A DNA stretch of 64,000 nucleotides, taken from the NCBI RefSeq assembly GCF_900091585.1, contig NZ_FMHT01000003.1, positions 5,351,001 through 5,415,000 of the forward strand. The letters are read 5' to 3'. Below the pieces are notes generated by a model, which saw only the letters and a list, made by a program, of their open reading frames with translations, had not been told where the DNA came from and ran no database searches. Shown here piece after piece: positions 1 to 64,000 of the stretch (position 1 is its first letter; each line of letters starts with the position of its first letter). The position numbers and the translations under genes are program-made. This DNA is from Micromonospora nigra (lineage in GTDB: Bacteria; Actinomycetota; Actinomycetes; Mycobacteriales; Micromonosporaceae).

Positions 1-20
1 GAACACCGAGGGGCGCGCGA

Positions 21-3410
<3,390 letters not shown>

Positions 3411-3441
3411 CCGGGGCCGCCCGCCGGCGGAGGTGCCGACG

Positions 3442-4482
3442 GTGATCTTCGAGCGGGTGGTGCGTCCGCGGCTGTTCCGCCTCGGCGGTGGGGACGCCGA
3501 GGCGGCGCACGAGTGGACGCTGCACCGGCTGGCCGCGCTGTCGCGGCGACCGGCCGCGCTCGCCGCCCTGCGGGCCCGTTACGCCGTGCGGGCTCCGCGC
3601 GAGGTGTTCGGGGTGCGGTTCCCGAACCCGGTGGGGCTGGCCGCGGGGATGGACAAGGACGGGGCGGCGTTGCCGGCCTGGCCGGCGCTGGGCTTCGGCT
3701 TCGTGGAGGTCGGCACGGTCACCGCCCATCCGCAGCCGGGTAACCCGCGCCCCCGGCTGTTCCGGTTGCCGGCCAGTGAGGCCGTGGTCAACCGGATGGG
3801 CTTCAACAACGCCGGGGCGCAGGCCCTGGCGGCCCGGCTGGCGGCCCTGCCGCGCCCGCTGGGGGTGCCGTTGGGCATCTCCCTGGGCAAGTCCAAGGTG
3901 ACGCCGTTGGACGAGGCCGTCGAGGACTACCTCGCGTCGTACCGGGCGTTGCGCGGGTACGGGGACTACTTCGCCGTCAACGTCTCCTCGCCGAACACCC
4001 CGGGGCTGCGCTCGTTGCAGGACCGGACCCACCTGGACGCCCTCCTGGCGGCACTGGTGGGGGAGAAGCCGGTGCTGGTGAAGATCGCCCCGGACCTGAC
4101 CGAACCGGCCGTCGCGGAGCTGCTGGAGGTGTGTCTGGCCCGGGGCGCCGCCGGGGTGATCGCCACCAACACCACGCTGGGCCGCGACGGGCTGGCCACG
4201 GCCGACCGGGGGCGCGGCGCCGAGACCGGCGGGCTGTCCGGTCGGCCGCTGACCGGCCGGGCGCGGGAGGTGGTCGCGTTCGTGCACCGCGAGACGGGCG
4301 GACGGCTGCCGGTGATCGGGGTCGGTGGGATCCTCGACCCGGACGACGCCGCACGGATGTTCGACGCGGGAGCGAGCCTGGTGCAGCTCTACACCGGCTT
4401 CATCTACCGGGGCCCGGCCCTGCCCCGGGCGGTGGCCCGCGCGGCCGCGGGTGCGGCGCCGGACCGGGTCGGGGGCCGGTGA
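3442..4482 (+). CDS. pyrD: Dihydroorotate dehydrogenase, class 2 (quinone-dependent)
   Basis: Oxidises dihydroorotate to orotate with FMN and passes electrons to membrane quinone. The 346-aa product has the class 2 N-terminal amphipathic stretch ([20 protein letters not shown]) that docks to the membrane. Substrate/FMN motifs follow: [34 protein letters not shown] and the late IGVGGI. A longer reading reaches back into carB, but GTG at 3442 has GGAGG at 3429-3433 with 8-nt spacing and gives the expected N-terminus, so I start there. It lies 31 nt after carB and 120 nt before bioA, on the same strand. Confidence 0.94.
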
Positions 4483-4602
4483 GCGCCGCCCCCGGCGCGA
4501 CACGGGGCCGGCGGGCGGTCGGCGTCCGCCGGCCCCGGTGGCGTACCCCCGCGTGGCCCCGCCCGGTCGCCGGGCCCGCGACGGCTCGGGGAAGGAGCGC
4601 CG

Positions 4603-5877
4603 GTGACCCCGGAACAGATCGAGTCGGCTGACGCCGCCCACGTGTGGCATCCGTACTCGGCGGTGCCGCCGGCCGTGCCGCCGTACGTGGTCGACGGGGC
4701 CGAAGGGGTGCGGCTGCGGCTGGCTGACGGCCGGGAACTGGTCGACGGCATGTCGTCGTGGTGGGCGGCGATCCACGGCTACCGGCACCCGGTGCTGGAC
4801 GCGGCCGTCACCGACCAGCTCGGCCGGATGAGCCACGTGATGTTCGGCGGGCTGACCCACGAGCCCGCGGTGCGCCTGGCCCGCGCCTTGGTGGAGCTGA
4901 CCCCCGACGGCCTGGAGCACGTCTTCCTGGCCGACTCCGGGTCGGTCAGCGTCGAGGTGGCGGTGAAGATGTGCCTGCAGTACCAGCGCGCCACCGGCCG
5001 GCCTGAGCGGCGCCGACTGGGCACCTGGCGGGGCGGCTACCACGGCGACACGTTCCACCCGATGAGCGTGTGCGACCCGGAGGGCGGGATGCACCACCTG
5101 TGGGGCGACGTGCTGCCCCGGCAGGTGTTCGCACCGGCCCCGCCCGCCGGGTTCGACACCCCGCCCGACGCGGCGTACGTCGCGGCGCTGGAGGCCGCCG
5201 TCGAGCGGCACGCGCACGAGCTGGCCGCGGTGATCGTCGAGCCGGTCGTGCAGGGCGCCGGCGGGATGCGCTTCCACCACCCCCACTACCTGCGGGTGCT
5301 GCGCGAGGTCACCCGGGCGCACGGCGTGCTGCTGGTGTTCGACGAGATCGCCACCGGGTTCGGTCGCACCGGCACGATGTTCGCCGCCGAGCACGCCGGG
5401 GTCGCCCCGGACGTGATGTGCGTCGGGAAGGCGCTCACCGGCGGCTACCTCACCCTCGCCGCGGCGTTGTGCACCGCGGAGGTCGCCCGGGGGATCTCCG
5501 CCGACGGCGTCCTGGCGCACGGGCCGACCTTCATGGGCAACCCGCTCGCCTGCGCGGTCGCCAACGCCTCCCTGGGGCTGCTGGCGGTCGGGGACTGGCC
5601 CGGGGACGTGCGGCGGATCGAAGCGGGCCTGCGGGCTGGTCTGGAGCCGCTGCGCGGGGCTCCCGGGGTGCGGGACGTGCGGGTGCTCGGCGCGATCGGT
5701 GTGGTGCAGCTGGACCACGAGGTGGACCTCCCGGCGGCCACGGCCGCAGCGGTGGCGCACGGGGTCTGGCTGCGCCCGTTCCGCGACCTGGTCTACACGA
5801 TGCCGCCGTACGTCACCGACGACGCCGACCTGGCGCGCATCGCCGCGGGCGTCACGGCCGCCGTCGGGGCCGGCTGA
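4603..5877 (+). CDS. bioA: Adenosylmethionine-8-amino-7-oxononanoate aminotransferase
   Basis: PLP-dependent transaminase of biotin synthesis: converts KAPA to DAPA with S-adenosylmethionine as amino donor. At 424 aa it is full length. BioA-specific features are WHPYS near the start, [32 protein letters not shown], the PLP-Asp region [15 protein letters not shown], the Schiff-base lysine in [25 protein letters not shown], and a terminal [14 protein letters not shown]. The GTG start has AAGGAG at 4592-4597. No other biotin gene is in the window. It sits between pyrD and pyrF and is probably co-transcribed with the pyrimidine genes, an unusual place for it. Confidence 0.92.
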
Positions 5878-5941
5878 CGCCCGGGGCGGCCCCGGCCACG
5901 GGCGGCGACCGCCGTTCCGTCAGACAGAGAGAGGCACTGCG

Positions 5942-6781
5942 ATGGAGAGCTTCGGCGCCCGGCTGCACCGGACCGTGACCGAACGGGGTCCGCTCTGCGT
6001 GGGCATCGACCCGCATCCGGGGTTGCTGGCCCGCTGGGGGCTCGACGACGACGTCGACGGGCTGGAGCGGTTCGCCCGGACGGTGGTGGAGGCCCTCGGG
6101 GACCAGGTCGCCGTGATCAAGCCCCAGTCGGCGTTCTTCGAACGGTACGGCTCCCGAGGAGTGGCCGTTCTTGAGTCAATTATCCGACAGTTGCGAGATC
6201 AGGGCGCTCTCGTCCTGCTCGACGTCAAGCGCGGCGACATCGGATCGACCGTCCGGGCGTACGCCTCGGCCTACCTCGACCCATCCAGCTCCCTGTATGT
6301 CGACGCGGTGACCGCGAGCCCGTATCTGGGCGTGGGGTCGCTCGCCCCGATGTTCGAACTGGCGGCCGAGCACGGCGGCGGGGTGTTCGTGCTGGCGCTG
6401 ACCTCCAACCCCGAGGGCGCCGCCGTGCAGCGGGCGCACGGGGCGGACGGACGCACTGTCGCGCAGACGGTCATCGACGAGATTGCGCAGCTCAACGCGG
6501 GTGCCGATCCGCTCGGCAGCATGGGCCTGGTGGTCGGGGCGACCATCGGCGAGACCGGGCACGACCTGTCCGCCGTCAACGGTCCGCTGCTCGCTCCCGG
6601 GCTCGGCGCACAGGGTGCCACCGCGGCCGACCTTCGGGTGGTGTTCGGCTCCAGCCTGCCGTCCGTGCTGCCCTCGTACTCCCGGGAGATCCTCTCCGCG
6701 GGCCCCGACCCGCAGGCCCTGCGGGCCGCCGCCCACCGCGCGGCGGGCGAGTGCCGGGCCGTTCTCGGCGGTTCCTCCTGA
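5942..6781 (+). CDS. pyrF: Orotidine 5'-phosphate decarboxylase (long subfamily)
   Basis: Last step of UMP synthesis: decarboxylates OMP to UMP. The 279-aa length and motifs (LCVGIDPHPGLL, VAVIKPQSAFFERYG, VLLDVKRGDIGST, DAVTASPYLG) match the longer PyrF subfamily found in actinobacteria and myxobacteria. The active-site Asp-x-Lys-x-x-Asp motif is DVKRGD. The start is ATG at 5942 with GAGAGAGG upstream; in-frame sequence further upstream belongs to the bioA region in another frame. It completes the carB-pyrD-bioA-pyrF series. Confidence 0.94.
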   Translation: MESFGARLHRTVTERGPLCVGIDPHPGLLARWGLDDDVDGLERFARTVVEALGDQVAVIKPQSAFFERYGSRGVAVLESIIRQLRDQGALVLLDVKRGDIGSTVRAYASAYLDPSSSLYVDAVTASPYLGVGSLAPMFELAAEHGGGVFVLALTSNPEGAAVQRAHGADGRTVAQTVIDEIAQLNAGADPLGSMGLVVGATIGETGHDLSAVNGPLLAPGLGAQGATAADLRVVFGSSLPSVLPSYSREILSAGPDPQALRAAAHRAAGECRAVLGGSS

Positions 6782-6823
6782 CTGATTGCTCGGTCACTTT
6801 GTGGTGATCATCGCGCGTCCACG

Positions 6824-6852
6824 TTGCCGAAATCTCCGTCTACCGCTAGTTT
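6824..6852 (+). promoter_or_regulatory. Probable promoter of mihF
   Basis: TTGCCG (6824-6829), a 17-bp spacer, then TAGTTT (6847-6852): a good match to actinobacterial housekeeping -35/-10 spacing. A start near 6859 would leave a leader of about 90 nt before mihF. The surrounding bases are the most AT-rich of the pyrF-mihF gap. Judged by eye only. Confidence 0.5.
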
Positions 6853-6948
6853 TCCCCGCGCTGGGAACCCCTTGGTTCACAGCGACACCACGTTTCACAG
6901 ATGCGGCGGTGCGTCCCGCCCGTCGCGATAGGGACCTGAGGAGAACTG

Positions 6949-7266
6949 GTGCCGCTCCCGTCACTGACCCCCGAGCAGCGCGCAGCCGCGCTGGAGAAGG
7001 CTGCGGAGATCCGCAAAGCCCGTGCCGAGCTGAAGGAGCAGCTCAAGCAGGGCAAGACCACCCTCGGAGCCGTCCTCGAGCGGGCCGAGTCCGATGATGT
7101 CGTCGGCAAGCTCAAGGTGTCCGCCGTGCTGCAGGCGATGCCGGGTATCGGCAAGATCCGGGCCACCCAGATCATGGAGAAGCTCAAGATCGCCGACAGC
7201 CGTCGCCTGCGTGGCCTCGGTGAGCAGCAGCGCAAGGCCCTGCTTGGGGAGTTCGCCGCCAACTGA
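6949..7266 (+). CDS. mihF: Actinobacterial integration host factor (mIHF/sIHF)
   Basis: Nucleoid-associated DNA-bending protein peculiar to actinobacteria, unrelated to enterobacterial IHF. The 105-aa protein has a charged N-terminal helix (EQRAAALEKAAEIRKARAELKEQLK) and a C-terminal H2TH-type DNA-binding part with VSAVLQAMPGIGKIRATQIMEKL and the terminal RLRGLGEQQRKALL. The GTG start has GAGGAG at 6938-6943. It sits between pyrF and the guanylate-kinase-like gene, its usual actinobacterial position. Confidence 0.95.
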   Translation: MPLPSLTPEQRAAALEKAAEIRKARAELKEQLKQGKTTLGAVLERAESDDVVGKLKVSAVLQAMPGIGKIRATQIMEKLKIADSRRLRGLGEQQRKALLGEFAAN

Positions 7267-7291
7267 GGTCGGCAGCGTGTAGAAACAAGCA

Positions 7292-7825
7292 GTGAGCTTG
7301 GATGACGAGGCGCGCCCGGCGGCTCGGCTCACTGTCCTGGCCGGTGCCTCCGGTGCCGGCACGGAGAGTGTCGTCGAGTTGGTCCGGGCGCGTTCTCCGT
7401 CGGTGTGGACGTCCGTGCCGGTGACCACCCGGCCCCGGCGACCGCACGAGGTGGACGGGGTGCACCGGCACTTCCTCACCCCGGTCGAGTTCGACCGCCG
7501 GCTGGCCGCTGGCGAGCTGTTGGAGTGGAGCCGCCTCGGCACCCACCGACGGGGCACCCCCGTCGGGCCGCTGCGGGAGCGGCTCCGCGTCGCGCAGCCC
7601 GTCCTGTTGCCGCTGGACCTCACCGGGGCGCTGCTGGTGCGGGCCGCCCTGCCGAACGCCTGTCTGGTGCTGCTGCACCCGCCCGGCCGGATCCCCCGGG
7701 CGGCTCGGGACGCGGGCTTCGACCACGCCGTGCCGCACGACCTCACCGAGCGGGCCGCGGCGGAGCTGATAGGCTTTCTCGGTTCTTCCTTTCTGGCTCC
7801 GGCCCGACCGCGTCCGCGCGGTTGA
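7292..7825 (+). CDS. Degenerate guanylate-kinase-like protein (P-loop Lys lost, LID shortened)
   Basis: Sits where gmk normally lies (mihF-gmk-rpoZ) and aligns over its length with guanylate kinase: TTRPRRPHEVDGVHRHF matches the GMP-binding segment and GELLEWSRLG the region after it. The 177-aa protein lacks key features. The phosphate-binding loop reads GASGAGTES, with Thr where the Walker A Lys belongs. The usual YGT is RRGT. The roughly 30 residues forming the LID are missing between LLHPPGR and the last helix (FDHAVPHDLTERAAAEL). It is unlikely to be an efficient GMP kinase; a true gmk should exist elsewhere if this reading is right. The reading frame is intact with normal high-GC codon use, so it appears maintained. 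GTG start, weak ribosome binding site. Confidence 0.8.
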   Translation: MSLDDEARPAARLTVLAGASGAGTESVVELVRARSPSVWTSVPVTTRPRRPHEVDGVHRHFLTPVEFDRRLAAGELLEWSRLGTHRRGTPVGPLRERLRVAQPVLLPLDLTGALLVRAALPNACLVLLHPPGRIPRAARDAGFDHAVPHDLTERAAAELIGFLGSSFLAPARPRPRG

Positions 7826-7876
7826 GCGCCAGCACCGCGTTCACGCGGTCCGTGCGAAAGACGCAGAGGTTAATTC

Positions 7877-8140
7877 GTGGGATCCATCGCCAACCCCGAA
7901 GGCATCACCAACCCGCCGATCGACGAGCTCCTCGAGAAGACGACGTCGAAGTACGCGCTGGTCATCTTCGCCGCCAAGCGGGCGCGTCAGGTCAACGCCT
8001 ACTACAGCCAGCTCGGTGAGGGCCTGCTGGAGTACGTCGGCCCGCTGGTCGAGACCACCCCGCAGGAGAAGCCGCTCTCCATCGCCATGCGCGAGATCAA
8101 CGCGGGTCTGCTCACCGCCGAGCCGACCGACCAGCCGTAG
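7877..8140 (+). CDS. rpoZ: RNA polymerase omega subunit
   Basis: Small RNA polymerase subunit that helps fold and retain beta'. The 87-aa protein carries the family core [32 protein letters not shown] and a terminal [11 protein letters not shown]. The GTG start is preceded by AGAGGT. It lies between the gmk-like gene and coaBC, the standard actinobacterial order. Confidence 0.95.
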
Positions 8141-8152
8141 TCCCCGCCCCCG

Positions 8153-9361
8153 ATGCCCGCCCGGATCGTCCTCGGCGTCGGTGGTGGCATCGCCGCCTAC
8201 AAGGCGTGTGAACTGGTTCGGCTGTTCACCGAGTCGGGCCACCAGGTCAGGGTGGTGCCGACCGCGTCGGCGCTGCGGTTCGTCGGCGCGCCGACCTGGG
8301 CCGCGCTGTCGGGCCAGCCGGTCGCCGACGACGTCTGGGCCGACGTGCACGAGGTTCCGCACGTACGGCTCGGCCAGCAGGCCGACCTCGTGGTGGTCGC
8401 GCCGGCCACCGCCGACCTGCTCGCCAGGGCCGCCCACGGTCTCGCCGACGACCTGCTCACCAACACGTTGCTGACCGCCCGTTGCCCGGTGCTGCTGGCT
8501 CCGGCGATGCACACGGAGATGTGGGAGCACCCGGCGACGGCCGCGAACGTCGCCACGCTGCGCGCCCGCGGGGTCCGGGTGGTCGAGCCCGCGGTCGGCC
8601 GGCTCACCGGCGCCGACACGGGTAAGGGACGACTGCCCGACCCCGCCGAGATCTTCGCCGTGGCCCGCCGGGCGCTCAGCCGTGGCCCTGCCGCCCCCGC
8701 CGACCTGACCGGTCGGCACGTGGTGGTCACCGCTGGCGGCACCCGCGAACCGCTGGACCCGGTGCGGTTCCTCGGCAACCGGTCCTCCGGCAAGCAGGGC
8801 TACGCCTTCGCCCGCACGGCCGTGGCCCGTGGGGCCCGGGTGACCCTGGTGTCGGCCAACGTGTCGCTGGCCGACCCGGCCGGGGTCGACGTGGTCCGCG
8901 TCGGCACGACCGAGGAACTGCGGGCCGCGACCCTGCGGGCGGCCGACGACGCCGATGTCGTGGTGATGGCGGCGGCGCCCGCGGACTTCCGTCCCGCGAC
9001 CTACGCGACCGGCAAGATCAAGAAGTCGGACGACGGCAGCGCACCCACCGTGGCGCTGGTCACCAACCCCGACATCGCCGCCGAACTCGGCCGGCGGCGC
9101 CGCCCGGAACAGCTGCTCGTGATCTTCGCCGCGGAGACGGGCGACGCCGAGGCCAACGGCCGGGCGAAGCTGGTCCGCAAGCGTGCGGACCTGGTCGTCG
9201 TCAACGAGGTCGGCGCCGACCGGGTCTTCGGGGCCGACACCAACGCCGCCACCGTCATCGGCGCGGACGGCACGGTCGCCCACCTGCCCGAACGGTCCAA
9301 GGAAGACCTTGCCGACGGGGTCTGGGACCTCGTGGTGTCCCGGCTGACGACCCCCTCCTGA
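8153..9361 (+). CDS. coaBC: Bifunctional phosphopantothenoylcysteine decarboxylase / phosphopantothenate-cysteine ligase
   Basis: Two consecutive coenzyme A steps: joins phosphopantothenate to cysteine (CoaB, C-terminal) and decarboxylates the product to 4'-phosphopantetheine (CoaC, N-terminal). The CoaC flavoprotein domain covers about residues 1-180, with GVGGGIAAYKACELVRL, the flavin-site region VVAPATADLL and PAMHTEMW. The clamp region GRLTGADTGKGRLPDP lacks the ACG of the E. coli enzyme, which as I recall is usual in actinobacteria. The CoaB domain follows from about residue 185 with VTAGGTREPLDPVRFLGNRS and a late KKSDDG. ATG start 12 nt after rpoZ with no clear Shine-Dalgarno, so translation may be coupled. 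Confidence 0.95.
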   Translation: MPARIVLGVGGGIAAYKACELVRLFTESGHQVRVVPTASALRFVGAPTWAALSGQPVADDVWADVHEVPHVRLGQQADLVVVAPATADLLARAAHGLADDLLTNTLLTARCPVLLAPAMHTEMWEHPATAANVATLRARGVRVVEPAVGRLTGADTGKGRLPDPAEIFAVARRALSRGPAAPADLTGRHVVVTAGGTREPLDPVRFLGNRSSGKQGYAFARTAVARGARVTLVSANVSLADPAGVDVVRVGTTEELRAATLRAADDADVVVMAAAPADFRPATYATGKIKKSDDGSAPTVALVTNPDIAAELGRRRRPEQLLVIFAAETGDAEANGRAKLVRKRADLVVVNEVGADRVFGADTNAATVIGADGTVAHLPERSKEDLADGVWDLVVSRLTTPS

Positions 9362-9409
9362 CGGGTGGACCGTGTCTCGACCGTCGCACTGGGTTCAGCC
9401 GGAAGTGAC

Positions 9410-9415
9410 TACACT
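9410..9415 (+). promoter_or_regulatory. Possible -10 box for metK
   Basis: TACACT fits TANNNT and would give a leader of about 29 nt before the metK GTG at 9451. No convincing -35 is visible at 17 bp, and the leader is too short for any known SAM riboswitch. Confidence 0.3.
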
Positions 9416-9450
9416 GCCGCCGAACGACTTTCCGAAAACTTAGGAGTGCC

Positions 9451-10644
9451 GTGACACGCCGCCTCTTCACGTCCGAATCGGTGACGGAGGGCCACCCGGA
9501 CAAGATCGCCGACCAGATCAGCGACGGCATCCTGGACGCCCTGCTGTCGGAGGATCCGCACAGCCGGGTTGCTGTCGAAACGTTGATCACCACGGGTCAG
9601 GTACATGTGGCCGGTGAGGTCACCACCAAGGCGTACGCCGACATCCCGACGATCGTGCGGGACACGATCCTGGGCATCGGCTACGACTCGTCGAAGAAGG
9701 GATTCGACGGCGCCTCGTGTGGCGTGAGTGTCTCCATCGGCGCGCAGTCGCCGGACATCGCGCAGGGTGTCGACAACGCCTTCGAGTTGCGCACGGGCGC
9801 GTCGGAGAGCGCGTTGGACGCGCAGGGCGCGGGCGACCAGGGCATGATGTTCGGGTTCGCCTGCTCGGAGACGCCCGAGCTGATGCCGCTGCCGATCGCG
9901 CTGGCGCACCGGTTGGCGCTCCGGTTGTCGGCGGTCCGCAAGGACGGCACCGTCCCCTACCTGCGGCCCGACGGCAAGACCCAGGTGACCATCGAGTACG
10001 AGGGGCTGCGCCCGGTTCGGTTGAACACGGTGGTGGTGTCCAGCCAGCACGCGGCGGACATCTCGCTGGAGTCGCTGCTGACCCCGGACGTGCGTGACCA
10101 CGTCATCGCCCCCGAGCTGGAGAACCTCGGCCTGGACACCGAGGGGTACCGCCTGCTGGTGAACCCGACGGGCCGGTTCGAGATCGGTGGCCCGATGGGT
10201 GACGCGGGCCTGACGGGCCGGAAGATCATCGTGGACACCTACGGCGGGTACGCGCGGCACGGTGGTGGGGCGTTCTCGGGCAAGGACCCGTCGAAGGTCG
10301 ACCGGTCGGCGGCGTACGCGATGCGGTGGGTGGCGAAGAACGTGGTCGCCGCCGGCCTGGCGGAGCGGTGTGAGGCGCAGGTCGCCTACGCGATCGGCAA
10401 GGCGCACCCGGTGAGCCTGTTCATCGAGACGTTCGGCACGGAGACGGTGCCGGTGGCGTCGATCGAGAAGGCGGTGTCGGAGGTGTTCGACCTGCGACCG
10501 GCCGCGATCATCCGGGATCTGCACCTGTTGCGCCCGATCTACCGGCAGACCGCGGCCTACGGACACTTCGGCCGGGAGTTGCCGGAGCTGACCTGGGAGA
10601 ACACCGACCGGGCCGCCGACCTCAAGTCGGTCGCGGGAGCCTGA
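9451..10644 (+). CDS. metK: S-adenosylmethionine synthetase
   Basis: Forms SAM from methionine and ATP, releasing phosphate and pyrophosphate. The 397-aa protein is full length with the signatures [12 protein letters not shown] near the N-terminus, [10 protein letters not shown], and the Gly-rich loop [16 protein letters not shown]. Start GTG at 9451 with TAGGAG about 5 nt upstream. A strong hairpin follows directly after the stop. Confidence 0.97.
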
Positions 10645-10659
10645 CCGGCACCAGGCGAG

Positions 10660-10693
10660 GCGACCGGCGACCCGCTGACGGGTCGCCGGTCGC
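10660..10693 (+). terminator. Hairpin terminator after metK
   Basis: A perfect 14-bp inverted repeat, GCGACCGGCGACCC (10660-10673) and its complement (10680-10693), with a 6-nt loop, 16 nt past the metK stop. It has no U-tract, as is common for actinobacterial terminators. It ends only 10 nt before the GTG used for priA. Confidence 0.75.
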
Positions 10694-10703
10694 TCGCGTC
10701 TGC

Positions 10704-12623
10704 GTGGACGTCCCGCTGGCCCACCTGGACCGGCCCTTCGACTACCTGGTGCCGGCGACGCTCGACGACGAGGCGACGCCGGGCGTGCGGGTGAAGGTGC
10801 GCTTCGCCGGCCAACTGGTCGACGGCTGGCTGCTGGAGCGCGTCGACGGGTCCGACCACCCCCGGCTGGCGTACCTGGAGAAGGTGGTGTCCCCCGTCCC
10901 GGTGCTCGCCCCGGAGGTGGCCCGGTTGGCCCGGGCGGTCGCCGACCGGTACGCGGGCAGTCTCGCCGACGTGCTGCGGCTGGCCGTCCCGCCGCGGCAC
11001 GCCCGCGTCGAGAAGGAACCCACCTCCGACCCCGAACCCGCCGCCTCCGTCGCCGTCGGGCGCGGTCGGGTCGACGTGGAGGGGTGGGAGGACTACCCGA
11101 CCGGGCCGGCCCTGCTGCGGGCGCTTGTCGACGGGCGGGCCCCCCGCGCGGTCTGGTCGGCACTGCCGGGGGAGGACTGGGCGGCACGGTACGCGACCGC
11201 CGTGGCCGCCGCCGTGGCCGGCGGGCGCGGCGCGCTGGTCGTCGTCGCCGACGGCCGCGACCTGGACCGGCTCGACGCGGCCCTGACCGTCACCCTCGGA
11301 CCGGACCGGCACGTCTGCCTGTCCGCCGCGCTGGGGCCCGCGCGGCGCTACCGGGCGTTCCTCGCCGCCCGGCGCGGCGACGTGCCGGTGGTGATCGGCA
11401 CCCGGGCGGCCATGTTCGCCCCCGTCGCGCGGCTCGGCCTGGTGGCCATCTGGGACGACGGGGACGACCTGCACGCCGAACCCCGGGCCCCCTACCCGCA
11501 CGCCCGCGAGGTGCTGCTCACCCGCGCCCAGCTCGGCGACGCGGCGGCCCTCGTCGGCGGGTACACCCGCACCGCCGAGGCACACCTGCTGGTGGAGACG
11601 GGTTGGGCCCGTGAGGTGGTGGCCGACCGGGCGGTGCTGCGGGCGCGTACCCCCGCCGTCGCCCCGACCGGCGACGATCCGCAACTGGCCCGGGATCCGG
11701 GTGCGGCGACGGCCCGGCTGCCCAGCCTGGCCTGGACGGCCGCCCGGGAGGCGCTGCGGGCCGACCTGCCGGTGCTGGTGCAGGTGCCCCGCCGGGGCTA
11801 CCTGCCCTCCACGGCGTGTGCCGACTGCCGGACGCCCGCCCGGTGCCCGCACTGCGCCGGCCCCCTGGCGCTGCCGTCGGCGGGGGGTGCGCCGATCTGC
11901 CGGTGGTGCGGCCGGGTGGCCGCCGCGTACGCCTGCCCGCAGTGCGGCGGGCGGCGGCTGCGCGCCTCCGTCACCGGTGCCCGCCGAACGGCCGAGGAGT
12001 TGGGTCGCGCCTTCCCGGGGGTGCCCGTGCGGACCTCCGGCCGAGAGGAGGTCCTGGCGGCCGTGCCGGCGGGCGCGGGCCTGGTGGTCGCCACGCCCGG
12101 CGCCGAGCCGGTCGCGGAGTCCGGCTACGGCGCGGTGCTGCTGCTGGACACGTGGGCGCTGCTCACCCGGGCCGACCTGCGGGCCGGTGAGGAGGCGCTG
12201 CGCCGCTGGCTGGCCGCCGCCGCGCTGGCCCGGCCCGCCTCGGCGGGAGGCCGGGTCGTGGTGGTCGCCGACGGCGGACTCGCCCCGGTGCAGGCACTGC
12301 TGCGCTGGGACGCCCCGTGGTTCGCGGCCCGTGAGCTGGCGGAGCGCCGTGAGCTGGGGTTCCCCCCGGCGGTGCGGATGGCCAGCGTGACCGGGGCACC
12401 GGCGGCGGTGGCCGATCTGCTGGCCGGGGCCCGGCTGCCCGACGGCGCGGAGGTGCTCGGCCCGGTGCCGGCCGACGGTGAGCGGGAACGGATGCTGGTG
12501 CGGGTTCCCCGGGGGCGGGCCGCGGAACTGGCCGGGGCGCTGCGCGCGGCGGCGGCGGCCCGCAGCGCCCGCAAGGCCGCCGACCCGGTCCGCCTTCAGG
12601 TCGACCCGCTCGCCCTGTTCTGA
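10704..12623 (+). CDS. priA: PriA homologue, actinobacterial helicase-less type
   Basis: Counterpart of primosomal protein N'. The N-terminal DNA-binding part is recognisable (VDVPLAHLDRPFDYLVP, and AVADRYAGSLADVLRLAVPPRHA). The central zinc-binding region has eight cysteines (CADCRTPARCPHC and CRWCGR..CPQCGG). The helicase motors are eroded: no Walker A lysine is present, and the DEEH position reads IWDDGDDL. Helicase loss is established for actinobacterial PriA, so a structural role is likely rather than unwinding. The start is uncertain: an in-frame family-like SPVARV stretch precedes GTG 10704 and overlaps the terminator, so the true start could be earlier at a non-standard codon. Confidence 0.88.
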   Translation: MDVPLAHLDRPFDYLVPATLDDEATPGVRVKVRFAGQLVDGWLLERVDGSDHPRLAYLEKVVSPVPVLAPEVARLARAVADRYAGSLADVLRLAVPPRHARVEKEPTSDPEPAASVAVGRGRVDVEGWEDYPTGPALLRALVDGRAPRAVWSALPGEDWAARYATAVAAAVAGGRGALVVVADGRDLDRLDAALTVTLGPDRHVCLSAALGPARRYRAFLAARRGDVPVVIGTRAAMFAPVARLGLVAIWDDGDDLHAEPRAPYPHAREVLLTRAQLGDAAALVGGYTRTAEAHLLVETGWAREVVADRAVLRARTPAVAPTGDDPQLARDPGAATARLPSLAWTAAREALRADLPVLVQVPRRGYLPSTACADCRTPARCPHCAGPLALPSAGGAPICRWCGRVAAAYACPQCGGRRLRASVTGARRTAEELGRAFPGVPVRTSGREEVLAAVPAGAGLVVATPGAEPVAESGYGAVLLLDTWALLTRADLRAGEEALRRWLAAAALARPASAGGRVVVVADGGLAPVQALLRWDAPWFAARELAERRELGFPPAVRMASVTGAPAAVADLLAGARLPDGAEVLGPVPADGERERMLVRVPRGRAAELAGALRAAAAARSARKAADPVRLQVDPLALF

Positions 12624-12839
12624 CTGCCGCCGTGGCGGGTCGCCGTAGCGGTGGCACGCCCGGTGAGGTGGGTGTCACCGGCCGTTGACGTGCCGGCCGC
12701 GTCGGGAATGGCGGCGACGCGGAGGTGATAGCATCGCCCGTCAAGCCGGGCGCACGGACTGCGCGACGAGGGCGGGGAAGCGTCGGTGCGGCGCGATGTC
12801 GATGATGTCAATCAGCCGGTGATCAGGGGTGGACCAGTC

Positions 12840-13823
12840 GTGACCGACCGTCAATCGATCGTCTTCAACGGCGACCTCGGCAGCGGCAAGAGCACGGTGT
12901 CGGTGGAGATCGCCGAGCGGCTCGGACTGCGCCGCGTCAGCGTGGGTGACCTCTACCGGCAGATGGCGCAGGAACGGCAGATGACCGCCCTGCAGCTCAA
13001 CCTGCACGCCGAGCTCGACCAGGCCGTCGACGGGTACGTCGACCAGCTCCAGCGCGACATCGCCGCCTCCGGCGAGCGCCTGGTCATGGACTCTCGCCTG
13101 GCCTGGCACTTCTTCACCGACGCGCTCAAGGTGCACATGATCACCGAGCCCGGCGAGGCGGCCCGCCGGGTGCTGCTGCGCCCCTCGGGCCCGGCCGAGA
13201 GCTACACCTCGCTGGAGGAGGCGAAGGCCAGGCTCCGGGAGCGCAGCGAGAGCGAGCGCGGCCGGTTCATCATCCGCTACGGCGTCGACAAGGCCCGGCT
13301 GCGCAACTACGACCTCGTCTGCGACACCACCCGGGCGAACCCCGAAGAGGTGATCACGCACATCATCGACGCGTACGAGGGCCGCCTCGGCGCGGAGGTG
13401 CTGCGTGACGGCCCGCCGCTGCTGCTGCTCGATCCCGCCCGCGTCTACCCGACCGAGGACGTGGCGACCCTGCGCGGCCTGTGGGAGTCGGACTTCGTGG
13501 GCGAGGTCGCCGCCGCCGGCGACGAGGCACTGGAACCGCTGCGGATCGGCTACACCGGCGAGTACTTCTTCGTCGTCGACGGCCACCGCCGGCTGAGCGC
13601 GGCGCTGCGCAGCGGGTTCCGGCTGGTGCCGGGCCTGCTGGTCGCGGAGGTCGACGAGCCGGTGGTCGGCGGGATCAGCGCGGTCGACTACTTCGCCCGC
13701 CAGGCCAGCCCGAGCGTGATCCACGACTGGGAGGCCGCCCACGGGATCGACCTGCCGCTGCCGGCGCACACCCTGCTCGGCGGCGACGCGGTGCTGGCCG
13801 GGGAGCCCGGCGCGACGGCCTGA
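12840..13823 (+). CDS. P-loop (cytidylate-kinase-like) kinase fused to a ParB/Srx-like domain
   Basis: Residues 1 to about 195 resemble small-molecule kinases of the cytidylate kinase-like group: GDLGSGKST P-loop, VSVGDLYRQMAQE, GERLVMDSRLAWHFF, a lid-like LRERSESERGRF and a final DLVCDTT strand. Residues from about 205 carry a ParB/Srx-like core, GEYFFVVDGHRRLSAAL followed by a VPGLLVAEV strand. That fold also houses ADP-dependent serine kinases, so the second half may bind nucleotide. GTG at 12840, with AGGGG about 10 nt upstream, gives MTDRQSIVF; an earlier in-frame GTG at 12786 lacks support. It is monocistronic before def. Substrate and role are unknown to me. Confidence 0.7.
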   Translation: MTDRQSIVFNGDLGSGKSTVSVEIAERLGLRRVSVGDLYRQMAQERQMTALQLNLHAELDQAVDGYVDQLQRDIAASGERLVMDSRLAWHFFTDALKVHMITEPGEAARRVLLRPSGPAESYTSLEEAKARLRERSESERGRFIIRYGVDKARLRNYDLVCDTTRANPEEVITHIIDAYEGRLGAEVLRDGPPLLLLDPARVYPTEDVATLRGLWESDFVGEVAAAGDEALEPLRIGYTGEYFFVVDGHRRLSAALRSGFRLVPGLLVAEVDEPVVGGISAVDYFARQASPSVIHDWEAAHGIDLPLPAHTLLGGDAVLAGEPGATA

Positions 13824-13959
13824 CCCGGCGGCTGTCCTTCCGTCCCCGCCCGGCACCCCATCCACGACCGGTCCCGGGCCGGTACGCCGGCCCAGGTGTC
13901 CGGGGGCACTCCGTAGACTGGAACGGCCCAGCTCGTTTCGATCGAAGGAGCCACCCCGC

Positions 13960-14520
13960 GTGACCGTTCAGCCCATCCGTCTGTTCGGCGATCCGGTGCT
14001 GCGCACGCCGGCCGACCCGGTGGTCGACTTCGACGTCGAGCTGCGCAAGCTCGTCGCCGACCTGACCGACACGATGCGCGAGCAGAACGGTGCCGGCCTG
14101 GCCGCGCCGCAGCTCGGCGTGGGCCTGCGGGTGTTCACCTTCGACGTCGACGACGTGCTCGGCCACCTGGTGAACCCGGTGCTGGAGTTCCCCGACGAGG
14201 AGGAACAGGACGGCCCGGAGGGCTGCCTGTCCATCCCCGGGCTCTACTTCGACACCAAGCGACGGCAGAACGTGGTCGCCAAGGGGTTCAACGGCTACGG
14301 CGACCCGGTGCAGATCGTCGGCACCGGCTTGATGGCCCGCTGCGTGCAGCACGAGACCGACCACCTCGACGGGGTGCTCTTCGTCGACCGGCTCGACCCG
14401 GCCGGCCGCAAGGAGGCCATGAAGGCGATCCGCCAGGCGGAGTGGTACGACGACGCCGCCCCACCGACGGTGAAGGTGAGCCCGCACTCCGTCGGCAGTC
14501 CCTTCGGGCTGGGTGGGTGA
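13960..14520 (+). CDS. def: Peptide deformylase
   Basis: Removes the formyl group from new N-terminal methionines. All three metal/active-site motifs are intact: [18 protein letters not shown] and QHETDHLDG (two His ligands, catalytic Glu). 186 aa. GTG start with GAAGGAG at 13944-13950. A -10-like TAGACT at 13914-13919 may start the transcript. fmt starts 7 nt after the stop, forming the classic def-fmt pair. Confidence 0.95.
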
Positions 14521-14527
14521 GCCGCCG

Positions 14528-15454
14528 GTGCGTGTGATCTTCGCCGGTACGCCGGCCGTCGCCGTCCCCGCCCTCGCGGCGGTCGCCGCCTCCCGCCACG
14601 AACTCGTGGCCGTGGTGACCCGGCCGGACGCCCCCGCCGGGCGTGGCCGGGGGCTGTCCCGCTCACCGGTCGGCGCGTGGGCCGACGAGCACGGCGTGGA
14701 GGTGCTCACCCCCGCCCGCCCTCGGGAGCCGGAGTTCCTCGACCGGCTGCGCGAGCTGGCCCCCGACTGTGTGCCCGTGGTCGCGTACGGGGCGCTGGTG
14801 CCGCCGGTCGCCCTGGCGATCCCCCGGCACGGCTGGATCAACCTGCACTTCTCGCTGCTGCCCGCCTGGCGGGGTGCCGCGCCCGTGCAGCATGCGGTGC
14901 TGCACGGCGACGAGCTCACCGGGGCCAGCGTCTTCCAGCTGGAGGAGGGCCTGGACACCGGGCCCGTGTACGGCACCCTGACCGACGCGATCCGTCCCAC
15001 CGACACCTCCGGAGACCTGCTGGACCGGCTGGCCGACTCGGGGGCCGGGCTGCTGGTGGCGGTCCTCGACGCGATCGAGGCCGGCACCGCCCGGGCCGAG
15101 CCGCAGCCCGCCGACGGGGTGTCCCTCGCGCCGAAGCTGACCGTGGACGACGCCCGGGTGCGCTGGAGCGAACCCGCCTTCGCGGTGGACCGCCGGGTCC
15201 GGGCCTGCACCCCGGCTCCCGGTGCCTGGACGACCTTCCGGGGCGACCGGGTCAAGCTCGGCCCGCTGACCCCCGTCGACGACGACGCCGGCCTCAAGCC
15301 CGGCGAGCTGCGGGTCGAGAAGGCGCAGGTGCTGGCCGGAACGGCCACCGGTCCGGTCCGGCTCGGCGAGGTGCGCGCCGCCGGCAAGAAGGCGATGCCG
15401 GCGACCGACTGGGCGCGGGGCGTCCGCGTCGCGGGCGGGGAGCAGTTCGCGTGA
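14528..15454 (+). CDS. fmt: Methionyl-tRNA formyltransferase
   Basis: Formylates initiator Met-tRNA using 10-formyl-THF. The N-terminal catalytic domain shows [15 protein letters not shown] and the signature [17 protein letters not shown], and the C-terminal OB-like tRNA-binding domain begins near residue 205. GTG at 14528 gives the standard MRVIFAGTP start; an earlier in-frame GTG at 14513 overlaps def and adds five non-conserved residues. 308 aa. The stop overlaps the rsmB start (GTGA). Confidence 0.94.
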
Positions 15455-17010
15455 CGGGCCGCGACGACAGGCCCGCCGGTGGTGTGCGCGGCGAACGGCC
15501 CGTCGGGGAGCGTCACGGATTCCGACCCGCCGACGCGTCGTCAGCCGGGCGTCCGGGTGGCCGACCCGCCGGGGGCGACCGGTTCGGCCGGGGCGAGCGG
15601 CCCACGGGCGACCGGCGCGGCGAGCGTACGCCCCGGGGCGGCCCGCGGCGCCCCGCCGTCGACCTGCCCCGGTACGCGGCGTACCAGGCGGTCGCGGCGG
15701 TGCACCGCGACGACGCGTACGCCAACCTGGTGCTCCCGTCGATCCTGCGGGAGGAGGGACTGGTCGGTCGGGACGCGGCGTTCGCCACCGAGCTGACCTA
15801 CGGCACCCTGCGTCATCTGGGCACCCTCGACGCGATCCTGACCGCTGCCGCCGGGCGCGACGTGCAACGCATCGACCCGCCGGTACGCGACGCGTTGCGG
15901 ATCGGGGCCTACCAGCTGCTGCACACGCGGGTGCCCGCGCACGCGGCGGTCTCCTCGACGGTCGACCTGGTGCGAACCGTGGGGCCGGGCGCGACCGGCT
16001 TCGCCAACGCGGTGCTGCGCGAGGTGGCCGGCCGGGACTCCGAGGCCTGGGTGGCGCACCTCGCCCCGCCGATGGAGACCGACCCGACGGGGCACCTGGC
16101 CCTGGCGTACAGCCATCCGCAGTGGATCGTCCGGTCGTTCACCGAGGCGCTCGGCGGTGACCTGGGCGAGACCACCCGCCTGCTGATCGAGAACAACGAG
16201 CGCCCCCCGGTGCACCTGTGCGCCCGACCGGGGCTGGCCGATGCCGTGGAGCTGGCCGACGAGGTCGGTGGCGTACCCGGGGCGTTCTCGCCGTACGCCG
16301 TCTACCTGGCCGGGGGTGCGCCCGGTGACCTCCCGGCCCTGGCCGAGGGCCGCGCCCACGTGCAGGACGAGGGTTCCCAACTCGTCGCCGACGCGCTCGC
16401 CGCGGCCCCCGTCGAGGGTCCGGACGGGAGCTGGCTCGACCTGTGTGCGGGGCCCGGCGGCAAGTCCGGTCTGCTCGGTGCTCTCGCCGCGCGGCGCGGC
16501 GCCCGGCTGACCGCCGTCGAGGTGGCCGAGCACCGGGCCCGCCTGGTGGAGCAGGCCACCCGGGGGCTGCCGGTGACCGTGCTGAACACCGACGGCCGCA
16601 GTGTCGGCCGGGATCCGTCGCTGCCGGAGGCGCACTTCGACCGGGTGCTGGTCGACGCCCCGTGCACCGGTCTGGGTTCGCTGCGGCGCAGGCCCGAGTC
16701 GCGTTGGCGGCGGCAGCCGTCGGATCTGCCGCCACTGACCCGGTTGCAGCGCGAACTGCTCGCCGCCGCGTTGCGGGCGGTCCGCCCGGGTGGTGTCGTG
16801 GCCTACGTGACGTGCTCGCCACACACGGTGGAGACCCATGTGACGGTGACCGAGGCGGCCCGCCGCTGCGGGGTGCCGGTGGACTTCGTCGACGCCCGCC
16901 CGCTGCTGCCGGCGGGTATGCCGGGGCTGGGTGACGGGCCGACGGTGCAGTTGTGGCCGCACCGGCACGGCACCGACGCGATGTTCCTGGCGGTCCTGCG
17001 CCGAACCTGA
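15451..17010 (+). CDS. rsmB: 16S rRNA (cytosine-967-C5)-methyltransferase
   Basis: SAM-dependent RNA m5C methyltransferase of the Sun/NOL1 family. The 519-aa protein has an Arg/Gly-rich low-complexity extension (about residues 1-70). A NusB-like RNA-binding domain follows ([24 protein letters not shown] onward), then the Rossmann methyltransferase with [11 protein letters not shown] (SAM site), the catalytic-Cys motif DAPCTGLGS and a second Cys motif [14 protein letters not shown] at 15451 shares its bases with the fmt stop (GTGA), implying translational coupling. The def-fmt-rsmB order is typical of bacteria. Confidence 0.93.
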
Positions 17011-17016
17011 GTCGAC

Positions 17017-17047
17017 GTGCGGTGCGGGCCGCCGGCCCGCACCGCAC
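17017..17047. terminator. Bidirectional hairpin terminator between rsmB and the reverse lipoprotein gene
   Basis: A 14-bp perfect stem, GTGCGGTGCGGGCC (17017-17030) and its complement (17034-17047), with loop GCC, extendable through GAC/GTC. It lies between two convergent genes, where a shared terminator is expected. Confidence 0.75.
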
Positions 17048-17095
17048 ACGTCGTCGGCCGTCGTCCCGAGGGCCGGTAGCCGATCGGAGCGGAAG

Positions 17096-17995
17096 TCAGC
17101 GGTAGTTGATCGGCAGGCCCCTGGTGCCGGCGCCCTTCACCGACCGGGTGAGGTTCTTGCCGCTGAGCCACAGGAAGCACTGCACGCCGCGGTTGCCGCT
17201 GCTCCACTCCCGCTCGAAGGGGTGGTAGTAGATGGTGCCGGCGCGGTACCGGATGTTGCCGTCGTCGGGCACCTTCGCGTAGCGGGCGATCACCTTCAGG
17301 CAGGCCTTGTGGGTCCGCTCGCCGGCCTTGCGGAACGCCGCGTAGCTGGTGTCGGGGGCCTGCCACACGCCGACGAACTCGGCGGTGTGCTTCTTCGTGC
17401 AGGAGACGGCGACCATCTCCGTGATGTCGCTCGCCTTCAGCTTCGGGTTGAAGCAGCGGTGCCGCAGCGGTGAGTCGCCGGTCAACGCGCCCTTCAGGCT
17501 GGCGGTGCGCAGCACCACCCCCGACTCGTCGAAGGCGCGTAGTTCCGAGGCGTCGCAGCGGAACCAGCGCGAGCCGCCCGTCCAGGCGTCGGGGGAGGGG
17601 AACACCACGGCCAGGCCGATGCGGCCGGTACGCCAGTCCGCGCCCAGGGCCCTGCCGGCCTCCCGGTCGCATTCGGCACGCGCGGCGCGCATGGCCTTCG
17701 AGTCGACCGCCGGGGGAGTGCCGCCGGCGGCGTGCGCGTCACTGAGGGTGCCGACGTGCAGGGTCTCCACCCGGTGGCTGCTGTCGCAGCCGACCGGCGT
17801 GTACGCGCTGAGGTAGCCGACCTCCTGGGCGTGCGAGTGGCAGACCCCGGCCTCCGGTACGAAGGCCACGGGCGTGCCGATCGCCGTCCAGTCGTCGACC
17901 AGGTCACCGTCGGTGCCGGTGGGCGTCGTCGAGCAGCCGGTCGCTGCCAGTGCCGCCACCGCGCCCAGCGCGAGACCCCTCAACCAGCGTCGCAT
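17096..17995 (-). CDS. Septum-formation-family lipoprotein, copy 1
   Basis: A 299-aa exported lipoprotein: MRRWLRGLALGAVAALAATGC is a short signal with a lipobox-like ATGC at residues 18-21. The mature part contains the Cys-rich pattern of actinobacterial Septum_form-domain proteins (GVCHSHAQEV, GCDSSHRVETLHVG, RWFRCD, VSCTKKHTAEFVGV, GVQCFLW), probably disulfide-bonded outside the membrane. ATG at 17995 was chosen because it begins the signal peptide; longer in-frame sequence upstream is not signal-like. Tandem paralogue of the next gene. Role in septation is by family name only. Confidence 0.85.
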   Translation of the reverse strand: MRRWLRGLALGAVAALAATGCSTTPTGTDGDLVDDWTAIGTPVAFVPEAGVCHSHAQEVGYLSAYTPVGCDSSHRVETLHVGTLSDAHAAGGTPPAVDSKAMRAARAECDREAGRALGADWRTGRIGLAVVFPSPDAWTGGSRWFRCDASELRAFDESGVVLRTASLKGALTGDSPLRHRCFNPKLKASDITEMVAVSCTKKHTAEFVGVWQAPDTSYAAFRKAGERTHKACLKVIARYAKVPDDGNIRYRAGTIYYHPFEREWSSGNRGVQCFLWLSGKNLTRSVKGAGTRGLPINYR

Positions 17996-18076
17996 CCTCG
18001 TCGACCTCCCGTGGTCGGGCCGCACCGCCCCCGCCGGTCGATGTGTGCCACGGAGCGGCAGCATACGGCACGGGGC

Positions 18077-18964
18077 TCAGGTGATGGGCAGTCCCTTCGG
18101 CCCCACGCCCCGCACGGAGCGGGTCAGCTTGCGGTCGTCACTCCACAGGAAGCACCGGACCCCACGGTCGCCCTCCTCCCATTCGCGCTGCGACGGGGGG
18201 TAGAAGATGGACCCGGCACGGTAGGGCAGTTCACGGTTGTCCGGCACATCGGCGAACGCGGCGATCAGCGTCATGCACCGCCGGTGGGCCTGCGCCGCGG
18301 AGCGGGTGAACTCCTCCCAGCTCATGTCCCGTTCGAGGTAGACGCCCACGAACTCGGCGCGGTGCGGCTCGGTGCACAGCACCGGGGCCATGTAGTTGAG
18401 GTTCTCGCCGATCAGTTTCGGATCGAAGCAGCGGTGCAGCAGTGGCGAGTCGCCGATCATCGCCCCGCGCAGGCTGCCGGTGCGGTTGACCGGGCGGGTG
18501 TTGTCGATGCTGTCGGTCTCGCTCAGGTCGCAGCGGAACCATCGGGCCCCACCCTTCCAGGCGGGCCCGGACGGCAGGGCGATGGTCAGCGTCAGCCGGG
18601 CGGTGTGCCAGTCGCCGCCGAGCAGCAGGCGGGCCCGTTGGTCGCACTCGGCGCGGGCGCCGCGCAGCGTCGGGGTGCCCGGCTCGGGGCGGGGGCCCGC
18701 CGCCTCGGGGCCGGTGAAGAAGCCCACGTGCACCGTCTCGGCGAGATGACTGCGGGCGCAGTCGACCGTCTCGTACGTCGCCGCCTGCACGACGGCGGTG
18801 GTCCGCGGCAGGCAGACGTCGGTGACGGGGACGAACATCTGCGGTGCGGCCAGTGCCGGCCAGTCGTCGACCAGGTCGCCGTCGGCGCCGCCGGGCCGGA
18901 CACAGGCGGTCAGCAGGAGCGTCGCCGTGCCGGCCAGTGCCAACGCCGTGAGCCACCGTCGCAT
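18077..18964 (-). CDS. Septum-formation-family lipoprotein, copy 2
   Basis: A 295-aa paralogue of the neighbouring lipoprotein, colinear over the whole length: the signal MRRWLTALALAGTATLLLTAC with lipobox LTAC, DGDLVDDWPAL near the N-terminus, the shared HRCFDPKL and GVRCFLWSDDRKLTRSVRGVGPKGLPI at the end. ATG at 18964 is preceded by GGAGAGGG. It is transcribed first and copy 1 follows after about 80 bases, so the two probably form a transcription unit created by gene duplication. The 257-base gap to rpe must hold divergent promoters. Confidence 0.85.
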   Translation of the reverse strand: MRRWLTALALAGTATLLLTACVRPGGADGDLVDDWPALAAPQMFVPVTDVCLPRTTAVVQAATYETVDCARSHLAETVHVGFFTGPEAAGPRPEPGTPTLRGARAECDQRARLLLGGDWHTARLTLTIALPSGPAWKGGARWFRCDLSETDSIDNTRPVNRTGSLRGAMIGDSPLLHRCFDPKLIGENLNYMAPVLCTEPHRAEFVGVYLERDMSWEEFTRSAAQAHRRCMTLIAAFADVPDNRELPYRAGSIFYPPSQREWEEGDRGVRCFLWSDDRKLTRSVRGVGPKGLPIT

Positions 18965-19209
18965 CGTCCGCCCTCTCCGGAGCTGACGGCCCCCGGTCGT
19001 CGCGGACCGCGCGACGTACCCGCCCTGGGGCCTGCTACCTCCGTCACCGTCCCCGATGGAGTCTTGTCGGGTTTCGGGCGTTCGGCCAGTCGCAGATGCC
19101 TCATCGCCGGAATTCCCGTTCAAGACGGCTCATTCTGCACCACTGGTCACCGCCGGGTCACGGGGCGTCCCAGATGGTGCCGGCTGCCGGCGGTGGGTGA
19201 CCACGTTCG

Positions 19210-19215
19210 TACACT
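19210..19215 (+). promoter_or_regulatory. -10 box of a probable leaderless rpe transcript
   Basis: TACACT ends 6 nt before the rpe GTG at 19222, so transcription should begin at or next to the start codon. There is no Shine-Dalgarno upstream, which agrees with a leaderless message. No clear -35. Confidence 0.5.
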
Positions 19216-19221
19216 GGCCCG

Positions 19222-19902
19222 GTGACCGTACCGCCGCTGATCGTCGCGCCGAGCATCCTCGCCGCCGACTTCGCCCGCCTCGCCGAAGAGGTCCGTGCCG
19301 TCGAGGACGCCGCGGACTGGCTGCACGTGGACGTGATGGACAACCACTTCGTGCCGAACCTGACCATCGGCCTGCCGGTGGTGCAGAGCCTGCGTGCCGC
19401 GACCCGGCTGCCGTTCGACGTGCACCTGATGATCGACGACCCGCGGCGCTGGGCTCCGGGGTACGCCGACGCCGGGGCGTACAACGTCACGTTCCACGCC
19501 GAGGCGTGCGACGACCCGGTGGCCCTGGCCAAGGACCTGCGGGCGGCCGGCGCGAAGGCGGGGCTGGCCATCGACCGGGACACGCCGATCGAGCCGTACC
19601 TGGACCTGCTGCCCAGCTTCGACACGCTGCTGGTCATGACGATCAAGGCCGGGTTCGGTGGGCAGCGCTTCATCCCGCAGTTGCTGGACAAGGTCCGCGC
19701 CGCCCGCCGGCACGCCGACGCCGGCCACCTCGAACTGCGCATCGAGGTCGACGGCGGCATCGCGGCCGACACGATCGCCCAGGCCGCCGAGGCGGGCGCC
19801 GACGCGTTCGTCGCCGGCACCGCCGTCTACGGTGCCGACGACCCCGCCGAGGCCGTGCGCAAGCTGCGGGCGCTCGCGGAACGTGCGGCCGGCGGGGCCT
19901 GA
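19222..19902 (+). CDS. rpe: Ribulose-phosphate 3-epimerase
   Basis: Interconverts ribulose 5-phosphate and xylulose 5-phosphate, so it supplies the ribulose 5-phosphate that RibBA downstream uses as carbon source. The 226-aa TIM barrel shows [34 protein letters not shown], the catalytic [12 protein letters not shown] and IEVDGGI. GTG start, probably leaderless. The response regulator starts one base after the stop. Confidence 0.95.
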
Positions 19903-19903
19903 G

Positions 19904-20884
19904 GTGGAGTCGGCCGACGACCGCAAGGACGTCATCCTGGTCGTCGACGACGACCGGGACATCGCCCGGTTCGTCGAGTTCAACCTGCGCCTGCACGGCT
20001 TCGACGTGGTCATCGCCGGCGACGGGCAGGAGGCGCTGGACCTCATCGAGCGGCAGCGGCCGGATCTGGCGGTCGTGGACCTGATGATGCCGCGGGTCGA
20101 CGGCATGGAACTGACCCGACGGCTGCGCGCCGACCCGATGACCGCGGCTCTGCCGGTGATCATGCTGACGGCCAAGGGAATGACGGTCGACAAGGTGCAC
20201 GGCCTCAGCGCCGGCGCGGACGACTACCTGGTCAAGCCCTTCGACACCGCCGAACTGGTGGCCCGGGTCAGCTCCACGCTGCGCCGCAACAAGGAGTTCC
20301 GCGAGGTCTCCCCGCTGACCGGCCTGCCCGGCAACAGCCGGATCCGGCGGGAGATCGCCGACCGGGTCCGCAGCGGCTCGGACTACGCGGTCGGCTACAT
20401 CGACATCGACCGGTTCAAGAGCGTCAACGACCGGTACGGTTTCGTCCGCGGCGACGACTACATCTCCGCCCTGGCGCGCAGTCTGCACCGGGCGGTGGTC
20501 TCGGTGGGGCTGCCGCCGGCGTTCCTCGGCCACGTCGGCGGCGACGACTTCGTCTTCGTCTGCACCCCCGACCAGGTGCTCCCGCTGACCTCCCGGGTGT
20601 CGGCCGACTTCGAGAAGGCCGCCGACGCGCTGTACGACCCGGTCGACCGGGAACGCGGCTACGTCGAGTTGAAGGACCGCCGGGGCAACATCCGTCGCGC
20701 GGCCCTGGTCACGCTGTCCATCGGGGTGGCCGTGTCGAACACCGACAAGCGCATCGCCGATCCGCTGGACGCGATGACGGTCGCCTCCGAGATGAAGACG
20801 GTGGCCAAGAGCCAGCCCGGCTCGTACGTGGCCGTCGATCGGCGGCGCGGTGTCGGTGATCCACATCACCGACATGTGAAGTAG
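19904..20884 (+). CDS. Response regulator with GGDEF-like output domain
   Basis: 326 aa. Residues about 7-125 form a CheY-like receiver: VILVVDDDRD acidic pocket, phospho-acceptor Asp in LAVVDLMMPRVDG, the Thr in IMLTAKG and the Lys in YLVKPFD. Residues about 135-315 resemble a diguanylate cyclase domain (LTGLPGNSRIRREI, GYIDIDRFKSVNDRYGFVRGDDY), but the active-site signature reads GGDDF instead of GG(D/E)EF, so cyclase activity is uncertain. GTG at 19904 is placed by its position just after the rpe stop; the ribosome binding site is poor. No histidine kinase is adjacent. Ligand, partner and targets cannot be told from sequence. Confidence 0.82.
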   Translation: MESADDRKDVILVVDDDRDIARFVEFNLRLHGFDVVIAGDGQEALDLIERQRPDLAVVDLMMPRVDGMELTRRLRADPMTAALPVIMLTAKGMTVDKVHGLSAGADDYLVKPFDTAELVARVSSTLRRNKEFREVSPLTGLPGNSRIRREIADRVRSGSDYAVGYIDIDRFKSVNDRYGFVRGDDYISALARSLHRAVVSVGLPPAFLGHVGGDDFVFVCTPDQVLPLTSRVSADFEKAADALYDPVDRERGYVELKDRRGNIRRAALVTLSIGVAVSNTDKRIADPLDAMTVASEMKTVAKSQPGSYVAVDRRRGVGDPHHRHVK

Positions 20885-20942
20885 CCCGTTCGGAAGATGA
20901 AACGCCGCTGCGATCGTGCAAGACTTCGGGTAGTACCCACCA

Positions 20943-21112
20943 CGCGCTGGCGGGACTCGGTGTAATTCCGAACCGGCGGTGATCCACGGTCCGACCGTGG
21001 TAAGCCCGCGACCCGGGAGCGGTTCGTCCGCCCGGTGGACCTGGTGAAACTCCGGGGCCGACGGTTGGGGCGGGCCTACCCGCCCCAGACAGTCCGGATG
21101 GGAGACAGCGCG
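20943..21112 (+). promoter_or_regulatory. FMN riboswitch (RFN element)
   Basis: Senses flavin mononucleotide and shuts off riboflavin genes. The outer helix P1 is CGCGCTG (20943-20949) with CAGCGCG (21106-21112). Between them lie the conserved blocks GGTGTAATTCCGAACCGGCG, AAGCCCGCGA, CTGGTGAAACTCCGG, CCGACGGT and CCAGACAGTCCGGATGGGAG. A -10-like TAGTAC at 20931-20936 would start transcription at its 5' end. The roughly 160 nt from its 3' end to ribD hold a GC-rich hairpin (CGGGG, loop CGG, CCCCG near 21165) but no U-tract, suggesting translational rather than transcriptional control. Confidence 0.95.
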
Positions 21113-21275
21113 CGGGACGGACGGGCCGTGCCCAGGCCGCTGACCCCAGCGTGCCCACGCCCGCCGGGGCGGCCCCGCCGTACCCGGATCTCCGCCGCCG
21201 CGTGTCCGCGGCCCCTATGGCCGACGACTCCCACCGCCCGCGCGCCGGCCGGCGAGCGAGAGGGCAGGGCAGGGC

Positions 21276-22331
21276 ATGGTCTCCGTCGACGAGGCGATGC
21301 GGCGCGCGATCGACGTCGCCGCGCGGGGACTCGGCACGACCAGCCCCAATCCCGTCGTGGGCTGCGTGCTGCTCGACGCCGACGGCGAGGTGGTCGGTGA
21401 GGGTTTCCACGCCTACGCCGGTGGCCCGCACGCCGAGATCGTCGCCCTCGCGCAGGCCGGCCGTCGGGCCAGGGGCGGCACCGCCGTGGTCACCCTGGAA
21501 CCCTGCGACCACACCGGGCGCACCGGCCCCTGCAGCAGCGCGCTGGTCCACGCCGGGGTGGCCCGGGTGGTCATCGCCGTGCCGGATCCCAACCCCGTCG
21601 CCTCCGGCGGTGCCGCCACCCTGCGCGCCGCCGGGATCCAGGTCGAACTGGGGGTACGCGCCGCCGAGGCGGAGGCCGGCAACGTGGCCTGGCTCACCGC
21701 CACGCGGCGGGGCTGGCCGTACGTCATCTGGAAGTACGCCGCCACCCTCGACGGCCGGTCCGCCGCGGCCGACGGCACCAGCATGTGGATCACCTCCGAG
21801 GCGGCCCGGATGGACGTGCACGCCCTGCGCGGCACCGTCGACGCCGTGGTCGCCGGGGTGGGCACCGTGCTCACCGACAACCCCCGGCTCACCGCCCGGA
21901 ACCTGCGCGACGGCACCCTGGCCATCCGGCAGCCGCTGCGGGTGGTGGTCGACTCGGCCGGGCGTACCCCCGCCGACGCCCGGGTCCGCGACGCCGCCGC
22001 CCCCACCTGGATCGCCACCGCCGCGCAGGTCGGTGCCGGGCCCGACGGCAGGGTGGACCTGCCGGCGCTGCTCGCCGCCCTGCACGACCGGGGCGTGCGG
22101 GCGGTCCTGCTGGAGGGCGGGCCCCGCCTGGCCGGGGCGTTCCTCGCCGCCGGCCTGGTCGACCGGGTCGTCGGCTACGTCGCGCCCCGGCTGCTCGGTG
22201 CCGGTCCGACCGCCCTGGTCGACGCCGGGGTGAGCACCATCGCCCAGGCCATCGACCTGGAGATCACCGACGTTACGCAGGTCGGCCCCGACCTGCGGAT
22301 CACCGCGCTGCCCCGGAAGAGGGAGGGCTAG
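21276..22331 (+). CDS. ribD: Bifunctional riboflavin deaminase/reductase
   Basis: Deaminates the GTP-derived pyrimidine, then reduces its ribose. The N-terminal zinc deaminase domain shows HAEIVAL and TLEPCDHTGRTGPC, and the C-terminal reductase domain runs from about residue 145 (YVIWKYAATLDGRSAA, later LLEGGPRLAGAF). 351 aa. ATG start with GAGAGGGCAGGG upstream. First gene after the FMN riboswitch; ribE follows 2 nt after the stop. Confidence 0.95.
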   Translation: MVSVDEAMRRAIDVAARGLGTTSPNPVVGCVLLDADGEVVGEGFHAYAGGPHAEIVALAQAGRRARGGTAVVTLEPCDHTGRTGPCSSALVHAGVARVVIAVPDPNPVASGGAATLRAAGIQVELGVRAAEAEAGNVAWLTATRRGWPYVIWKYAATLDGRSAAADGTSMWITSEAARMDVHALRGTVDAVVAGVGTVLTDNPRLTARNLRDGTLAIRQPLRVVVDSAGRTPADARVRDAAAPTWIATAAQVGAGPDGRVDLPALLAALHDRGVRAVLLEGGPRLAGAFLAAGLVDRVVGYVAPRLLGAGPTALVDAGVSTIAQAIDLEITDVTQVGPDLRITALPRKREG

Positions 22332-22333
22332 GC

Positions 22334-23020
22334 ATGTTCACCGGCATCGTCGAGGAACTGGGTGAGGTCGTCGGGGTGACCCCGACGGCGCAGGACTCGG
22401 CTCTGGTCGCGGTCCGTGGCCCGCTGGTCACCTCGGACGCCCGGCACGGCGACTCGATCGCGGTCAACGGCGTCTGCCTGACCGTCGTCGACGTCGACGC
22501 CGGGGTGTTCACCGCCGACGTGATGGGCGAGACGTTGCGCCGCTCGGCGCTCGGCGGGCTGCGCCCCGGCGACCGGGTCAACCTGGAGCGTGCCGCCGCG
22601 CTGGGCAGCCGCCTCGGCGGCCATTTGGTGCAGGGGCACGTCGACGGGGTCGGCGAGGTGCTGTCCCGCGAGCCGGCCGCGCGGTGGGAGACGGTCCGCT
22701 TCCGGATGCCCGCCGCCCTGTCCCGGTACGTCGTGGAGAAGGGCTCGATCACCGTCGACGGGGCCTCGCTCACCGTGGCCGAGGTCGGCCCGGACTGGTT
22801 CGCCGTCGGGCTGATCCCCACCACCCTGTCGCTGACGACCCTCGGTGCCCGCCGCGTCGGCGACCCGGTGAACCTGGAGGTGGACGTGCTGGCCAAGTAC
22901 GTCGAGCGGCTGCTCGGCGCCCGGTCCGCCGATGCCGCCGGTCCGCCCGTCGACCTGCCGGGCGTCACCGCCGGGACACCGGCGGTCGCCGGACTCGACG
23001 GTGCGGGCGGGGCGGCCTGA
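22334..23020 (+). CDS. ribE: Riboflavin synthase alpha chain
   Basis: Dismutates two 6,7-dimethyl-8-ribityllumazine molecules to riboflavin. The start MFTGIVEELGEV is diagnostic, and the two homologous barrels show VNGVCLTV in the first and GHLVQGHVDGVG opening the second. 228 aa; the last 30 residues after VERLLGAR form a non-conserved Pro/Ala/Gly tail. Its stop overlaps the ribM ATG (ATGA). Confidence 0.95.
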   Translation: MFTGIVEELGEVVGVTPTAQDSALVAVRGPLVTSDARHGDSIAVNGVCLTVVDVDAGVFTADVMGETLRRSALGGLRPGDRVNLERAAALGSRLGGHLVQGHVDGVGEVLSREPAARWETVRFRMPAALSRYVVEKGSITVDGASLTVAEVGPDWFAVGLIPTTLSLTTLGARRVGDPVNLEVDVLAKYVERLLGARSADAAGPPVDLPGVTAGTPAVAGLDGAGGAA

Positions 23021-23718
23021 TGGGCCCCCTCGGTTGGCTGCTGACCGCGCAGGTCGAGGTCGCCGGCTCGCCGGTGCTGGTCCGGGAGGTCGTCGGCAAC
23101 GTCTTCGGGTTGGGGTCCGCGCTGCTCGGCCTGCGCCGCGTGGTGTGGGCCTGGCCGGTCGGCATGGTCGGCAACGCGCTGCTGTTCACCGTCTTCCTCG
23201 GCGGCGCGTTCGCCACCCCGCAGGCACACGACCTGTACGGGCAGGCGGGCCGGCAGTTGTTCTTCTTCGCCGTCAGTCTCTACGGCTGGTGGCGGTGGTC
23301 GCGTACCCGTCGCCTCGGCGCGGCACCCGACGGGGCGGCGGTGGCGCCGCGCTGGGCCACCGGCCGGGAACGACTGGGTCTGCTGGTCGCCGCCGTCGCC
23401 GGCACCGCCGTGGCGTACCCGGTGCTGGCCGCGCTGGGCTCCTGGGGTCCGCTGCCGGACGCCTGGATCCTCACCGGCAGCCTGCTGGCCACCTACGGCA
23501 TGGCGCGCGGCCTCGTGGACTTCTGGCTGATCTGGATCGCCGTCGACGCGGTGGGGGTGCCGCTGCTGCTGCGCGGCGGGTTCTATCCCTCGGCGGTGAT
23601 GTACCTCGTCTACGGCGCGTTCTGCGCCTGGGGCCTCGCCAGTTGGTGGCGTACCTCGCGGCTCGTGGCGACGACCCGCGCCCCGATCCCGTCGACCTAC
23701 TCGGAGGCCGTCGCATGA
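23020..23718 (+). CDS. ribM: PnuC-family transporter, probable riboflavin importer RibM
   Basis: A 232-aa polytopic membrane protein of the PnuC/SWEET-like family: [15 protein letters not shown] and [16 protein letters not shown] are family signatures, with about seven hydrophobic segments. PnuC proteins import nicotinamide riboside, but the position between ribE and ribBA matches RibM (PnuX) of Streptomyces and Corynebacterium, which carries riboflavin. Assignment therefore rests on context. It overlaps ribE by 4 bases and its own stop overlaps a bridging mini-ORF (ATGA). Confidence 0.85.
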
Positions 23719-23786
23719 GCGAGCGGAGCATCAGGTCAGGACGTGCGGCCCACGGTGGCGCACAGCGGAACGGAGTACCGGCATGA
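23715..23786 (+). other. Bridging mini-ORF between ribM and ribBA
   Basis: ATG at 23715 overlaps the ribM stop (ATGA). The 23-codon frame, starting MSERSIRSG, ends in TGA at 23784-23786, which overlaps the ribBA ATG at 23783 (again ATGA). Ribosomes could pass from ribM to ribBA by two successive stop/start re-initiations. The insert opens with TGAGCG and contains GCACAGCGGA, resembling the 59-bp units between argJ and argB. Probably not a functional protein. Confidence 0.55.
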
Positions 23787-25048
23787 CAGCGTTCGCCAGC
23801 ATCGACCAGGCGGTGGCGGACATCGCCGCCGGCCGGCCCGTCGTCGTGGTCGACGACGAGGACCGGGAGAACGAGGGCGACCTGATCTTCGCCGCCGAAC
23901 TGGCGACGCCGGAGCTGGTCGCCTTCACGGTGCGCCACACGTCCGGCTTCATCTGCGTGCCGCTCACCGAGAGCGAGTGCGACCGGCTCGACCTGCCGCC
24001 CATGCACCACACCAACCAGGACCGGCGGGGCACGGCGTACACGGTGACCGTGGACGCGCGGGAGGGGGTGAGCACCGGCATCTCCGCCGCGGACCGGGCG
24101 CACACCATCCGGCTGCTCGCCGACCCCGCCACCGGCCCGGTCGACCTGGCCCGGCCGGGGCACGTGGTGCCGCTGCGCGCCCGCGAGGGCGGGGTGCTGC
24201 GCCGTCCCGGGCACACGGAGGCCGCCGTCGACCTGACCCGGCTGGCGGGACTGCGCCCGGCCGGGGTGCTCTGCGAGCTGGTCAACGACGACGGCACCAT
24301 GATGCGGCTGCCGGATCTGGAGAAGTTCTGCGCCGAGCATTCCCTGACCCTGGTCACCATCGCCGACCTGGTCGCCTACCGGCGGCGTACGGAGAAGCAG
24401 GTCGAACTGGTCGCCGACGCCCGCATGCCCACCGAGCACGGCGTGTTCCGGGCGCTGGGCTACCGCGCCGCGCACGACCCGGCCGAGCACGTCGCGCTGG
24501 TCATGGGTGACCTCGGCGACGGGCGGGACGTGCTGGTCCGGGTGCACTCGGAGTGCCTCACCGGAGACGTGTTCAGCTCGGTGCGCTGCGACTGCGGCCC
24601 CCAGCTGAACGCGGCCCTGGGCCGGGTGGCCGCCGAGGGCCGGGGCGTGGTGCTGTACGTGCGCGGCCACGAGGGGCGCGGGATCGGCCTGCTGCACAAG
24701 TTGCAGGCCTACCAGCTCCAGGACCAGGGCCGCGACACCGTCGACGCCAACCTCGACCTCGGCCTGCCCGCCGACGCCCGCGACTACGGCACCGGCGCGC
24801 AGATTCTCTACGACCTCGGGGTGCGTTCGATGCGCCTGCTGACCAACAACCCGGCGAAGCGGGCCGGGCTGGAGGGCTACGGCCTGACCGTCACCGGGCG
24901 GGAGGGCCTGCCGGTGCGACCGCACCCGGAGAACGTGCGCTACCTGCGCACCAAGCGGGACCGGATGGGTCACCTGATCGAGCAGTTGGACGAGGTGACC
25001 GAGGCTCCCATGGGCCGCCCGGTCGCCGGCGACGAGATCGGAGCGTAG
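23783..25048 (+). CDS. ribBA: Bifunctional DHBP synthase / GTP cyclohydrolase II
   Basis: The N-terminal half (RibB) makes 3,4-dihydroxy-2-butanone 4-phosphate from ribulose 5-phosphate: [16 protein letters not shown] and HTSGFICVP are present. The C-terminal half (RibA, from about residue 205) opens the GTP imidazole ring: zinc cysteines in [20 protein letters not shown], then GHEGRGIGL. 421 aa, full-length fusion. ATG at 23783. ribH follows after 2 nt. Confidence 0.96.
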
Positions 25049-25050
25049 CG

Positions 25051-25551
25051 ATGGCGGGTTTCGGCGAACCGGGGGTGAGCACGGTCGACGCCACCGGGAT
25101 GACGGTGGGCGTGGTCGCTGCGCGGTGGCACGGTGAGCTGACCGACCACATGCTGGGCCGTGCCGTCGCCGCCGCGCAGGCGTGCGGTGCCGCCACCGTG
25201 GTGGCGCGGGTGGCCGGCTCGGTGGAGCTGCCGGTGGTGGCGCAGGCCCTCGCCCGCCGCTGCGACGTGGTGGTGGCTCTCGGCGTGGTGGTGCGCGGGG
25301 CGACGGCCCACTTCGACTACGTGTGCCGGTCGGTCACCGACGGCCTGACCCGGGTGGCGCTGGACGAGGGCCGGCCGGTGGCGCACGGGGTCCTCACCGT
25401 CGACACGATCGAGCAGGCCAGGGATCGGGCCGGGCTGCCCGGCTCGGCGGAGGACAAGGGCTGGGCGGCGACGGTGGCCGCGCTCGACGCCGCCGTGGCG
25501 ATCCGCACGGTGTCCGCCGGCCCCGCCCAGCGCCTCGGCTTCGGCGGCTGA
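25051..25551 (+). CDS. ribH: 6,7-dimethyl-8-ribityllumazine synthase
   Basis: Condenses the RibBA and RibD products into lumazine, the RibE substrate. The 166-aa protein has VGVVAARWHGELT, VPGS-like VAGSVELPVVAQAL, VVVRGATAHFDYV and a late DKGWAATVAALDA. ATG start 2 nt after ribBA. Last gene of the rib operon; it runs into a convergent gene after 10 bases. Confidence 0.95.
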   Translation: MAGFGEPGVSTVDATGMTVGVVAARWHGELTDHMLGRAVAAAQACGAATVVARVAGSVELPVVAQALARRCDVVVALGVVVRGATAHFDYVCRSVTDGLTRVALDEGRPVAHGVLTVDTIEQARDRAGLPGSAEDKGWAATVAALDAAVAIRTVSAGPAQRLGFGG

Positions 25552-25561
25552 CCGGGCCGCC

Positions 25562-26407
25562 TCACCGCAGCTCGGGCACCCGTGCCGCTTCGACCAGCCA
25601 GGTCTGCTCCAGTTGCTTGAGCGTGCCGTCCGCGGCGAGCTGGCCGACGGCGGCGCTGACGCAGCCGGTCAGCGGGGAGTCCCGGTCGAGCAGCAGCCCG
25701 AACGCCTGCGGGGCACCCACCTGGGGCAGCTGCCCGACGACGACCGTGTCGGGGAGGGCGAAGGCGGTGGGCAGGTCGACGACCAGCCCGTCGATCTGGC
25801 CGCCGCGCAGGGCCTGCACGGCGGCCTCGTCGCTGTCGAACAGGCGGGGCCGGGTGGTGGGCTCCACCAGGTCGGTGATCGCCTGTTCGCCGGTGCTGCC
25901 GGCGCGGGCGCCCAGGCGGGCGTCCCGCAGGTCGGCCAGGGACCGTTTCCCGACGATCGGGGAGGACTTCACGGCGACGACGGTCTGTCGTACCAGGTAG
26001 TAGGGCGCGGAGAAGTCGGCGGACCGCTTGCGCTCCTCGCTGATGGCCACCTGGTCGACACCGACGTCGAAGGTCTTCGGCCCCGGCGCGAGGGCGGCGT
26101 CGGCCGGCACCCGGGTCCAGGTGACCTCGTCGCGGGCGTACCCGAGCCGGGCGGCCACCGCGTAGGCCACGGCGGCCTCGAAACCCTCACCGGTGGTGGG
26201 CCTGTCGTCGACGAACCACGGCCGCTGCGCCGGCTCGCCGGTGGCGACGGTGAGCGTGCCGGGGGTCCGGGTGGGCAGGCTGTCCTTGGTGCACGACGCG
26301 GTGGCCTCGGGGGCGGTGGTCGCCACCTCCGGCGGTGTGCAGGCGGTGGCCGCGAGCAGGGCGGCGCCGGCGACGATGAGCGCGACGGTACGGGATGTGC
26401 TGGCCAT
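25562..26407 (-). CDS. Orphan extracellular solute-binding lipoprotein (family 3)
   Basis: 281 aa. Signal peptide [19 protein letters not shown] with a lipobox-like ATAC, then a type 3 periplasmic-binding fold like those of polar amino acid ABC transporters: [55 protein letters not shown] and [13 protein letters not shown] at the end. ATG at 26407 begins the signal sequence; longer in-frame sequence upstream is not signal-like. No permease or ATPase gene is nearby, so it either serves a distant transporter or acts as a sensor. Convergent with ribH and divergent from hisE. Confidence 0.82.
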
Positions 26408-26555
26408 GGCGGACAGCGTAGAGGCACCCTTCGATGCCGTCGACGATCTTCCCAGTATGTCGACGGTAGCCGTCCATCGACGCGACCCATCGACGCCGGT
26501 CGCCGTGGCCGCTGACCGGGTGCGGACCCGGTGTGAGCGGCCCACGGTCGGCTGG

Positions 26556-26561
26556 GAGAAT
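26556..26561 (+). promoter_or_regulatory. -10 box of a probable leaderless hisE transcript
   Basis: GAGAAT lies exactly 6 nt before the hisE GTG at 26568, the same geometry as at rpe. No Shine-Dalgarno is present. Confidence 0.45.
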
Positions 26562-26567
26562 CGCGGG

Positions 26568-26831
26568 GTGAAGACGTTCGAGGAGTTGTTCGCCGAGCTG
26601 CAGGCCAAGGCCGCCGCCGGCACCCCCGGCTCGGGCACGGTCGCCGCGCTGGACAGGGGGGTGCACTTCATCGGCAAGAAGGTCGTCGAGGAGGCCGCCG
26701 AATCGTGGATGGCCGCCGAGCACGAGGGGCCGGAACGCACCGCCGAGGAGATCTCCCAACTGCTCTACCAGGTCCAGGTGCTGATGCTCGCCAGCGGCCT
26801 CGACCTCAAGGACGTCTACCGACATCTGTGA
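26568..26831 (+). CDS. hisE: Phosphoribosyl-ATP pyrophosphohydrolase
   Basis: Second step of histidine synthesis, cleaving PR-ATP to PR-AMP. The 87-aa all-helical MazG-like fold shows [12 protein letters not shown] and the metal-binding [20 protein letters not shown] at 26568 gives the standard N-terminus; sequence in frame upstream is non-coding. hisG follows 45 nt later. Confidence 0.94.
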
Positions 26832-26876
26832 GTGCGCCCCTCGCTGATCCGACCTGATCGAAGGAGCACTCCCACC

Positions 26877-27722
26877 ATGCTGCGTGTCGCCGTACCCAAC
26901 AAGGGCGCCCTGGCCGAGAAGGCCGCCCAGATGCTGCGCGAGGCGGGCTACCGCCAGCGCACCGACCCGAAGGACCTCGTCTGCCGCGACGAGGGCAACG
27001 ACATCGAGTTCTTCTACCTGCGCCCGAAGGACATCGCCACCTACGTCGGCTCGGGTGACCTGGACGTCGGGATCACCGGCCGGGACCTGCTGATCGACTC
27101 CGGTGCTCCGGCCGAGGAGGTGGTGGACCTCGACTTCGGCCGGGCCACCTTCCGGTTCGCCGCCCGCCCCGAGGACGTCGACGACGTGCGGGAGCTGGGC
27201 GGCCACCGGATCGCCACCGCGTACCCGGGGCTGGTCGAACGGCACCTGGCCGAGCTCGGCGTCAAGGCCGACGTGATCCGCCTCGACGGCGCGGTGGAGA
27301 ACGCGATCCGGCTCGGCGTCGCCGACGTGGTCGCCGACGTCGTCGAGACCGGCACCACGCTGCGCCAGGCCGGTCTCGTGGTCTTCGGCGAGCCGCTGCT
27401 GCGGTCCTCCGCCGTGCTGGTGCGCCGCACCGAGGCCCCCGTGCACCCGCAGTCCGCACAGTTGCTGCGCCGGCTGCACGGCGTGCTCGTGGCCCGCCGC
27501 TACGTGATGCTCGCCTACGACGTGCCCGCGGGCCTGCTCGACCGGGCGAGTTCGCTGACGCCGGGAATCGAGTCGCCCACCGTCTCCCCGCTGCACCGTG
27601 AGGGCTGGGTGGCCGTGCAGGCGATGGTACGCAGCGACGACGTCCACCGGATCATGGACGAGCTGTACGACCTGGGTGCCCGCGCCATCCTGGTGACCAA
27701 CATCCACGCCTGCCGGCTGTGA
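26877..27722 (+). CDS. hisG: ATP phosphoribosyltransferase (long form)
   Basis: Committed, feedback-inhibited step of histidine synthesis. The 281-aa length indicates HisG-L, with its own C-terminal regulatory domain and no HisZ partner. Motifs: LRVAVPNKGALAEKA, GSGDLDVGITGRDLL, DVVADVVETGTTLRQAG (PRPP loop), and the C-terminal allosteric SPLHREGWVAVQAMV. ATG at 26877 with AAGGAG at 26861-26866. Confidence 0.95.
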   Translation: MLRVAVPNKGALAEKAAQMLREAGYRQRTDPKDLVCRDEGNDIEFFYLRPKDIATYVGSGDLDVGITGRDLLIDSGAPAEEVVDLDFGRATFRFAARPEDVDDVRELGGHRIATAYPGLVERHLAELGVKADVIRLDGAVENAIRLGVADVVADVVETGTTLRQAGLVVFGEPLLRSSAVLVRRTEAPVHPQSAQLLRRLHGVLVARRYVMLAYDVPAGLLDRASSLTPGIESPTVSPLHREGWVAVQAMVRSDDVHRIMDELYDLGARAILVTNIHACRL

Positions 27723-27835
27723 CGCCGGTGCCCGGCCGGGTCGGGGTGGCGGCTGTCGCGTTGCCGGCCGTGACACCGGTGCCCGGTGCCGCGGGGTGGC
27801 GACGGACGACCCCCGGCGGGTGGCAGACTGGTGGG

Positions 27836-28300
27836 GTGAGCGCTGTCGAGCCGGTCCGTGTCAAGCCCCGCCGTGTCCGGCTGGTCTGCTGGGTGTCGGC
27901 CGCCGCCCTGCTGGTGCTGTTCGGTGCGATGGCCGTCTCGCTGAGCGGGTCCACCGGCAACGGCTACGGCACCTTCCAGCGCGGTGACGGCGTCGCCCTG
28001 GCCGGGCTCGGTGTGCTGTTCTCCCTCGGGGTGCTGGCCTTCACCCGACCGAGGGTGGAGGCCGACGGGCGCGGGGTGCGGGTGCGGAACCTGATCGGCT
28101 GGTCCGAGGTGCCGTGGGAGGTCGTCCGGGGCGTGCGCTTCGACCGGGGTGCGCCGTGGGCCTCGCTGGAGCTGCACGACGACGAGCTGCTGCCGGTGTT
28201 GGCGCTGCAGGCCGTCGACAAGGACCACGCCGTGGACGGCGTGCGCGCTCTGCGCCGGCTGCACCGGGCCCACGCGTCGGTCGTCGCCGGAGGTGCGTGA
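27836..28300 (+). CDS. Small membrane protein with PH-like domain
   Basis: 154 aa: two predicted transmembrane helices (about residues 16-38 and 54-72), then a PH-like domain with ADGRGVRVRNLIGWSEVPWEVV, typical of short actinobacterial bPH proteins found next to hisG. GTG at 27836 is preceded by a -10-like CAGACT 6 nt upstream and no Shine-Dalgarno, so the transcript is probably leaderless. Function unknown. Confidence 0.78.
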   Translation: MSAVEPVRVKPRRVRLVCWVSAAALLVLFGAMAVSLSGSTGNGYGTFQRGDGVALAGLGVLFSLGVLAFTRPRVEADGRGVRVRNLIGWSEVPWEVVRGVRFDRGAPWASLELHDDELLPVLALQAVDKDHAVDGVRALRRLHRAHASVVAGGA

Positions 28301-28627
28301 ACTCTTCGTCCGTGCCCCGGCGACGAGGATCCGGCGGGCAGGGTGTAGTGTGGTGGGGTCGACCAGGCTGTCTCCGTGTGCACGGAATCGTGCGCCGAAG
28401 GCCGCCATGAAAGTGGAGCGCCTGCTCCCACCCGTAGTCGCCGCCACGGTGGCCGGGTCCGGTCACCGGTTTCGGATACTCTCCGAGGCCGGATGCGCGA
28501 TCCTGTGATCGTGCCGACCGGTCGAGCGGGCCCTGGCATGTGCCGGGGCCTTCTGCTTTCCGGGGTCGGTTCCCACCCGGGAGCCGCGGGGTCGGCCGTG
28601 CAGGAGTTTTCGACTCGAGGAGGCCCC
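28301..28627 (+). other. Long non-coding leader region of infC
   Basis: 327 bases with no supported gene. It contains a -10-like TAGTGT at 28346-28351, a strong hairpin at 28529-28550 and a strong Shine-Dalgarno (GAGGAGG, 28617-28623) ahead of infC. An open frame runs through it, but the encoded sequence shows no conservation I recognise; it is best read as an untranslated leader of about 270 nt used for control of infC. Confidence 0.6.
28529..28559 (+). terminator. Attenuator-like hairpin in the infC leader
   Basis: GGCCCTGGC (28529-28537), loop ATGT, GCCGGGGCC (28542-28550): a 9-bp stem with one wobble pair, followed by TTCTGCTTT. It sits about 78 nt upstream of infC. It could be an intrinsic terminator/attenuator controlling infC-rpmI-rplT. 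Confidence 0.6.
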
Positions 28628-29296
28628 ATCAGCGTCGAACCACGCGTGAACGAGCAGATCCGGGCACGTGAGGTCCGACTGGTCGGCCCCGAGGGTGAGC
28701 AGGTGGGCATCGTCCCGCTGGAGCGCGCCCTTCAGCTGGCCGCGGACGTCGATCTGGACCTGGTCGAGGTTGCGCCGATGGCGCGCCCGCCGGTGTGCAA
28801 GCTCATGGACTTCGGCAAGTTCAAGTACGAGAGCGCACTGAAGGCGCGCGAAGCGCGGCGTAACCAGCAGCAGACCGTCATCAAGGAGATGAAGCTCCGG
28901 CCGAAGATCGACCCGCACGACTACGAGACCAAGAAGGGTCACGTGGTGCGGTTCCTCAAGGCGGGCGACAAGGTCAAGGTGACGATCATGTTCCGCGGTC
29001 GGGAGCAGAGCCGCCCGGAGCTGGGATACCGGCTCCTGCGCCGGCTCGAGTCCGAGATCACGGAGCTGGGATACGTCGAGGCCGCCCCGAAGCAGGACGG
29101 CCGAAACATGATCATGGTTCTCGCTCCGCACCGGGCCGTGAAGGCATCCGCGGTCGCCGCGACGGCGTCCCGTGGCGCCGCCCGGGACCGGACGGCGGAC
29201 GAGTCCGCCGCTCCGGAAGCTGGCGGGGCCCCGGCGGCCGGCGAGACCGCAGCAGCCGGTGACACCGGCACCGTCGCCGACAACAGCGGCGAGTAA
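28628..29296 (+). CDS. infC: Translation initiation factor IF-3
   Basis: Binds the 30S subunit and checks start-codon/initiator-tRNA pairing. The product matches IF-3 from its first residues ([34 protein letters not shown]) through [21 protein letters not shown], the linker, and the C-terminal domain [23 protein letters not shown]. After about residue 180 there is an Ala/Gly/Glu-rich tail. No ATG or GTG lies at the conserved start; the codon there is ATC at 28628, 4 nt after GAGGAGG. Rare initiators (AUU) mark infC elsewhere and underlie autoregulation. The alternative GTG at 28646 would cut off conserved residues. Confidence 0.92.
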
Positions 29297-29316
29297 CAGG
29301 GGAGAAGACGTTTCAC

Positions 29317-29511
29317 ATGCCCAAGATGAAGAGCCACACGGGGATGGGTAAGCGGGTCAGGGTGACCGGCAAGGGCAAGATCGTTGCCCAGCAGGCCGGC
29401 CTGCGCCACAACCTGGAGAAGAAGTCCTCCACCCGGACCCGTCGGCTGACCGGCACGGTCGAGGTGGCCAAGGCCGATGTCAAGCGCATCAAGAAGCTGC
29501 TCGGCCGCTGA
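29317..29511 (+). CDS. rpmI: 50S ribosomal protein L35
   Basis: 64-aa basic protein beginning [21 protein letters not shown] and ending [10 protein letters not shown], a complete L35. Ribosome binding site AGGGGAGAAG upstream. Middle gene of the infC-rpmI-rplT operon. Confidence 0.97.
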
Positions 29512-29543
29512 CGCGCGCCACCTGAGCCCAAGAAGGAGTTGAG

Positions 29544-29936
29544 ATGGCACGCGTCAAGCGGGCTGTGAACGCCCAGAAGAAGCGCCGTACCCTGCTGGAA
29601 ACCGCGAGCGGTTACCGCGGTCAGCGCTCCCGGCTGTACCGCAAGGCCAAGGAGCAGGTGCTGCACTCGATGCAGTACGCCTACCGGGACCGTCGCGACC
29701 GCAAGGGCGACTTCCGGCAGCTGTGGATCCAGCGGATCAACGCGGGTGCCCGCGCCAACGGGATGACCTACAACCGCCTGATCCAGGGCCTGCGCCTGGC
29801 CGGCATCGAGGTCGACCGCAAGATCCTGGCCGACATGGCCGTCAACGACGCCGCCTCGTTCGCGGCGATCGTCGAGCTGGCCCGGGCCGCCGTCGCGGCC
29901 GAGGGCACCGGTGGCGCCGCGGCCCAGGCCGCCTGA
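29544..29936 (+). CDS. rplT: 50S ribosomal protein L20
   Basis: 130 aa. RNA-binding protein needed for early 50S assembly: [51 protein letters not shown] and the C-terminal [28 protein letters not shown] before the ATG. A short Ala/Gly tail follows the conserved part. A terminator follows within 20 nt. Confidence 0.97.
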
Positions 29937-29955
29937 TCCCCTGCGTATCGACGAC

Positions 29956-29988
29956 GAGGCGTCCTCCGTCCACGACGGGGGACGCCTC
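29956..29988 (+). terminator. Hairpin terminator after rplT
   Basis: GAGGCGTCC, a T/G wobble pair, CCGTC, loop CAC, then GACGG and GGACGCCTC: a 15-bp stem. It ends the infC-rpmI-rplT operon. No U-tract. Confidence 0.8.
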
Positions 29989-30008
29989 GCCGTGTGACGA
30001 GGACACCG

Positions 30009-30806
30009 ATGCCGTTCACACCGCGTACCCCCAGGGTGGTGGCCGCCCGCCGGCTGCACCGCCGCCGCGACCGGGAGGCCACCGGCCGGTTCCTGGCCGA
30101 GGGACCGCAGGCGGTCCGTGAGGCCCTGCACCGCCCCGGCACGGTCACCGAGCTGTTCGGCACACCGGCGGCCCTCGACCGGTACGCCGACCTGGCCGCC
30201 CGCGCGGCCGGCGCCGACCTGCCCGTCTCCGAGGTGACCGACGAGGCCCTGGCCGCCCTCGCCGAGACCGTCGCCCCGCAGGGCCTGGTCGCGGTCTGCC
30301 GGCACCTCGACGTACCCCTGGACGACGCCCTGGAGCGCGGGCCGCGACTGGTGGCCGTGCTCGCCGGGATCCGCGACCCGGGCAACGCCGGAACGGTCCT
30401 GCGCACCGCCGACGCCGCCGGGGCCGGGGCGGTGGTGTTCGCCGGCGACGCCGTCGACCCGTACAACGGCAAGTGCGTGCGGGCCTCCGCCGGCAGCCTG
30501 TTCCACGTCGACGTGGTCCGCGCCGCCGACCCGGTGGCGGTGGTCGACGGGCTGCGCGCCGCCGGCCTCACCGTGCTCGCCACCACCGGCTACGGCGACG
30601 ACGACCTGGACGACCTGACCGACGCGGGTCGGCTCGCCGCGCCGACGGCCTGGCTGTTCGGCTCCGAGGCCCACGGCCTGCCCGGGGAGCTGACCGCCGC
30701 CGCCGACGCCCGGGTACGGGTGCCGCTGCACGGGCAGGCCGAGAGCCTGAACCTGGCTGCGGCCGCGGCCGTCTGCCTGTACGCTTCAGCGAGAGCGCAG
30801 CGGTGA
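30009..30806 (+). CDS. SpoU/TrmH-family RNA 2'-O-methyltransferase
   Basis: 265 aa. N-terminal substrate-binding region with GRFLAEGPQAV, then the SPOUT domain with all three motifs: LAGIRDPGNAGTVLRTADAAGA, WLFGSEAHGLP and VPLHGQAESLNLAAAAAVCLYA, which form the SAM-binding trefoil knot. ATG at 30009 has CGAGGA 5 nt upstream; GTG at 29994 is an in-frame alternative. Whether the target is rRNA or tRNA cannot be decided. It lies between rplT and pheS, as in many actinobacteria. Confidence 0.9.
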   Translation: MPFTPRTPRVVAARRLHRRRDREATGRFLAEGPQAVREALHRPGTVTELFGTPAALDRYADLAARAAGADLPVSEVTDEALAALAETVAPQGLVAVCRHLDVPLDDALERGPRLVAVLAGIRDPGNAGTVLRTADAAGAGAVVFAGDAVDPYNGKCVRASAGSLFHVDVVRAADPVAVVDGLRAAGLTVLATTGYGDDDLDDLTDAGRLAAPTAWLFGSEAHGLPGELTAAADARVRVPLHGQAESLNLAAAAAVCLYASARAQR

Positions 30807-30853
30807 CCCTCCACGAGGTCCCGCCAGCACACGACAGGGGAGAGCAACCGCCC

Positions 30854-32093
<1,240 letters not shown>

Positions 32094-32133
32094 GACGTTG
32101 CGGGTCGAGTCACGAAAGACGGTGGTCTGAGTC

Positions 32134-34680
32134 ATGCGAGTTTCTGTCAGTTGGCTGCGGGAGTACGTCGACATCCCGACCGACCTGCCCACCGGCGACC
32201 TGGAACAGGCCCTGGTCGACCTCGGCATCGAGGTCGACTCCGTCGTGGACCTGCGGGCCACGGTCACCGGCCCGCTGGTCGTCGGCGAGGTCCGCGAGAT
32301 CGAGGAGCTGACCGGCTTCAAGAAGCCGATCCGGCACTGCCTGGTCGACGTCGGCGCCGCCAACGGCACCGGCGAGTTGCAGGAGATCGTCTGCGGGGCC
32401 CGCAACTTCGCCCCGGGTGACCGGGTCGTGGTGGTGCTGCCCGGCGGTGTGCTGCCCGGCGGCTTCGCCATCGGTGCCCGCAAGACCTACGGCCGGATGT
32501 CCGCGGGCATGATCTGCTCGGCCCAGGAGCTGGGCCTGGGCGACGACCACTCCGGCATCATCGTGCTGCCCGCCGACGCCCCCGGCGGGCCGGGCGACGA
32601 CGCGCGGCCCGTCGTCGGGCTCGACGACGTCGTGCTGGAGTTGGAGATCACCCCCGACCGGGGGTACGCGATGAGCCTGCGCGGCCTGGCCCGTGAGCTG
32701 TCACACGCCCTGGACGTGCCGTTCCGCGACCCGGGTCTGGCGGCGGCACCCGGCGCCACCGCCGAACCGGCGTACCCGGTCCAGGTGCGCGACACCGTCG
32801 GCTGCGACCGGTTCGCCGCGCGGATGGTGCGCGGCGTCGACCCGACCGCGACCACCCCGGCCTGGATGCGGCAGCGGCTCACCACCGCCGGCATCCGCAG
32901 CATCTCCCTGCCCGTCGACATCACCAACTACGTGATGCTCGAACTCGGCCAGCCGATGCACGCCTTCGACGCCGACCGGATCACCGGCCCGCTGGTGGTC
33001 CGCCGCGCCGAGGCGGGGGAGAAGCTGACCACGCTCGACGGGGTCGGCCGGGTTCTCGCCGCCGAGGACATGGTCATCTGCGACGACACCGGCCCGATCT
33101 CGCTGGCCGCCGTGATGGGCGGGGAGACCAGCGAGGTCGTCGCCGGCACCACCAGCGTGCTGTTCGAGGCGGCGCACTGGGATCCGGTGATGGTGGGGCG
33201 CACCGCCCGCCGGCACCGGCTGTTCAGCGAAGCCGCGAAGCGGTGGGAGCGGGGCGTCGACCCGGCGCTGCCGCTGGTCGCGGTCGACCGGGCGGTCCAG
33301 CTGCTCACCGTGCACGGTGGCGGCACCGCCGGAACGGAGATCCTGGACGTCGACCACGTGCGGCCGCGTACCCCGGTGACCCTGTCGGTGGACCTGCCGG
33401 GCCGCCGGATCGGTGTGGCCTATCCCGCCCAGCGGGTCGTCGCCCTGCTCGAGCGGGTCGGCTGCACCGTGACGCGGGGCGTGGACCGGCTGGCCGAGGA
33501 CGCCGGCGAGGTGGGTGTCGCGGCCGGCGGCGACGAGGTGCTCGTCGTCACCCCGCCCAGCTGGCGACCCGACCTCTCCGACCCGGCCGACCTGGTCGAG
33601 GAGGTGGCCCGCCTCGACGGGTACGACCGGGTGCCGTCGGTGCTGCCGACCGCGCCCCCCGGACGCGGCCTGACCTGGCAGCAGCGTCGCCACCGGGCGG
33701 TGTCCCGGTCGCTGGCGGAGCGGGGGTACGTCGAGGTCGTGGCGCACCCGTTCGTCTCCGCCGAGTTGGCCGACCAGCTCGACCTGCCGGCCGACGACCC
33801 GCGCCGGCAGGCGGTGCGACTGGCCAATCCACTGTCGGAGGAGGAGCCGCTGCTGCGCACCACGCTGCTCGGTCCGCTGCTCGGCACCGTCCGGCGCAAC
33901 CTCGGCCGGGGCCTGCGCGACCTGGCGCTGTACGAAATCGGCACGGTCTTCCACCCGCGTCCCGGTGCCGGTGCCCCACCGGCGATGGGCGTGGACCGGC
34001 GGCCGACCGACGTCGAGTTCGCCGCGGCCGACGCCGTGGTGCCGCACCAGCCCCGGCACGTCGCGGTGGTGCTCACCGGCGACGTCGAGCCGGCCGGCTG
34101 GTGGGGTGCGGGTCGGGCGGCAGGCTGGGCCGACGCCGTCGAAGCCGGCCGGGAGGTGCTGGCCGTCGCGGGCGTCCCGGCCGATCGGGTCGAGGTGCGG
34201 GCCGCCGAGTACGCGCCCTGGCACCCCGGCCGGTGCGCCGCGCTGCTGGTCGACGGCGTCGTCGTCGGCCACGCCGGTGAGCTGCACCCGACGGTCCTGG
34301 CCACGCTGGAACTGCCCCGGCGCACCAGTGCCATGGAACTGGACCTGGACGCTCTGCCCGCTCCGGACCTGGCGCCCGCGCCGACCGTGTCGACGTTCCC
34401 GCCGGCGCTGATCGACGTGGCGTTGGTGCTCGACGCCGGGGTGCCGGCGGCCGAGGTGCGGCGGGCCCTGGCCGAGGGTGCCGGGGACCTGTTGGAGTCG
34501 GTGCGCCTGTTCGACGTGTACGCCTCCGAGCAGCTCGGCGTGGGCCGCCGGTCGCTGGCGTACAAGCTCACCTTCCGGGCTCCTGACCGGACGCTGACCG
34601 TCGAGGAGGCGGTGGCGGCCCGGGACGCGGCGGTGGCCGTGGCGGCGGAACGGTTCGGCGCCACCCTGCGCGGCGTCTGA
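32134..34680 (+). CDS. pheT: Phenylalanyl-tRNA synthetase beta subunit
   Basis: 848 aa, full length. Order: MRVSVSWLREYVDIP, a tRNA-binding OB domain (about residues 40-150, GMICSAQELGL), B3/4 editing domain (about 215-390), B5 domain, class II-like core (VEEVARLDGYDRVPS onward) and the C-terminal anticodon-binding domain (STFPPALIDVALVLD). Forms the heterotetramer with PheS and removes misacylated Tyr-tRNA(Phe). A strong terminator lies 5 nt past the stop, so pheST is not co-transcribed with the cassette that follows. Confidence 0.96.
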   Translation: MRVSVSWLREYVDIPTDLPTGDLEQALVDLGIEVDSVVDLRATVTGPLVVGEVREIEELTGFKKPIRHCLVDVGAANGTGELQEIVCGARNFAPGDRVVVVLPGGVLPGGFAIGARKTYGRMSAGMICSAQELGLGDDHSGIIVLPADAPGGPGDDARPVVGLDDVVLELEITPDRGYAMSLRGLARELSHALDVPFRDPGLAAAPGATAEPAYPVQVRDTVGCDRFAARMVRGVDPTATTPAWMRQRLTTAGIRSISLPVDITNYVMLELGQPMHAFDADRITGPLVVRRAEAGEKLTTLDGVGRVLAAEDMVICDDTGPISLAAVMGGETSEVVAGTTSVLFEAAHWDPVMVGRTARRHRLFSEAAKRWERGVDPALPLVAVDRAVQLLTVHGGGTAGTEILDVDHVRPRTPVTLSVDLPGRRIGVAYPAQRVVALLERVGCTVTRGVDRLAEDAGEVGVAAGGDEVLVVTPPSWRPDLSDPADLVEEVARLDGYDRVPSVLPTAPPGRGLTWQQRRHRAVSRSLAERGYVEVVAHPFVSAELADQLDLPADDPRRQAVRLANPLSEEEPLLRTTLLGPLLGTVRRNLGRGLRDLALYEIGTVFHPRPGAGAPPAMGVDRRPTDVEFAAADAVVPHQPRHVAVVLTGDVEPAGWWGAGRAAGWADAVEAGREVLAVAGVPADRVEVRAAEYAPWHPGRCAALLVDGVVVGHAGELHPTVLATLELPRRTSAMELDLDALPAPDLAPAPTVSTFPPALIDVALVLDAGVPAAEVRRALAEGAGDLLESVRLFDVYASEQLGVGRRSLAYKLTFRAPDRTLTVEEAVAARDAAVAVAAERFGATLRGV

Positions 34681-34685
34681 TCCTC

Positions 34686-34726
34686 GGTGCCCGGGTCCTC
34701 GCGAGCGACGCGGGGACCCGGGCACC
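34686..34726 (+). terminator. Strong terminator after pheT
   Basis: An 18-bp stem with a single wobble pair: arms at 34686-34703 and 34709-34726, loop AGCGA. Closes the pheST unit and marks the left edge of the atypical two-gene cassette. Confidence 0.85.
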
Positions 34727-34832
34727 GGTCGGCGTTCTAGGTGCTGGAGCTGTCGACGACGTTCGCCGGATGGTAGGCATGAGCTGTTGTCGGCATTCGT
34801 ACAAGGGAAGCTGCCGCGGGTCGGCGAGTGCA

Positions 34833-34838
34833 TAGAGT
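34833..34838 (+). promoter_or_regulatory. Possible -10 box for the 3-TM/STAND cassette
   Basis: TAGAGT fits TANNNT and would start transcription near 34845, about 24 nt before the first gene, whose ribosome binding site is GAGAGG (34858-34863). CTGCCG about 16 bp upstream is a weak -35. Suggests the cassette has its own promoter. Confidence 0.4.
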
Positions 34839-34868
34839 CCTCCGACAGTCGCAGGACGAGAGGCACTC

Positions 34869-35552
34869 ATGTCGGATTCCCCTTCTGAGCAACTCCTGAC
34901 GTCGGTGCAGGACGCGGTGATCCAGGCCTACTACCCGGATCGGGTCCGGGCTGCGGCCGGGGCCCGAACTCGGGCACAGGCGGCCCAGTCCGTGGTGACG
35001 GTGTTCGCTGGGGCGTTGGTGGCGACGTTCACACTGACTTCGCTGGCCACCACCGCGACGGCGACGCGGATCGCCGCCTGTGCCGCGGTGGCGTTGTGGC
35101 TCGGCGCCGCGACCCTCTACGTCCGGGCAATCGCCACGGTCGTACCGCCACCGCCGACGGCAGCACGGCAGGCGCGCAACGCCCAGACGCTGATTGAGGA
35201 GGTTCTCAAGAGAGGAGATGCGGAGGCGCGGCAGGTTGACCGGCGACAGTCGGTGGCGAACGGGCTGTCGGTCCTCGCGCTCGCGGCGACCTTGCTGACC
35301 TTCAGCCTCGCGCTGTTCGTCGAACACCCGGACAAGTCGCGCCGGGGTGTCCTCATTCTCAAGTCGGACGCGCGGGTGAGCCTCGCTGCCCTGTGTGGGG
35401 CGGAGGTGAGCAGGGTCGAAGGCGAGATCGACGTGCTGTCGGTACGGAGTCAGTTCGTTGCGGTCACATTGTTCAGCTGCGGTGACCGCCGCGATGTCAA
35501 GGTGCGCATTCCGAGGAACTCGGTGTCGGTACTGCTTACGAAGGAGAGCTGA
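34869..35552 (+). CDS. Three-helix membrane protein, partner of the STAND NTPase
   Basis: 227 aa, no family recognised with certainty. Residues 1-39 are a soluble helical segment. TM1 is about 40-60 (SVVTVFAGALVATFTLTSLA), TM2 about 67-92 (IAACAAVALWLGAATLYVRA), then PPPP and a charged helix (98-128). TM3 is about 129-151 (GLSVLALAATLLTFSLALFV), and a 75-residue C-terminal domain with two cysteines (AALCGAE, LFSCGD) follows. Two closely spaced TMs with a flanking helix recall SLATT-type effectors, but that is only topological. ATG with GAGAGG. The next gene starts 3 nt after the stop and has its Shine-Dalgarno (AAGGAGA, 35541-35547) inside this gene, so the two are translationally coupled. 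Codon use is looser than in the flanking genes. Confidence 0.75.
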   Translation: MSDSPSEQLLTSVQDAVIQAYYPDRVRAAAGARTRAQAAQSVVTVFAGALVATFTLTSLATTATATRIAACAAVALWLGAATLYVRAIATVVPPPPTAARQARNAQTLIEEVLKRGDAEARQVDRRQSVANGLSVLALAATLLTFSLALFVEHPDKSRRGVLILKSDARVSLAALCGAEVSRVEGEIDVLSVRSQFVAVTLFSCGDRRDVKVRIPRNSVSVLLTKES

Positions 35553-35555
35553 GCT

Positions 35556-38500
35556 GTGACCCTTGGCAGCGATCCCACCCTGCTCATTGTCCGGGGTGCA
35601 CCCTCGGTGGCATCCGCTGTCGGTGAGCTGGCGACTTCGTGTCTGGCAGCCGTCGCCAGGCTCCACCGGGCAGGCGGGGCGCTGGACGCCGTAATCCTCA
35701 TCGGCAACCTGACGATGTCAGCGGACTTCAGCGAGTACGCCACGGTGTCTGAGCTGGTAGATCGGATCCTGACCGAGTGCTGTAACGCTCCGGTGCCCAC
35801 GGAACTGCCTGCGGTGCTGGCTGTGCCCGGGCCCGGAGACCGACTGCCGATGCCTTCCGCGCTGGTGACCGTGCGATCCCTCACCGACCTTTGGCCCATG
35901 GTACGGGACAGCTTCTGGAACGACGAGACCCCTGATGTGCGGGAAGCGATCCGGACGGGGTTCCGGCCCTTCATCGAGTGGTACGACGGGTACGCGACAG
36001 AGGCCAGCTGGCGGCCGGGGCTGTTGCCCGGAGAAGGCGGGCTGGTGATCGGCACCGAGGGGCGCAGGCTCGGGCTGGCAACCGTCAACAGCGCCTTTCG
36101 CATGATCGCTTCCGATGCGACGACGGATCTCGCCGAGGTGAGCCAGCGGCAAGTGGAAGCGGCGACTGGAGCATGGGAGGGGCCAGTCGAGGCTGTCGCC
36201 GTCTTTGCGCCCCTGACGGCTGAACTGCCCGAGGTGGTGAGTTCTCCGGTGGTGGCGATCGCCGGGGGCGTCGGTACTGGAGAAGTGGCCGAGTGGTGGG
36301 CTGTCGAATCCGGTGCCCATCTTCTCGTCGCTGACACCGGAGTGAATGGTGCCGTTCGGCTGACCGAGCTCGATGGTCGCGCAGCCGCAGTGGCCCGGCG
36401 TCGTCCGGCTGCGACCTCCACTGTGATGATCGACGAACCGGAGGCGGTCGTTGCCTCGGTGACCTCCGCGACGAGAGATCTGCTTGCCGAGTTGGATCTG
36501 GCCTTGGCCACCGGCCACGCGGTTCTCGTGCTGACTTCTGGAATAGAGAGCGAGTCGAAGGGGGAGTGGTCGAGCCCGTTGGGTAGCGCGGACGACGTCT
36601 TCGAGGCGCTGGTGACACAGCTACCCGCGGATGTCACCGGTGGGCGGGTAGCCCTGGCCACGGTGATGCAACGCCTGCGGCAGACGGATCCCTCGCTGGT
36701 GAGACGCACCATCGCCGGCATGCTCGTCAGCGACGGCTCGATGCTCAACGAAACCGCACTGCGCCTGCTCCTGGCACCGTGGTACCGGGTGTACGACTGC
36801 ACGGGGACGAACATATTCCAGGACCTTTCTATGCGTATGGACATCGATGCCAACATGGTGATCGTTGACGCGTACCGGGATCCGCCCGGCCGGGGCCGAC
36901 CACAACTCGAGGTGGTGGCGATGAATGGCATCGCCCCGGGCAACGCCGCCGCTCCGGTCAGCTTCGACATCGACGACCGGGGGCGCGGGTGGCGGGCCCA
37001 GTGGTTCCGCCAGATGAAGGCGGACGCGATAACACATCCGGTGGTGTTCGCGGCCGGTGCGCTGAGCAGCGGGCACCTGTCGCTCTACCTCGACGCGCTG
37101 ATCTCTGACAGTGACATCAAGTCCCCTTACCCCCGTTTCGTGGTGGCCCCGGGGTCGGATCCGACCGCTCTGTGGAAACTGGCCGGCGGTGGATGTGCCC
37201 ATATCCAGGCAAGCCTCGCCGAGGTAGCTCGGGAGCGGCTGGGGATGACGAGGGAACCAATGCGGCGGGGCCGTCAGCTCCGCGCCCGGATGCGTTCCGT
37301 CCTCGACACCAACGCAGGTGTGCAGCTGGTGTCGACATTGCTGGAAGCGGCACCGCCGGGTGACCCCTTCTACCTGCGTGGTACGGATCCCACCTGGGGT
37401 GACGTCAAGGAGGAGATCCCAGCGACCCTCTCGTCCCTTGGTGCAATGGTCGAACGGGCGGATGCGGGAGGGGCCCGGAAGCCGGTAGTGGTCCTCAACG
37501 ACCGCTCCGGCACCGGCAAGTCGACGACGTTGATGCAGTTCGCGGTTACGCTGCACGCCCGTGGCTTGGCAGTGGGATGGGTGGACAGGGCGACCACCAG
37601 GTCGAGCCATGACGTTCTCAACGAGTGCCTCGAACTGGGCTTGGACGCCGTTCTCATCGACGACGTGGACATCTTCGGTGCGGAAGCGGCACGACTGATG
37701 ACGCGGCTGGGCCAGCGAGGCAACGTCCTCGTGGCCGCCACCATCCGCAGTACCCGGGGCCACCTTCTCGACGGGGTGCCCGGGCTGGTCCGGGTACCAC
37801 CGTTGCGACTGACCGACGACGACCTGAACGCCCTGGTGCACCGACTGGAATCGTTCCGGCAACTTGGCAAGCTCAAGCAGTACAGGCTGCATGACGCACG
37901 GGTGGAGCGGTTGCGTCAGGTCTCTGACCGTGACCTGATGGCGGCGATGGTGGAGGTGATCACCGGCTACCGGTTCGAAGAGCGGGTCAGCAGCGAGTTC
38001 GCTCAGCTCGACGCCCGTGAACGAGACATCTATGCGACGGTGTGCCTGTTCGAGGCCCTGCAGTACGAGGATCGCTCGCTGACCCTGCCGCAGAACGCCC
38101 TACTGCAGATCGCCTCGGACGGGCCACCCGATCCAGGCGTCAACCGCGCCATCGAGAGGCTCGTCTCGGGCCGCAGAATGCTGGTGCGCCGGGAGTCGGG
38201 CCACATCCGCACCCGGCACCGCGTCGTTGCCGAGGCGATGGAGAAGTTCATTCGGGATGACAAGGTCTACTTTCAGGAACTCCTTGAGCGGCTGCTGCTG
38301 TTCTACGTGCAACGCGGCGCTGGCATCACGAACCGTAACGATCCGACGCGGCGGGCCATGGTGGCCCTGATCAATCACCGAGTGATGATCAAGTCCGGAC
38401 TTCCGGTCAAGTCGGTACGGGACATCTACCACCTGCTGCACGACTACCTCAAGGATGACTTCCACTACTGGCTCCAATGCGGCTCGTACGAGCTCGAGCA

Positions 38501-38942
38501 GCGCAACCTCGATCTTGCTGCGACGTTCCTGGAGACCTCCCGCGGATGCGAGGGTGGGCAGAACCACTTCAAGGTCGTCACGACCTGGGCCATGGTTTAC
38601 CTGCGACTGGCTATTCAGAACCCGTCTGACGTGGGCCGGCACGACGAGGCGGTCGACGCGTTCCGGGAGCTTGAGCGGATCGCCTTGCAGGAAGGCGCCC
38701 GATCGCCGCACACGATCGTGACGATCATCAAGGATGGAACCCACTGGCTGCAGCGTGGAACGTTCTTCACGAACGACGAGCGACAGAACACGGCTCGTCG
38801 CATCCTGCGTTGGATTGAGGTTGGGCATCGCCTGTTGGACATGAACGGCGAGTTCCGGGCGGCGGCGAATCGCTGCACCGGCCCCTTGGAGCGGATGGTC
38901 CGAGCGGACGAGGACGAAGAAGACGTCTCGATTCCGCTGTAA
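35556..38942 (+). CDS. STAND-type NTPase with pseudo-calcineurin and pseudo-SIR2 domains (candidate defence sensor)
   Basis: 1128 aa. Residues about 5-290 follow a calcineurin-like phosphoesterase, but each metal motif is changed: RGAP (13-16) for SDLH, GNLT (50-53) for GDLT, PGPGD (91-95) for PGNHD, FAPL (217-220) for HHPL, GGVGT (237-241) for GHxH. Residues about 310-560 follow a SIR2_2 domain (VLTSGIES near 325, FAAGALSSGHLSLYLDAL near 500, RFVVAP), but CTGTN (415-419) and MNG (456-458) replace TTNYD and KLHG. A P-loop follows, DRSGTGKST with Lys655, Walker B LIDDVD (Asp702-703) and sensor-like AATIRSTR; the NTPase looks active. From about 880 it is helical, with RTRHRVVAEAMEKF. GTG start, coupled to the membrane protein. 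A/T-ending codons (ATA, AAT, TTG) are commoner than in neighbours. Overall architecture resembles Avs/DSR anti-phage STAND proteins. Confidence 0.82.
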   Translation: MTLGSDPTLLIVRGAPSVASAVGELATSCLAAVARLHRAGGALDAVILIGNLTMSADFSEYATVSELVDRILTECCNAPVPTELPAVLAVPGPGDRLPMPSALVTVRSLTDLWPMVRDSFWNDETPDVREAIRTGFRPFIEWYDGYATEASWRPGLLPGEGGLVIGTEGRRLGLATVNSAFRMIASDATTDLAEVSQRQVEAATGAWEGPVEAVAVFAPLTAELPEVVSSPVVAIAGGVGTGEVAEWWAVESGAHLLVADTGVNGAVRLTELDGRAAAVARRRPAATSTVMIDEPEAVVASVTSATRDLLAELDLALATGHAVLVLTSGIESESKGEWSSPLGSADDVFEALVTQLPADVTGGRVALATVMQRLRQTDPSLVRRTIAGMLVSDGSMLNETALRLLLAPWYRVYDCTGTNIFQDLSMRMDIDANMVIVDAYRDPPGRGRPQLEVVAMNGIAPGNAAAPVSFDIDDRGRGWRAQWFRQMKADAITHPVVFAAGALSSGHLSLYLDALISDSDIKSPYPRFVVAPGSDPTALWKLAGGGCAHIQASLAEVARERLGMTREPMRRGRQLRARMRSVLDTNAGVQLVSTLLEAAPPGDPFYLRGTDPTWGDVKEEIPATLSSLGAMVERADAGGARKPVVVLNDRSGTGKSTTLMQFAVTLHARGLAVGWVDRATTRSSHDVLNECLELGLDAVLIDDVDIFGAEAARLMTRLGQRGNVLVAATIRSTRGHLLDGVPGLVRVPPLRLTDDDLNALVHRLESFRQLGKLKQYRLHDARVERLRQVSDRDLMAAMVEVITGYRFEERVSSEFAQLDARERDIYATVCLFEALQYEDRSLTLPQNALLQIASDGPPDPGVNRAIERLVSGRRMLVRRESGHIRTRHRVVAEAMEKFIRDDKVYFQELLERLLLFYVQRGAGITNRNDPTRRAMVALINHRVMIKSGLPVKSVRDIYHLLHDYLKDDFHYWLQCGSYELEQRNLDLAATFLETSRGCEGGQNHFKVVTTWAMVYLRLAIQNPSDVGRHDEAVDAFRELERIALQEGARSPHTIVTIIKDGTHWLQRGTFFTNDERQNTARRILRWIEVGHRLLDMNGEFRAAANRCTGPLERMVRADEDEEDVSIPL

Positions 38943-39042
38943 CGAGCGTCGTCAAGCGTGCACAGCGGGATGCCGCGGTTCGCGGTGCCGGTCCGCATGC
39001 GGAGGGTGGGGTAGGAGCGCTTCGACCCTGAGTATTTCCATA

Positions 39043-39106
39043 CAGCATGACGCATGAACTTGCAGCGGCGGCCCGGAGGGGCTAGCCTCACTGCATAGTC
39101 ATGCGG
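39043..39106 (+). promoter_or_regulatory. ArgR operator (ARG boxes) at argC
   Basis: Main box: TGCAT AGTC ATGCG (39092-39105), an inverted repeat resembling actinobacterial ARG boxes, placed over the predicted transcription start. A second set of half-sites, GCATGACGCATG (39045-39056), lies just upstream of the -35. Paired sites flanking a promoter fit arginine-dependent repression by ArgR, which is encoded in this operon. Confidence 0.55.
39060..39088 (+). promoter_or_regulatory. Promoter of the arginine operon
   Basis: TTGCAG (39060-39065), 17-bp spacer, TAGCCT (39083-39088). Transcription would start near 39095, inside the ArgR-box-like palindrome, about 20 nt before argC. Confidence 0.65.
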
Positions 39107-39114
39107 AGGTAGGT

Positions 39115-40116
39115 ATGGGAATCCGAGTCGCGGTCGCCGGGGCGAGCGGCTACGCTGGTGGCGAGCTGCTGCGCCTGGTCGCCGGGCACCCCGAGTTCGA
39201 CCTGGTCGCCGCCACCGCACACAGCCAGGCAGGGCACCGCGTCGACACCGTGCACCCCCAGCTGACCGGGCTGGATCTGGTGCTCGGCGAGACCGACGCC
39301 GACCGGCTGGCCGACGCCGACCTGGTCTTCCTCGCCCTGCCGCACGGCGAGTCCGCCGCCCTCGCGGCACGCCTGCCAGCCGAGGTGCGCATCGTCGACC
39401 TCGGGGCCGACCACCGGCTCGCCGACCCCTACGACTGGGCCAACTACTACGGCGGCACCCATGCCGGCCCGTGGACCTACGGCCTGCCGGAACTGCCCGG
39501 TCAGCGGGAGCTGATCGCCGCCTCCACCCGGGTCGCCAACACCGGTTGCTACGCCGCCACCATCACCCTCGCCCTCGCCCCGCTGATCGCCGCCGGTGCC
39601 GCCGAGCCCGCCGACGTGGTGGTCGTGGCCGCGTCGGGCACCTCGGGCGCCGGCCGGGCCGCCAAGGCGCACCTGCTGGCCAGCGAGGTGATGGGCGACC
39701 TGTCGCCCTACCGGGTGGGGGCCCACCAGCACGTACCCGAGATAAAGCAGGCCACCGCCGCGACCAGCCTGTCGTTCACCCCCGTCCTCGCGCCGATGCC
39801 GCGCGGCATCCTGGCCACGGTGACCGCCGTGCCGGCGCGGGGGGTCGACCCACGGACGGTGCTCGCCGAGGCGTACGCGGACGCGCCGTTCGTGCATGTG
39901 CTGCCCGAGGGGCGGTGGCCGCACACCGCCGCCACCCTCGGCTCGAACTCCTGCCACCTGCAGGCCACCGTCGACGTCGACTCGCGCCGGATGATCGTGG
40001 TCGGGGCGCTCGACAACCTCGGCAAGGGCGCCGCCGGGCAGGCGGTGCAGAACGCCAACATCATGCTCGGCCTGCCCGAGACCACGGGCCTGTCCGTCTG
40101 GGGGACCGCGCCATGA
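39115..40116 (+). CDS. argC: N-acetyl-gamma-glutamyl-phosphate reductase
   Basis: Third step of arginine synthesis: NADPH reduction of N-acetylglutamyl phosphate to the semialdehyde. 333 aa. Nucleotide-binding VAVAGASGYAGGELLRL, LPHGESAALA, and the catalytic Cys in ANTGCYAATITLAL. C-terminal GSNSCHLQATVD and LDNLGKGAAGQAVQN complete the type 1 enzyme. ATG with GGAGGTAGG. First gene of the operon; overlaps argJ by ATGA. Confidence 0.97.
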   Translation: MGIRVAVAGASGYAGGELLRLVAGHPEFDLVAATAHSQAGHRVDTVHPQLTGLDLVLGETDADRLADADLVFLALPHGESAALAARLPAEVRIVDLGADHRLADPYDWANYYGGTHAGPWTYGLPELPGQRELIAASTRVANTGCYAATITLALAPLIAAGAAEPADVVVVAASGTSGAGRAAKAHLLASEVMGDLSPYRVGAHQHVPEIKQATAATSLSFTPVLAPMPRGILATVTAVPARGVDPRTVLAEAYADAPFVHVLPEGRWPHTAATLGSNSCHLQATVDVDSRRMIVVGALDNLGKGAAGQAVQNANIMLGLPETTGLSVWGTAP

Positions 40117-41285
40117 CCGTCACGACGCCTCGTGGGTTCCGGGCGGCCGGGGTGGCCGCCGGGCTGAAGGGCAGCGGCGCCGCCGACGTCGCCGTCGTGG
40201 TCAACGACGGTCCTGACGCCGGGGTGGCCGGGGTGTTCACCGCCAACCGGGTCAAGGCCGCGCCGGTGCTCTGGACCCAGCAGGTGGTCCGGGGCGGCGT
40301 GGTCCGGGCCGTGGTGCTCAACTCGGGTGGGGCCAACGCCTGCACCGGCCCGGCCGGCTTCCAGGACACCCACGCCACCGCCGAGGACGCCGCCGCCACG
40401 CTCACCTCGACCAGTTCCCGGCTGATGCTCGGCGCGGGTGAGGTGGCGGTCTGCTCGACCGGCCTCATCGGGGAGCGGCTGCCGATGGGCAGGCTGCTGC
40501 CGGGCGTGCGGGCCGCGATCCGGGGCCTGGCCCGCGACGGTGGGCAGGCCGCCGCCGAGGCCATCATGACCACGGACACCCGACCGAAGACCACCGTGGC
40601 GTACGGCAGCGGCTGGACCGTCGGCGGCATGGCCAAGGGCGCCGGCATGTTGGCCCCGGCCATGGCCACCATGCTCTGCGTGCTGACCACCGACGCGGTG
40701 GCCGGCCCCGACGCCCTCGACGCGGCCCTGCGCGCGGCCACCCGGGTCACCTTCGACCGGGTCGACTCCGACGGTTGCATGTCCACCAACGACACGGTGC
40801 TCCTGCTGGCCAGCGGTGCCTCCGGCATCGAGCCGACCGGGGCGGAACTGACGGTGGCGGTCACGGCGGCCTGCCACGACCTGGCCCAGCAGTTGCTCGC
40901 CGACGCCGAGGGCGCCACCAAGCAGATCGCGATCGACGTGGTCGGTGCGGCCGGCGAGGACGACGCGGTCGAGGTGGGCCGCAGCGTGGCCCGCAACAAC
41001 CTGGTGAAGACCGCGTTGTTCGGCAACGACCCGAACTGGGGGCGGATCCTCGCCGCCGTGGGCACCACCACCGCCGCCTTCGAACCCGACGCCGTCGACG
41101 TGGCGGTGAACGGGGTCTGGGTCTGCCGGGGCGGGGCCGCCGCCGAGGACCGGTCGAAGGTGGACCTCACCGGCCGCGACGTCACCATCCGCATCGACCT
41201 GCACGCCGGCACGGCCGAGGCGACGGTGTGGACCAACGACCTGTCGCACGCCTACGTCCACGAGAACTCGGCGTATTCAACGTGA
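40113..41285 (+). CDS. argJ: Glutamate N-acetyltransferase / amino-acid acetyltransferase
   Basis: Transfers acetyl from N-acetylornithine to glutamate, recycling the blocking group. Made as a precursor that self-cleaves ahead of the Thr in PAMATMLCVLTTDA, preceded by the conserved MAKGAGM; cleavage gives the alpha and beta chains. 390 aa, with GVAAGLKGSGAADVAVV at the N-terminus and a terminal NDLSHAYVHENSAYST. ATG at 40113 overlaps the argC stop. The stop (TGA 41283-41285) overlaps GTG of the first 59-bp repeat unit. Confidence 0.96.
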   Translation: MTVTTPRGFRAAGVAAGLKGSGAADVAVVVNDGPDAGVAGVFTANRVKAAPVLWTQQVVRGGVVRAVVLNSGGANACTGPAGFQDTHATAEDAAATLTSTSSRLMLGAGEVAVCSTGLIGERLPMGRLLPGVRAAIRGLARDGGQAAAEAIMTTDTRPKTTVAYGSGWTVGGMAKGAGMLAPAMATMLCVLTTDAVAGPDALDAALRAATRVTFDRVDSDGCMSTNDTVLLLASGASGIEPTGAELTVAVTAACHDLAQQLLADAEGATKQIAIDVVGAAGEDDAVEVGRSVARNNLVKTALFGNDPNWGRILAAVGTTTAAFEPDAVDVAVNGVWVCRGGAAAEDRSKVDLTGRDVTIRIDLHAGTAEATVWTNDLSHAYVHENSAYST

Positions 41286-41399
41286 GCGCGAGGAACGCAG
41301 CGCAGCGGAGTCCCGCAGTCGTGAACGAAGGGTTGGCCCGGTGAGCGCGAGGAATGCAGCGCAGCGGAGTCCCGCAGTCGTGAACGAAGGGTCGACCCG
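41282..41399 (+). repeat. Two tandem 59-bp units bridging argJ and argB
   Basis: Unit 1 is 41282-41340 and unit 2 is 41341-41399; they differ at 3 of 59 positions. Each begins GTGAGCGCGAGGAAYGCAG. The GTG of unit 1 overlaps the argJ stop, its 20-codon frame ([17 protein letters not shown]...) stops in the GTGA that starts unit 2, and unit 2's frame stops in the GTGA that starts argB. The repeat therefore lengthens the argJ-argB junction while keeping a chain of stop/start overlaps. Confidence 0.85.
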
Positions 41400-42283
41400 G
41401 TGAGCCTGACCTCCGATCTAACCCGCGCCCAGACCAAGGCGGCCACCCTGATCGAGGCGCTGCCGTGGCTGGCCCGCTTCTCCGGCTCCATCGTCGTGGT
41501 CAAGTACGGCGGCAACGCCATGGTCGACCCCGAGCTGCGGCGGGCCTTCGCCGCCGACATGGTGTTCCTGCGGTACGTCGGCCTCAAGCCGGTGGTGGTG
41601 CACGGTGGCGGCCCGCAGATCTCGGCGATGCTGGGCCGGCTCGGCATCGACAGCGAGTTCCGGGGCGGCCTGCGGGTCACCACCCCGGAGGCGATGGACG
41701 TCGTGCGGATGGTGCTCGTCGGCCAGGTCGGCCGGGAACTGGTCGGTCTGATCAACGCCCACGGTCCGCTCGCCGTCGGCCTCTCCGGGGAGGACGCCGG
41801 GCTGTTCACCGCCGTGCGGCGGCCCGCGTACGTCGACGGGCAGCCGGTCGACGTGGGGCAGGTCGGCGACGTGGAGTCGGTGGATGTCTCCGCGGTGACC
41901 GACCTGATCGCCGCCGGCCGCATCCCGGTGATCTCCACCGTCGCGCCGGACGTCGACGGGGTGCTGCACAACCTCAACGCCGACACCGCCGCCGCCGCGC
42001 TCGCGGTCGCCCTGGGGGCCCGCAAGCTGGTCGTGCTCACCGACGTGCCGGGGCTCTACGCCAACTGGCCCGACACGTCGAGCCTGGTCAGCGAGATCAC
42101 GGCCGACGACCTGGCGAAGCTGCTGCCGACCCTGGAGTCGGGCATGGTGCCGAAGATGGAGGCCTGCCTGCGCGCGGTCCGCCAGGGAGTGCCCACCGCA
42201 CACGTCGTCGACGGCCGCGTCGCCCACTCCACGCTGCTCGAGGTGTTCACCTCGGAAGGATTCGGAACGATGGTGATCCCCTC

Positions 42284-42287
<4 letters not shown>
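41400..42287 (+). CDS. argB: Acetylglutamate kinase
   Basis: Phosphorylates N-acetylglutamate; usually the arginine-inhibited step. 295 aa with [64 protein letters not shown] and the C-terminal [13 protein letters not shown]. The N-terminal [22 protein letters not shown] helix is typical of arginine-sensitive kinases. GTG at 41400 overlaps the stop of the preceding mini-ORF; the stop overlaps the argD ATG. Confidence 0.96.
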
Positions 42288-44938
<2,651 letters not shown>

Positions 44939-44942
<4 letters not shown>

Positions 44943-46150
44943 CCGAGCGGGTCGTCCTGGCGTACTCCGGAGGTCTCGACACCTCCGTCGCCATCGCCTA
45001 CCTTGCCGAACGCACCGGCGCCGAGGTGATCGCCGTGGCGGTCGACGTCGGCCAGGGCGGTGAGGACCTCGACGCCATCCGGCAGCGTGCCCTGGACTGC
45101 GGCGCGGTGGAGTCCGAGGTGGTCGACGCGCGCGACGAGTTCGCCGCCGACTACTGCCTGCCCGCGGTGCGGGCCAACGCCCTCTACATGGACCGCTACC
45201 CACTGGTGTCGGCGCTGTCCCGACCGCTGATCGTCAAGCACCTGGTGGCCGCGGCCCGCCGGCACGGCGGCACCATCGTGTCGCACGGTTGCACCGGCAA
45301 GGGCAACGACCAGGTGCGTTTCGAGGCCGGCCTCGGCGCGCTCGCCCCCGACCTGAGGATCGTCGCGCCGGCCCGGGACTTCGCCTGGACCCGGGACAAG
45401 GCGATCGCGTTCGCCGAGGAGAAGGGCCTGCCGATCGACGTGTCGGCGAAGTCGCCGTACTCGATCGACCAGAACCTGTGGGGCCGCGCGGTGGAGACGG
45501 GCTTCCTGGAGGACATCTGGAACGGCCCGGTCGAGGACCTGTACGCCTACACCCGCGACCCGGCGCAGGAGCGCGACGCCGACGAGGTCGTCATCACCTT
45601 CGACGGTGGCGACCCGGTCGCGATCGACGGTGAGACGGTGACCCCGTACCAGGCGATCCTGGAGCTGAACCGGCGGGCCGGTGCGCAGGGCGTGGGCCGG
45701 CTCGACATGGTCGAGGACCGCCTGGTCGGCATCAAGAGCCGCGAGGTGTACGAGGCGCCGGGCGCGATCGCGCTGATCACCGCCCACCAGGAGCTGGAAG
45801 CGGTGACGGTCGAGCGGGATCTCGCCCGCTTCAAGCGTGGTGTGGACCAGCGCTGGGGTGAACTGGTCTACGACGGCCTGTGGTTCTCGCCGCTGAAGGA
45901 CAGCCTGGACGCGTTCATCGGCGACGCCCAGCGGCACGTCTGCGGCGAGGTGCGGCTGACCCTGCACGGCGGCCGGGCCACCGTGACGGGGCGGCGCTCC
46001 GAGGCCAGCCTGTACGACTTCGGCCTCGCCACCTACGACACCGGCGACACCTTCGACCAGTCGCTGGCCAGGGGATTCGTGCAGTTGTGGGGTCTGCCGA
46101 GCAGGATGGCCGCCGCGCGGGACGCCCGGCTGAACGGGACGTCGTCGTGA
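44939..46150 (+). CDS. argG: Argininosuccinate synthase
   Basis: Couples citrulline and aspartate using ATP. 403 aa: PP-loop [49 protein letters not shown], and [18 protein letters not shown] at 44939 (ATGA overlap with argR); the stop overlaps the argH GTG. Confidence 0.97.
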
Positions 46151-47622
46151 CCTACAAAATGGGCAGCGTGGATGACAAGAGCCTGACCGAGAACAGCGCC
46201 GCCACCAACCGGACGAGCCTGTGGGGCGGCCGGTTCGCCGGTGGCCCCGCCGAGGCCCTCGCGAGGCTGTCGGTGAGCGTCCAGTTCGACTGGCGGCTGG
46301 CCCCGTACGACATCGCGGGCTCCCGGGCACACGCCCGGGTGCTCGCGGGCGCGGGCCTGCTCGACCCGGACGAACTGGGCCGGATCCTCGCCGCCCTCGA
46401 CGACCTGGAGGCCGCCTGTGCCTCCGGCCAGTTCCGCCCGACGGTGGACGACGAGGACGTGCACACCGCCCTGGAACGGGGGCTGCTGGAACGCCTCGGC
46501 AGCCTCGGCGGCAAGCTGCGCGCCGGCCGGTCCCGTAACGACCAGGTCGCCACGGACCTGCGGCTCTACCTGCGCGACCACGCCCGGGGGGTGGCCGCCC
46601 GCTTGGTCGAGCTGGCCGAGGCGCTGGTGGAGCAGGCGGAGCGGCACGTGGCGACCCCCGCCCCGGGGATGACCCACCTGCAGCACGCCCAGCCGGTCAC
46701 CTTCGGGCACTGGCTGCTCGCCCACGTGCAGCCGCTGCTGCGCGACCTGGAGCGGATGCGCGACTGGGACCACCGCACGGCCGTCAGCCCGCTGGGGGCG
46801 GGTGCCCTCGCCGGGTCGGGCCTGCCCCTTGACCCGGTGGCGGTGTCGAAGGAGCTGGGCTTCCGGACCTCCTTCGCCAACTCGATGGACGCCGTCGCCG
46901 ACCGGGACTTCGTCGCCGAGTTCCTCTTCGTCACCGCGCTGGTCGGGGTGCACCTGTCCCGTCTCGGCGAGGAGGTGGTGCTGTGGACGTCGCAGGAGTT
47001 CGGCTGGGTGGAGCTGGACGACGCCTTCGCCACCGGCTCGTCGATCATGCCGCAGAAGAAGAACGCGGACATCGCCGAGCTGGCCCGGGGCAAGTCGGGT
47101 CGGCTCGTCGGGGGGCTGATGAGCGTGCTCACCATGCTCAAGGGCCTGCCGATGACCTACGACCGGGACATGCAGGAGGACAAGGAACCCGCCTTCGACG
47201 CGGTCGACACGCTGGAGCTGCTGCTGCCCGCGCTCGCCGGAATGATCTCCACGATGACGGTCCGGGTGGACCGGCTCGTCGCCGCCACGCCCGTCGGGTT
47301 CTCCCTGGCCACCGAGGTGGCCGACTGGCTGGTGCGCAAGGGCGTGCCGTTCCGCGAGGCGCACGAGATCACCGGGAAGCTGGTGGCGTTGTGCGTGGCC
47401 CGCGGCTGTGAGCTGGACGAGGTCGGCGACGGCGATCTCGCCGCGGTCAGCGAGCACCTCGACCCGGGCGTACGGGACGTGCTGTCGGTCCGCTCGGCGC
47501 TCGCCGCCCGGATCACGCCCGGCTCCACCGGCCCCGGCCCGGTGGCCGACCAGCTCGCCGCCGCCGCCGACCAGCTGGCCGGTTGGCGGGCGTGGGCCGC
47601 CGAGCGGGTGGTGCCCCGCTGA
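46147..47622 (+). CDS. argH: Argininosuccinate lyase
   Basis: Final step: splits argininosuccinate to arginine and fumarate. 491 aa: [58 protein letters not shown], and the fumarase-superfamily signature [19 protein letters not shown] at 46147 within the argG overlap; an in-frame ATG at 46159 is a possible alternative. Last gene of the operon, followed by a terminator. Confidence 0.96.
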
Positions 47623-47628
47623 GGCCGA

Positions 47629-47660
47629 CGGGTCGGCGCGACGGTACTCGCGCCGACCCG
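47629..47660 (+). terminator. Terminator of the arginine operon
   Basis: 13-bp perfect stem (arms 47629-47641 and 47648-47660), loop CGGTAC, just past argH. Lies between convergent transcription units. Confidence 0.8.
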
Positions 47661-47746
47661 CACCTCCTTGTCGCCTTCCCACGGTGGCTGCTGCTCCAGG
47701 CTCACCTGGCGTCCCTGATGCGAGGCGGGCAGGTGCGGGGTGGCTG

Positions 47747-50311
47747 TCAACGTTTCGTTGATGCGCTGATCCGGCGTCCCACCCGGTCGACCACCATGGC
47801 GTAGGCGACGCCGACGGCGAGGGAGGCGGCCAGCGCCAGCAGCGGCACGTCCCGCAGGTGCGGGTACACCTGCCAGTGCGTCAGGTAGATGTACAGCGAG
47901 CTGCCCGCCAGCACCCCGGCGACCCGGTTGACGACGCCGAGGCTCGGCACGCTCGGCAGCCAGACCAGCAGGGCCAGACCGGCCACGACCAGCGCCTCGC
48001 GGGACGGCTGGCCGAAGAACCCCGGCACGGTCACCGCCGCCGCGACCGTGACCAGCAGCCGCTGCCGTACGCCGTCGGCGCGGGCGGCCGCCCAGCCGAG
48101 AGTGAACAACCAGCCGGCCACCAGTGCCGTCGGCAGATCGTGGCGGGCGTCGAGGCCGAACACGTCGTAGCGGCCGAGCAGGCCGAGGGCGGTCAGGCCC
48201 AGCGGCAGCGCGAACGGGTACCGGCGTTCGAGCCGGTCCACCCGACGCAGACCGAGCAGCGCCGTCAACCCCACCAGCAGGTAGACCACGGCCTCGATGA
48301 ACCAGAAGTGCCACCCCGTGGCGGAGTCCGGCGGGCCGGCCAGACTGTGCAGCAGCAGCAGGGTGCTCGGGCCGTACTGGTCGCTGACCAGCATCACCGC
48401 GCCGATCCAGGCCACCGTCGGCAGCACGATGCGGGCCAGGCTCGCCCCGATCTGCCGCAGCCGGTCGATCCGGCCGGCGGGGGTGAGCTGGAACCGGGCG
48501 AAGTTGAACCCGGCGACGCCGAGCAGCAGGTGCGCGCCGCCGGTGACCGTGAACAGTGGGATGTGCGAGCCGACGATCAGCACGATCGCCGCGGCGCGCA
48601 GGGCGACGCTGGTCTCCAACGACCGTCGTCGCCGGGGACGGCCGGCGGCCCGGCGCAACTCCGCGATCGGCAGGGTGTGCCAGTTCGCGGGCAGGTGACC
48701 CAGCTCCCGTTCCAGCCGGACCGACATCTGCACGTACGACAGGGAATCCCCGCCCAGGTCCACGAAGCTCTGCCCGGCGGTGACGTCGTCGCGGTCGAGC
48801 ACCTGCGCGTACAACCGGCACAGCTCGCCGACCGGATCCCGCCCGTCGCCGACCGGATCCCGCCCGTCGTCGACCGGGTCCCGCCCGGCGGCGGGCGCGG
48901 GCGTCGCGGCCAGGGCCCGCAGGGCCGGCAGGTCGGGCTTGCCGCTGGCCAGTCGGGGCAGCTCCGCCAGCGCCAGCACCCGCACGGCGTGCGGCGGCAG
49001 ACCCACCTCGTCGGCTACCAGTCGACGGACGCGGCGCTCGTCCGGCGTGCCGACGACCGCCACCACCAGGTCGTCGTCGCCGCCCACGCAGGTGGCCGCC
49101 ACCCCGTGCCGGTCCAGCAGCGCCTCCACGCGCTGCGGGTCGACGCGCAACCCCAGGATCTTGGCGAACCGGCTGCGCCGGCCGACGATCTCGTACAGGC
49201 CCTCGGGGGTACGGCGGGCCAGGTCGCCGGTGCGCAGCACGTCGACGGTACGCCCCAGGGCCAGGTCACCGGGACCCTCGGCGTAGCCCAGCATCACGTT
49301 CGGGCCCGTGTAGACCAGCTCGCCGACAGCCGGGTCGGGCTGGTCGGCCACCGGGGCCAGCTCGAACGCGCCGCCGGGCACCGGCACCCCGATCGCCGCC
49401 GGATGGTCTTCGGCCAGCTCCGGCGGCAGGTACGCCATCCGCGCGGTCGCCTCCGTCTGGCCGTACATGACGAACAGCCGCCAGCCGGCGCGCCGGCCCA
49501 GCTCGGCGAGGCGGCGTACCCGGTCAGGAGCCAACCGGCCCCCGGCCTGGGTCACGTAGCGCAGGTGCGGCAGGTCCATCCCGGCGAACCCGACCCGCTC
49601 CAGCAGCTCGAAGGTGTACGGCACGCCGGCCAGGGTGGTGCACCGCGCGTCCCGGAACAGCTCCCAGAAGCAGGCGTCGGCGACGGACAGGTCGGTGAGG
49701 ACCAGCGTCGCGCCCCGGGCGAGGTGACTGTGCACCACCGACAGGCCGTAGCAGTAGTGCAGGGGCAGCGAGGTGATCGCCCGGTCCGTCGGCCGGATCC
49801 CCAGGTACCGCCCGATCGACTCGGCGTTGGCCTGCAGGTTGGTGTGCGAGAGCCGGACCAGCTTCGGCGAACCCGTGGAACCGGACGTGCTCAGCAGCAG
49901 CGCCAGGTCGGGGTGCAGGTCGTGAGCCGTGCCCGGACGGCGCTCGTCGACCGCCCACCCGCCGGCCGGGGCGAGGACGACGTCCGGGTCGTACGCCGCC
50001 ACCAGGGCGGCCAGTGCGGCGTCGTGCCCGTCCGGCACCAGCAGCACGGGGTGCCCGCCGTGCACCGCACCCAGGTAGGCGACCAGGGACTCCACCGTGT
50101 TCGTGCCGACCACCAGCACGAGACGTCGCACGGTGCCGAGGCCGTCGGCTACGGCCGCCACCCGCTCGGCGAGCGCGGCGTAGCTGACGTCCCCGTGCCG
50201 GGTCACGACCGCCGGCCGGTCGCCGTGGTCGGCCAGGTCGCGCACGAAGGGGACCGCGCGCGGTGCTGTCCGCGCGGCCGGGAGCAGGGAGGACCGGGGT
50301 GCCACGGGCAC
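47747..50311 (-). CDS. Adenylation-carrier-acyltransferase fusion (AMP-binding + PCP + acyltransferase-3)
   Basis: 854 aa. Residues about 20-485 form an acyl/aminoacyl-adenylating enzyme: LLLSTSGSTGSPKLVRLSHTN, HYCYGLSV, VMYGQTEATARM, VLRTGDLARRTPEGLYEIVGR and the catalytic-Lys end LASGKPDLPAL. A Gly/Asp/Pro linker with three 7-aa repeats (about 500-520) precedes a carrier domain with the phosphopantetheine Ser in FVDLGGDSLSYVQM. From about residue 580 there are 9-10 hydrophobic helices of the acyltransferase-3 type (SHIPLFTVTGG, WFIEAVVYLLVG, YIYLTHWQVYP). One protein can thus activate an acid, hold it as a thioester and transfer it at the membrane; acid and acceptor are unknown. GTG at 50311 or 50305; the second fits a leaderless start (TAGGGT 8 nt upstream). 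An iron-box-like operator overlaps the promoter. Confidence 0.85.
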   Translation of the reverse strand: MPVAPRSSLLPAARTAPRAVPFVRDLADHGDRPAVVTRHGDVSYAALAERVAAVADGLGTVRRLVLVVGTNTVESLVAYLGAVHGGHPVLLVPDGHDAALAALVAAYDPDVVLAPAGGWAVDERRPGTAHDLHPDLALLLSTSGSTGSPKLVRLSHTNLQANAESIGRYLGIRPTDRAITSLPLHYCYGLSVVHSHLARGATLVLTDLSVADACFWELFRDARCTTLAGVPYTFELLERVGFAGMDLPHLRYVTQAGGRLAPDRVRRLAELGRRAGWRLFVMYGQTEATARMAYLPPELAEDHPAAIGVPVPGGAFELAPVADQPDPAVGELVYTGPNVMLGYAEGPGDLALGRTVDVLRTGDLARRTPEGLYEIVGRRSRFAKILGLRVDPQRVEALLDRHGVAATCVGGDDDLVVAVVGTPDERRVRRLVADEVGLPPHAVRVLALAELPRLASGKPDLPALRALAATPAPAAGRDPVDDGRDPVGDGRDPVGELCRLYAQVLDRDDVTAGQSFVDLGGDSLSYVQMSVRLERELGHLPANWHTLPIAELRRAAGRPRRRRSLETSVALRAAAIVLIVGSHIPLFTVTGGAHLLLGVAGFNFARFQLTPAGRIDRLRQIGASLARIVLPTVAWIGAVMLVSDQYGPSTLLLLHSLAGPPDSATGWHFWFIEAVVYLLVGLTALLGLRRVDRLERRYPFALPLGLTALGLLGRYDVFGLDARHDLPTALVAGWLFTLGWAAARADGVRQRLLVTVAAAVTVPGFFGQPSREALVVAGLALLVWLPSVPSLGVVNRVAGVLAGSSLYIYLTHWQVYPHLRDVPLLALAASLAVGVAYAMVVDRVGRRISASTKR
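48828..48890. repeat. Three 21-bp tandem repeats in a domain linker
   Basis: Units at 48828-48848, 48849-48869 and 48870-48890; the first two are identical and the third differs at four positions. Encodes repeats of DGRDPVG/D between the adenylation and carrier domains. In-frame, so copy number could vary without breaking the protein. Confidence 0.85.
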
Positions 50312-50317
50312 CCACCC

Positions 50318-50336
50318 TAAGGTAAGGCAGCCCTAA
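50318..50336 (-). promoter_or_regulatory. Iron-box-like operator (DtxR/IdeR/DmdR type)
   Basis: Read on the minus strand, TTAGGGCTGCCTTACCTTA agrees with the DtxR/IdeR consensus TTAGGTTAGCCTAACCTAA at 14 of 19 positions and keeps both conserved arms (TTAGG and ACCTNA). It covers the -10 region (TAGGGT) of the adenylation-carrier-acyltransferase gene and is an AT-rich patch in very GC-rich DNA. Predicts repression under iron sufficiency. Confidence 0.5.
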
Positions 50337-50408
50337 GCGGCAGGTAGGGCGGGCGGGGTCACACCGGCCCGGGTTGCCGATCGGCGGCGGGACGGCTTTC
50401 CTGGTGCC

Positions 50409-51035
50409 GTGGACCACGCCTGGCTGCACGCCCCCGCCGCCCGTGTCGCCGGGACGGCGCGCACCCTGCTCGGCTGGGAGGTGACGTGCGGCGACGTCCG
50501 GGTCCGGCTGACGGAGGTCGAGGCGTACGCCGGCACGGGCGAGGATGCCGCCTCCCACGCGCACCGCGGGCCCACCCCGCGGACGCAGGTCATGTTCGGG
50601 CCGCCGGGGCACGCCTACACGTACTTCGTGTTCGGCATGCACTGGTGCCTGAACGTGGTCTGCGGAGCGGCGGGGGAGGCCGCCGCGGTGCTGCTGCGGG
50701 CCGGTGAGGTCGTCGCCGGACACGAGTCCGCCCGCGCCCGGCGCGGCGACGTTCCCGACCGCGACCTGGCGCGCGGGCCCGCCCGGCTGGTGGTCGCGCT
50801 CGGCGTGCCGGCGGCGGCGAACGGCACCTGCATGGTCGACGGTGGCGGGCCGCTGCTGCTGACCCCACCGACGCGCCCGGTGGTGCCGTCGGACGTCTCG
50901 GCCGGCCCGCGTGTCGGGGTGGCCGCCGCGCACGAGGTGCCGTGGCGCTTCTGGATCACCGGAGACCCGACGGTCAGTACCTACCGGCGGCACGTCCCCC
51001 GCCGCCGGCCACCGGCCACGACGTCGGCGGGATGA
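50409..51035 (+). CDS. 3-methyladenine DNA glycosylase (AAG/MPG family)
   Basis: 208 aa. Base-excision repair of alkylated purines. Family features: RLTEVEAYAGTGEDAASHAHRG with the catalytic Glu in EVEAY, TQVMFGPPGHAYTYFVFGMHWCLNVV, AVLLRAGEVV, RGPARLVVALGV and the late GPRVGV. GTG start, divergent from the fusion gene. The final 15 residues are a basic tail. Confidence 0.92.
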   Translation: MDHAWLHAPAARVAGTARTLLGWEVTCGDVRVRLTEVEAYAGTGEDAASHAHRGPTPRTQVMFGPPGHAYTYFVFGMHWCLNVVCGAAGEAAAVLLRAGEVVAGHESARARRGDVPDRDLARGPARLVVALGVPAAANGTCMVDGGGPLLLTPPTRPVVPSDVSAGPRVGVAAAHEVPWRFWITGDPTVSTYRRHVPRRRPPATTSAG

Positions 51036-51055
51036 CGGTCCGTGCCCCGAAGCGT

Positions 51056-51115
51056 CGGGCGGGCCCGCCCGTGACCACGTAGGGCCGGGCGGACCCACCC
51101 GTGACCCGCTGGGGG
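51056..51115. repeat. Imperfect 30-bp tandem duplication after the glycosylase gene
   Basis: 51056-51085 and 51086-51115 match at 23 of 30 positions. The first copy opens with the 16-bp palindrome CGGGCGGGCCCGCCCG. It lies between the convergent mpg and universal-stress genes and may act in termination. Confidence 0.5.
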
Positions 51116-51160
51116 CCGACTCCCCAGCACGACCAGGCGGGCGGGCCCGACGACGTGCGC

Positions 51161-52000
51161 TCAGCCGGCGTGACCGTGCGGACGGGCGATCAGGACCGGG
51201 CAGTGCGCGTGCTGCACCAGCGTCTGCCCCACCGAGCCGAGCAGCAGGCCGGCGAACCCGCCCCGCCCCCGGGACCCGACCACCACCAGCGCGGCTTGTG
51301 CGCTCGCCTCCACCAGCGCCCGGTCGGGCCGGTCGGAGCGCAGCAGCCGTTCCTCGACCACCAGGCCCGCCCGGCTGCCCCGCGCCGCCGCGCCCGCGGT
51401 GGCCAGCAGCCCGGCCGGGTCGTCGGTGTCGTCGCCGTCACGGGCCACGTGCACCAGCACCAGGGTGGTCGCACGGCGGGCCGCCTCGTCGGCGGCGTAC
51501 CCGACGGCCAACTCGGCGGACTCCGAGCCGTCCACGCCGGCCAGCACCGGGCCGTCGACCGGCACCGGCTGGTCGGTGGATCGGACCACCAGCACCGGGC
51601 AGTGCGCATGCGTGGCCACCTGGGTGCCCACCGAGCCCAGCAGGAGCCCCGCGAAGCCGCCCAGCCCCCGGCTGCCCAGCACCACCAGGTCGGCGCGCTG
51701 CGACTCCTCGACGAGCGTCGCACCCGGGCCGCCCGCCACCTGGCGCACCTCGACCGTCAGGTCCGGCCACCGCCCGGTCAGGTCCCCGGCGACCTGCTCC
51801 AGCATCTTCTGGGCGTCCTCGGACGGCGCCGGCAGCCCCACCTCGTACGGGTTGATCGGCACGCCGTGGCCCAGCGCGTGCAGGTAGCCGTGCACCAGGT
51901 GCAGCGGCCGGGACCGCCACCCGGCCACCTGCGCCGCCTGCTCCGCCGCCACCAGGCTCGGCGGGGAGCCGTCGACCCCCGCCACGATCGGATGCTCCAT
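51161..52000 (-). CDS. Tandem-domain universal stress protein (copy 1)
   Basis: 279 aa with two USP domains. Domain 1 begins PIVAGVDGSPPSLVAAEQA and ends GSRGLGGFAGLLLGSVGTQVATHAHCPVLVV; domain 2 begins VLAGVDGSESAELAV and ends GSRGRGGFAGLLLGSVGQTLVQHAHCPVLIARP. Both keep the ATP-binding pattern G-2x-G-9x-G-S. Tandem USPs in actinobacteria bind ATP and respond to hypoxia or dormancy. It starts 4 nt after the next gene upstream (copy 2), so they are co-transcribed. Confidence 0.92.
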   Translation of the reverse strand: MEHPIVAGVDGSPPSLVAAEQAAQVAGWRSRPLHLVHGYLHALGHGVPINPYEVGLPAPSEDAQKMLEQVAGDLTGRWPDLTVEVRQVAGGPGATLVEESQRADLVVLGSRGLGGFAGLLLGSVGTQVATHAHCPVLVVRSTDQPVPVDGPVLAGVDGSESAELAVGYAADEAARRATTLVLVHVARDGDDTDDPAGLLATAGAAARGSRAGLVVEERLLRSDRPDRALVEASAQAALVVVGSRGRGGFAGLLLGSVGQTLVQHAHCPVLIARPHGHAG

Positions 52001-52004
52001 CAGA

Positions 52005-52898
52005 TCACGCCCCCGTGGCCGGACGCGGCCGCACGATCGCCAGTGGGCAGTGCGCGTGGTGCAGCACGGCGTGGCTCACCGAGCCCAGCAGCAGGCCGCC
52101 CAGTGCACCGCGCCCGTGCGCCCCGACGACCACCAGCTGCGCCGACCGGGACTCCTCGACCAGGATCCGGGCGGCGGAACCGCGGACCAACCGCTGGTGC
52201 ACCGTCACGTCGGGATAGCGCTCGGCCCAGCCGGCCAACGACTCGGCGAGGACCCGTTCCTCCTCCGCGCCGTAGGCGTCCAGGTCGTAGACCAGCGGCA
52301 GGATGTCTCCGGGGCCCACCGGGGTGGGGTACAGCCAGCCGTGCACCGCCACCAGTGCCGTGCCGCGGCGGGACGCCTCCTCGAAGGCGAACCCGATCGC
52401 CTCGGTGGACAGCTCCGAACCGTCCACGCCGACCACCACCGGCCCGTCCGCGCGGGACTCGCCCCGCACCACCAGCACCGGGCACTGCGCCCGGGCCGAC
52501 ACCTGCACGGTGACCGAGCCGATCAGCAACCCGGCGAAACCACCGAGGCCCCGGTTGCCGAGCACCATCAGCGCGGCGTCGCGGGCCTCGTCCAGCAGCA
52601 CCGACACGGGGGCGCCGTCGACGACGGCACCGGTCACCGGAACCTCCGGGGCCACCTTCCCGGCCTCGGCGACGGCCTCTTCGAGCGCCTTCTCCGCCTG
52701 GTTGCGCAGGCCGCCGTCGGCCGGCGCGCCCGGCGCCGGGTCCAGCGGAACACCCATCAGCGGCCAGATGAACGCGTGCACCACCCGCAGCGGCCGGTGC
52801 CGGGCAGCCGCCGTCCGGGCGGCCGCCCGGACGGCGTCCAGCGCGACGGCGGAACCGTCCACACCCACCACGACGGGGGCGCCGGTGTTGAGGTTCAT
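52005..52898 (-). CDS. Tandem-domain universal stress protein (copy 2)
   Basis: 297 aa, two USP domains: PVVVGVDGSAVALDAVRAA to GNRGLGGFAGLLIGSVTVQVSARAQCPVLVV, then VVVGVDGSELSTEAI to GAHGRGALGGLLLGSVSHAVLHHAHCPLAIV. ATP-binding loops are intact in both. The ATG has a strong AAGGAGGA upstream. It lies 33 nt after the P-type ATPase and before USP copy 1 in the same reverse operon. Confidence 0.92.
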   Translation of the reverse strand: MNLNTGAPVVVGVDGSAVALDAVRAAARTAAARHRPLRVVHAFIWPLMGVPLDPAPGAPADGGLRNQAEKALEEAVAEAGKVAPEVPVTGAVVDGAPVSVLLDEARDAALMVLGNRGLGGFAGLLIGSVTVQVSARAQCPVLVVRGESRADGPVVVGVDGSELSTEAIGFAFEEASRRGTALVAVHGWLYPTPVGPGDILPLVYDLDAYGAEEERVLAESLAGWAERYPDVTVHQRLVRGSAARILVEESRSAQLVVVGAHGRGALGGLLLGSVSHAVLHHAHCPLAIVRPRPATGA

Positions 52899-52931
52899 GA
52901 TGTCCTCCTTCGTCTCCGCCTACAGCCTGCC

Positions 52932-55526
52932 TTACCGGGACTCCGCGCGGTCAGGTACGCCCGGCCCGCGCGGCGGGACCTTCGTCCCGGCCAGCGGTCG
53001 GCGGGCCAGCCGCAGCGCCAGCCCCGGCAGGGTGGCCACGGCGGCGCAGGCGAGCAGGTCGACGGCCCCCAGAGGGTCGGTGCCCAGCAGGTCCCGCAGC
53101 GGCGACACCAGCACGCCGGCCACCTGCAACAGCGCCGACACCGCCACCGCCAGCGGCAGGGCCAGGTTGCCACGGTGCTCACCCGCCTGCCGGGGTGCCC
53201 GCACAGCCAGGGCCACGCCCAGCTGCGCCAGGCCGAGGACCACGAACACCACCGACTGCCAAGGCCGGTCCCACCGGGCGGCCGCCACGCCCGCCCCCAG
53301 CACCACGGCGGCGATCAGCGTGCCGATGACCAGGACGTCGCGGCCGAGGCCCGCACCGAGCACCGACTCCTGCGGGGAACGGGGTTCGCGGCGCAGGGTG
53401 CCGGGCTCCGCCGGTTCCGCCCCGAGCGCCACGCCGGGCACGCCGTGGGTGAGCAGGTTGATCCAGAGGATCTGCGCCGGCAGCAGCGGCACGGGCAGCC
53501 CGAACAGCGGTCCGAGCAGCATGACCGCGATCTCGGCGACGCCACCGGCGAGGGCGTAGCGCAGGAACCGGCGGATGTTGTCGTAGATGCGCCGCCCCTC
53601 ACCGATGGCGGTGGCCACCGTGGACAGGTCGTCGTCGACGAGCACCAGGTCGGCGGCCTGACGGGCCACCTCGGTGCCGCCTCCCATGGCCACGCCGATG
53701 TCGGCCCGACGCAACGCCGGGGCGTCGTTGACACCGTCGCCGGTCATCGCGACGACGTGCCCCCGGGACTGGAGACCGGCGATGATGTCGAGCTTCTGCT
53801 CCGGCTGTGTCCGGGCGAACACCCGGGCGTGCGGGTGCGCGTCGGCCGGGTCGCCGTCGTCGCCGCGTACCAGCGGGTCGCCCGCGCGCCACAGGCCGAG
53901 CTGTCCCCCGATGGCCGCGGCGGTGGCGGGGTGGTCGCCGGTGACCAGCACCAGCCGGACCCCGGCGGCGTCGAAGCTGCCGGCGATGTCGGCGGCACCG
54001 GCACGCAGCGGGTCACCGACGGCCACCAGCCCCGCCGGGCGCAGCCCGGTCGGCCGGGCCGGGTCGGCGGGCGGGCCGTCCACCAGCGCCGTCGCCACCG
54101 CGAGCACCCGCAGCCCCTCCCCGGCGAGCCGGTGGGCGGTGGCGGTCAGCTCGGCGAGTTCCTCCGGCGACGCGTCCACCAGCGGCGCGGCGAGCACGTT
54201 CTCCGGTGCGCCCTTGCACACCACCAGGTACCGGCCGCAGGACCGGTGCACCGTGGTCATCCGCCGCAGGTCCTGGTCGAAGGGGTGCTCGGCCACCCGC
54301 GGCCACGCCGCCCGGGTCTGCTGCGGGTCCAGCCCGCACCGGGCGGCGAACGTCACCAGCGCCGCCTCCAGCGGGTCGCCGACCGCCGTCCACTCCGGCC
54401 GTTCGTCGTCCGGCGGGGCGAGGGTGGCGTCGTTGCACAGCAGCCCGGCCCGCGCCAGGTGGCGCAGCTCGTCCGGTACGGCCACCGCCCGGCCCTGCCG
54501 GTGCACCTCACCGTGCGGGGCGTAGCCGGTGCCGGTGACCCCGTACCGGTCGCCGACGGCGGTGACGGCGTGCTGCACCGCCATCCGCCCCTCGGTGAGG
54601 GTGCCGGTCTTGTCGGAGGCGATCACGGTGACCGAGCCGAGCGTCTCCACGGCGTGCAGCCGGCGGGGGATGGCGCGGGAGCCGGCCATCCGCCGGGCGC
54701 CCAACGCCAGGGCGAGGGTGACCACCGCCGGCAGTGACTCCGGCACCGCCGCCACCACCAGGCTGACCGCGGTGACCGCCATGTCCACCACGGGTCGCCC
54801 GCCGACCACTCCGACGACGAACACCAGGCCGGACAGAGCCACGGCGGCCAGCCCGAGGAGCCGGCCCAGCGCCGCGAGGCGGCGTTGCAGCGGGGTCGCC
54901 GCGGGGCGGGTGGCCGCGACCAGCGCGCTGATCCGGCCCAGCGCGCTGGCGGCGCCGGTGCGCACCACCGTGCCGGTGGCCCGGCCGGTGGTGACCACTG
55001 TGCCGGCGCTGGCCTCCTCGTCGGCTCCCCGGCCGACCGGCACCGACTCGCCGGTCAGCGCGGACTCGTCCAGGTGCAGCCGGCTGGCCTCCGTCAACCG
55101 CAGGTCGGCGGGGACCACGTCGCCCGCCTCCACCCGCACCAGGTCGCCCCGGACCAGCTCGGCGGCGGGCAGCACCACGTCCTGGCCGTCGCGGACCACC
55201 CGCGCGGTGGGCGCGGCGAGCTGGTCCAGCGCGGCGATCGCCCGGTCGGCGCGGACCTCCTGCACCACCCCGATCGCCGTGTTCACCAGCACGACCAGCA
55301 CGATCACCGCCGTGTCCGGGTAGTCCCGCAGCGCGGTGGTGACCACGGCGGCGGCCAGCAGCAGCGCGACCAGGGGGTCGGTGAGCTGACGCAGGACCCG
55401 GGTGGCCAGATGTCGGCGCGGCGGCGGGGCCGCCGCGTTGGGGCCGTCGGTACGCAGCCGTGCGGCGGCCTCCGCCGAGCTGAGCCCGGCCCGGCCCGCC
55501 GCCCTGGTCACGGTGTCAGTGCCCAC
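52932..55526 (-). CDS. P-type cation-transporting ATPase
   Basis: 864 aa, P2-like (CtpF/PMR1-type) ion pump. Cation_ATPase_N domain, actuator loop with LTGES, M4 [14 protein letters not shown], phosphorylation site SDKTGT, nucleotide domain with CKGAPENV, hinge [12 protein letters not shown], and six C-terminal hydrophobic segments. In M6 the usual N-x-x-T-D-G reads [13 protein letters not shown]: the ion-ligand Asp is His, so transport specificity cannot be assumed to be calcium. GTG at 55526 has GGAGG 7 nt upstream. Followed by the two stress proteins. Confidence 0.9.
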
Positions 55527-55744
55527 CGGTACGCCTCCGTTCCGCGCGCGTCGTCGCCACCGTCCGCCGCGCCGGCACACCCCGACGGCGTGCCACCCGT
55601 TCCACCCTGACCCACCCGCCGGGGTGGGGGCAGGGGCGATGCGCCCGCGCGACCCGGGACCATCGGCCCTGCCGACCGCACACCGGCGGCCGGTCCACCG
55701 TGGACGGCCGGCGCCGCCCCGGTGGGGTTCAGGATCGCGGTCAT
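55508..55744 (-). CDS. Small Pro/Gly/Ala-rich ORF between ppdK and the P-type ATPase
   Basis: 78 codons beginning MTAILNPTGAAPAV. An excellent Shine-Dalgarno, AGGAGG (55752-55757), overlaps the ppdK stop and is correctly spaced from the ATG. The 3' end overlaps the ATPase start by 19 bases, which suggests coupling. The sequence is low complexity, no family is recognised, and the region also contains a GGGNCNNNNGNCCC palindrome, so it could instead be regulatory DNA. Confidence 0.45.
   Translation of the reverse strand: MTAILNPTGAAPAVHGGPAAGVRSAGPMVPGRAGASPLPPPRRVGQGGTGGTPSGCAGAADGGDDARGTEAYRWALTP
55656..55669. promoter_or_regulatory. DosR/DevR-like palindrome upstream of the ATPase
   Basis: GGGACCATCGGCCC fits GGGNCNNNNGNCCC, the core of DosR/DevR-type boxes, about 130 nt upstream of the ATPase start. 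In DNA this GC-rich the pattern should arise by chance every few kilobases, so support comes mainly from the dormancy-like gene content. Confidence 0.25.
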
Positions 55745-55757
55745 CGCGGGTGACCTC

Positions 55758-58418
55758 CTAACGTGAGTCGGACACGGCGTCGGTCGTCGTGACGGCGGCC
55801 CGGCCGGCGGCCAGCCGGGCGACCGGCACCCGGTACGGGGAGCAGGAGACGTAGTCGAGCCCGGCGTCGGCGAAGAACGCCACCGACTCCGGGTCACCGC
55901 CGTGTTCCCCGCACACCCCGGTCGTCAGGTCGGGCCGCACGGCCCGGCCCTCGGCCACGGCCAGCCGTACCAACCGGCCCACCCCGGTCGTGTCGAGGGT
56001 CTCGAACGGCGACGCCTCGAACACGCCGCGCTCCAGGTAGTTGCCGAAGAACGAACCCTCCACGTCGTCGCGGGAGAACGCCCAGGTGGCCTGGGTCAGG
56101 TCGTTCGTGCCGAAGGAGAAGAACCCGGCCTGCCGGGCGATCGCGCCGGCGGTCAGCGCGGCCCGTGGCGTCTCCACCATCGTGCCGACCGGAATGGCCG
56201 GCGCACCCGGCACGGTGGCCAGCACGGCCTCCGCCTCGGCCCGCACGGCGGCCAGCTCCCGCGCCTCGGCGACGAGCGGCACCATGATCTCCGGACGCGG
56301 GTCACCGCCGTCCGCCACCCGCTGCGCCGCCGCCTCGGCGACGGCCCGCACCTGCATGGCGAACAGGCCCGGCACCACCAGGCCGAGCCGCACCCCACGC
56401 AGGCCCAGCATCGGGTTGGTCTCGTGCATCCGCCGTACGGCGGTCAGCAGCGCCGCGTCGCGGCCCGGGTCCTCCCCGAGCGCCTCGGCGCGGGCCACCC
56501 GCGCGGTCAGCTCGTGCAGCGGGGGCAGGAACTCGTGCAGCGGCGGGTCGAGCAGCCGGATCGTCACCGGCAGCCCGTCCATCGCGGCGAGGATGCCCAC
56601 GAAGTCCGCCCGCTGCAACGGCAGCAGCGCGTCGAGGGCGGCGGCCAGCTCGGCCGGATCGTCGGCGAGGATCAGCCGTTCCACCAGTTCCCGGCGTTCA
56701 CCGAGGAACATGTGCTCGGTGCGGCACAGCCCGACGCCGGCCGCCCCGAACGCCCGCGCGCGGGCGGCGTCCTGCGGCGTGTCGGCGTTCGCGCGGACGC
56801 CGAGGCGACGCACCGCGTCGGCGTGACGCAGCAGCCGGTCCACGGCCGTGACCAGCCGGTCGGACTCCGGTGCCAGCTCGCCGGCCAGGTAGCGGGCCAC
56901 GGGGGAGGGCCGCACCGGCACCTCGCCCGCGTACACCCGGCCGGTGGTGCCGTCGATGGAGATCACCTCACCGGCCCGCACCACCCGGTCGCCGACGGTG
57001 ACCTCACCGCGCTCGGCGTCCACGTGCAGTTCCTCGGCGCCGCAGACGCAGGTGCGCCCCATTCCCCGGGCCACCACCGCGGCGTGCGAGGTCTTGCCGC
57101 CACGCGCGGTGAGCACCCCCCGCGCGGCGATCATGCCGGGCAGGTCGTCGGGGTTGGTCTCCCGGCGGACCAGGATCACCGGGCCGTCGGCCGCCACCGC
57201 CGCGGCGGAGTCGAACACCACCCGGCCGACGGCCGCGCCGGGCGAGGCGGCGACGCCGGTGGTCAGCGGTTCGGGCGCGGCCGAGGTGTCGAAGGCGGGG
57301 AACATCAGCTGGGCCAGTTGCGCCCCGGTGACCCGGGTCAGCGCCTCGTCCAGGGTGATCATGCCCTCGTCGACCAGCTGCGCGGCGATCACGAACGCCG
57401 CCGCCGGGGTGCGCTTGCCGACCCTGGTCTGCAACATCCACAACCGGCCGCGTTCGATGGTGAACTCCACGTCGCACAGGTCCCGGTAGTGCCGCTCCAG
57501 CGTCGTCATGATCTCCGTCAGCCGGTGGTGGCTGGCCGGGTCGATGCGGGCCAGGTCGGTCAGCGCGACGGTGTTGCGGACGCCGGCCACCACGTCCTCG
57601 CCCTGCGCGTCGGGCAGGTAGTCGCCGTACACGCCCGGCGCCCCCGTGGCGGGGTCGCGGGTGAACGCCACCCCGGTGCCGGAGTCGGAGCCCAGGTTGC
57701 CGAACACCATCGCCATCACGTTGACGGCCGTGCCCAGGTCGTCGGAGATGTGCTCGCGCCGCCGGTAGAGCACCGCCCGCTGGGCGTTCCACGACTCGAA
57801 GACCGCCCGGATCGCCAGGTAGAGCTGCTCGTGCGGGGCCTGCGGGAACTCGTGGCCCACCTGCGCGGCGAACACCTTCTTGTACGTCTCGACCAGGTCG
57901 CGCAACTGCTCCGCCGTCGGCCCGGCCGACCCCGCCGTGGCCCGCAACGCCTCCAGTTCCCGGTCGAACTCCTCGGCGGGCACGCCGTGCACGGTACGGC
58001 CGAACATCTGGATCAACCGCCGGTACGAGTCCCAGGCGAACCGGTCGTCGCCGCTGTGCCGCGCGATCGCCTCGACGGTGACGTCGTTGAGACCGATGTC
58101 GAGGATGGTCTCCATCATGCCGGGCATGGAGAACCGGCCACCGGAGCGTACGGCCAGCAGGAGCGGGTCGTGCGGGTCGCCGAGGTACCGGTCCAGCCGT
58201 ACCTCGATCTCCCGAAGGTGGGCGTTCACCTCCTCGAACAGCCCGGCCGGCACCTCCCCGTCGGCCAGGTAGGCCCGGCAGGCGTCGGTGCTGACGGTGA
58301 AACCGGGCGGCACCGGCAGTCCGAGCCGGGTCATCTCGGCCAGGTTGGCGCCCTTGCCGCCGAGCAGGTCGGCGCGGGTCCGGTCGCCCTCGATGAAGTC
58401 GTACACGTACGTGGCCAT
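55758..58418 (-). CDS. ppdK: Pyruvate, phosphate dikinase
   Basis: Interconverts pyruvate + ATP + Pi with PEP + AMP + PPi. 886 aa: N-terminal ATP-grasp (GGKGANLAEMTRLGLPVPPGFTVST, RFSMPGMMETILDIGLND), swivelling phospho-His domain (GGKTSHAAVVARGMGRTCV) and the PEP-binding TIM barrel (GLCRTEHMF, FFSFGTNDLTQATWAFSRDD, GVCGEHGGDP). ATG at 58418 gives MATYVYDF, the usual actinobacterial start, with GAGGAGG upstream; longer readings enter the divergent promoter region. First gene of the reverse operon with the small ORF, ATPase and USPs. Confidence 0.95.
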   Translation of the reverse strand: MATYVYDFIEGDRTRADLLGGKGANLAEMTRLGLPVPPGFTVSTDACRAYLADGEVPAGLFEEVNAHLREIEVRLDRYLGDPHDPLLLAVRSGGRFSMPGMMETILDIGLNDVTVEAIARHSGDDRFAWDSYRRLIQMFGRTVHGVPAEEFDRELEALRATAGSAGPTAEQLRDLVETYKKVFAAQVGHEFPQAPHEQLYLAIRAVFESWNAQRAVLYRRREHISDDLGTAVNVMAMVFGNLGSDSGTGVAFTRDPATGAPGVYGDYLPDAQGEDVVAGVRNTVALTDLARIDPASHHRLTEIMTTLERHYRDLCDVEFTIERGRLWMLQTRVGKRTPAAAFVIAAQLVDEGMITLDEALTRVTGAQLAQLMFPAFDTSAAPEPLTTGVAASPGAAVGRVVFDSAAAVAADGPVILVRRETNPDDLPGMIAARGVLTARGGKTSHAAVVARGMGRTCVCGAEELHVDAERGEVTVGDRVVRAGEVISIDGTTGRVYAGEVPVRPSPVARYLAGELAPESDRLVTAVDRLLRHADAVRRLGVRANADTPQDAARARAFGAAGVGLCRTEHMFLGERRELVERLILADDPAELAAALDALLPLQRADFVGILAAMDGLPVTIRLLDPPLHEFLPPLHELTARVARAEALGEDPGRDAALLTAVRRMHETNPMLGLRGVRLGLVVPGLFAMQVRAVAEAAAQRVADGGDPRPEIMVPLVAEARELAAVRAEAEAVLATVPGAPAIPVGTMVETPRAALTAGAIARQAGFFSFGTNDLTQATWAFSRDDVEGSFFGNYLERGVFEASPFETLDTTGVGRLVRLAVAEGRAVRPDLTTGVCGEHGGDPESVAFFADAGLDYVSCSPYRVPVARLAAGRAAVTTTDAVSDSR

Positions 58419-58502
58419 GGTCTCGGCCTCCTCTTCGTGTCGTCCCACCTCTTGGTAGCAACGCGGGCCCCTGCGACGGCAGGGCCGTACGCCACCGGCG
58501 CA

Positions 58503-58516
58503 GGGCCGGAGGTCCC
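58503..58516. promoter_or_regulatory. DosR/DevR-like palindrome in the ppdK/GNAT intergenic region
   Basis: GGGCCGGAGGTCCC fits GGGNCNNNNGNCCC and covers the expected -35 of the GNAT gene (whose -10 is TAGGGT at 58529-58534); ppdK begins 85 nt away on the other strand. Same chance-occurrence caution as for the other copy. Confidence 0.25.
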
Positions 58517-58541
58517 GTTCCGGTGGCGTAGGGTCGGTGGG

Positions 58542-59021
58542 GTGACCGGCGACCTGCGGCTGCGTCCCGTGGTCGAGGACGACCTGGTGGAGTTCTTCGC
58601 CCACCAGGTCGACCCGGAGGCCAACCGGATGGCCGCGTTCACCACGCCCGATCCGGCCGATCCGCGGGCCTTCGCCACCCACTGGGTGCGCCTGCTCACC
58701 GATCCGGCGATCGTCGCCCGCACGGTGACCGTCGACGGTGTGGTGGTCGGACACGTGCTGGCCTTCCCGGTGGGCACGTCGACGGAGGTGAGCTACTGGA
58801 TCGATCGGCGGCACTGGGGTCGCGGCCACGCCACCCGGGCGCTGTCCGCGCTGCTGCGGGAGGTCACCCGCCGGCCGCTGCGCGCCCGGACCGCCGTCGA
58901 CAACCACGCCTCGCTGGCCGTCCTGCGCCGGTGCGGGTTCGTCGTGACCGGCACCGACCGGGCGTACGCGCCCGCACGCGGCCACGACGTCGACGAGTAC
59001 GTGCTGGAACTGACCGGGTGA
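58542..59021 (+). CDS. GNAT-family N-acetyltransferase
   Basis: 159 aa, RimJ/RimL-like single GNAT domain: LRLRPVVEDDLVEFFAHQVD, VVGHVLAFPVG, SYWIDRRHWGRGHATRALSAL (acetyl-CoA loop) and ASLAVLRRCGFVVTGTD. GTG at 58542 follows TAGGGT by 7 nt with no Shine-Dalgarno, so probably leaderless. Divergent from ppdK. Substrate unknown. Confidence 0.85.
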   Translation: MTGDLRLRPVVEDDLVEFFAHQVDPEANRMAAFTTPDPADPRAFATHWVRLLTDPAIVARTVTVDGVVVGHVLAFPVGTSTEVSYWIDRRHWGRGHATRALSALLREVTRRPLRARTAVDNHASLAVLRRCGFVVTGTDRAYAPARGHDVDEYVLELTG

Positions 59022-59106
59022 CCGCCCGGGTGGGCGACTCCGGCGGACCTTGCCCGGTGCCCGCCCGCCGATCGGTCTGACCTGGGCGAGCACTAACCTC
59101 GCGGGG

Positions 59107-59766
59107 ATGAACTGGCTGGAACTCGTCGGCTGGGCCGGCTCCGCGCTGCTGGTCTGGTCCCTGCTGCAGACGCGCATCCTGCGGCTGCGTGCCCTGAACC
59201 TGCTCGGCTCGGTGATCCTGGTCGGCTACAACGCCGCCGTGCAGGTGTGGCCCATGGTCGGGCTGAACGTGGTGCTCGCCGTGATCAACGTCTGGTACCT
59301 GCGCGGGATGTTGGCCACCCGGCACGACGAGACGACCTACCAGGTGGTGCGGGTGGGCACCGACGACGAGTTCCTGGCGCACACCCTGCGCCTGCACGCC
59401 GCCGACATCGCCCGGTTCAACCCCGGGTTCCGCCCGCTGGCCGCCCCGGTCGGGCGCACCGCGTTCCTCGTGGTCCGGGAAGACGAGGTGGTCGGGGTGG
59501 TGCTGGTGCGCGACGTCGGCGACGGGGTCGCCCAGATCGACCTGGACTACGTCACCCGACGCTTCCGGGACTTCACTCCGGGTGAGTTCGTCTACCGGCG
59601 CAGCAGCCTGTTCGCCGACCTGGGCTTCCGACGGGTGCTCAGCCCGCCCGGAATGGTCGCCCCCTACTACCACCGGGTCGGGTTCCGTCGCGACGGCGAC
59701 TCGTACGCCCTCGACATCCCGGCCGACGGCGGCGGCGACCGCCCGGGAGACGTCTCCGAACGATGA
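59107..59766 (+). CDS. YgjV-like membrane protein with C-terminal soluble domain
   Basis: 219 aa. Residues 1 to about 75 are hydrophobic and resemble the YgjV inner-membrane family (LVGWAGSALLVWSLLQTRILRLRALNLLGS, YNAAVQVWPMVGLNVVLAVINVWYL). The remainder is a soluble domain with an acetyltransferase-like strand/loop pattern (FLVVREDEVVGVVLVRDVGDG, FADLGFRRVLSPPG, YYHRVGF). ATG at 59107 is preceded by TAACCT 7 nt upstream, so probably leaderless. Function unknown. Confidence 0.7.
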   Translation: MNWLELVGWAGSALLVWSLLQTRILRLRALNLLGSVILVGYNAAVQVWPMVGLNVVLAVINVWYLRGMLATRHDETTYQVVRVGTDDEFLAHTLRLHAADIARFNPGFRPLAAPVGRTAFLVVREDEVVGVVLVRDVGDGVAQIDLDYVTRRFRDFTPGEFVYRRSSLFADLGFRRVLSPPGMVAPYYHRVGFRRDGDSYALDIPADGGGDRPGDVSER

Positions 59767-59852
59767 TTCGGCGGTGGCGGCACGGGGCATAGGGTCCGGC
59801 ACGCCGCCGCAACCGCCGGCGGTGCCGCCGTCCAGCCGAGGGAGTCCCGGGC

Positions 59853-61310
59853 GTGCAGAGCTACTGGAGCCAACTGGCCCTGGTCGGAGTCCTGGTCGTC
59901 CTCAACGCGCTGTTCGCCGGCAGCGAGATGGCGCTGGTGTCGCTGCGCGACAGCCAGATCCAGCGGCTGGAACGCACCAGCCGGGCCGGTCGGGTGCTGG
60001 CCCGCCTCGCCAAGGACCCGAACCGCTACCTGGCCACCATCCAGATCGGCATCACCCTGGCCGGATTCCTGGCCTCCGCCGCCGCGGCGGTGTCGCTGGC
60101 CCGGCCCCTGGTGCCCCTGCTGGGCGTGTTCGGCGGCGCCGCCGGCCCGGTGGCCGTCGTCCTGGTCACCCTGGTGCTGACCTTCGTCACCCTCGTCTTC
60201 GGGGAGCTGGCTCCCAAGCGCATCGCGATGCAGATCCCGGAGCGGTGGGCGCTGCTCGTCGCCCGGCCGCTGGATCTGCTCGCCAGCCTCACCCGGCCGG
60301 CGGTGTGGACGCTGGGCGCCACCAGCGACGTGGTGGTTCGCCTGGTCGGCCTGGACCCGACGCCGGAACGTGACGAGATCAGCCCCGACGAGCTGCGCGA
60401 CATCGTGGCCGGCAACCACGGCTTCACCAAGGAACAGCAGACCATCATCGCCGGTGCCGTGGAGATCACCGACCGGAAGCTGCGGGCGGTGCTCGTACCC
60501 CGACTTCAGGTCTTCTGCCTGGACACCGGCACCACCGCGGAGGCCGCCCGGCTGGTGCTCGCCGCGTCGGGGCACTCCCGGGCCCCGGTGGTGCGCCACG
60601 GCGGCCTGGACGACGCGGTCGGCGTGATCCACCTGCGTGACCTGGTCGGCGTCCCCGGCGACCGGCCGATCGACGAGTGCGCCCGGCCACCCATGCTGTT
60701 GCCGGACTCGCTGCCGGTGGTCGACGCCCTGCGCCAGTTCAAGGCCGAGCGCCAGCACATCGCGTTGGTGGTGGACGAGCGCGGCGCGGTCGACGGCATC
60801 GTCACCCTGGAGGACATCCTCGAGGAGATCGTCGGCGAGATCTACGACGAGACCGACCGGGACGTGCGTGCCGTGCGCACCGAGGCGGACGGGGCGCTGC
60901 TGCTTCCGGGTACCTTCCCCCTGCACGACCTGGTCGACGTCGGCGTCGAGCTGCCCGGCCGCCCCGAGGGTGACTACACCACGATCGCCGGGCTGGTGCT
61001 GGCCTGCCTCGGGCACATTCCCACGGCGGCGGGGGAGAGCGTCACCGTCGACGGCTGGACGCTGGAGGTCGCCCGGATCGACCACCGGGCGATCTCCGCC
61101 GTACGGGCCCGCCGCCGGTCCGCCGCCGGGAAGCCGGCCGAGGAGCAGTCTGAGGAGTCGTCCGAGGACCCGGCCGAGGATCAGTCCGGGAAGTCGGTCG
61201 AGGATCGGGCCGGGAAGCCGGCCGGGACGTCGGTCGGAGAACCGGCGTCCGGTGTCGGATCCGACGCCGCATCCGCCACCGAGCCCGCCCTGGACAAGGC
61301 CCGCGGCTGA
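59853..61310 (+). CDS. CNNM/CorC (hemolysin C-like) transporter or ion-homeostasis protein
   Basis: 485 aa: a DUF21/CNNM membrane domain of about four helices (residues 1-200; NALFAGSEMALVSLRDSQIQRL, VFGELAPKRIAMQ), two CBS domains (about 215-330; VLVPRLQVFCLD, LVVDERGAVDGIVTLEDILEEIVGEI) and a CorC_HlyC domain. Family members bind ATP/Mg and act in magnesium or cobalt export. The C-terminal 50 residues are a repetitive Glu/Ser/Lys tail. GTG start with GAGGGAG; -10-like TAGGGT at 59790. Confidence 0.9.
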   Translation: MQSYWSQLALVGVLVVLNALFAGSEMALVSLRDSQIQRLERTSRAGRVLARLAKDPNRYLATIQIGITLAGFLASAAAAVSLARPLVPLLGVFGGAAGPVAVVLVTLVLTFVTLVFGELAPKRIAMQIPERWALLVARPLDLLASLTRPAVWTLGATSDVVVRLVGLDPTPERDEISPDELRDIVAGNHGFTKEQQTIIAGAVEITDRKLRAVLVPRLQVFCLDTGTTAEAARLVLAASGHSRAPVVRHGGLDDAVGVIHLRDLVGVPGDRPIDECARPPMLLPDSLPVVDALRQFKAERQHIALVVDERGAVDGIVTLEDILEEIVGEIYDETDRDVRAVRTEADGALLLPGTFPLHDLVDVGVELPGRPEGDYTTIAGLVLACLGHIPTAAGESVTVDGWTLEVARIDHRAISAVRARRRSAAGKPAEEQSEESSEDPAEDQSGKSVEDRAGKPAGTSVGEPASGVGSDAASATEPALDKARG

Positions 61311-61325
61311 ACCCGCACCCCCGCG

Positions 61326-61643
61326 TCACCGTCCTCGGCGGGCCGGGCCGGCGCCCAGGCCCGGCACCGGCGGATCGAGGCGCACCTGGTGCAGCGGAAC
61401 CTGCACGGTGCTGCGGCCGAGCAGCCGTGCCACGGCGCGGATCATCCACGGACCGGACGGGTGCCGTTCCGGCCCGATCAACCGGCCGCTGAGCCGGCCG
61501 TACCAGTGGCCGGTGACGATCAGGTCGGTCAGCCGCAGCCGACCGTCCGGCGGGCCGCCGCGCACCACCAGGTCGACGACCGTGCCCAACCGCCGACCCC
61601 GCAGGTCGTACGCGGTGCGCCCCAACACCTCACCCGCCCGCAC
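61326..61643 (-). CDS. PRC-barrel-like protein, downstream copy
   Basis: 105 aa: GEVLGRTAYDLRGRRLGTVVDLVVRG is a PRC-barrel-type beta unit, and YGRLSGRLIGPERHPSGPW follows. GTG at 61643 lies inside the end of the preceding gene (14-base overlap). Last gene of an NRAMP-like/PRC/PRC reverse operon; convergent with the CNNM gene. Function unknown. Confidence 0.7.
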   Translation of the reverse strand: MRAGEVLGRTAYDLRGRRLGTVVDLVVRGGPPDGRLRLTDLIVTGHWYGRLSGRLIGPERHPSGPWMIRAVARLLGRSTVQVPLHQVRLDPPVPGLGAGPARRGR

Positions 61644-62010
61644 GGCCGGCCCCCGGGATCCGGTCGACCAGGTTGCGGCGCAGCCACTCCTCCACCGGGC
61701 TGGGCGGCAGCTCGTCCAACCGCACCCGGAGCCACACCGCGCTGTCGACCCGGTCGACCAGCCGGTACGGGATCCGCAACGGTGCCACCGGCCGGTCCGT
61801 GACGAACCGCTCGGCGGTCAGCACCAGCATCCGGCCGATCCGTCCGCCGACCCGCGCGCCGAGCACGCCGGGCCCGCTGAGCAGCGCGCTCACGTAGGGC
61901 GTGCTGTCGGCGCCGAACGCGAACTCGACGTCGTCGACCTTGCCGACCAGCCGGCCGCCGGAGTCGACGAGCTGCCGGTCGAGCAGCCGCCGGCTCACCT
62001 GGAGTCTCAC
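61630..62010 (-). CDS. PRC-barrel-like protein, upstream copy
   Basis: 126 aa: VRLQVSRRLLDRQLVDSGGRLVGKVDDVEF and RIGRMLVLTAERF resemble PRC-barrel domains, and a C-terminal EEWLRRNLVDRIPG helix follows. GTG at 62010 overlaps the stop of the transporter gene (GTGA), implying coupled synthesis and possibly a cytoplasmic accessory role for it. Function not established. Confidence 0.72.
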   Translation of the reverse strand: MRLQVSRRLLDRQLVDSGGRLVGKVDDVEFAFGADSTPYVSALLSGPGVLGARVGGRIGRMLVLTAERFVTDRPVAPLRIPYRLVDRVDSAVWLRVRLDELPPSPVEEWLRRNLVDRIPGAGRAGG

Positions 62011-63233
62011 TGCCCCATCCTCGTCCCCACGGCCAGCGGGACGGCCGCGATCGACGTGGCGAGCACCACCAGCAGGAACAGCGTCGCGAGTACGTTCAGC
62101 CAGCGTCCGTTGACCCGGTCGCCCAGGTAGGTGCGGTCGTTGGCCACCACCAGGATCGGCAGGTACGTCAGCGGCAGCGCCACCGCGCTGACGATCAGCA
62201 TGTACTCGGTGAGCGTCACCGGATCGACGGTGGTCAGCAGGACCACGACCCCCAGCAGGACGCTGACCAGCAGGACGGTGTGGAAGCGGGCCGCCTCCCG
62301 GGGGCTGACCCGCTTGCCCCACTGCCAACCGAAGTACTGCGCGGCGGCGTACGCGGCGGACAGCCCGGTCTCCAGCGCGGCACCGAAGGTGACCGCGAAG
62401 AACGCCAGCGCGGCGACCGCCAGGCCCACCGCCCCGAAGGCGAGCACCACCGGCTGCGCCAGCTGCTCCAGCCCGTCCGGGGACGCCCCCACCGGGTGCA
62501 GCACCACCGCGGCGGTGGCGATCAACGCGAGGGCGAGCAGACCGCCGACCGGGAACCCGACCAGCACGCTGAACCGGGCGCCGGCGAGGTCGGCGGCGCT
62601 CCACCGTTCCTCCACCGCGCCCGAGGAGAAGAAGAACACCTCGTAGGGACTGACCGTCGAGGCGAACAGGGCCACCGCCACGAACCAGTACGCCCCCCAG
62701 CCCTGCCCGGCCTCGCCCGGGTGCACCATCCCGCGCCCGAGCGCCGCCCAGTCGGTGGGCAGCCACCACAGCGCCACCGCGAAGACCACCAGCGCGAGCC
62801 CGGCCAGCCCGAACACCCGCTCCATGAGCTGGAAGCGCATCCGCCACAGCACCAGCCACACGGCCACCCCGGCCACCGGCACCCAGACGAGGTACGGCAC
62901 CCGCGTGGCCAACCGGAGCGCCAGCGCCACGCCGCCCAGTTCGGCGGCGAGGGTGAGCACCGTGACCAGGTACGACGCCACGAGGTTGAGCAACGCGATC
63001 CGGGCGCCGAGGCGCTCCCGGACCAGGTCGAACACCGCCCGGCCGGTCACCGCCGCGACCCGTCCGGCCATCTCCGCGTACGCGCAGATCCCGACCACGC
63101 CGAGCAGCAGCACCCAGGCGTGGGCCATCCCGAAGCGGGCACCGGCCTGGCCCGCCGCCACCAGGTCGCCGACGTCGACGAAGCCGCCGACTGCCGAGAG
63201 GATGCCGAGGGACGCGGCGAGGAGCTTCCTCAT
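62007..63233 (-). CDS. NRAMP-like divalent-metal transporter family member with altered metal site
   Basis: 408 aa, 11 predicted helices. The NRAMP fold is recognisable, but the metal motifs differ: helix 1 reads GFVDVGDLVAAG where classical NRAMP has D-P-G-N, and helix 6 reads STVSPYEVFFFSS where M-P-H is expected, so the Met and His ligands are absent. NRAMP-related magnesium transporters also lack the Met. ATG at 63233. First gene of a reverse operon with two PRC-barrel-like proteins. Confidence 0.8.
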   Translation of the reverse strand: MRKLLAASLGILSAVGGFVDVGDLVAAGQAGARFGMAHAWVLLLGVVGICAYAEMAGRVAAVTGRAVFDLVRERLGARIALLNLVASYLVTVLTLAAELGGVALALRLATRVPYLVWVPVAGVAVWLVLWRMRFQLMERVFGLAGLALVVFAVALWWLPTDWAALGRGMVHPGEAGQGWGAYWFVAVALFASTVSPYEVFFFSSGAVEERWSAADLAGARFSVLVGFPVGGLLALALIATAAVVLHPVGASPDGLEQLAQPVVLAFGAVGLAVAALAFFAVTFGAALETGLSAAYAAAQYFGWQWGKRVSPREAARFHTVLLVSVLLGVVVLLTTVDPVTLTEYMLIVSAVALPLTYLPILVVANDRTYLGDRVNGRWLNVLATLFLLVVLATSIAAVPLAVGTRMGQ

Positions 63234-63406
63234 CTCGGCGTCGGTGCGGGCAGCGTCATCGACGCGACGATAACCGCGCTGAACGGTCCTTCGACCGCAA
63301 ACCGGTCATCATGTGCCGGATGCGTCCAGCGCAGCCACCGTCCGGGGTGATGGTGACCCCGCGGCCCGACGACCGGCCGATGCGGATGGCTGGGCGGTCG
63401 GCCGGT

Positions 63407-63817
63407 TCAGCCCGCCGACTGGAGGTTCTGCAGGCGGACCTGGCCCCGAGCCACCAGCCGGGACTCCGCGTCGGTGATCTCCACCTGCCAGAGCTGCTGG
63501 CTGCGTCCCCGGTGCACGGGGGTGCCCACAGCGGTCAGCTCGCCGTCGCGGACCGCCCGCAGGAAGTCCGTCTGGTTCGACACGCCGACGACGTGGCCGC
63601 GGTCACCCAGCCAGAGGGCGCCGCCCACGCTGGCCGCCGTCTCCACCACCGAGCAGTACACCCCGCCGTGCTGGATGCCGTACGGCTGGTGCAGCTCCGG
63701 TCGGACCCGCCAGCGGATCACCACCCGGTCGGTGCCCACCTCGGTGAACTCCAGCCCGAGCAGGGCGACGAAGCCACCCGGCATCTCCGGCACCCGCGTG
63801 CCCGCATCCTCGATCAT
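63407..63817 (-). CDS. Hotdog-fold (PaaI-type) acyl-CoA thioesterase
   Basis: 136 aa single hotdog domain: LGLEFTEVGTDRVVIRWRV, the active-site helix start YGIQHGGVYCSVVETAASVG, VGVSNQTDFLRAVRDGELTAVG and the terminal VARGQVRLQNL. ATG at 63817 has TAGGCT 8 nt upstream, so the leader is at most a couple of bases. Divergent from tyrS. Substrate unknown. Confidence 0.85.
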   Translation of the reverse strand: MIEDAGTRVPEMPGGFVALLGLEFTEVGTDRVVIRWRVRPELHQPYGIQHGGVYCSVVETAASVGGALWLGDRGHVVGVSNQTDFLRAVRDGELTAVGTPVHRGRSQQLWQVEITDAESRLVARGQVRLQNLQSAG

Positions 63818-63890
63818 GGTCTGCCAGCCTAGCCGCAGCGCCGGGACGGCAAACCCGGTACGGCAGGTCGGGAGCGATGGGGGAGAATCG

Positions 63891-64000
63891 GTGACCGTGA
63901 CCGACACCAACCCTCCGCCGTCCGGGCGGGACTCCCTGACCGATGACCTGCGGTGGCGGGGCCTGATCCAGGACTCCACCGGCCCCGACGAGCTGCGCGC
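63891..64000 (+). CDS. tyrS: Tyrosyl-tRNA synthetase, 5' end only
   Basis: Open at the window edge (36 codons visible). After a short non-conserved stretch, SLTDDLRWRGLIQDSTGPDELRA matches the start of actinobacterial TyrS. Two in-frame GTGs, 63891 and 63897, are possible; GAGAAT at 63883-63888 is a -10-like box and better fits a near-leaderless start at 63897. Confidence 0.8.
   Translation, partial: MTVTDTNPPPSGRDSLTDDLRWRGLIQDSTGPDELR

Follow-up and report, generated by a model that had tools for sequence, protein, structure and literature searches.

A candidate two-gene defence system in Micromonospora nigra that pairs an Avs5-like STAND protein bearing degenerate enzyme domains with a small membrane protein

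How might a giant STAND NTPase act when the enzyme domains in its own N-terminal half appear to have decayed and the gene for a small membrane protein directly adjoins it? The question is raised by a locus in a window of 64,000 nucleotides of DNA from the soil bacterium Micromonospora nigra, the whole stretch that was analysed, in which the original prediction placed a defence pair of a three-helix membrane protein and a coupled STAND NTPase. Both open reading frames (227 and 1128 aa) are present, with 3 nt between the TGA of gene 1 (35550-35552) and the GTG of gene 2, and the Shine-Dalgarno-like GAAGGAG of the second gene does lie inside the first, its end 9 nt from the GTG. The start given earlier for the pair, 34741, is corrected to 34869, being 128 nt upstream of the start codon. 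The N-terminal half of the large protein had been overlooked; most of its first 600 residues consist of two degenerate enzyme folds, one metallophosphoesterase-like and one SIR2-like (Table 1). The pair is flanked by pheT and argC (Micromonospora-like genome), and its GC3 in the window is 0.79-0.82, against 0.94 for argC. Scans for sigma-70 promoters and terminators and an Rfam search gave no lead.

Table 1. Features of the gene pair in window coordinates; residues are those of the protein concerned.
Feature	Residues	Coordinates	Strand	Remarks
Gene 1, three-TM membrane protein		34869..35552	+	ATG start, 227 aa
Gene 1, hydrophobic segments of the window protein	42-60, 74-92, 133-151			Common to 8/8 homologues
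Gene 1, layout				N-terminal helices (predicted), TM1 ~42-60, TM2 ~74-92, charged 93-132, TM3 ~133-151, alpha/beta domain
Gene 1, N-terminal helices and TM1	1-60	34869..35048	+	dN/dS 0.04-0.12, four genome pairs
Gene 1, C-terminal alpha/beta domain with two conserved cysteines	153-227	35325..35549	+	dN/dS 0.34-0.40, fast evolving
GAAGGAG, Shine-Dalgarno-like site for gene 2		35540..35546	+	Within gene 1; read from sequence
Gene 2, STAND protein		35556..38942	+	GTG start, 1128 aa; putative pseudo-metallophosphoesterase, putative pseudo-SIR2, nSTAND5, helical C-terminus
Gene 2, metallophosphoesterase-like stretch	27-103	35634..35864	+	hhalign to CpdA-type; GN/GD and PGxxD replace GD and GNHD
Gene 2, degenerate SIR2-like domain	~315-550	36498..37205	+	TSG for GxG; TGTN-x-F for TTNxD; NG for HG; S505 for D/E
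Gene 2, nSTAND_NTPase5	606-738	37371..37769	+	Walker A K655, Walker B D702/D703, R731/R734; Pfam PF25199 E 3.5e-30
Gene 2, helical, TPR-like C-terminal region	901-1128	38256..38939	+	hhalign, structure model

Both frames are conserved, the Micromonospora homologues being 54-76% identical and those of Actinoplanes 39-44%, and across four genome pairs no segment reaches a dN/dS of 0.5, indicative of purifying selection throughout; the pair is real and not due to chance. A search for homologous gene pairs, proposed earlier, bore out the pairing, since both genes, 2-6 nt apart, are found in all eight genomes with a close STAND homologue, and the Actinoplanes copy lies at a non-syntenic locus. The identities of the two proteins correlate with each other at r 0.95 and with argC only at 0.24 and 0.35 (21 genome pairs, 7 genomes). 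Between L024 and L004, argC is 97% identical, the STAND protein 53% and the membrane protein 63%, implying a swap of the pair here, and these sequence comparisons support the view that the two genes are exchanged together and that their locus is variable. The pair has a patchy distribution (6 of 151 genomes of the genus, the window genome included), and the other inserts at the pheT-argC locus, few of which were tested, are of mixed kinds. Neither comparison of the STAND protein with phage and plasmid records nor pattern scans of viral contigs for either gene returned a match. STAND genes lacking the membrane gene, named beforehand as evidence against the pairing, do not occur among the eight close homologues, but five more distant SIR2-nSTAND5 relatives are of this kind; relatives of the membrane protein in G126 (a shortened frame) and G028 lack a STAND partner in the stretches read. 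A match in G107 (E 5.6e-4, residues 616-762) covers the NTPase region of another kind of P-loop protein and is not counted as a close homologue, and membrane-profile matches in G071, G423 and G466 (E 3e-4 to 4e-4) were dropped as lying on the strand opposite other genes. The nSTAND5 protein of G756 is a 1319-aa frame with a different N-terminus.

The NTPase motifs are intact. The predicted P-loop, Walker B and sensor-like arginine strand recur in all eight homologues, as DRSGTGKST, LIDDVDIFG and ATIRSTR with minor changes, and every member has GTGKST and either DDVDIFG or DDIDIFG. PF25199 scores 105.2 bits against a curated cut-off of 34 and matches each member, and nSTAND3 (PF20720) is matched weakly in three of the eight only (best E 0.056). 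The helical C-terminus is likewise seen in the structure model of the 1128-aa protein, parts of it at low pLDDT (73-89 for blocks of residues 1011-1110, means of 33-60 for residues 751-1000). This region had been taken for the sensor; it is conserved, however, whereas rapid evolution is seen in the metallophosphoesterase-like domain and in the final third of the membrane protein, so that sensing may reside elsewhere than in the C-terminus. A PDB search with the STAND sequence alone gave no lead; with the STAND profile it returned one Avs5 chain (E 0.096) alongside P-loop proteins led by a Cfd1 chain (E 2.2e-4).

The two enzyme folds are in a different state. Residues 27-103 align with two CpdA-type sets, which overlap and were selected by type, at hhalign 88.5-89.5% (E about 2e-6), compared with at most 0.7% in 20 column shuffles, 0.2-2.1% for three other phosphoesterase sets and 7.0, 69.4 and 27.8% for single CpdA-type sequences; a Pfam scan of the eight members gave no metallophosphoesterase match. 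The ligand set DxH, GD, GNHD, H, GHxH is incomplete: GD persists in five of the eight, the His of GNHD in none, and DxH and the two late motifs, placed by eye outside the hhalign match, also in none. In the SIR2-like domain, all eight members have substitutions at three places, namely the first Gly of GxG, the Asp of TTNxD and the D/E position, and each of them carries TSG and GTN/GSN-x-F/L. The Asn of TTN is retained throughout, the HG position is N in six and H in one, and no member has a Pfam SIR2 match at E up to 5. In PaAvs5-1, D112A and E202A abolish immunity and the NG variant is active (PMC12931631); the change from H to N was therefore dropped as a sign of death.

Five relatives retain intact SIR2 motifs (L037 of G314 and proteins on plasmids of Acinetobacter sp., Vibrio pectenicida, Psychrobacter sp. 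and Methylobacterium bullatum), and all five match Pfam SIR2_2 and nSTAND5. Residues 315-1044 of the window protein align with four of them (set A5) at hhalign 99.3%, an alignment that ends before the cold-shock-like part; a C-terminal OB fold, a feature of the SAMD9 family, has no Pfam match. No same-strand membrane ORF lies within 1.5 kb of any of the five, an L039 frame antisense to an annotated recombinase excepted, and the same scan recovered the membrane gene at two control pair loci. The loss of SIR2 positions in 8/8 paired members and the absence of a membrane gene beside 5/5 intact-SIR2 relatives are among the grounds for reading the locus as a defence pair, its membrane effector driven by an Avs5-like STAND protein whose own effector domains are dead, a tentative reading given somewhat less than an even chance; the degenerate members all belong to a single clade, counting as a single event. 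The original prediction fares well in seeing a STAND NTPase of the defence kind, as the SIR2-bearing kin are defence proteins and the pair is patchy and exchanged as a unit. Its proposal that the membrane protein has taken over the effector role fits the dead-looking N-terminal effector region, and with the constant pairing this suggests that killing or blocking is now the task of the membrane protein; a shift of the effector from cis to trans is a reasonable inference.

The locus would then be a two-gene conflict system, probably anti-phage, with an Avs5/SAMD9-type STAND at its core. Its larger protein would sense an intruder, presumably a phage, bind ATP and oligomerise through its intact nSTAND5, while the metallophosphoesterase-like and SIR2-like domains, having apparently lost catalysis, would serve as scaffolds. 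The activated STAND is predicted to contact the conserved N-terminal helices and TM1 of the co-translated three-TM partner, giving an output in trans, and the partner may permeabilise or depolarise the membrane, or block entry there. Several observations speak against a trans effector, namely the solo membrane-protein relatives, the retained SIR2 Asn, the failed SLATT kinship and the one-clade degenerate set, and also the housekeeping flanks, the mixed inserts at the locus and the lack of a STAND match in phage or plasmid records.

An alternative that is unlikely, yet deserves some weight, is that the SIR2-like domain is a divergent but working NADase of the Avs5 kind and that the membrane protein places the STAND at phage-entry sites. 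The retained Asn and the NG that works in PaAvs5-1 are compatible with residual SIR2 activity in the window protein, the segment has a dN/dS of 0.23-0.30, and PaAvs5-1 itself gathers at poles and membrane (PMC12931631). The three replaced positions argue against it, as alanine at two of them, the TTNxD Asp and the D/E position, abolishes PaAvs5-1 immunity, and so does the lack of a Pfam SIR2 match in the eight members versus SIR2_2 in 5/5 intact relatives. It is rather improbable that the two dead domains form an integrated decoy to lure phage proteins directed against, or imitating, defence phosphoesterases and NADases; tampering with this bait would trip the STAND and fire the membrane effector encoded next door, decoy and switch sharing one chain and the executioner being a second. 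DSAD1 is described as a phage protein that inhibits a defence protein of the SIR2 kind.

The membrane protein, on which the trans-effector reading depends, matches no family in the family libraries at its cut-off. Its three hydrophobic helices, as predicted, are present in all eight homologues, and a fourth segment, in the C-terminal domain, rises above threshold in two. Residues 1-60 are its most constrained part by dN/dS, and C176 and C204 are invariant in the eight pair members. Its structure model has a mean pLDDT of 70 and a pTM of 0.35. A likeness of this model to NINJ1 was rejected as a weak helical match (Foldseek E 0.09-0.33 for three 9bia chains, 1.8 for NINJ2), as was SLATT membership (SLATT_1 Pfam E 2.2 in one of the eight, hhalign 0.3% with three SLATT_1 proteins), and a PDB search with the membrane profile gave no lead. 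The short, weakly charged TM1-TM2 loop, the conserved cysteine pair and the fast-evolving C-terminal domain could point to a receptor that senses through an extracytoplasmic C-terminal domain, with the STAND as cytosolic transducer, but the topology is a prediction, the structure model is weak, 13 K/R in that domain of the window protein do not favour the outside, and no output step would be left if the enzymes are dead; this reading is improbable. Actinomycete STAND proteins also serve regulation, and the flanks are housekeeping genes, but a regulatory or developmental signalling pair has an equally slight chance, given the patchy presence, the exchange at a variable locus, the off-composition, the fast-evolving domains and the kinship with Avs5/DSR-type defence proteins.

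If the trans-effector reading is true, the locus records a step in immune-system evolution, in which an Avs5/SAMD9-type receptor with dead built-in killer enzymes has moved its output to a separate membrane protein. It would make a cis-to-trans effector shift and pseudoenzyme domains in prokaryotic receptors testable by single-residue mutants, and would add a family of small membrane effectors absent from the libraries searched.

Among known systems, the SIR2-nSTAND5-TPR proteins share homology over residues 315-1044 (the four of A5) and the same Pfam NTPase family (5/5); they differ in having intact SIR2 motifs, no metallophosphoesterase-like part, no adjoining membrane gene and a cold-shock-like C-terminal domain, seen in their profile and, below cut-off, in two of the proteins. 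Foldseek places Avs5, SAMD9 and DSR2 at the top of the matches of the STAND model. Avs5 (AVAST type 5, SIR2-STAND; 9jap E 2.9e-16, TM 0.17/0.21, with a query model of mean pLDDT 56) has the same order of SIR2-like domain, STAND NTPase and helical repeats, and also the NG variant (PMC12931631). The window protein differs from it in its extra N-terminal metallophosphoesterase-like domain, its lost SIR2 key positions, an NTPase that is nSTAND5 and not nSTAND3 by Pfam, and a membrane partner in 8/8; the Avs5 signature GAGXS plus TTNXD is absent from all eight members, and the PADLOC Avs5 profile gives the STAND protein only a weak match, over 28 residues at E 0.055. SAMD9/SAMD9L and the bacterial SAMD9 family likewise combine a variant SIR2, a STAND-like NTPase and helical repeats (Foldseek 9zjs E 6.5e-12); bacterial members are reported from actinomycetes and the family P-loop is defined by GGT/S (PMC5445408). 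The window Walker A, in contrast, is the canonical GKS, and the Pfam scan of the window STAND finds no AlbA or kinase domain. SLATT and DUF4231 proteins are small membrane proteins, predicted effectors beside conflict genes; gene 1 is also a small membrane protein and one DUF4231 gene is found close to the pair in Actinoplanes, but gene 1 has three TM segments and an alpha/beta tail. Finally, STAND/NLR operons exist in which the pore-forming effector, for example a bacterial gasdermin, is encoded separately, and although no gasdermin or protease is seen here and the partner is a different multi-TM protein, the arrangement is alike, with a STAND sensor in one gene and a presumed membrane-damaging part in another.

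The pair of gene 1, which encodes a three-TM membrane protein, and gene 2, which encodes a STAND NTPase, is carried by a genome of 6.36 Mb and is flanked by pheT (ending at 34680) and argC (starting at 39115), both with Pfam support. The two genes are 3 nt apart and a GAAGGAG motif is situated within gene 1. The original prediction of a gene pair starting at 34741 holds for the pair itself but not for its start, as the first start codon lies 128 nt downstream of that position. In the window, GC3 is 0.79–0.82 for the pair versus 0.94 for argC.

Location of the two genes of the pair (window positions)
Feature	Position	Strand	Length
Gene 1, membrane protein	34869–35552	+	227 aa
Gene 2, STAND NTPase	35556–38942	+	1128 aa

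The single strong Pfam family in the large protein is nSTAND_NTPase5 (residues 606–738, E 3.5e-30), which is present in all 8 homologues. The protein's first 600 residues had been left blank originally; profile comparisons place a metallophosphoesterase-like part at residues 27–103 and a SIR2-like part from about residue 315. The profile of the 8 homologues matches that of four SIR2-nSTAND5-TPR proteins over residues 315–1044 (hhalign 99.3%, E 3e-20, 697 columns). Although the AlphaFold model has low confidence (mean pLDDT 56), Foldseek puts Avs5 (9jap, E 2.9e-16) first, followed by SAMD9, another Avs5 and DSR2 structures, the TM scores of these matches being just 0.14–0.21, so that they count as local evidence. 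In hhalign, residues 27–103 match two overlapping sets of CpdA-type metallophosphoesterases (three and four sequences) at 88.5–89.5% (E about 2e-6), single CpdA-type sequences at 7.0, 69.4 and 27.8%, and three other phosphoesterase sets at 0.2–2.1%. As hhalign controls, the top score among 20 column shuffles was 0.7% and that of the SIR2 segment against the CpdA sets 0.1%; Pfam gave no phosphoesterase match in the 8 homologues. Together, the Pfam, profile, Foldseek and CpdA-type matches give the domain order metallophosphoesterase-like, SIR2-like, nSTAND5, helical C-terminus. At other positions, the window's genome has eight nSTAND5 matches that are weak and below the cut-off (including G000:C3:2439322, 4209950 and 189088).

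Motif states were scored over the same 8 sequences. In the SIR2-like domain, Thr replaces the first Gly of GxG, Phe or Leu replaces the Asp of TTNxD, and the D/E position, as placed by hhalign, is Ser, each in all 8; TTN keeps its Asn throughout, and at the HG position six have N, one has H and one has neither. According to PMC12931631, N110A, D112A and E202A abolish the immunity given by the Avs5 protein PaAvs5-1, which naturally has NG instead of HG and is functional. Because key positions are replaced but the Asn is kept and NG functions in PaAvs5-1, the SIR2-like domain of gene 2 is, judged by its sequence, probably but not certainly dead. In the phosphoesterase-like domain, the His of GNHD is missing from all 8 and the Asp of GD is retained in 5; DxH and two later motifs, placed by eye beyond the hhalign match, are missing from all 8. 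In contrast to these enzyme domains, GKS and DDxD of the NTPase are intact in every homologue.

Close STAND homologues occur in 8 distinct genomes (the window's, G045, G173, G184, G607, G640, G642 and G651), the named carriers related to the window being five Micromonospora species and one Actinoplanes. The membrane gene lies 2–6 nt ahead of the STAND gene in all 8 (the window, locus L004 of G045 and six named loci, judged to belong to the other six genomes), and 7 of the 8 pairs are located between pheT and argC, the Actinoplanes copy lying elsewhere. The pair is rare, being found in 6 of 151 genus genomes and, at class level, in 2 of 394 plus one distant SIR2 relative, the window's genome included in both counts. 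Across 21 genome pairs from 7 genomes, omitting Actinoplanes, whose pair has no adjoining argC, the identities of the STAND and membrane proteins correlate at 0.95, versus 0.24 and 0.35, respectively, with argC. Between loci L024 and L004, argC is 97% identical, the STAND protein 53% and the membrane protein 63%, which points to one complete pair having replaced another at this site. Taken together, these correlations and this contrast indicate that the pair moves as a unit. Around the more distant pair in Actinoplanes sp. TFC3 (L026 2549–17106) are genes for a DUF4231 membrane protein, a VWA protein, a CoiA-type nuclease and a RecD-like helicase.

In 31 genomes, 30 argC loci were examined: the pair is present in 3, pheT lies at 178–210 nt in 5, and 20 of the others were fetched, of which 17 have other inserts of 2.0–8.5 kb and 3 did not reach pheT; the remaining 2 were left out. 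Neither pair gene was matched in the 17 inserts, which by eye are a mixture of sugar-nucleotide genes, exporters, regulators and secreted proteins. From the inserts of L076, L085 and L086, nine proteins were run against Pfam, and six of them against PADLOC; they include an XRE-type regulator, a pentapeptide protein, a Crp-type regulator with a cNMP-binding part similar to Pycsar effectors, and HEAT-repeat proteins (one below the cut-off). In Micromonospora, the pheT–argC interval (window 34681–39114; L043–L092) takes up variable inserts and is not a proven defence island. In two genomes (L085 9178–14156, L086 7167–11307) it contains HEAT-repeat proteins together with small partner genes, and in L085 also the Crp-type regulator; these look like an uncharacterised conflict module.

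All 8 gene 1 homologues share three hydrophobic segments, and C176 and C204 are invariant among them. The model (pLDDT 70, pTM 0.35) has long helices and a better-scoring C-terminal alpha/beta domain (block pLDDT 83–88, residues 161–220). The short, weakly charged TM1–TM2 loop fits a tentative topology with the N-terminus inside and the C-terminus outside, which the K/R-rich C-terminal domain does not favour. Gene 1 matches no family above the cut-off in the libraries searched; kinship with SLATT was tested and failed. Solo relatives occur in G126 (L034 9279–9922), where a 175-aa frame stops prematurely and is followed by another frame whose C-terminal sequence is similar, and in G028 (L035 8767–9440), preceded by a 153-aa gene that belongs to no known family; no STAND gene is near either in the 17-kb stretches read. 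The membrane-protein family thus extends beyond the pair, and may have had a function of its own before the STAND link arose.

Five relatives with intact SIR2 motifs (L037, and L039–L042 on plasmids) have SIR2_2 and nSTAND5 above the Pfam cut-off. When same-strand ORFs of at least 60 aa with at least two hydrophobic segments were sought within 1.5 kb, no membrane ORF was found beside four of the five, and the one match, in L039, is antisense to an annotated recombinase; the scan recovered the membrane gene in two pair loci that served as controls. This result supports the view that the intact relatives are single-gene systems. Degenerate-SIR2 STANDs, by contrast, have an adjoining membrane gene in 8 of 8, a set that forms one clade and counts as a single event; the contrast fits a move of the effector out of the STAND chain into a partner protein.

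Selection was estimated per segment from four genome pairs. In gene 2, dN/dS is 0.36–0.47 for the phosphoesterase-like part, 0.23–0.30 for the SIR2-like part, 0.11–0.23 for the NTPase, 0–0.23 for residues 761–900 and 0.14–0.20 for the C-terminus; in gene 1, it is 0.04–0.12 for residues 1–60 and 0.34–0.40 for residues 153–227. The fast parts are both ends, the STAND first domain and the membrane protein last domain. The STAND C-terminus is conserved here; in Avs proteins the C-terminus is the usual sensor. PMC12931631 also gives the C-terminus of Avs proteins this role. Since no segment exceeds 1 in the four genome pairs, relaxed constraint would account for the fast parts as well as a contest.

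The reading favoured, tentatively and at a little under an even chance, is an Avs5-like conflict receptor whose enzyme domains would have died and whose membrane partner would deliver the output. Kaur et al. (PMC7159879) report that enzymes in inactive form serve as effectors of conflict systems in bacteria and put forward decoys, which speaks for a decoy version. Among the open PMC papers listed by the literature searches, no title or abstract opening describes the pair. SIR2-nSTAND5-TPR proteins (L037 6245–9301; L039–L042) tend to finish with a cold-shock-like domain by profile match, below the cut-off in two single proteins, and this end brings them near SAMD9 in layout. SAMD9-family proteins are reported in actinomycetes in PMC5445408, by which their P-loop is without Lys, whereas that of gene 2 has it.
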